Shown here: piece by piece, positions 1 through 22,846 of the stretch
Layout of the letters: each line of letters begins with the position of its first letter
Numbering within the stretch: position 1 is the stretch's first letter
From: a virus
Length of the DNA: 22,846 nt
Direction: 5' to 3' (one strand)
Virus record (IMG/VR): IMGVR_UViG_3300030106_005032
Location: 1 to 22,846 of that record
Made by a program: the position numbers and the translations under genes
The notes under the pieces: generated by a model
The model's input: only the letters and a program-made list of their open reading frames with translations
Told to the model about the DNA's origin: nothing
Databases searched by the model: none

Positions 1-2
1 AA

Positions 3-3000
3 GAACTGGAAGTGTTGGACGCCCGGCTTAATGAGCTTGATCCTTCTATAAAGTTAGCGAAGGACAGAGCGGACTTAGGTCAGCAACAACAAGATTTAGA
101 AGCAATTCAAAACGCAGAGTTGTTTCCTGAGTTGGAAGGTGTTGAGACTACACTTGCAGGTATAGAAAGTGAATTAGCCGATCCAGATTCGCGCTCCGAC
201 ACACCTGTATTGTTGTTAAGAAAACAATTTGAACAACTCCGCAAGCAAGAGGACGCCGCCGATCTCACGGCACTAGAGGAACGCCTTGCAACCGCAGAGC
301 AAAGACAGGCGTTGCGTGGACTGCTTGACTTAGCACGAACTGAAGGTGGCATGCCTGCCTTAAGCCCAAGGCAAGTAAAGCGATATGTGCAAGACATACT
401 CTCAGGTGGAGTATTAGTTAGACCAACACCTGTACTGGAAATAGAAAGTCTTGTTGGCGAGCCTATTAAGAAACGCATACCTCGCCGCAAGGGCCGGGTG
501 GACCCAAGCAAACCGTTAACCAAAAGACAAGAGGCAGAACAACTTCATAGTTCTGTGCGAAACAGTTGGTTGTATGGAGACACTAGAACGCCAACACCCG
601 TTGCTCTTGACTCAGAACAAGCTGGTTTGGACGCTGCCGAAAAGGTCATCTATCACACACTAGGCATTGGATCTCTAATGGAGATAGCCGATGGTCTAGA
701 AAACAGTGGTGCCTACGACAAACCCGTTCCGGACAACTGGGTAGGGCCAAGCTTTGGACAGCTAGGCAAGGCTGAGTTTATCAACTTCAGAAAAAAGCTT
801 GAAAAAGCTAAGTATGAAATAACAGCAGAGCACATCTTTGAGTTGCTCAAACTAAAAGGAATCCCTGCACCTTTTGGTAACCTTGCAAACTTTGAAAAGT
901 CTCCGTTTTTTCGAGATCTTGTTTTTACTACTGTTGCAGACCCTGATACAGATCTGATAGCAGACGTAAAATGGAAAGACTTAGCTGAAGGCGAGAAGCA
1001 GGCTGTGCTTGCGCGGGTTCTTAACACACCCAGCCGGTTACGAGTTGACCAAGAAGGGGTGCTTACCTATACCGTTGGCAGGGTTGGGGATCCTGCGCTC
1101 AGAGATCAAGCCAAGCGCACCTTAGCAGGCTCAGTCGATGAGGTCGCTGTTCGCGTTGAAAGCGATTACAACGTCCGGATTGAAGGAAACTACGCAAGAA
1201 TTGATGACGGCCAGCTAGGTCCATTTAAAAGTGAACAACAGAAACTAGAACAGGCTGAAGGGTTAGAGGAAGCTCGCCAAAGGATTGAAAGATTTAAAAC
1301 GGCTGTAGAAAAACGTCTCAGGAAGATGAAAATAACAGCCATCCCTATGTTTACGGCCAATGTAGATGGGGTATACGCGCAGATTGAAGACGTGATTGCC
1401 AATGGTACGTTTGAGTACGAAACAGATCCTAATACTGGCCGAGTAAAACCTAAGTTAGATAGTAATGGCCGCGTAATCTATCGTCCGGGGTACGAAGACG
1501 GAGCCGTTGCATCACTGCGAAATCACGGCACTCGCATCATGTACAATATTTCCCAGATTGAAGCTAAGTACGGGAAAAATTGGGACACAAAGATGGACGA
1601 GATCGTCAGAGATCTTACCGTCCACGAGGGTGCGCACATTCACTTCCTCAGAGACTTGTTAACTGAGACAGAGCGAAAGTCTTTAGAAAAGTTTGGAAAG
1701 AAAGAAGGGTATGTGCCCGCGTCAGTTAGCCAAGAAGCGCACAATAAAAAGTTAACGTGGCGTCAGTATGTAAAAGAACTATACCCTGAACTTTCTGAAG
1801 CAGCCCTGACTGAGGAAACTTCAGTTCATATTCTAGAAGCGTTAGCATCAGGCAAGCTTGCGGCCAGCAAAACTGCTGGGATAATCGGAAAGATCAAACG
1901 CACCCAGCTAGGCATCTTTAGTGCAATATTCCAGAGTGCCGCAGAAGCAGACATAAACTCTGTAATGCAAGTCTTTGAAAGAACGCAGAATGTTGACTTA
2001 ATGAAGTCAAGACAAAAAAGAAAAGCAGATCAAAAAGGTTTAGCTTCTCTGCGTTTGGTTGAAAGGGCTGACCCAGAAGACCTAAGAGCTTTACGAAAAG
2101 CTGTTAAAGAAAACAATCAACAACAGATAGACGAAATATCTGACCGGATACTGTTAAAGAGGCAAGAGTTCTCTGACGAACGGTCACCAATGCAACGTCT
2201 GCAAGAGTCCTTAATGACGGAGCTACGGGCGCGGCGACAGATTGAGGGCAACCCGTCTAATGTTATTGAACCCATATTAAATGCTAAAGCTATTGAGGCT
2301 GGCGAAATTGATATAGACAGCCTTAACGCTTATTTCCGATTCAGAGATGGCAGAGAGCCTCCGTTTGTAATGCCTACGGGAGAAGCTGACAAACGATCTT
2401 GGAGAATAAAATTCCAGAAGTCACTGTTTGCTCTGAGTGGTAAAACAGTAGATATGTTAGACAACACAAAGTCTGACGGTGGCTATGTGGACACGGGCAC
2501 CTCAGCCGCAGAAGCTATCATAGAAAAGCTGGACGCACACAACGAGTATGTAAGCAAAAAAACAGGAAAGAAAGTACGGATAAAGACTGAAGAAGACTGG
2601 AAGGAGATGATGCAACAGAGTGGCAAGGAACGCTTTGTTACTCGCTTCTTCGATCAACGCATACCGATGTTGAAGTCGCAAATCAGAGAACGCAAGAGAC
2701 GCGCAGAACTGGCAAGCGAACTTGGTGATTACGAAAGCGCATTGCAGATGTTGTCAGATCAGGTAGCTATATCGGCGTGGAGGTGGGCCGATAACGCTAT
2801 GAACTTTGTGTCTATGATCGTAAGTCAGGGGCCATTGCAGTACAGCAACGGTGGTTTTGCTCTTAACAAAGAAGCTTACGGTAGAGAAGCAGCAGGCAGG
2901 GGCGACATACCAGTAAAAGCACTCAAAGATATTGAGGCACCCCTACTGCAAGTCGAACGAGGCCAAGAGATGGCTTCGCGCTACCTTAACGCGCTTCGTG

Positions 3001-5828
3001 TTCGAGACGTTAAAACAGAAGTTCACAAGGCTGAACTAGAGTTACAAGCGGCTGAGTTGGAATTTGAATTGCTTGGTGATCCGAATGCCGACAGAAGCAA
3101 GATTATAAAACAAAGAGCGATTGTTCAGGAGTGGCAAAGCCTGTACGAAAGAGCCAACCCTGTCGCAGGGTATGTAGAAGTTGACGGGGAAAGACGGCCT
3201 TATCGTTTGCTTCCAGAAAGAACAGTGGAGAACGAAAAGGGTGACACAATTATGGGTTACCCTGAAACAATAGAGTTTTTCCAAGAAGGCACAGACCAAG
3301 AGCATGAACTTGTGCGTGAGTTCGCAGAGGAGTGGGCTGACCTTAACGCTCACAATATTCAGTTTGCAGTTGATACTGGAATGCTTAGTCAGGATCGCGC
3401 TGACATCCTAAAGAACATGGCTTTTGTGCCGTTCTATCGGGATCAAGGCTATGACAACGACACGATGTTGTACAACCCTGACAACAGAACGGTGCAGGAA
3501 TCAAACCGTGAAGCAGCTAACGACGACCCGGTTCTTCGCGGACAGATTCTTCTGAACAAAGCTATTCAGGGAAGCGTTGCTCCGATAAGCAAAGATTTGT
3601 TTGCAAACTTAAGAGCCAACGTCTCAGGCATTGTCCGCGATGGCATGCGCAATGTAGCAATGACCCGAACTATTCGAGACGAGCTTAGAAACGGAACAGC
3701 CATAGAAGTCATAAGGCCAAGCCTGCAAGAGTTGAATCGCCAGAAGTTTGTTAACGAGCAAATAACAAAACTTAGAAAGAAAGGAGCAAGGAGAACCGCT
3801 CAAGAAGAAACCTTGTTTAACGACTTGCAGTTAGAAAAGATGGGCTTAGACGAGGTTATTGCAGAAAAACAAAAAGCATTTAAGAAGCAAGAAAGAGAGT
3901 TGAACCTAGCAGGGTTCTCATCAATAGAGGTCATGGTGCAGGGCGTTCAACCAGAAGCAATTATGCAACTTGATGAGAACGGAAACCCTGTGCATCAAGG
4001 TAGGCCGATGACAGAGCAGGGTGAAACAAAAATCTACCGTGTTGTGGACCCGGCTCTTTCTCAGGCCATGATGGATATTGGTTTTAGTCCAATGCAAGCC
4101 ATTGAAGATTTCTTTGGCAAGACTCTTGGTATAAGCCCTAAGATTTCTCACGGTCTAGCCAAGCTTCTGGTCGGATCCTCTAGGTTTCTTAGAGAGACTG
4201 TGACACGGTCGCCTCCCTTCATGTTAAAAAATATCATGAGGGATGCTATGCAGGCTTCTGTCATTTATGGCGGAAATCCGTTTGTGCTTGCCGGTAAAAT
4301 TATTAAGAACACCGTTACGCCCGGATTGGTTGAACAGGCTGAGGCTCGTGGGCTAGGTATTGCCGTAGACCAAGCATTCGATGAAGCAGATGGGCGCACC
4401 TCTGTGCGGGCAAACTGGGACAGTCAAATACCAATTGTTGGTTCCGTGTGGAACACGCTTGGACGAATGGGCAAGCAGTCAGAAGTTGCTACTCGCATGG
4501 CTGTGTACGACATGGCTCTGGCAAAAACAGATGGCAACGCGGCAGAAGCGTTAACACAAGCTATAGAGATTATGAACTATGGTCGCCGTGGATCAAGCCG
4601 AATGTTTGCAACCATAGCTGCTATGTCTCCATTCCTAAATGGTCGGATGCAGGGCTTAAGCGTTCTTGTAAGAAACCACTTGGGATCACTAGACTCGCCC
4701 GGCATTATGATGGGCGAAGATGGTATGGCTTTAGACCCAAAGGTGGAGAGCAAGTTAAGACGACAACAGGCTTTGATGCGTGGCAGCTTGATCATGCTGG
4801 CAACCCTAGGGTACTACCTCATGATGAGGGACGACGAAGAGTACAAGAACGCTCGTGAAGACACGAAGAATGATTGGTGGCTTATTCCGTTAGGGCGAGA
4901 CGAAGAAGGTAAGACGAGACTTGGTTTTAAAATACCAATACCGTTTGAGGTGGGTCTGATTTACAAGGTTATTCCTGAGCAAATGTTCAGGGCTATATCA
5001 GAAGAAGAACATGACTTTGTCGATGTAGGCAGCGAAGCGTTTAGGCAGTTAAAGAACACTTTGTTCATGGACATGCGTCCACAGCTAATACGTCCAATGC
5101 TTGACGCTATGAGTAACCGTGATGCATTCCAGCGTGACCAGATCGTGCCCTCGTGGATGGAGAACTCTGTCGCAGCAAGTGAACAGTACAATCCCTACAC
5201 CAACATGATGGCGAGGCTGATTGGCGACAAGCTAGAGAACATACCTGTCTTGAATAAGATGAGTGCTCTTACATCTCCCATGAAACTAGAGTACATGATG
5301 CGTCAGTACACTGGAACTATTGGTGCTTATGGAATGGCTATGGCTGATCGCGTTGCGCGTGAGGTTATGGATGAAAACATCGCTGGAACCTCTGCTGACT
5401 TTGGCTTCTCGCAAGACACATTCGCACAGATGCCTATGCTTGGCGACCTCTTTTATAGCACAGTAAAGGGTGGCGGCTACCAAGAAGACTTCTACGAAAC
5501 CATGGAGCAAATGGATCACTTGATTACGACCATGGGTCAAATTGAAGACAGTGAAGGCGGCGTAGCAGCGTTGCAGTATAAGGAAGAAAACATAGGCATG
5601 TTCCGTCACAAACGCCGCTTACAGTATTTCGACAGGCGCATGAAGCGTTACAGGGAACAAAGAGACAGAGTGTTTAACAGGCCAGACCTCAGCAAAGATG
5701 AGAAACGAAGGATGCTGCACAGAATGTTTGAGCAGCGTGACGACATGCTTTCAGACATGCTAAGGATCATGGCAGAAATAAGACGAGACCGAAGTGCAAC
5801 TGAACGATTGTTTGGAGTTGAACCGTAA
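3..5828 (+). CDS. Giant polyvalent virion-associated protein, 5'-truncated, with HExxH metallopeptidase motif and LPD38-like region
   Basis: The reading frame is open to the window edge. A GTG lies at 12, but the preceding codons continue the same charged helical pattern (E-L-E-V-L-D), so the true start is probably outside the window. Numbered from that GTG it has 1,938 residues. The first ~450 residues are charged and helical. Residues 538-542 read HEGAH, an HExxH zinc-peptidase motif, followed by an acidic helix that could supply a third ligand. Residues ~1380-1660 (SRFLRETVTRSPPFMLKN, then PFLNGRMQG and a hydrophobic stretch near 1586-1607) resemble the large polyvalent protein domain LPD38; this is from memory, not a search. 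The C-terminus is rich in Arg, Met and Asp. Such proteins are thought to be packaged in the virion and ejected with the DNA, so the peptidase may mature the particle or act on host targets. The stop overlaps the next ATG by one base. Confidence 0.85.
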   Translation, partial: ELEVLDARLNELDPSIKLAKDRADLGQQQQDLEAIQNAELFPELEGVETTLAGIESELADPDSRSDTPVLLLRKQFEQLRKQEDAADLTALEERLATAEQRQALRGLLDLARTEGGMPALSPRQVKRYVQDILSGGVLVRPTPVLEIESLVGEPIKKRIPRRKGRVDPSKPLTKRQEAEQLHSSVRNSWLYGDTRTPTPVALDSEQAGLDAAEKVIYHTLGIGSLMEIADGLENSGAYDKPVPDNWVGPSFGQLGKAEFINFRKKLEKAKYEITAEHIFELLKLKGIPAPFGNLANFEKSPFFRDLVFTTVADPDTDLIADVKWKDLAEGEKQAVLARVLNTPSRLRVDQEGVLTYTVGRVGDPALRDQAKRTLAGSVDEVAVRVESDYNVRIEGNYARIDDGQLGPFKSEQQKLEQAEGLEEARQRIERFKTAVEKRLRKMKITAIPMFTANVDGVYAQIEDVIANGTFEYETDPNTGRVKPKLDSNGRVIYRPGYEDGAVASLRNHGTRIMYNISQIEAKYGKNWDTKMDEIVRDLTVHEGAHIHFLRDLLTETERKSLEKFGKKEGYVPASVSQEAHNKKLTWRQYVKELYPELSEAALTEETSVHILEALASGKLAASKTAGIIGKIKRTQLGIFSAIFQSAAEADINSVMQVFERTQNVDLMKSRQKRKADQKGLASLRLVERADPEDLRALRKAVKENNQQQIDEISDRILLKRQEFSDERSPMQRLQESLMTELRARRQIEGNPSNVIEPILNAKAIEAGEIDIDSLNAYFRFRDGREPPFVMPTGEADKRSWRIKFQKSLFALSGKTVDMLDNTKSDGGYVDTGTSAAEAIIEKLDAHNEYVSKKTGKKVRIKTEEDWKEMMQQSGKERFVTRFFDQRIPMLKSQIRERKRRAELASELGDYESALQMLSDQVAISAWRWADNAMNFVSMIVSQGPLQYSNGGFALNKEAYGREAAGRGDIPVKALKDIEAPLLQVERGQEMASRYLNALRVRDVKTEVHKAELELQAAELEFELLGDPNADRSKIIKQRAIVQEWQSLYERANPVAGYVEVDGERRPYRLLPERTVENEKGDTIMGYPETIEFFQEGTDQEHELVREFAEEWADLNAHNIQFAVDTGMLSQDRADILKNMAFVPFYRDQGYDNDTMLYNPDNRTVQESNREAANDDPVLRGQILLNKAIQGSVAPISKDLFANLRANVSGIVRDGMRNVAMTRTIRDELRNGTAIEVIRPSLQELNRQKFVNEQITKLRKKGARRTAQEETLFNDLQLEKMGLDEVIAEKQKAFKKQERELNLAGFSSIEVMVQGVQPEAIMQLDENGNPVHQGRPMTEQGETKIYRVVDPALSQAMMDIGFSPMQAIEDFFGKTLGISPKISHGLAKLLVGSSRFLRETVTRSPPFMLKNIMRDAMQASVIYGGNPFVLAGKIIKNTVTPGLVEQAEARGLGIAVDQAFDEADGRTSVRANWDSQIPIVGSVWNTLGRMGKQSEVATRMAVYDMALAKTDGNAAEALTQAIEIMNYGRRGSSRMFATIAAMSPFLNGRMQGLSVLVRNHLGSLDSPGIMMGEDGMALDPKVESKLRRQQALMRGSLIMLATLGYYLMMRDDEEYKNAREDTKNDWWLIPLGRDEEGKTRLGFKIPIPFEVGLIYKVIPEQMFRAISEEEHDFVDVGSEAFRQLKNTLFMDMRPQLIRPMLDAMSNRDAFQRDQIVPSWMENSVAASEQYNPYTNMMARLIGDKLENIPVLNKMSALTSPMKLEYMMRQYTGTIGAYGMAMADRVAREVMDENIAGTSADFGFSQDTFAQMPMLGDLFYSTVKGGGYQEDFYETMEQMDHLITTMGQIEDSEGGVAALQYKEENIGMFRHKRRLQYFDRRMKRYREQRDRVFNRPDLSKDEKRRMLHRMFEQRDDMLSDMLRIMAEIRRDRSATERLFGVEP

Positions 5829-6244
5829 TGGCTGTTAACGGGATTGTGTGGCACCTGCGCAGAGAGCTACAAAAAGGTGACGCGATATGGGGACGCCTAT
5901 ACAACGATGCTGATGGTGCAAGCTTTTGGACCATTGAGAACTCAGCCAAGCCGATCCCCGAAGGTCTGCACCCTTGCGTCAAAGACTACTACCACCGTGG
6001 CGATTACCCGACGTTTGAAATTATTGTAGAAGATCGGGATCGTTTGCTGTTTCATGCAGCCAACTATGCATCTGAGCTTGAGGGGTGCATAGCTCCCGGC
6101 AAGGACAGAGGTGAGACAGAAGATGGCAAGCTTGCTGTGTGGAACAGCAAGAAAGCATTCAACGAATTCTGGGATCTCGTACAAGACGAAGAGAAGTTTT
6201 TACTTATGATCGAAGACGCAACCGAGGATAGCAGCGATGAGTAG
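5828..6244 (+). CDS. DUF5675 family phage protein
   Basis: 138 residues. The fold signature of DUF5675 is visible: a GRLYND strand, a PIPEGLHPC segment (43-50), a FEIIVEDRDRLLFH strand and the conserved H76-x2-N79 ... E85-G86-C87 patch. The H...GC arrangement recalls L,D-transpeptidase-like catalytic sites, but an activity for DUF5675 is not established to my knowledge. It begins on the last base of the giant gene's stop codon (TAATG), so translation is probably coupled. It sits directly before small membrane proteins, a common place for cell-wall-active phage proteins, so a role in lysis or peptidoglycan modification is a reasonable guess. The last residues are very acidic. Confidence 0.75.
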   Translation: MAVNGIVWHLRRELQKGDAIWGRLYNDADGASFWTIENSAKPIPEGLHPCVKDYYHRGDYPTFEIIVEDRDRLLFHAANYASELEGCIAPGKDRGETEDGKLAVWNSKKAFNEFWDLVQDEEKFLLMIEDATEDSSDE

Positions 6245-6470
6245 ATTTTTGAGTGTGTTTAAGGACAACAACGATTGGAATGAAAAGACAATTGTTGGTG
6301 CAGTTTCTTTTGCAATGATGGTTGTCACTGCCGTCGTTGATGTAACAACCGGGGTGTGGGGAATGGAGCTTCAGGTTCAAGAGTTTATTTACAACAGCTT
6401 CCTGATCATAACCCTAGGGTGCTTCTCAATCAGCGGCGTTGAAAAGTGGGCACCTAAACGAGACGACTGA
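6237..6470 (+). CDS. Small two-helix membrane protein, holin candidate
   Basis: 77 residues with two hydrophobic segments, about 18-40 and 48-66, and a charged C-terminus (EKWAPKRDD). Its size, two membrane spans and position directly after DUF5675 fit a phage holin, but no family motif is visible and holins have little sequence conservation. The ATG lies inside the end of the DUF5675 gene (8-base overlap). Its own stop shares a base with the next ATG. The holin assignment is inference from topology and context. Confidence 0.7.
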   Translation: MSRFLSVFKDNNDWNEKTIVGAVSFAMMVVTAVVDVTTGVWGMELQVQEFIYNSFLIITLGCFSISGVEKWAPKRDD

Positions 6471-6865
6471 TGCCTGCCCGGCTGAACGATAACACTGAAC
6501 TTACAATGCCCTTGCGCAACCTCCTGTCTATTGTGGCAGGGGTTGCTATCGGTGTGTGGGCGTACTTCGGGATTGTCGAGCGACTCAATACAATTGAAAC
6601 CTCTTTGTTAATGATGGAGAACGAGGTTGAGGCGAACTCTGACTTCAGGGTACGATGGCCCAGAGGAGAGCTAGGCTCTCTGCCTGCTGATGCTGAACAA
6701 TTCATGTTACTAAACCACCTCGACACGCAACTTGAAAAGCTTATTGAAGAGGTGGAGTCGGGCAGTGCTCCATTTGATCAGCAACAGGAGCTTACCCTTG
6801 AGTGGTATGCGCAACGAATATCTGAGCTTGAGTCGCAAGTCGAAGAGATAAGGGCAAGACGGTAA
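6470..6865 (+). CDS. Single-pass membrane protein with C-terminal coiled coil
   Basis: 131 residues. Residues ~15-36 form one membrane span (NLLSIVAGVAIGVWAYFGIV). A charged segment follows with the compact motif FRVRWPRGELGSLPADAEQ, then a Glu-rich coiled coil near 80-131 that ends in ARR. One membrane anchor plus a long helical soluble part resembles inner-membrane spanins or signal-anchor lysis regulators, but no spanin signature or lipobox is present. It overlaps its neighbours by one base on each side (TGATG and TAATG) and is clearly co-translated with the membrane proteins around it. Function is unknown. Confidence 0.7.
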   Translation: MPARLNDNTELTMPLRNLLSIVAGVAIGVWAYFGIVERLNTIETSLLMMENEVEANSDFRVRWPRGELGSLPADAEQFMLLNHLDTQLEKLIEEVESGSAPFDQQQELTLEWYAQRISELESQVEEIRARR

Positions 6866-7155
6866 TGGCTAACGGTATATCCAAAGCAACATCCCTTCCT
6901 GCAATAAGCGTAGGCTTTGCTATCTCCATACTGGTTGCTACATGGGTGGCAGGCGGACGGTTCGAGGCCATGGAGCGAGCAGATGCACAGGCCATGGTAG
7001 AAATCGCTGATGTGGCAGATCGCCAGAGCAAGTACATCGGGACAACCGGCTTGTTGACTGAGCAGATCGACGAGCTTGCTGACAGGGTAACAGAACTTGA
7101 ACAACAACTGGCACTGTTACGAGTTAGGCTTGAGCTTGGCGGTGACAACCAGTAA
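6865..7155 (+). CDS. Small single-pass membrane protein with coiled coil
   Basis: 96 residues. There is one hydrophobic segment near residues 11-29 (PAISVGFAISILVATWVAGG). A helical region follows, with a Leu-rich heptad pattern from about 60 to 90 (ELADRVTELEQQLALLRVRL). The architecture matches the preceding 131-residue protein: an N-terminal anchor followed by a coiled coil. The two may interact or arise from an old duplication, but I see no clear alignment between them. One-base overlaps with both neighbours show it belongs to the same operon. Function is unknown; a lysis or membrane-accessory role is only suggested by context. Confidence 0.68.
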   Translation: MANGISKATSLPAISVGFAISILVATWVAGGRFEAMERADAQAMVEIADVADRQSKYIGTTGLLTEQIDELADRVTELEQQLALLRVRLELGGDNQ

Positions 7156-7340
7156 TGGATTGTCCACGTTGTGGCGCAGAAAATCATGCAGACGAAACCT
7201 TCTGCAATTTTTGCGGTTGGAACTTTCAATCTGATTGGAGCATCTGCTCTACCTGCAACCGCACAGTAAAAAAAATAGACTGTGGTGGGTGCCCCAGTAA
7301 AAAGAAAGACTGTGTTCCTGCAAGAGATGTAGTTAAATGA
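7155..7340 (+). CDS. Double zinc-ribbon small protein
   Basis: 61 residues with eight cysteines in four CxxC pairs: C3/C6, C17/C20, C31/C34 and C43/C46, plus C53. The first half (CPRCGAEN ... CNFCGWNF) is a classic zinc ribbon; the second half is a looser second Zn-binding module. Proteins like this act as small adaptors or nucleic-acid-binding factors, but nothing specific is visible here. It starts one base into the previous stop codon. Its own TGA overlaps the ATG of the phosphoesterase gene (ATGA), so the two may work together. Confidence 0.7.
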   Translation: MDCPRCGAENHADETFCNFCGWNFQSDWSICSTCNRTVKKIDCGGCPSKKKDCVPARDVVK

Positions 7341-8182
7341 AACACATAGTCGTTTGTTTTGGAGACACTCATTGCGGATCTACCGTAGGGCTCTGCCCAC
7401 CCGAAGGGATACCCTTAGATGACGGCGGGATGTATATGCCGAACAGGGGTCAGGAGTGGTTGTGGAATAACTGGGAGGAAGCGTGGGCTAAGGTAAAGTC
7501 TGCCATGCGAAAGAACCGCAAGGCAAAGCTCCACCTTGTTATCAACGGAGACCTGACGGATGGCGACCACCACCGCACAACTCAGATCGCTACGGGCCAC
7601 GAAGGTATCCATGTTCACTGCGCCATAGAAACACTGCGCGTACCGTTAGCACTCAAGCCGGACAGCATCCACATTCTCCGAGGCACACCTGCTCATGTAG
7701 GTAGGGCCGGGGGTATGGAAGAAGGAATTGCCAAGGCACTAAAGTCTCAAGGCTGGAAGGTGGTCGAGGATCCTGACACCGGAAACTCATCATCGTACCA
7801 AAGGTTGATCAAGGTTGGTGGCGTGAGCTTTGATGTAAAACACCACGGTAGGATGGGTCGGCGGGCTCACACAAAGGGTCCGTACATACGGTGGTACGCT
7901 CAGGACATCTTCTTCAATTACCTGATGGATGGAGAGGATGCTCCTGATCTGGCAATCCGTAGTCACTTCCACCAGTTCGCCGACAGTGGCAAGATCCACA
8001 AGATTAAGACACGGGCTGTCGCATTGCCTGCATGGCAGTTAGCTACGGAGTATGTCCACAGGGTGGCTGAATCACTGGCAGACGTAGGGCTCGTTTGGTT
8101 TGAGATCCATGATGATGATGACTATACTATGAGGACGTTATTGTTCAAGCCAGAACGACCTACAACGGTGGAGGTCTCATGA
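7337..8182 (+). CDS. Calcineurin-like metallophosphoesterase
   Basis: 281 residues with the ordered metal-binding motifs of the superfamily: D10-x-H12 (FGDTHCG), G71-D72 (INGDLTDGD), a loop at 116-120 reading GTPAH where family members normally have GNHD/E, H169-H170 (VKHHG) and S-H210-F-H212. The Asn of the GNH motif is replaced, so either catalysis differs or the loop has diverged. The family includes phosphodiesterases, nucleases and protein phosphatases, and the substrate cannot be read from sequence. Phage members are often annotated as DNA repair exonuclease-like. ATGA overlaps at both ends place it between the zinc-ribbon and winged-helix genes. Confidence 0.85.
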   Translation: MKHIVVCFGDTHCGSTVGLCPPEGIPLDDGGMYMPNRGQEWLWNNWEEAWAKVKSAMRKNRKAKLHLVINGDLTDGDHHRTTQIATGHEGIHVHCAIETLRVPLALKPDSIHILRGTPAHVGRAGGMEEGIAKALKSQGWKVVEDPDTGNSSSYQRLIKVGGVSFDVKHHGRMGRRAHTKGPYIRWYAQDIFFNYLMDGEDAPDLAIRSHFHQFADSGKIHKIKTRAVALPAWQLATEYVHRVAESLADVGLVWFEIHDDDDYTMRTLLFKPERPTTVEVS

Positions 8183-8442
8183 GTGTTACTGAGACAGAGC
8201 TACTACAACAAGTACAGACAGCACTCTTTGAAGCATCGGATCCGGAGGGTGCCATGTCGGTTGTTGAACTTAGCGAGGCTACGGATATGCCAGAGCCAGC
8301 AGTTCGACGCAGATTAAAGAAGTTGATTGCCCAAGGAGATGTCGAAGTAGTCAAGGTGCCCCGCACCAACATCGTTGGGACCGTCGCTCGACAGTACTGC
8401 TACCGGATGGTTACGCCAAAGGAGACCCATGAAAACGAGTAA
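8179..8442 (+). CDS. Winged-helix DNA-binding protein
   Basis: 87 residues. Residues ~10-60 follow the winged helix-turn-helix pattern: a first helix, a turn, the recognition-type helix EPAVRRRLKKLIAQGDV, then a beta wing (VEVVKVP ... RQYCYRMV). This resembles MarR- or DprA-type wHTH domains and probably binds DNA. The ATG overlaps the phosphoesterase stop (ATGA), and its own 3' end overlaps the next gene's start. It may regulate this region or assist the phosphoesterase; the target is unknown. Confidence 0.65.
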   Translation: MSVTETELLQQVQTALFEASDPEGAMSVVELSEATDMPEPAVRRRLKKLIAQGDVEVVKVPRTNIVGTVARQYCYRMVTPKETHENE

Positions 8443-9046
8443 CATTCTTGTCGGCCTGCTCGCGCTCGTTGTTATTGTCCTTGGCCTCCGTCAAGTTGAC
8501 TCAGGCCGGACCAATGCACTGCTCGCAGAGGAGAAGGTCAGGGTTCTGGAGGAAGAGCGAGCCCAACTCGAAGCCGAGTTCGAGGAGGCGGTCCAGAGTT
8601 ATGAGTCCTTGAGGGACAGTTTGGACCAAGCCCACGATTCTCTGGCAAAAATCAGAGATGCGGCAAAAAACGACGCCCTCACAGCCTCTCTAAGCTACAA
8701 CGAGAACCTTCAGACACTACGGGGTAGGCTGGAAGGACAAAGTGGGTTAGAGGCCCTGCTAGATACCTTAGAATTGAATCACGAAAAAGAGGTGTCTGCA
8801 TACCAGACTCAGATCGCTACACTAGAGGCTGACAACGTTTTGCTCTGGCAAAGAGTAGAATCTCTGGACTCTATGTGGGTTCGGGAGCAAGAGGTGAACC
8901 AAGCACTTCGTCTTGAGGTCGCCGCACTGAACGAAGAGTCGGATGCTTGGAGGTCGGTTGCCAACAAGAACATCTTCAGGAGGATCGGAGGGGCCGTGCC
9001 CTACGTTCTGGCCGGAGTAGCTATTGGCTCGCTCGTCCAAAACTGA
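8429..9046 (+). CDS. Coiled-coil protein with membrane segments at both ends
   Basis: I chose the ATG at 8429 because it follows a good Shine-Dalgarno (aaaggaga) and begins a typical membrane anchor; the longer open frame from 8375 only reads through the previous gene. The product has 205 residues: a hydrophobic helix near 6-20, a long Glu/Leu coiled coil about 28-175 with few prolines, and a second hydrophobic helix near 186-203 (GGAVPYVLAGVAIGSLV). This could be a spanin-like or scaffold-like envelope protein, with both ends in the membrane. No family is recognised. The 3' end overlaps the HNH gene by 23 bases. Confidence 0.7.
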   Translation: MKTSNILVGLLALVVIVLGLRQVDSGRTNALLAEEKVRVLEEERAQLEAEFEEAVQSYESLRDSLDQAHDSLAKIRDAAKNDALTASLSYNENLQTLRGRLEGQSGLEALLDTLELNHEKEVSAYQTQIATLEADNVLLWQRVESLDSMWVREQEVNQALRLEVAALNEESDAWRSVANKNIFRRIGGAVPYVLAGVAIGSLVQN

Positions 9047-9344
9047 CCGGAAGGAAAAGCAGTTTGGGTTGAAGGCTGAGTGGATCCGGACGCTGCCCTG
9101 CCATGCCTGCGGGAAAGACGGACCCAGTGACCCAGCCCACATGAAGTCGCGTGGTGCTGGCGGAACGAGCGACCACCTCGTGCCCCTCTGTCGAGACTGC
9201 CACATGGAGCAACACTCCAAGGGCATCAAGACGTTCTTCGAGAAGCACGGGGTGATCGACACGCTTGATCTAGCACAGCAATACCATCACAGGTGGACCT
9301 ACCAAGACTACTGGCAGAACCGGAAGCGAGATCTGCTCTACTGA
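9024..9344 (+). CDS. HNH/Ref-like zinc-binding nuclease domain protein
   Basis: 106 residues from a TTG start; there is no other start before the conserved domain, and ggag lies 6 bases upstream. The core is C26-x2-C29, PAH39-MKSRGAGG, D50, then PLC56-x2-C59-H60-x3-H64. This matches the HNH nuclease pattern with a structural zinc, most like the DUF968/Ref-type nucleases of phages, whose P1 member Ref is a RecA-dependent nuclease. A structural or DNA-cleaving role near recombination genes is plausible. It is the last plus-strand gene here; its stop overlaps by 7 bases the convergent 3' end of the minus-strand gene at 9338. Confidence 0.75.
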   Translation: MARSSKTDRKEKQFGLKAEWIRTLPCHACGKDGPSDPAHMKSRGAGGTSDHLVPLCRDCHMEQHSKGIKTFFEKHGVIDTLDLAQQYHHRWTYQDYWQNRKRDLLY

Positions 9345-9565
9345 TTCCTGAAGGTTCGATTCCAAAACGATCTGAGGTTATCGACCAGTCGGTCCCAGAC
9401 TAACCTCACCCTGCTTGTCCCACGTCGGAAGTAATCCATCACCGGCTCTCCTTGGGTGTGTTGATACCAGACGTAAGTCTTATGAAAGCCCATTAGGATG
9501 ATTCCGGCAAGCACTGCAACTGTGAGAGAGAGCAGGAATAGATCTAACAGAATTCTCCAGATCAT
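9338..9565 (-). CDS. Small membrane protein
   Basis: 75 residues. A strong membrane helix spans about 5-28 (ILLDLFLLSLTVAVLAGIIL), followed by an aromatic and basic soluble tail ending in RTFRNQ. A good ribosome site (GGAGAAG) lies just upstream on the minus strand, and only two bases separate it from the stop of the gene before it. No family is recognised. It is the last gene of a minus-strand unit that runs into the convergent HNH gene. Confidence 0.65.
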   Translation of the reverse strand: MIWRILLDLFLLSLTVAVLAGIILMGFHKTYVWYQHTQGEPVMDYFRRGTSRVRLVWDRLVDNLRSFWNRTFRNQ

Positions 9566-9567
9566 TG

Positions 9568-9885
9568 CTACTTCTCCTCATTGTGTGGGTCTATAAAAAT
9601 CAGTTCATCCTTCTTGCCAGTTGCCTTAGCAACCGCAGCCTCAGCCTTCTCACGCCAATCGCGCCACACCGTTACATCGTGATCACCAAGCGAGGCAATT
9701 ACGACCTCAAGCAGGTCAGGTGCCGCACAGATCAATGCAACATTGGCGAGTTCCTGCGAAGTAGGTTTGAAACTATTAGCGTTGTTGCCACCAAACTCAG
9801 CGATTGTGTGCCCATCCCCGTTTTTAATAAGGTCGTGGTCTACTGTCCAAGGCCCAAGGCTAGGCTTCGTGCGTCTAGGCATCAT
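9568..9885 (-). CDS. Small phage protein of unknown function (ANxxLICAAPDLLE type)
   Basis: 105 residues from the ATG at 9885, which overlaps the stop of the upstream gene (ATGA); a longer frame to 9924 would overlap that gene by 14 codons. The sequence contains GPWTVDHDLIKNGDGHTIAEF and then ELANVALICAAPDLLEVV. The second segment matches a very common small phage protein in which an ANARLIAAAPDLLEAL-like helix recurs. The function of that family is not known to me. It sits between two small genes in a minus-strand operon. Confidence 0.65.
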   Translation of the reverse strand: MMPRRTKPSLGPWTVDHDLIKNGDGHTIAEFGGNNANSFKPTSQELANVALICAAPDLLEVVIASLGDHDVTVWRDWREKAEAAVAKATGKKDELIFIDPHNEEK

Positions 9886-10142
9886 TGTCCCCCATACCAA
9901 TCCGCATCCCAAACCACTACCCACTTCCCGTCGGTCTGAGAACCTGCCACCAACTCCATCACTTCTCGCTTCGAGCCATCGGTTGTGACCCGGTACACCC
10001 TTGGCACAAAAAACCAGTCACCCTTATCCCGCTTGTACATCCGCTTCGCCGCTCGCACGGCGTCCCTCTTGTTGGTGTAAGCGTCTCGCTGGTGCCCATC
10101 CGTAGCATCCTCGTGACGAGACCATACAATGTAGAACTTCAT
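9882..10142 (-). CDS. Small hypothetical protein
   Basis: 86 residues from the ATG at 10142, chosen because GGAG sits 6 bases upstream; the longer frame to 10181 would run through a GC hairpin. The protein is basic and aromatic (KFYIVWSRHEDATDG, then RDAVRAAKRMYKRDKGDW) and ends in WDADWYGGQ. The pattern of short strands and one basic helix suggests a small alpha/beta domain, but no family is recognised. It is the first gene of the unit 10142 to 9338, lying just after the hairpin that follows the GHKL gene. Confidence 0.6.
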   Translation of the reverse strand: MKFYIVWSRHEDATDGHQRDAYTNKRDAVRAAKRMYKRDKGDWFFVPRVYRVTTDGSKREVMELVAGSQTDGKWVVVWDADWYGGQ

Positions 10143-10159
10143 GACATCTCCGTAGTAAA

Positions 10160-10185
10160 GGGGGCGGGGCCGGAGCCCCACCCCC
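10160..10185 (-). terminator. GC-rich hairpin after GHKL gene, UNCG-type tetraloop
   Basis: In the minus-strand RNA the arms GGGGGUGGGGC and GCCCCGCCCCC pair over 11 bp, including one U-G pair, around a UCCG loop closed by C-G, i.e. a cUNCGg tetraloop. On the plus strand the same site has a C-A mismatch, so the structure suits minus-strand RNA. It starts 8 bases after the GHKL stop codon. There is no U tract, so it may terminate weakly, stabilise RNA ends or attenuate expression of the next genes. Confidence 0.55.
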
Positions 10186-10193
10186 GGTAAATG

Positions 10194-11600
10194 TTAGATC
10201 GTTGGTTCGATCATGCGAAGGCGAGCACCTAAACGACAGCACTCATTGTAAAAACCACTAGTCAGGTGGTCACTCACCTTGAGATGAGCACACTCATGGA
10301 TGAGCAACTCATCGACCGCCTGCTGATTAGTGTACCGGAAGCGGGCAACATTCAACGTCACCGTAAGCCCGCCACAGCACCCAGCGTACTCAAGCCTCCG
10401 ATCAGACTCTAGCACCAAGGAGGCAGAGGAGTCGGCAATGACAGAGATGAACTTCTCTGCATACTCCCTAAGCCTCTTGATCTTAGGATCAGACTCGTTA
10501 GCCAGTTTCGGCTTAAACCCATTTGGGCTTGTCTTCACCATGCCCGTGTCGAACTTCACACTCGACGGAGACCATGCTCCTGATCTCTTGATCGTGCCCC
10601 ACGCCGCCTTCGAAAACTGTCTACCGTGGATCACGGCGTAGCCTGCATCGACAGCCCTCTTGTTCGACTCCGGAGTGTGAGGGTTGAAGATCACTGCGTC
10701 TCCAACCCGCTTGTCCAACACCTTGCGGACAGCTTCGTCATCCTCCATCCGCTCTAGGGCTGTGCCTATCCAACCGCCCTGTGCTTCCTCGTCAGTGATC
10801 TCGTCAGCAGTAATCTCTGCGACATAAGCCTCAAGCTGATTGAGGAAGCTTTGATTCACCGACGTGCGATCCATGGACAGAGGCACCTTCTGCATCACCT
10901 CGACATGGAAGGGCATCTCCACGGTGTCCACTGGGATCCCCATCTCGTACAGCGATGGCACCTCGCCATCCTTTGGACGGTAGACACGCACCTCAGTTTG
11001 ACGGCGCGTCCTGCGGAACCCACCCTCTTCGCCACGAATCTCAGTAGGCAGGGTCACCGTGCGCTTTGCAAAAGCATCACGGCCCTCAAGCTCTACCCCG
11101 TTGATCGTGGTGCGGACACCCTGCGGCGGGATCAAAGAGGTCGCGACCTTTAGCGACTCTTCAATCTCGTCTCTGGTCATGTCCACCATCGCTGTCAGTA
11201 TGCTACCTGCTTCAGTAGCCTTGGACGACCGACGCCGCCCCTTCTCACTGAACAGCACCGTGCCCGTCGTGCTCTGGATAGAAGCCTCTCTCGCAATAGA
11301 GAGCAGGAGCTTCTCACCCATGTTGAACCGACCACGCTTACTAGGATCGTCGAGCTTGTAGCTCTCCTTGTACAGCGTGTAGGCATCTGCTAGATCACGG
11401 AACCCGTCAGGCGAGTCGTCAGTAACAACGAGCTTTGCCAGACGTTTGTTAGGGACTGGCTCCAGCGTGAGTGTGACAACACCCACGTTCTCGTCCCACG
11501 CATTTTGAATCGGTTCGAGGACAAGGCGTTCAACGCCATGTCTCCTAGCGATTCCCGAAAGACCCTTACGGTCTACGGTAAACCAAGCGGGCGTACCCAT
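10194..11600 (-). CDS. GHKL (HSP90/MutL-type) ATPase fused to C-terminal HExxH metallopeptidase domain
   Basis: 468 residues. The N-terminal Bergerat ATP-binding fold is visible: an N box (E29-PIQN33-AWD36-E), a second motif TDDSPDGF (60-67) and a glycine-box-like segment GRFNMGEKLL (90-99). A middle region (~200-265) with short strands follows, as in other GHKL proteins. The C-terminal ~70 residues carry IHECAHLKVSDH: H435-E-x2-H439 with a further His at 445, the HExxHxxxxxH spacing seen in several zinc-peptidase groups, in a context like SprT/WLM/YgjP peptidases. The start has a GGGAGAA ribosome site, and a sigma70-like promoter lies at 11647-11675. An ATP-driven conformational switch controlling a peptidase is possible, but target and role are unknown. 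Confidence 0.85.
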   Translation of the reverse strand: MGTPAWFTVDRKGLSGIARRHGVERLVLEPIQNAWDENVGVVTLTLEPVPNKRLAKLVVTDDSPDGFRDLADAYTLYKESYKLDDPSKRGRFNMGEKLLLSIAREASIQSTTGTVLFSEKGRRRSSKATEAGSILTAMVDMTRDEIEESLKVATSLIPPQGVRTTINGVELEGRDAFAKRTVTLPTEIRGEEGGFRRTRRQTEVRVYRPKDGEVPSLYEMGIPVDTVEMPFHVEVMQKVPLSMDRTSVNQSFLNQLEAYVAEITADEITDEEAQGGWIGTALERMEDDEAVRKVLDKRVGDAVIFNPHTPESNKRAVDAGYAVIHGRQFSKAAWGTIKRSGAWSPSSVKFDTGMVKTSPNGFKPKLANESDPKIKRLREYAEKFISVIADSSASLVLESDRRLEYAGCCGGLTVTLNVARFRYTNQQAVDELLIHECAHLKVSDHLTSGFYNECCRLGARLRMIEPTI

Positions 11601-11646
11601 AATGTTCTCCCAAACAAAATGAATGATAGTTAAACATCGTACACCA

Positions 11647-11675
11647 ATCGTAATATGATCATGTCACCCTGTCAA
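11647..11675 (-). promoter_or_regulatory. Sigma70-like promoter for GHKL-metallopeptidase gene
   Basis: On the minus strand TTGACA (11675-11670), a 17-base spacer and TACGAT (11652-11647) give a -35 match of 6/6 and a -10 match of 4/6. Transcription would start near 11640, about 40 bases before the GHKL ATG at 11600. The -35 overlaps or abuts the base of the preceding hairpin. The same -10 sequence and spacing recur at 12345-12373. Confidence 0.65.
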
Positions 11676-11701
11676 GGGGGTGAGGTTTTAGCCCCACCCC
11701 C
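11676..11701 (-). terminator. GC-rich hairpin after wHTH gene, fused to next promoter
   Basis: In the minus-strand RNA GGGGGUGGGG pairs with CCUCACCCCC (10 bp, one G-U) around loop CUAAAA. The plus strand has an A-C mismatch instead. It lies 11 bases after the stop of the gene at 11713, and its 5' arm is identical over 11 bases to that of the hairpin at 10160-10185. It has no U tract; the closing CCCCC runs straight into the -35 TTGACA of the next promoter. Confidence 0.5.
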
Positions 11702-11712
11702 CAGTCGGTTAC

Positions 11713-12084
11713 CTAAGTACGCGCAACCCGCTCAAACCAATGAGACGGTCCGGTACTGCGTTCGAGACGGTACGGCCAAGGCTTGCGCAGAGGCCAAGGG
11801 GTCTTCGACACAAAACTGCCGCTAGGGTACATCTGAAAATACTCGTCAAAGTTCTTCCCGTTTTCCGGCGAGATGACGTTGTCCATCTTCTCAAGGGTGA
11901 GATATCCCTTCCGCGTCAAACCATAGCCGCCGAACCTCGAAGCGACCTCAAAAATTAAATCCTTCTTGAGCAGCGCATTGATGGTACGCGGCAACGCCGT
12001 GTACTCCATCGCATTCGTGCCATGGTAGGCGTTTTCAATTTCACGCAACGCCTTATGCTGAACAGTGCTGACCTTAATTCCCAT
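11713..12084 (-). CDS. Putative winged-helix protein
   Basis: 123 residues, with a strong AAGGAG ribosome site just upstream. Residues 1-65 look like a winged helix: helix KALREIENAYHG, helix LPRTINALLKKDLI and a wing around FEVASRFGGYGLTRKGYLTL. The C-terminal half is aromatic and Pro-rich (FQMYPSGS, KTPWPLRKPWP) and unassigned. It is the second gene of a two-gene unit transcribed from the promoter at 12345-12373 and ends just before a GC hairpin. It is probably DNA-binding; whether it regulates phage or host genes is unknown. Confidence 0.62.
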   Translation of the reverse strand: MGIKVSTVQHKALREIENAYHGTNAMEYTALPRTINALLKKDLIFEVASRFGGYGLTRKGYLTLEKMDNVISPENGKNFDEYFQMYPSGSFVSKTPWPLRKPWPYRLERSTGPSHWFERVART

Positions 12085-12111
12085 CTCTTTGACTCCTTAG
12101 TGAACGTCGAG

Positions 12112-12291
12112 TCACTCAGGTGCAGGTGCATCCTCAGAGTGCTCGTACTTGGCTATGTGATCGCGAATCGTGTTGCCCAAGTCAGTCATGTCAGTCTTGA
12201 AGGGCAAACCCGGCGCGTCTTGCAAGTAGGGAGACAGGACTACAATCTGGTAGCGAACGCTTTCCAGTAACTTCTTTGTCGCCTCGTCCAT
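12112..12291 (-). CDS. Small acidic protein of 59 residues
   Basis: A short frame on the minus strand reads MDEATKKLLESVRYQIVVL and so on to SEDAPAPE, 59 residues. It has a good ribosome site (GAGG about 8 bases upstream) and follows a clear promoter at 12345-12373, with 27 bases separating it from the next gene's ATG. The composition is normal for a protein, with one helix and a short hydrophobic strand (YQIVVLSPYL) near the N-terminus, and an acidic Pro-rich tail. No family is recognised. Without it the promoter would have a ~250-base leader, so I consider it real. Confidence 0.6.
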   Translation of the reverse strand: MDEATKKLLESVRYQIVVLSPYLQDAPGLPFKTDMTDLGNTIRDHIAKYEHSEDAPAPE

Positions 12292-12344
12292 CTTATCCTC
12301 ACTTTGAATGCGCTCTGTTGCAGGCCAGAGCGTGAGCCTGGTCT

Positions 12345-12373
12345 ATCGTATAGTCGTATGGTTGTCGAGTCAA
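12345..12373 (-). promoter_or_regulatory. Sigma70-like promoter for 12291-11713 unit
   Basis: On the minus strand TTGACT (12373-12368), 17 bases and TACGAT (12350-12345). Transcription would start near 12338, ~47 bases before the 59-residue gene. The context CCCCCTTGAC and the -10 TACGAT are the same as in the promoter at 11647-11675. Confidence 0.6.
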
Positions 12374-12378
12374 GGGGG

Positions 12379-14130
12379 TTAGAAATCCCACCTGCCATCA
12401 TCAACCTCTTCGGTAATGAAATCAGTCCACCTTCCAGTAGCTTTGTCGAACTCCAACTGGCAGTGTCCATTCTTGCCGATCCAGCCCCACCGCACCTTCC
12501 AGACATGACACTCCGGTGGCTCTAGGTCTTGGGGGTGTCGCCATGCAGTGATGCCTAGGTCAGCCTTAGCGAACCACGCCGCTGACCCTGCAATGTCGTG
12601 CCCAGTGATCAGCACTTTCTTCTCTGACCTACGGTCAGGTGAGACCTTGGTAGGGTGAGCTATGAAAAAGACGTGCACATCATGAGACTTAGCCCACTTC
12701 TGTATCTGCGTCAGCATCTTGCTAATCGCATCTGTTTCGCGGTCACTCTTTGGTAGCTCAATAAAATTGTAAGGATCAATCACCAAGAGCCTGCAACCAA
12801 GCTGCATCACTGCGGCTGAGGCCGTATCTAAGATCCCCTCTATGGTCGTTGGTCCATCTAGTGAGTGGTCCATAAACAAGAAGTGATCGTCAATGTACTC
12901 GTATGCGTAGTCCTTTTTGGAGCACTCCATCCTAGTAGAAGGGCCTTCAAAGAATGGCTGGTTCATTAGCTTCTGCGCTAACTGCGCCATGTGCAGGGCG
13001 GGTGGCTTCTCGAATGAACAGTAGACTGTCTTGAGACCTTCCTGCCTAGCCAGATTCAAACAGATCTGGTCAATCAAATCACTCTTACCTGACGACGGGA
13101 AGCCGGTTACTACAGTCATCATGCCCGGCACGATCTGGATAAGCTGATCCAAGGATCTCAAACCAGTAGAGCTACCACTAATCTGTCCCTCTTCGTACAG
13201 AATATCGTATTCTTTTTTAAAGTCCCTAGCTCTATGCAATCCCACGGTCGGAAACGGATCACACACCTCCAGTTGTCCAAGCAAGTAAGAGGCTCCCTTT
13301 AGTTGTAACGCCTCTGAGGTGTCCTTGCATTCCCCTAGGTCTAGAGTCCAGAGCCTGCTCGTGCCGACACGTCTCTTGATCTCTTCCTCTAACGCACCGC
13401 CAGCCTCATCATTGTCAAAGCAAAGAATAATTCTCTTAGCACTTTCGAGTTGATCTTTAGCTCGCCAGACATACTGAAACTTCTTGTCTTCACGGGGGTC
13501 AACCTTGCCATCTTTAACCTTCGAGGGTGCCCCATTAGGGATGCTCATCACCGTCAGGTTATCTGGGAGATCGCACGACATCCACGACAGGGCGTCCATC
13601 TCACCCTCAACCAGCAGTATGTCGTTACCCTTCTTGTAGTTATGAAGATTGTAGAAGTCTTCGCAAACATTCTGTTGGCTGTAGTACTTGTTAGCACCTG
13701 CGCTCCGCCACTTAATGGCAGTAACCCCATGGCTGTCTTTGTACACAAAGCCTACCGCAGGCACAGCTTTCCCATTGAATGTGTAGGTGCCCTGAATCGT
13801 GTGCTCATCCATGACACCTTCTGAAATCTTGCGACTTAGTAGGTAGTCCTTTGCTATCTCGTTAGGCTCAGACTGCTTCGGTAGCGTAATGGTTTTTCGT
13901 TCTCGCATCTGCGGACTGAACCCGTTTGTTTTGTGCATCCACCCTCCACTGGTGTCACAGTGATGACAGTGGTATCTGACACCGTCAGAATCCACCTTAA
14001 TTGATAGCGATTTGTCGTGCTTGTTCTTAGACCTAGTGTGGTGGCAGGCCGGACATTTCCGTTTGTGTTGCCCAATAGACAACCTCTCCCCTAGAAGTTG
14101 GATGTCACTAGGAACGTCTGCTTTTAACAT
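12379..14130 (-). CDS. T7 gp4-like DNA primase-helicase
   Basis: 583 residues. This bifunctional enzyme would prime lagging-strand synthesis and unwind the fork. Domains in order: a zinc-binding primase finger with C26-x2-C29 and C55-x2-C58 (CPACHHTR ... CHHCDTSG); a TOPRIM domain with LLVEGEMDAL (E175) and CFDNDEAG (D239, D241); and a RecA-like hexameric helicase domain with Walker A GFPSSGKS (343-350), Walker B LLVIDPYN (448-455) and the FFIAHP motif (488-493). The order and length match the T7 gp4/Twinkle family. The ATG at 14130 has no strong ribosome site in view, and a 10-base gap separates it from the RusA stop, so the two are probably co-transcribed. Its stop codon abuts the next promoter's CCCCC/TTGACT. 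Confidence 0.93.
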   Translation of the reverse strand: MLKADVPSDIQLLGERLSIGQHKRKCPACHHTRSKNKHDKSLSIKVDSDGVRYHCHHCDTSGGWMHKTNGFSPQMRERKTITLPKQSEPNEIAKDYLLSRKISEGVMDEHTIQGTYTFNGKAVPAVGFVYKDSHGVTAIKWRSAGANKYYSQQNVCEDFYNLHNYKKGNDILLVEGEMDALSWMSCDLPDNLTVMSIPNGAPSKVKDGKVDPREDKKFQYVWRAKDQLESAKRIILCFDNDEAGGALEEEIKRRVGTSRLWTLDLGECKDTSEALQLKGASYLLGQLEVCDPFPTVGLHRARDFKKEYDILYEEGQISGSSTGLRSLDQLIQIVPGMMTVVTGFPSSGKSDLIDQICLNLARQEGLKTVYCSFEKPPALHMAQLAQKLMNQPFFEGPSTRMECSKKDYAYEYIDDHFLFMDHSLDGPTTIEGILDTASAAVMQLGCRLLVIDPYNFIELPKSDRETDAISKMLTQIQKWAKSHDVHVFFIAHPTKVSPDRRSEKKVLITGHDIAGSAAWFAKADLGITAWRHPQDLEPPECHVWKVRWGWIGKNGHCQLEFDKATGRWTDFITEEVDDGRWDF

Positions 14131-14140
14131 GCCCTGCCTT

Positions 14141-14566
14141 TTAAACTAGTTTACTAAGAGTACTTATAATCTCATCTTGTTTTTCTACTGGTCCTACTAG
14201 TAAAACAGTTCTAGGGTTTTCTTTATCTAGACCATGCAAAACATATTTCATTTTGATTGATCTATCATTCTTGTAGATCTTGTCTTGAAGCAGATCTAGT
14301 ATCAGGCTTTCATCAAGATCTGGTCTCCTAGTGCAATAGTAAATTTTCATAGCAATAGCGAGATCACCCTCTAACAAATCCTCTAGCACTGGGCACTGCA
14401 AATCGACAGCCTTCTTGTACAGAAGAGCCTTCTTCGATTTAATAAACCGGGGCTTGCCACCAATCGAAACCAAGCGTCTTGAGTTTGCTTTCGAGGCTGG
14501 TTCTCCCTTGATCGTGAGAGCGATGATATCTCTGTCGCACCCCTTGCGCAATACTTGTTGGGTCAT
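14141..14566 (-). CDS. RusA-like Holliday junction resolvase
   Basis: 141 residues from the ATG at 14566, preferred over the one at 14572 because AAAGG is then at normal spacing. RusA features are present: IKGEPASKANSR near the N-terminus, then the acidic motif RPDLDES (81-87) with D83 and D85, and KNDR (99-102) with D101. RusA cuts four-way DNA junctions in replication or recombination intermediates. The lysine that follows the DLD motif in E. coli RusA (K76) is replaced by a hydrophobic residue here, so activity may differ slightly. It lies directly upstream of the primase-helicase gene and behind its own promoter at 14595-14623. Confidence 0.88.
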   Translation of the reverse strand: MTQQVLRKGCDRDIIALTIKGEPASKANSRRLVSIGGKPRFIKSKKALLYKKAVDLQCPVLEDLLEGDLAIAMKIYYCTRRPDLDESLILDLLQDKIYKNDRSIKMKYVLHGLDKENPRTVLLVGPVEKQDEIISTLSKLV

Positions 14567-14594
14567 TACCATCCTTTCGTCTGTCGGGACGAGG

Positions 14595-14623
14595 ACAATA
14601 GCAGCACAAAATCTTTATGGCAA
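14595..14623 (-). promoter_or_regulatory. Sigma70-like promoter for rusA/primase unit
   Basis: On the minus strand TTGCCA (14623-14618; 5/6 match), a 17-base spacer and TATTGT (14600-14595; 4/6). Transcription would start near 14588, about 22 bases before the RusA ATG. It overlaps the upstream region of the divergent gene at 14639, so the two units share a 72-base control region. I saw no equally good promoter on the plus strand. Confidence 0.5.
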
Positions 14624-14638
14624 GAAAAGGAGTTTTGC

Positions 14639-14902
14639 GTGAGTGAAACGGCCACACGCTTCAGGGTTTACGAGGATGCGGGACCGCCTCCAAGAAAGTC
14701 TGGACCACCAGTTAAGTGGGGCTACCTGCCGATGCATGAGATCGCTGTTAACGACATGATTGAGTTGACGATGACCGACGAAGAGGTTCGGGAGAAGATC
14801 AACGCAATCAGAAGTTATGCAGGTAGGATGACCAGAAAGACCGGAAAAAAATTTTCTATCAGAGTTACTGACTACGGCATTGGGATCTGGAGAACCAAAT
14901 GA
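14639..14902 (+). CDS. Small hypothetical protein, paralogue of next gene
   Basis: 87 residues from the GTG at 14639, chosen because aaaaggag sits 6 bases upstream; the open frame continues to 14555 but overlaps the divergent RusA gene. The C-terminal half (WGYLPMHEIAVNDMIEL ... KFSIRVTDYGIGIWRTK) aligns with the following protein (TYPFDKLGVDDCFMIEC ... RYIVRRMPETDRTVGVWRVS): same strand order and the same GxWR ending. They are likely duplicated copies of one small phage domain. The function is unknown. Its stop overlaps the next start by four bases (ATGA). Confidence 0.68.
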   Translation: MSETATRFRVYEDAGPPPRKSGPPVKWGYLPMHEIAVNDMIELTMTDEEVREKINAIRSYAGRMTRKTGKKFSIRVTDYGIGIWRTK

Positions 14903-15153
14903 CAGAAGCAACAAAGGATGGAGTGAGCATCCTGAAGGGGGTTCCAATACCTCACAGGACAGAGAGACGCACCTATCCCTTCGACAAGTTAGGGGTGGAC
15001 GATTGCTTCATGATAGAGTGTGAGGACATGAAGCATGAGCGCAGTGTTCGTTCTTCGGCTACACGATGGAATGACAACGATGAGGGACGCAGGTATATCG
15101 TCAGGCGCATGCCTGAGACTGATAGAACGGTTGGGGTGTGGAGAGTTTCTTGA
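14899..15153 (+). CDS. Small hypothetical protein, paralogue of previous gene
   Basis: 84 residues. The start overlaps the stop of the previous gene (ATGA). The core KLGVDDCFMIECED, then GRRYIVRR and GVWR, matches its upstream neighbour and may be a small beta-rich domain. The N-terminal ~25 residues differ. Both precede the exonuclease and annealing genes, so a link to recombination is possible only by position. No family name is claimed. Confidence 0.68.
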   Translation: MTEATKDGVSILKGVPIPHRTERRTYPFDKLGVDDCFMIECEDMKHERSVRSSATRWNDNDEGRRYIVRRMPETDRTVGVWRVS

Positions 15154-15968
15154 AGCTCACTAACCGTTACGGCGCACCAGACTCTATCGTAGACGCTATC
15201 CGGAATGACCCATACACAAAGGATGGGGCAGATTTCAGCGTGACAGAGTTAATCAAACCGCCACAAATACGCCGGTTGTGGCACCTGCATGAAGACGACA
15301 TCAGTGTTGATGTCAGAGAAGAGATTTGGAAACTGCTTGGCAAGGGCGTTCACAATGTTATTGAACAAGCTGACAGTGAGGGCACCAAAGAACGTAGGTT
15401 CCATGCAGAGCATGACGGGTCCACGATCAGTGGTGCCATTGATCTGTTAGGTGACGACGGATCTATCACGGATTACAAAGTCACCTCAGCCTATAGTGTG
15501 CAACGTGGGTTGAAGGAGGATTGGGAAAAGCAGTTGAACATGTATGCGTGGCTGGTCCGGCAGAACGGGATCACGGCTACCAAGCTGACCATCGTGTGCA
15601 TATGCAGGGATTGGATGCGTTCGAGGGTGGGGAAGTACGACTACCCAGAATCTCCTGTCGTGGTAATGTCTGTGCCTATGTGGAGAGACGAGCGGCAGGA
15701 TGATTACATAGCCCAACGGGTAAAGTTGCACACCCAAGAGCGCACCATTCCCTGTACACCTGAAGAGCGATGGGCTCGTGGTGCCTACCAAGTCAACGGT
15801 AGTGGCAAGCCACGCTCATTCGACACCATGAGAGAGGCGACAGACTACATCAACAAACAGAAGACGGGCAACTTCTCCATCGTAGATGGACAGGCGAAGT
15901 ACATCCGTTGTGAGAGTTGGTGTGAGGTTGCAGACTTTTGTCCGCAGTGGAAAGGAGAGAGGAGATGA
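15150..15968 (+). CDS. PD-(D/E)XK exonuclease (RecB/Cas4-like)
   Basis: 272 residues from the TTG at 15150, which overlaps the previous stop (TTGA) and has GGAGAG just upstream; it gives MKLTNRYGAPD as N-terminus. A GTG at 15138 would add four residues. Nuclease motifs run in order: GKGVH68 (RecB-type His), ISGAID98LL, D108-Y-K110 (the DxK catalytic pair) and Q128-x3-Y132 (motif III). Four cysteines (C202, C254, C258, C264) are spaced like the Fe-S cluster of Cas4/AddB nucleases. It would resect DNA ends to give single strands for the annealing protein two genes downstream. Its stop overlaps the next ATG. Confidence 0.85.
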   Translation: MKLTNRYGAPDSIVDAIRNDPYTKDGADFSVTELIKPPQIRRLWHLHEDDISVDVREEIWKLLGKGVHNVIEQADSEGTKERRFHAEHDGSTISGAIDLLGDDGSITDYKVTSAYSVQRGLKEDWEKQLNMYAWLVRQNGITATKLTIVCICRDWMRSRVGKYDYPESPVVVMSVPMWRDERQDDYIAQRVKLHTQERTIPCTPEERWARGAYQVNGSGKPRSFDTMREATDYINKQKTGNFSIVDGQAKYIRCESWCEVADFCPQWKGERR

Positions 15969-16213
15969 GTCAAGAAGACATTATGCAATTTGGTTTTTTG
16001 CGAGGACTTCATGGGCGGCTTGAGAATACTGTCGGAGACATAAGCTTGCCCGATGGACCGGATGATGGCGATTTGACCGAGATGGAACTCTACGGTTTCT
16101 TGTTGGCCGACATAGCTGTCAGCTTGCGAAAGCTTTCTGGAAGGCCGTTGGAAGAGAACCCTTATAACCAAGAATGGAAGCCAGTCGAAGGAGAGAACGA
16201 AGATGCCAGCTAA
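15965..16213 (+). CDS. Small acidic hypothetical protein
   Basis: 82 residues from the ATG at 15965, which overlaps the exonuclease stop (ATGA) and has aggag directly upstream; the longer frame from 15938 would start inside that gene. It is acidic overall (DGPDDGDLTEMELYGF) with one likely helix (LLADIAVSLRKLSG) and an acidic C-terminus. No family is recognised. Position between the nuclease and annealing protein makes an accessory role in that pair possible. Confidence 0.62.
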   Translation: MSQEDIMQFGFLRGLHGRLENTVGDISLPDGPDDGDLTEMELYGFLLADIAVSLRKLSGRPLEENPYNQEWKPVEGENEDAS

Positions 16214-16913
16214 GACTTTATCAGCCGGTAGTATCTGGAAGACATTGAGTTCGATTAATGTCAACGAGTTCACAGAAGAGAAGGGGGGCTTGACCTACCT
16301 AAGTTGGAGTCATGCTTACCGTCTCATGATGGAGAACTATCCAGAGATGTCGATCAAGTGGCACGGCACGACTGACTCGCAGGGTGTGACGAGGGATGTC
16401 ACTTACTACGAGGGCGGTACGGCTACGGTATCATGCACTGTTCGCATCGGGGATGTCTCCCGTGAGATGTGGTTGCCTGTGATGGACTACCGCATGAAGA
16501 GCATTGCTCATCCCTCAAGCAGGGATATATCTGACGCGAAGATGCGTTGCATGGTCAAGGCGTTCAGCCTGTTTGGCCTAGCGAACTACCTCTATTCCGG
16601 TGATGGCCTGCCGATGGAAGAGGCGAACGGCGTTACCAAGGCACCGGCAAAGAAGCCGATCAAGGCTAAGGCCAAGGCTCAGAAGAAGGCTGATCCTGTT
16701 GAGGAACAGGTGCAAGCACTCAGAGATCTGGCGAACCAAGTAGTTCAGGGCGGGTGGGATCCCGATCCGGCAACCGCATCAGAGATCAAGGCGGCTATCG
16801 CTGGACGTGACCAGAAGGAGATAGCCAAGGTCATGATCAACCTGCAAAAACTTTCTAAAGCGGCACTTCAAATCAACAACGACACAGTTCAAGGGGAACT
16901 GATTGATGCCTGA
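16203..16913 (+). CDS. Sak3/DUF1071-type single-strand annealing protein
   Basis: 236 residues. The N-terminal ~140 residues follow the DUF1071 (Sak3) pattern: IWKTLSSINVNEF, LTYLSWSHAYRLM, then LPVMDYRMKSI, DISDAKMRCMVKAFSLFGL and YLYSGDGLP. This family is a single-strand annealing group in phages, related in role to RecT, Erf and Rad52-like proteins. Residues ~145-165 are a Lys/Ala/Pro-rich linker, followed by a helical C-terminal region. It would anneal strands made by the exonuclease next door. Ribosome site aaggag precedes the ATG, and it overlaps the previous gene by 11 bases. Confidence 0.85.
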   Translation: MPAKTLSAGSIWKTLSSINVNEFTEEKGGLTYLSWSHAYRLMMENYPEMSIKWHGTTDSQGVTRDVTYYEGGTATVSCTVRIGDVSREMWLPVMDYRMKSIAHPSSRDISDAKMRCMVKAFSLFGLANYLYSGDGLPMEEANGVTKAPAKKPIKAKAKAQKKADPVEEQVQALRDLANQVVQGGWDPDPATASEIKAAIAGRDQKEIAKVMINLQKLSKAALQINNDTVQGELIDA

Positions 16914-17217
16914 TTACAAGAACCAACCGAAGCTAGACTTCGCGATCTTCAGTAACAAGTTCCGGCAGAGTGACCGGCACCCATCAAAGACAGGGACCAT
17001 TGAGTTCACGGAAGAGTTCCTCCGTGCGATGGTGAACAAGGCGAAGGAAGGCGCGATGCCCAAGCTGAAGGTGGCTGTCTGGGATCGCACGTCTAAGGGC
17101 GGGATGCCTTATGAGAACGCTCGCCTAGAGATTGACCTAGCCAGCACTGGATCTGGTCCAGTCAAGGTCGAGGCTGAACCGGCGGCTGACGCAGAGGGTG
17201 ATGGCCTCCCCTTCTGA
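16906..17217 (+). CDS. SSB-like protein with acidic C-terminal tail
   Basis: 103 residues from the ATG at 16906, with aagggga eight bases upstream. The start overlaps the annealing gene stop. It opens with YKNQPKLDFAIFSNKFRQSD, has short strands (KLKVAVWDRTSKGG) typical of small OB-like domains, and ends in an acidic tail GDGLPF. That tail resembles the DDIPF-type tip of bacterial SSB, which recruits partners. A single-strand binding role beside an annealing protein and nuclease is therefore likely, but the OB fold is only inferred. Confidence 0.6.
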   Translation: MPDYKNQPKLDFAIFSNKFRQSDRHPSKTGTIEFTEEFLRAMVNKAKEGAMPKLKVAVWDRTSKGGMPYENARLEIDLASTGSGPVKVEAEPAADAEGDGLPF

Positions 17218-17425
17218 GGAGAAAGTTAAATTTCTCCTGAGAGTAGAGGCGGGCACCCTTGAGACTTTGCGAAGCACTGCGAGTGTCAGGGGTGTCAGCC
17301 TGTCTCAGCTACTGCGAGACATACTGAATGACTACGTCCGGACAATGGATCTTTCGGACGTAGAGCACAAAGTAGATCCGTACAGTGTCCCTAAAAAGAA
17401 AGAGGAAAAGAATTGGTGGGAATAG
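17201..17425 (+). CDS. Ribbon-helix-helix protein (Arc/MetJ-like)
   Basis: 74 residues, beginning at ATG 17201 inside the end of the SSB-like gene (a GTG at 17198 is also possible). The pattern KVKFLLRVEAGTLETLRSTA followed by SLSQLLRDILNDYV is a ribbon-helix-helix signature: a strand, a helix and a second helix with the SxSqllr turn. Such proteins dimerise and bind operators. The tail KKKEEKNWW is basic. It is probably a regulator of phage transcription or a DNA-binding accessory to the recombination genes. Confidence 0.62.
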   Translation: MASPSEEKVKFLLRVEAGTLETLRSTASVRGVSLSQLLRDILNDYVRTMDLSDVEHKVDPYSVPKKKEEKNWWE

Positions 17426-17892
17426 AGGACAACAACGGTGATGCGATATCTTGCATTGTCTTAATGATTGATAGTTTAGCCAGTGAGAACAGGGCTGACG
17501 TAACTGTCCAGACCTATCACAACGATGACTGTGAGATCTTTCGCATGATGCAGGATGAGTCTGTTAGCAACGAGTCAATCAATGAGCACGAGCCTACTTC
17601 GAGTGAGGCTCGCAACCATCTGTACTCATGCAATTGCGATGCAACGATAGAGACTACGTTTGAGCGCGATGACGGTGAGACACTAATGGTTCAGTTCGTG
17701 CTGAGTGATGTGAAAGAAAAGCATCCTTGGTTGGACGACCCAGAGCAGACTAGGGATATGATTGAGTTAGCCTCAGACGACAAGCTTGCGCCTCTGATTG
17801 AAGCGATGAAGCCGTTGTTCAAGAAGCGGATGGGCAGGAGAGTTCCTATGGGTATCGGTGGGTTCAACCTAAAGAGTGACACGGTACATTGA
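17413..17892 (+). CDS. Acidic hypothetical protein
   Basis: 159 residues. Start is uncertain: TTG 17413 has the best spaced ribosome site (gagg); GTG 17416 is one codon later. The sequence is acidic, with Asp/Glu/Ser-rich stretches (ESVSNESINEHEPTSSEAR) and a few Cys (SCNCD), then a C-terminal helix-rich part (PLIEAMKPLFKKRMGRR). No family is recognised. It overlaps the RHH gene by 13 bases and ends at a TGA that overlaps a tiny TTG-start frame. Confidence 0.6.
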   Translation: MVGIEDNNGDAISCIVLMIDSLASENRADVTVQTYHNDDCEIFRMMQDESVSNESINEHEPTSSEARNHLYSCNCDATIETTFERDDGETLMVQFVLSDVKEKHPWLDDPEQTRDMIELASDDKLAPLIEAMKPLFKKRMGRRVPMGIGGFNLKSDTVH

Positions 17893-17990
17893 TTGCCCTG
17901 CTCGTGATCCTAGCACTTTGCTTTTGTATCCATAAGATGGCAAAAGCAATAGACGACGAAACAAAAAAGAGAGAGGAAGGAAATGGGTGA
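17889..17990 (+). CDS. Possible 33-residue membrane micropeptide
   Basis: A TTG at 17889 overlaps the previous stop (TTGA) and opens a frame of 33 codons: a hydrophobic segment ALLVILALCFCI, then a polar charged tail ending EEGNG. It finishes 8 bases inside the start of the next gene. No ribosome site is obvious, so it depends on coupling to the gene before. The membrane segment and coupling look deliberate, but a chance frame cannot be excluded. Confidence 0.45.
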   Translation: MIALLVILALCFCIHKMAKAIDDETKKREEGNG

Positions 17991-18642
17991 AGAAAAAAAG
18001 AGCAAAGCCTATGGTGATTTTGTTGATGTACTATCGGTTCTAGATGGTTGGACGCCAGAAAAACCTGTGCTGATAAAGTTTGAAGATGGTGCGGCTGACG
18101 CGCTTAGGGTTTTTTCTATAGAAATAAATGATGAGCAAGCTGTTTCAGTCGCCGCTAATCTTGCGAGTACCTTTACATTATTTGATACAGCATCTAAGGG
18201 TGGAGATCTAAACAACCCAGACGCAGTCACAGAAAAAACTGCGCTCAATGCTATTTCAATAACAAAATGGCACTTAGAGCACGAGCCAGAATCTCTTTCG
18301 AAGTTAGTGGCTGGTGATACTGAGTTGTTAGCGTCTCATCTTTCGCATGACAGTTTTGAGAGTGCTTTCTTGGGTGCGTTGGGGCAGACTATGGCTCGAC
18401 ACGTCGCTCTTATCGGGCAAGTACGCGACGTAAAGGCTCAGGGTCTTACCAAGTATCGTCAAGAAAGTATCAAGCTTCTTGATGAGCTTGCGGAGAGAGA
18501 CATCTTCACCCTTACAGAGCCAGACAAAATACCTGCGTCCTTCATCGAAAAGACAGATTGGACAAGGCTGCGGCAGATACGGGATGCGCTTGACAAGTTA
18601 AACGACAGCATAGAATTGCAACTACGCTCTAACGCAGGCTAG
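17983..18642 (+). CDS. Hypothetical protein, helical
   Basis: 219 residues with a strong gaggaagg ribosome site. It opens with a lysine-rich MGEEKKSK, then short strands (KPVLIKFEDGAADALRVFSIEI), then mostly helix: VAANLASTF, SISITKWHL, FLGALGQTMARHVALIGQ, LLDELAERD. Nothing in it points to catalysis. No recognised domain. It sits downstream of the recombination genes and is followed one base later by the gene at 18642. Confidence 0.65.
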   Translation: MGEEKKSKAYGDFVDVLSVLDGWTPEKPVLIKFEDGAADALRVFSIEINDEQAVSVAANLASTFTLFDTASKGGDLNNPDAVTEKTALNAISITKWHLEHEPESLSKLVAGDTELLASHLSHDSFESAFLGALGQTMARHVALIGQVRDVKAQGLTKYRQESIKLLDELAERDIFTLTEPDKIPASFIEKTDWTRLRQIRDALDKLNDSIELQLRSNAG

Positions 18643-19034
18643 TGATCAAGGTGAAGGAAAGCACTAGGAAATTTTTAGATGATCTGGACAGGTTGTGCGC
18701 GTATGCAGGCGGGCCACCTTCGCCACCGACAGGGCCAGAGGTAGGGAATTACGCAGAGGAAGACGGCAAGTGGAGGCGGTATCTGGGGTGGAGGTATTCG
18801 GAGCGGGGCGAGAAGTGTTGGAGCTACCTTGAGACCATGGCCCTTGATGCCTTGAGGCGTGGACACAAGCACTTCTCTGTGCGTGATGCCGTTGCTAGGT
18901 ACAGGACAAATGAGGGAGAGGGAATCACCAACTGCTTTACTCCATGGTTGGCTGACGAATTGGTTGAAACTTATCCCGCTTTGCTTGATATTATATCACG
19001 GAAGCGAAGGACGAAAACAAAAGATGACGATTGA
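18642..19034 (+). CDS. Hypothetical basic protein
   Basis: 130 residues from GTG 18642, whose first base is the last base of the previous stop codon; a GTG at 18651 is an alternative. The ribosome site is weak. It has a KFLDDLDRLCAYAGG start, aromatic middle (KWRRYLGWRYSERGEKCW), then LDALRRGHKHFSVRDAVARY, which may be a helix-turn-helix, and a very basic tail (RKRRTKTKDDD). No family is recognised. Confidence 0.6.
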   Translation: MIKVKESTRKFLDDLDRLCAYAGGPPSPPTGPEVGNYAEEDGKWRRYLGWRYSERGEKCWSYLETMALDALRRGHKHFSVRDAVARYRTNEGEGITNCFTPWLADELVETYPALLDIISRKRRTKTKDDD

Positions 19035-19155
19035 CAGAGGGGCCTATGCCGGTGGTGCCTCCCTACCACGGCGAGCCTTAAATAACCACAGAATGAACTA
19101 CGTTTTCACGAACGTGGGGTGCCCTCTGTTTCCTTCTTTGATCTCCTGTTTTGGG

Positions 19156-19195
19156 ATGACAGAAATGACAGAATTGTTTTTGTCATTTTCGTCAT
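19156..19195 (+). repeat. Imperfect inverted repeat with 9-bp tandem duplication
   Basis: The arms atgacagaaatgaca (19156-19170) and tgtcattttcgtcat (19181-19195) are inverted copies matching 13 of 15 bases around a 10-base spacer. The left arm is also a tandem copy of atgacagaa. It lies 13 bases before the small gene at 19209, where an operator or leader hairpin would be expected. No promoter elements are clear. Confidence 0.4.
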
Positions 19196-19208
19196 GCGTT
19201 TTCCGGAC

Positions 19209-19373
19209 ATGAGCAAGTTTAGTAAGCTCACGCTACTTGGGGCCTGCGTAGCTGTCGGGGTTCGGTACGCTGTGAAGTACGGATGGCTGTGCGGATACAC
19301 GCACTGGCAGGTGGAGCGCAGTAGGATGAGACGCGAAGATCTGCTCGAAAGGCTACGAGAGAGAGGCTATTGA
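19209..19373 (+). CDS. Small hypothetical protein, possible membrane association
   Basis: 54 residues from the ATG at 19209. It begins MSKFSKLTLLGACVAVGVRYAV, a mildly hydrophobic, glycine-containing helix that might be membrane-associated, and ends with a basic helix (RREDLLERLRERGY). The ribosome site is weak; a longer frame to 19119 would run through the inverted repeat upstream. It is the last gene of the plus-strand block and is followed, after ~60 bases, by a strong terminator. Confidence 0.5.
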   Translation: MSKFSKLTLLGACVAVGVRYAVKYGWLCGYTHWQVERSRMRREDLLERLRERGY

Positions 19374-19435
19374 CCGGCGAGTGTACTCACTCATAGGTTA
19401 ATTAAAACGCCGTGTTTCCCCTCCTTTGCGCGGCT

Positions 19436-19487
19436 CCCCCTAGGCTACGGTTTGGTATTCCTCTCCCCCGTACCCTAGGGGGTTTTT
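19436..19487 (+). terminator. Strong intrinsic terminator
   Basis: A 15-bp stem with one mismatch (CCCCCTAGGCTACGG against CCGTACCCTAGGGGG) around a ~17-base loop, followed directly by TTTTT. This is a canonical rho-independent terminator for the plus-strand unit ending at 19373. The minus strand lacks a U tract after the stem. It separates convergent units: the minus-strand genes end at 19491. Confidence 0.85.
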
Positions 19488-19490
19488 AGT

Positions 19491-19736
19491 TTACAGACTA
19501 ATAAGCTTGAGGATTAGCTTGCGGATCCAGTTAATCTCGCCGCAGTTAGAATGGAGCATGGGTCCGGCCACGTTGTCGGGATTGTCCCACGCCTCTAGCA
19601 TGGCCCGACACTCCTGACGCTGACACCCATAAAGCTTGAGTGCCCCTGAGTGTACGATCTCAGTGGGCTTGTGCCCCCTCACCACTGCGATGAGGAGGCC
19701 ACGCCTCAGCAACCGTCTTGCACCTCTTGTTCTCAC
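19491..19736 (-). CDS. Hypothetical small protein
   Basis: 81 residues from a GTG at 19736 that overlaps the stop of the gene before (GTGA). The N-terminus is strongly basic (MRTRGARRLLRR). Three cysteines sit in YGCQRQECRAMLEAW and HSNCGEIN. The pattern may be a small Cys-rich or zinc-binding fold, but a full set of ligands is not evident. It is the last gene of the four-gene minus-strand operon and ends just before the terminator of the opposing unit. Confidence 0.55.
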   Translation of the reverse strand: MRTRGARRLLRRGLLIAVVRGHKPTEIVHSGALKLYGCQRQECRAMLEAWDNPDNVAGPMLHSNCGEINWIRKLILKLISL

Positions 19737-19975
19737 AATTCTTTATCTTCCCAATTCAAAACGACAGCCTGTATCGCTCTCCTGCAATGCGTACAGGTCA
19801 CCTCTCGAATGTCGGTCGTCCTGTGATTGGAGTATAGGTTGATTGCCCGATTCAATTCCTTTATGCTGACGTTCGGCTCCTCTAGCCATCTTGAAGCAAC
19901 TAGAGCAGACCAGTCTTCTTTGCACTTGCCGATAAACGATGACCCTCTTGAAGCGTAGTGCTTGGGGTAACTCAT
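19733..19975 (-). CDS. Hypothetical small protein with CxxC
   Basis: 80 residues, ATG at 19975 overlapping the previous stop (ATGA), with GGAAGGA ribosome site. The first part is helical (CKEDWSALVASRWLEE, then VSIKELNRAINLYSNHR). Near the C-terminus is CTHCRRAIQ, a CxxC pair that may bind metal. It might be a small DNA-binding protein, as SIKELNRAI resembles a turn plus helix, but no family is recognised. Confidence 0.6.
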   Translation of the reverse strand: MSYPKHYASRGSSFIGKCKEDWSALVASRWLEEPNVSIKELNRAINLYSNHRTTDIREVTCTHCRRAIQAVVLNWEDKEL

Positions 19976-20202
19976 AGTCCTTCCCTCGCATCATCACGAA
20001 CATCGTCCAGCTTGAGGTACAAGCTGTTCTCAATGTCCGCAAGCATCCGCTCTGACTCTTCTGTCAGTTGGGCGATTAGAATCTGAGAGCGATCACCTCC
20101 CTGTTTAGCAGAGGTCAGCATCATCTCTCGTGTCCGGGCATAGACCTTAACCTTACTTATGAAGGTGTTGATCCACGTCTGGTGCTCGTGCCTAATGATC
20201 AT
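19972..20202 (-). CDS. Hypothetical helical small protein
   Basis: 76 residues with overlapping starts and stops at both ends (ATGA). Almost entirely helical: INTFISKVKVYARTREMM, then QILIAQLTEESERMLADIEN, ending acidic. The heptad pattern suggests a coiled coil or helical-bundle partner protein. No domain recognised. Third from the end of the minus-strand operon. Confidence 0.6.
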   Translation of the reverse strand: MIIRHEHQTWINTFISKVKVYARTREMMLTSAKQGGDRSQILIAQLTEESERMLADIENSLYLKLDDVRDDAREGL

Positions 20203-20357
20203 GTCTCAATCTCGGTTACCCAGTTCTCCAGTATCGTGATCTGGTTTTGGATATGTTCAAGGTCTTCGGTGCTAGGGGCTTCGTCTAAGGCACAAGCAAT
20301 AGATATGCTTGCTTCTGCTAAGGCTTCTCGAACTTTTGTTGGAAGCAAATTGTCCAT
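20199..20357 (-). CDS. Hypothetical small helical protein
   Basis: 52 residues from the ATG at 20357, which has GAAGGAAA upstream; the ATG at 20387 lies at the predicted transcription start and would be leaderless. The protein is helical and acidic (KVREALAEASISIACAL, then HIQNQITILENWV). It is the first gene of the operon 20357-19491. Function is unknown. Confidence 0.58.
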   Translation of the reverse strand: MDNLLPTKVREALAEASISIACALDEAPSTEDLEHIQNQITILENWVTEIET

Positions 20358-20393
20358 TGGGTATTTCCTTCGCTCTGAATTAAACATGGCTTA

Positions 20394-20421
20394 AATCTAT
20401 ATCACCACATCAACATGTCAA
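20394..20421 (-). promoter_or_regulatory. Sigma70-like promoter for the minus-strand 20357-19491 operon
   Basis: On the minus strand TTGACA (20421-20416), 16 bases, and TAGATT (20399-20394). Transcription would start near 20387, ~30 bases before the first ATG. The CCCTTGACA context is similar to the other minus-strand promoters. The divergent terminase gene starts 68 bases away on the plus strand. Confidence 0.5.
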
Positions 20422-20488
20422 GGGTTGATATCTTGCACGGGACCACCGCCCTGTTTAACATGGGTGTGAACCTACAGCCGGAGACACT

Positions 20489-20926
20489 ATGACGAGGGGC
20501 ACTACCCTAACACCAAAGCAGGCCGCGTTCTGTGCGTTTGTAGCACGAGGGGACACCCAGACGGAGGCGTATATCAAAGCCTATGATGTGCAGGGTGGAA
20601 GCAGACGAAGCGCATCCAACGAAGCGACCAAGCTCTGTCGGATGGACAAGATCAAGACACGAATCCAAGAGCTTAAAGACGACAGCGCAGTAGCTAAACG
20701 AGAACAGAAGAAACTCTCGAAAGCATGGATCATACAAAGCCTTCAGGCCGAAGCAAGCAACACCGACAACGCTCCAAGTGTGAGAGTCAGGGCACTCGAA
20801 ATCTTAGCCAAGACTGAGAAGCTGTTCGACGATAGCACGTCAGTGAATATCGTACATAGGAATAGCGAGGAGATCTTCCGTGAACTACAAGAAGCTCTCA
20901 GTGGTCTGGACCTAGAGATGAACTGA
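20489..20926 (+). CDS. terS: Terminase small subunit
   Basis: 145 residues. The small subunit recognises the packaging site and helps load DNA onto the large subunit. It begins LTPKQAAFCAFVARG (residues 7-21), then TEAYIKAYDVQGGSRRSASNEATKL, matching the helix-turn-helix region of Terminase_2-type proteins. A helical C-terminal region follows (EILAKTEKLFDDS, then SEEIFRELQEALSGLDLE), used in oligomer formation in this family. ATG follows a ggag ribosome site. No large subunit follows; downstream is a 524-base noncoding region, so the two subunit genes are separated or the order is unusual. Confidence 0.85.
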   Translation: MTRGTTLTPKQAAFCAFVARGDTQTEAYIKAYDVQGGSRRSASNEATKLCRMDKIKTRIQELKDDSAVAKREQKKLSKAWIIQSLQAEASNTDNAPSVRVRALEILAKTEKLFDDSTSVNIVHRNSEEIFRELQEALSGLDLEMN

Positions 20927-21055
20927 TATACCCTGTAGATGGTAGGCAGAGAACAAGCGCAGGGGCTCTTTCGCACGGGTTTTTTCGGCAAAACAGGGTC
21001 AAAGTTTCGCAACTCACCAAAAATTCAGGGCTTGACAGGGAAGTAAAACTAGTTT

Positions 21056-21110
21056 ACTAGTAGAAAGAACTGTTTAAGTAGATAAACTGGTAGAAATACC
21101 TAGTAGAAAA
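21056..21110 (+). repeat. Three AT-rich direct repeats (ACTAGTAGAAAG type)
   Basis: Related 12-mers actagtagaaag (21056), actggtagaaat (21086) and cctagtagaaaa (21099) lie in an AT-rich stretch. They may be iteron-like protein sites or part of an origin. A near-palindrome agtaaaactagtttact overlaps the first. Spacings of 30 and 13 bases are irregular. Confidence 0.35.
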
Positions 21111-21159
21111 GAGATAGTTAGTTTAAATAGATTACCTTTTATACTAGGGGAGTGGTCCG

Positions 21160-21213
21160 ACGCCCGTACCTCGGCTGATTAAGGCTGACGCCCGTACCTC
21201 GGATCATTATAAG
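21160..21213 (+). promoter_or_regulatory. Repeat-associated promoter, group A (two copies + TATAAG)
   Basis: Perfect copies of acgcccgtacctc at 21160-21172 and 21188-21200, 28 bases apart. Seven bases after the second lies TATAAG (21208-21213). The repeat would fill the place of a -35 element. Transcription would start near 21220, at the left base of the hairpin 21220-21270. Confidence 0.5.
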
Positions 21214-21219
21214 AGAGGT

Positions 21220-21270
21220 GTCATGGCTAGGTGGGCTGATATCTGAGTCCAGTGGCCCCCTTAGCATGAC
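21220..21270 (+). other. 51-base hairpin, possible small RNA or leader structure
   Basis: The arms begin GUCAUGGCUAGGUGGGC and end GGCCCCCUUAGCAUGAC. They pair over about 16 bp: six perfect (GUCAUG/CAUGAC), a one-base bulge, then CUAGG and GGGC pairs with one internal mismatch and a G-U. The 17-base loop is single-stranded. It starts at the position where the TATAAG promoter should initiate. No U tract follows, so it is not a clear terminator. No coding frame begins just after it. Confidence 0.5.
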
Positions 21271-21315
21271 TTAAACGACCATGGACAACCTTCGCTCTGA
21301 CGTTGGTGGCCTCTC

Positions 21316-21371
21316 ACGTCCGTACCTCTGACGCCCGTACCTCTCACGCCCGTACCTCAGTCATATATATA
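21316..21371 (+). promoter_or_regulatory. Repeat-associated promoter, group B (three copies + TATATA)
   Basis: Three repeats at 15-base period: acgtccgtacctc (21316-21328), acgcccgtacctc (21331-21343) and acgcccgtacctc (21346-21358), followed after seven bases by TATATA (21366-21371) and then TGTGCGTG. Lies just upstream of a second, sigma70-like promoter, giving tandem start sites for the gene at 21451. Confidence 0.55.
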
Positions 21372-21389
21372 GTGTGTGCGTGATACCTG

Positions 21390-21418
21390 TTGACACATGT
21401 TGACTGACATGTTATACT
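21390..21418 (+). promoter_or_regulatory. Strong sigma70-like promoter for gene 21451
   Basis: TTGACA at 21390-21395, 17 bases, then TATACT at 21413-21418 (6/6 and 5/6 matches). Transcription would start near 21425. The spacer holds two ACATGT sites (21396 flank and 21408), palindromic hexamers 12 bases apart, that could form an operator. The gene's ATG is at 21451 with cgggag ahead. Confidence 0.7.
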
Positions 21419-21450
21419 ATTGTCATGTTCAATTCAACACGGGAGTAACG

Positions 21451-21870
21451 ATGGACTTTGTTATGAGCGGAGACGCGAGCGTCACTGACCTCACTCTACA
21501 CGTCTTCCTACAGAAGACCGACCCACCAGCCATACCCGTAACCCCGGCAGAAGCTGCGACGGATGAGTCTTCATTCTGGGATGCGTGGAGCACTACTGTA
21601 GATGGCCAGCCATTAGAGGACTTGGCAACAGACGCCTTACTGGAGGCCAAGAAAGCTGTTGACTCCAATGGTCTCAAGCTTGCTGGTTACGAGAAAATCA
21701 AATCCGCACTCAAGTACCTCATAGAGGACACGGACCTGCTTGAAGGTGAGATGCTGGAGGACGTGAACAACACAATGCCAGACTCCACTATTGAAGGACA
21801 CTGGACGCACGACGGGGTCCGGCTGGAGTTATCGGGTCACTGGGAGTTGGAGTACTGCCACTACTCATAG
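21451..21870 (+). CDS. Acidic hypothetical protein
   Basis: 139 residues from the ATG at 21451, which has a gggag ribosome site; the longer frame from 21397 would begin inside the promoter. Very acidic and rich in Thr and Trp: SFWDAWSTTVDGQPLEDLA, then a helix LLEAKKAVDSNG and a C-terminal strand pair (HWTHDGVRLELSGHWELEY). No family is recognised. It stands alone behind both a repeat-associated promoter and a strong sigma70-like promoter, which suggests high or controlled expression. Confidence 0.62.
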   Translation: MDFVMSGDASVTDLTLHVFLQKTDPPAIPVTPAEAATDESSFWDAWSTTVDGQPLEDLATDALLEAKKAVDSNGLKLAGYEKIKSALKYLIEDTDLLEGEMLEDVNNTMPDSTIEGHWTHDGVRLELSGHWELEYCHYS

Positions 21871-21917
21871 CTGGGACGCTCCCGCCCAGCGGGGTCGGCC
21901 CCTCACGGGGTCGGCCC
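21870..21917 (+). terminator. Hairpin and GGGGTCGGCCC direct repeats after gene 21451
   Basis: A stem gctggg (21870-21875) pairs with cccagc (21885-21890). Two 11-bp direct repeats ggggtcggccc follow at 21891 and 21907, with a short C4/G4 pairing between them. There is no T tract, so termination is uncertain. A related ggggtcgg stem follows GP88 at 22665. Confidence 0.35.
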
Positions 21918-21926
21918 TACCCAGGT

Positions 21927-21955
21927 TTGACATCATCACACACTGACACTACTTT
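21927..21955 (+). promoter_or_regulatory. Possible promoter for GP88 gene
   Basis: TTGACA at 21927-21932 with a 17-base spacer and TACTTT at 21950-21955. The -35 is perfect but the -10 is weak. Transcription would start near 21962, 25 bases before the GP88 ATG. Confidence 0.42.
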
Positions 21956-21986
21956 ACATCATCATTCATTATTCACGGGAGCGAGC

Positions 21987-22658
21987 ATGAAACTTCTAGG
22001 CTTTGGTGACTCATCACCTAAGACAACGGGAGCGGATGAGCACGGAATAGAATCCGCGATCATGTACTTGGCACCAGCTAATGAGTCAGGCAATCAGGTT
22101 TGCGCCTCATCCACGGCAGGCTGTAGGGAAGTCTGCTTATATGGTCAGGGCCGGGGTCGGATGACCACGGTACAGAAAGCCCGCATCAGAAAGACCCGCA
22201 TGTTTTTCGATAAGCGTGACCAGTTTTTAGATTGGCTAGTCAATGACATCGGATCCGTAGAGCGTCGGGCACTTAAGAAATCTTTTCAGCCCGTGGTTAG
22301 GCTCAACGGGACTAGCGACATCCGTTGGGAACGGCACGGTATCATCCAACAGTTTCCCAACGTCCAGTTCTACGACTACACGAAGCATAAGAACCGGCGC
22401 GGGATCCCGGAGAACTATCACCTTACGTTCTCCTACTCAGAAGAGACCACACTAGACGACGTGGATACCGCACTTAACCACGGCATGAATATCGCGGCAG
22501 TCTTTCGGCACGAACTACCCGACACTTGGCACGGCTTGCCCGTGATCGACGGCACCCTAACGGACTGGCGGTTCCGCGATCCCAGCCCATGCATAGTCGG
22601 GCTCAAAGCTAAGGGCTCGGCCAAGTACGACACGTCGGGCTTCGTCCTAGACATCTAA
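21987..22658 (+). CDS. GP88-family phage protein
   Basis: 223 residues from the ATG at 21987, with gggagcg upstream; the longer frame from 21927 adds only a low-complexity leader. It matches the 'gene product 88' family of phages: C39-x6-C46-x3-C50 (VCASSTAGCREVCLYG), then KARIRKTRMFF, VVRLNGTSDI (103-112), FPNVQFYDYTKHK (123-135), ENYHLTFSYSE, LPVIDGT, RFRDPSP and GLKAKGSAKYDTSGFV. Three spaced cysteines could bind metal or an iron-sulfur cluster. No function is established for the family to my knowledge. It is a common phage accessory gene. Confidence 0.82.
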   Translation: MKLLGFGDSSPKTTGADEHGIESAIMYLAPANESGNQVCASSTAGCREVCLYGQGRGRMTTVQKARIRKTRMFFDKRDQFLDWLVNDIGSVERRALKKSFQPVVRLNGTSDIRWERHGIIQQFPNVQFYDYTKHKNRRGIPENYHLTFSYSEETTLDDVDTALNHGMNIAAVFRHELPDTWHGLPVIDGTLTDWRFRDPSPCIVGLKAKGSAKYDTSGFVLDI

Positions 22659-22664
22659 CTCCTA

Positions 22665-22691
22665 GGGGGTCGGGCATGACGCTCGGCCCCC
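22665..22691 (+). terminator. Hairpin after GP88
   Basis: gggggtcg (22665-22672) pairs with cggccccc (22684-22691), eight bp with one G-U, around an 11-base loop. No T tract follows. It shares ggggtcgg with the elements after gene 21451. It could mark an RNA end or a leader for the peptide at 22707. Confidence 0.4.
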
Positions 22692-22706
22692 GCTACCACT
22701 GCCATC

Positions 22707-22784
22707 ATGAAAGAAGACATCCAGCAATTCATCTACCTTATTCTGATTCTGATTTTCTTTTTACTTGGGTTCGGAATCCTCTAG
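22707..22784 (+). CDS. Possible 25-residue membrane peptide
   Basis: ATG at 22707 opens a short frame of 25 codons: MKEDIQQFIYLILILIF and on, almost wholly hydrophobic, ending GFGIL before TAG. It looks like a single-pass membrane peptide with a short polar N-terminus. No ribosome site is visible. Its stop codon touches the next repeat copy at 22784. A chance frame is possible, but the clean hydrophobic pattern is unusual. Confidence 0.4.
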   Translation: MKEDIQQFIYLILILIFFLLGFGIL

Positions 22785-22846
22785 CGTCCGTACCTCACGT
22801 CCGTACCTCACGCGCCCGTACCTCACCATATATAGGTATGTGCGTG
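22784..22846 (+). promoter_or_regulatory. Repeat-associated promoter, group C (three copies + TATAGG), at window edge
   Basis: gcgtccgtacctc (22784-22796), acgtccgtacctc (22797-22809) and gcgcccgtacctc (22812-22824), then after six bases TATAGG (22831-22836) and TGTGCGTG. The arrangement repeats group B, and the driven gene should lie beyond the window. Confidence 0.55.

Follow-up and report, generated by a model that had tools for sequence, protein, structure and literature searches.

The window analyzed here, a stretch of 22,846 bases, corresponds to the IMG/VR virus record IMGVR_UViG_3300030106_005032. On its minus strand, a gene delineated by an ATG at 11600 and a TAA at 10196-10194 encodes a 468-residue protein, with more than 100 homologs, in which a GHKL/Hsp90-like ATPase is fused to a zincin. 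The coordinates of this open reading frame (10194-11600) agree exactly with those in the initial annotation, which left the strand unstated. A Shine-Dalgarno-like GGGAG lies directly 5' of the ATG, and 46 bases separate the start codon from a sequence matching the sigma-70 promoter pattern, TTGACA-N17-TACGAT (11675-11647, minus strand). A second exact site, TTGACT-17-TACGAT, is positioned at 12373-12345 on the minus strand, also before a minus-strand gene. The window contains these two exact copies of the pattern TTGACW-17-TACGWT, each of them 5' of a minus-strand gene; with one mismatch permitted there are four matches in the window versus 0.25 expected. As judged from the sequence, the pattern is perhaps the early promoter of the window phage. 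The earlier proposal that the fusion gene has its own promoter is reasonable because exact sites were found and the one at 11675-11647 is retained in the closest relative (L002). The hairpin that had been placed behind the gene is likewise retained there. Located directly 3' of the stop codon (10160-10185, minus strand), it is GC-rich and strong (dG -32, z -4.3), but it lacks a T-run and was not called in a terminator scan. Lacking the T-run, it is a putative terminator at most. The dN/dS ratio of the fusion gene versus that of L002 is 0.14 overall and 0.11 and 0.19 for the two halves, with the C-terminal domain giving the higher value; by this measure, purifying selection is acting on both.

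Upstream of the fusion gene, and on the same strand, come a small gene whose product is weakly similar to winged-helix proteins (11713-12084), one for a primase-helicase (12379-14130), and one for a RusA-like resolvase (14141-14572). In L002 the small gene is absent, and the fusion gene directly follows that for the primase-helicase. Elsewhere in the window (3-5828, plus strand) there is a 1941-residue LPD38 polyvalent-type protein that contains a second HExxH sequence (VHEGAHIHF, with HEGAH at ~1623), possibly belonging to a processing zincin. According to a survey of polyvalent proteins (PMC5512222), in which GHKL domains are not mentioned, zincins are the commonest peptidases of such proteins.

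The full-length AlphaFold2 model, for which a 93-sequence alignment served as input, has a pLDDT of 93 and a pTM of 0.85. Its N-terminal region, from approximately residue 7 to residue 150 (11151-11582, minus strand, as are all the features that follow), is predicted to adopt the Bergerat fold. The ATP-site motifs first noticed in the sequence (EPIQNAWDEN, residues 29-38; DDSPDGF, 61-67; and GRFNMGEK, 90-97) are all present and conserved in the homologs. The N-box, EPIQNAWD (residues 29-36; 11493-11516), contains the putative catalytic base, Glu 29, together with Asn 33, the presumed Mg2+ ligand, and Asp 36. The G1 box (11400-11420) is a DxPxG variant of the DxGxG sequence, and the lid or G2 box is formed by RGRFNMGEK (residues 89-97; 11310-11336). 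Following the Bergerat domain is an Hsp90-type middle, or transducer, domain (approximately residues 160-265; 10806-11123), and then an α/β linker domain assigned from the secondary structure of the model (approximately residues 266-350; 10551-10805). Sixteen residues are invariant in 116 of 116 aligned members, namely Asn 33, Asp 36, Asp 61, Gly 66, Lys 82, Arg 89, Gly 90, Gly 95, Glu 96, Lys 97, Arg 122, Arg 200, Glu 219, Gly 221, Gln 237, and Arg 245. Position 29 is Glu or Asp, and position 238 Lys or Arg, in all 116. On the basis of this conservation, the middle-domain loop QKVPLSMDR (residues 237-245; 10866-10892), which is QKxPLxxDR in the family, resembles and may be equivalent to the Hsp90 catalytic loop PLNxSRE, with Arg 245 corresponding to Arg 380 of yeast Hsp90.

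A Foldseek search of the PDB with the whole model matched more than 40 Hsp90/TRAP1 chains (best E-value 3.7e-14), followed by MORC2, including its DNA-bound form. Given that the match covers the N-terminal and middle domains of Hsp90, the prediction contains an Hsp90-type middle domain in addition to the Bergerat domain. The TM-scores are modest, ~0.4, because the domains are arranged differently and there is no relation in the C-terminal part. When HtpG alone was aligned directly by profile, the match was weak (p 0.007), and the structure search was needed for the relation to emerge. In a Pfam scan of 93 members, HATPase_c_3 was matched in 66 and HATPase_c in 39. The GHKL assignment thus stands, with the N-box, G1, and G2 boxes carried on a predicted Bergerat fold, and can be narrowed from GHKL in general to specifically Hsp90-like. 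Where Hsp90 has its C-terminal dimerization domain, however, the fusion protein has a zincin, and it is therefore Hsp90-like rather than a member of the Hsp90 family.

The zincin domain extends from approximately residue 361 to residue 468 (10197-10520). Modeled alone (pLDDT of 93), it is characterized by a helix, three strands, the HExxH helix, and a last helix. The zinc motif, HECAHLKVSDH (residues 435-445; 10266-10298), was likewise part of the initial annotation, and its predicted setting is a minimal zincin-like fold with a third ligand. The HExxHxxxxxH spacing is that of the Wss1/WLM peptidases. By chance it arose in one of 20,000 shuffles of the protein, and a chance motif or a wrong reading frame is ruled out by this test together with the conservation and the dN/dS values. 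His 435, Glu 436, and His 439, the residues on which the metallopeptidase claim depended, are found in 112-113 of the 116 aligned members, and His 445 in 109. Members that lack HExxH mostly end at contig boundaries or have truncated or damaged frames; in one (L084) the absent C-terminal end was found at the opposite end of the contig, and in another (L115) the motif lies in a different reading frame. The C-terminal domain alignment, with 85 sequences, shows no variation at any of the four residues; sequences whose ends are damaged and the most divergent cellular ones were excluded from it. Two of the refuting conditions set at the outset, a predicted structure lacking the Bergerat fold and homologs that do not conserve His 435, Glu 436, and His 439, are thus not borne out.

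The top Foldseek matches for the C-terminal domain are abylysin, jannalysin, and selecase, with probabilities of 0.99-1.00 and E-values of 0.008-0.11, none falling below 0.001. BepA and Wss1 match as well, and Wss1 gives the best TM-score in the PDB (0.67/0.63). The comparison with SprT and WLM peptidases suggested at the outset thus reveals a resemblance to minimal zincins, Wss1 included, whereas in Pfam the window protein scores 11.8-11.9 bits for WLM, SprT, and YgjP against cut-offs of 25.6-26. The best E-value for these families in any of the 93 members is 0.0039.

A scan with the single protein retrieved four viral relatives. With an alignment of five sequences, the scan retrieved 147 in IMG/VR viral contigs, 80 of which were kept, and 33 in GTDB bacterial or archaeal genome contigs. 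These counts are lower bounds because the scan requires exact short peptides. Additional relatives found by tblastn include three full-length plasmid copies, distant ones in Picosynechococcus, and one in the 485-kb uncultured phage LR745208. Among the 80 viral contigs kept, twelve have a length of at least 200 kb. Of 42 contigs searched, 41 contain a single copy of the gene, and the other has one weak extra fragment match. In the tree, the window protein groups with that of L002 (94% identical), then with those of the MAG contigs L104 and L085, plus L012 and L006; viral and cellular members are interspersed. As judged from the sequences and the models, it is nearly certain that the GHKL-zincin fusion, for which a search of other phages had been proposed and which occurs in many other viruses, is a real, widespread, and unnamed architecture. 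Note that L085 (PBFD01000007.1, 395 kb, from a Gemmatimonadota bin) and L104 (from a Euryarchaeota bin) have approximately nine related phage-like genes in common, which flank fusion genes that are almost identical. This common context suggests a misbinned virus, and L085 is probably a misbinned jumbo phage.

Two more GHKL-zincin families were found via genes neighboring some of the relatives. Family II (phrog_6077-like, ~450 residues) is represented by 16 viral loci (L150-L165; for example, L024:6067-7380 and L014:5519-6862, both plus strand) and sometimes adjoins a window-family gene. A GHKL domain and an HExxH motif are both found in 15 of the 16; in this family the HExxH has a DG...H downstream of it. 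The family II profile aligns over the full length with that of the window family (p 1.8e-11). Family III (phrog_8203-like, ~480 residues) was found at 26 viral loci (L124-L149; for example, L035:9762-11204 and L070:6451-7953, both plus strand), 24 of which were examined. In all 24 the G1 and G2 boxes are N-terminal and the N-box, RExxxNxxD, follows them. When the family III profile was un-permuted, its score versus family II rose from 144.8 to 174.1 and its p-value versus the window family improved from 4e-8 to 8.8e-11. The N-box segment of family II alone matched the displaced family III segment with a p-value of 2.6e-7, as compared to 0.12 and 0.03 for control segments. Family III thus apparently has a circularly permuted ATPase, and phages carry a GHKL-zincin superfamily.

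The C-terminal site of family III, EExxH with a downstream Asp in 23 of 24, bears on whether the zincin cuts at all. The retention of the domain with a Glu in place of the first zinc His is consistent with one that binds metal or peptide without cleavage, the whole protein then being an ATP-driven binding switch. For the window protein this seems very improbable, given the invariance of the His/Glu/His/His set in the 85 sequences of its own family.

No gene accompanies the fusion across the family. The largest cluster of other genes among the neighbors is present in at most eight of 117 loci, and a comparison of strands and distances together with Pfam and PHROG scans of 142 neighbors likewise revealed no conserved partner. 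It is therefore probable that the protein functions by itself or as a homo-oligomer. The most recurrent of the 142 neighbors are the sister GHKL families, with three each. A family-wide link to replication was considered and rejected: DnaB scores above the cut-off in 11 of 42 contigs and is scattered from 0.6 to ~50 kb or more away. Location within a DNA replication module is limited to close relatives of the window gene, with the primase-helicase and RusA as neighbors in the window and L002 and an exonuclease and a helicase in L104 and L012. This placement in replication and recombination modules points to early expression in the window clade. Among the scanned neighbors there is also a match to RNA_ligase/phrog_24030, and in the 485-kb phage a protein with an HNH-like N-terminal region and an RNA ligase-like portion is encoded directly 3' of the fusion gene (L003:9470-10498). 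A distant GHKL protein from a Picosynechococcus plasmid, which has an HExxHxxxxHH sequence (L121:7390-9539), is encoded directly after a diadenylate-cyclase gene (DAC, E-value 1e-30) and near genes for CHAT-domain proteins; with the DAC it possibly forms a signaling or defense pair.

The window clade's setting among primase-helicase, exonuclease, and resolvase genes is one reason to consider a role in DNA-linked protein repair, in which the GHKL half would serve as a MutL/MORC-type DNA clamp and a Wss1/WLM-like peptidase would cut proteins that are crosslinked to phage DNA or block it. The standing of Wss1 as the closest PDB structure by TM-score, with an identical zinc-motif spacing, and the DNA-bound MORC2 among the Foldseek matches are in keeping with such a role. 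We nevertheless regard it as unlikely: Hsp90 fits clearly better than MORC or MutL, the protein is slightly acidic (pI 6.3) with no recognizable DNA-binding domain, and the replication linkage does not hold family-wide. Less probable again is a chaperone-protease for virion assembly or maturation. The Hsp90-like fold and the number of large contigs would suit it, and a review of jumbo phages (PMC7824862) describes other chaperone-peptidase pairs such as MoxR-vWA-metallopeptidase. In the window clade, however, the gene lies with replication rather than structural genes, and structural genes are rare among the immediate neighbors (head scaffold, 2 of 142).

The window protein has no match above cut-off in Pfam, PHROG, NCBIfam, or PADLOC, and membership in a named family of these libraries is thereby ruled out. 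The statement that no named system pairs a GHKL ATPase with a metallopeptidase is upheld in that none of their families covers the fusion, and no PADLOC anti-phage defense model is matched. Searching the PDB by sequence yielded nothing stronger than weak matches to myroilysin, MutL, sacsin, and Wss1. In the openly accessible journal literature searched, no description of a GHKL-zincin fusion was found. Among host-directed factors, the jumbo-phage review discusses rIIA, a GHKL protein whose C-terminus varies, and SprT-like and ArdC-like zincins that stand alone; its main text, as far as consulted, does not mention the fusion, and no other paper in this literature contains both terms.

The rIIA proteins raise the possibility of a counter-defense role, with the zincin as the variable effector domain at the C-terminus of a GHKL ATPase. 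Such a protein would block exclusion or abortive-infection systems and might do so without cutting any protein. The viral matches from Foldseek include several RIIA proteins, T4 rIIA aligns with the window family weakly but on the right motifs (p 0.0013), and no T4-type rIIA was found in 12 large fusion-bearing contigs. Yet none of the 93 members matches any PHROG RIIA family, whereas T4 rIIA, as a control, matches seven lysis-class rII PHROG families, and the partner rIIB was not seen. The fully conserved zinc site, in addition, argues for catalysis. We consider this explanation doubtful, slightly more so than DNA-linked repair.

The explanation that we favor, with about even confidence, is a stand-alone phage protease in which an Hsp90-like ATPase clamp would drive the cutting of a host, perhaps defense, protein. 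The enzyme would be cytosolic and composed of the Bergerat and transducer domains, the small α/β linker, and a minimal zinc metallopeptidase. On binding ATP, the clamp, which is probably dimeric, would close around a single protein substrate; the closed clamp would present the substrate to the HExxHxxxxxH peptidase or switch the peptidase on, and ATP hydrolysis would reset it. In the window phage, the protein would be expressed alongside the replication genes, and it would cleave or inactivate its target. We infer the ATPase and peptidase activities, their coupling, the dimerization, and the host target. ATP-driven closure on a client is deduced from the Hsp90-type N-terminal and middle domains, and cleavage from the invariant zinc site. 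The ATP-site and zinc residues are conserved across a very diverse family, such that both activities look maintained together, and their strict co-conservation argues that the two sites work together. Against this explanation stand the C-terminal Foldseek E-values, which never reach 0.001, the sub-threshold Pfam scores for WLM, SprT, and YgjP, and the absence of a family-wide tie to a replication module. Furthermore, the neighborhoods, as surveyed in Pfam, PHROG, and PADLOC, name neither a target nor a defense role; a host or defense target is a guess already made in the initial annotation.

The well-known ATP-dependent proteases run on P-loop (AAA+) motors. We tentatively propose that the fusion proteins may represent a new class, found mainly in phages and made up of three related families, one of them having a circularly permuted ATPase. 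In this class, the place of the AAA+ ring would be taken by a GHKL clamp of the Hsp90 type, which would capture the protein substrate and gate a built-in zinc peptidase. If so, the fusion could be the first example of a protease that runs on such a clamp. Phages of jumbo and smaller size carry it, as do plasmids and MAG contigs, yet this conserved fusion is unnamed in the family libraries searched. As a single-gene object amenable to point mutants such as E29A and E436Q, it could also be used to probe the part played by GHKL proteins such as rIIA in phage-host conflict, a long-standing question.

With respect to known systems, the fusion protein shares with Hsp90, TRAP1, and HtpG the Bergerat N-domain followed by the Hsp90-type middle domain, the conserved Glu/Asn/Asp of the N-box, Asp 61 and Gly 66, and an invariant Arg in a PLNxxR-like loop. 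It differs from them in its overall unrelated sequence (~12% identity), its DxPxG-type G1 box, and its zincin at the position of the dimerization domain. From the WLM/Wss1, SprT, and YgjP peptidases and the minigluzincins such as abylysin and selecase, with which it has in common the order of the fold and, as in Wss1, the HExxHxxxxxH motif, it is set apart by Pfam scores below the cut-offs and by an ATPase in the same chain. T4 rIIA-type proteins are similar in being phage GHKL ATPases with an extra C-terminal domain, and they correspond at the level of motif alignment and structural matches; the fusion protein, however, contains 468 rather than 725 residues, ends in a zincin, and has neither a visible rIIB partner nor a RIIA family match. 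The phrog_6077 and phrog_8203 proteins of unknown function, which form the sister families, display the same GHKL-middle-α/β-zincin order, the former differing in its HExxH with a downstream Asp/His and the latter in its circularly permuted GHKL domain and EExxH. As a working analogy, the AAA+ proteases FtsH, Lon, and Clp also combine an ATPase and a peptidase in one machine, but the fusion protein belongs to another ATPase superfamily and employs a GHKL clamp instead of a P-loop ring.
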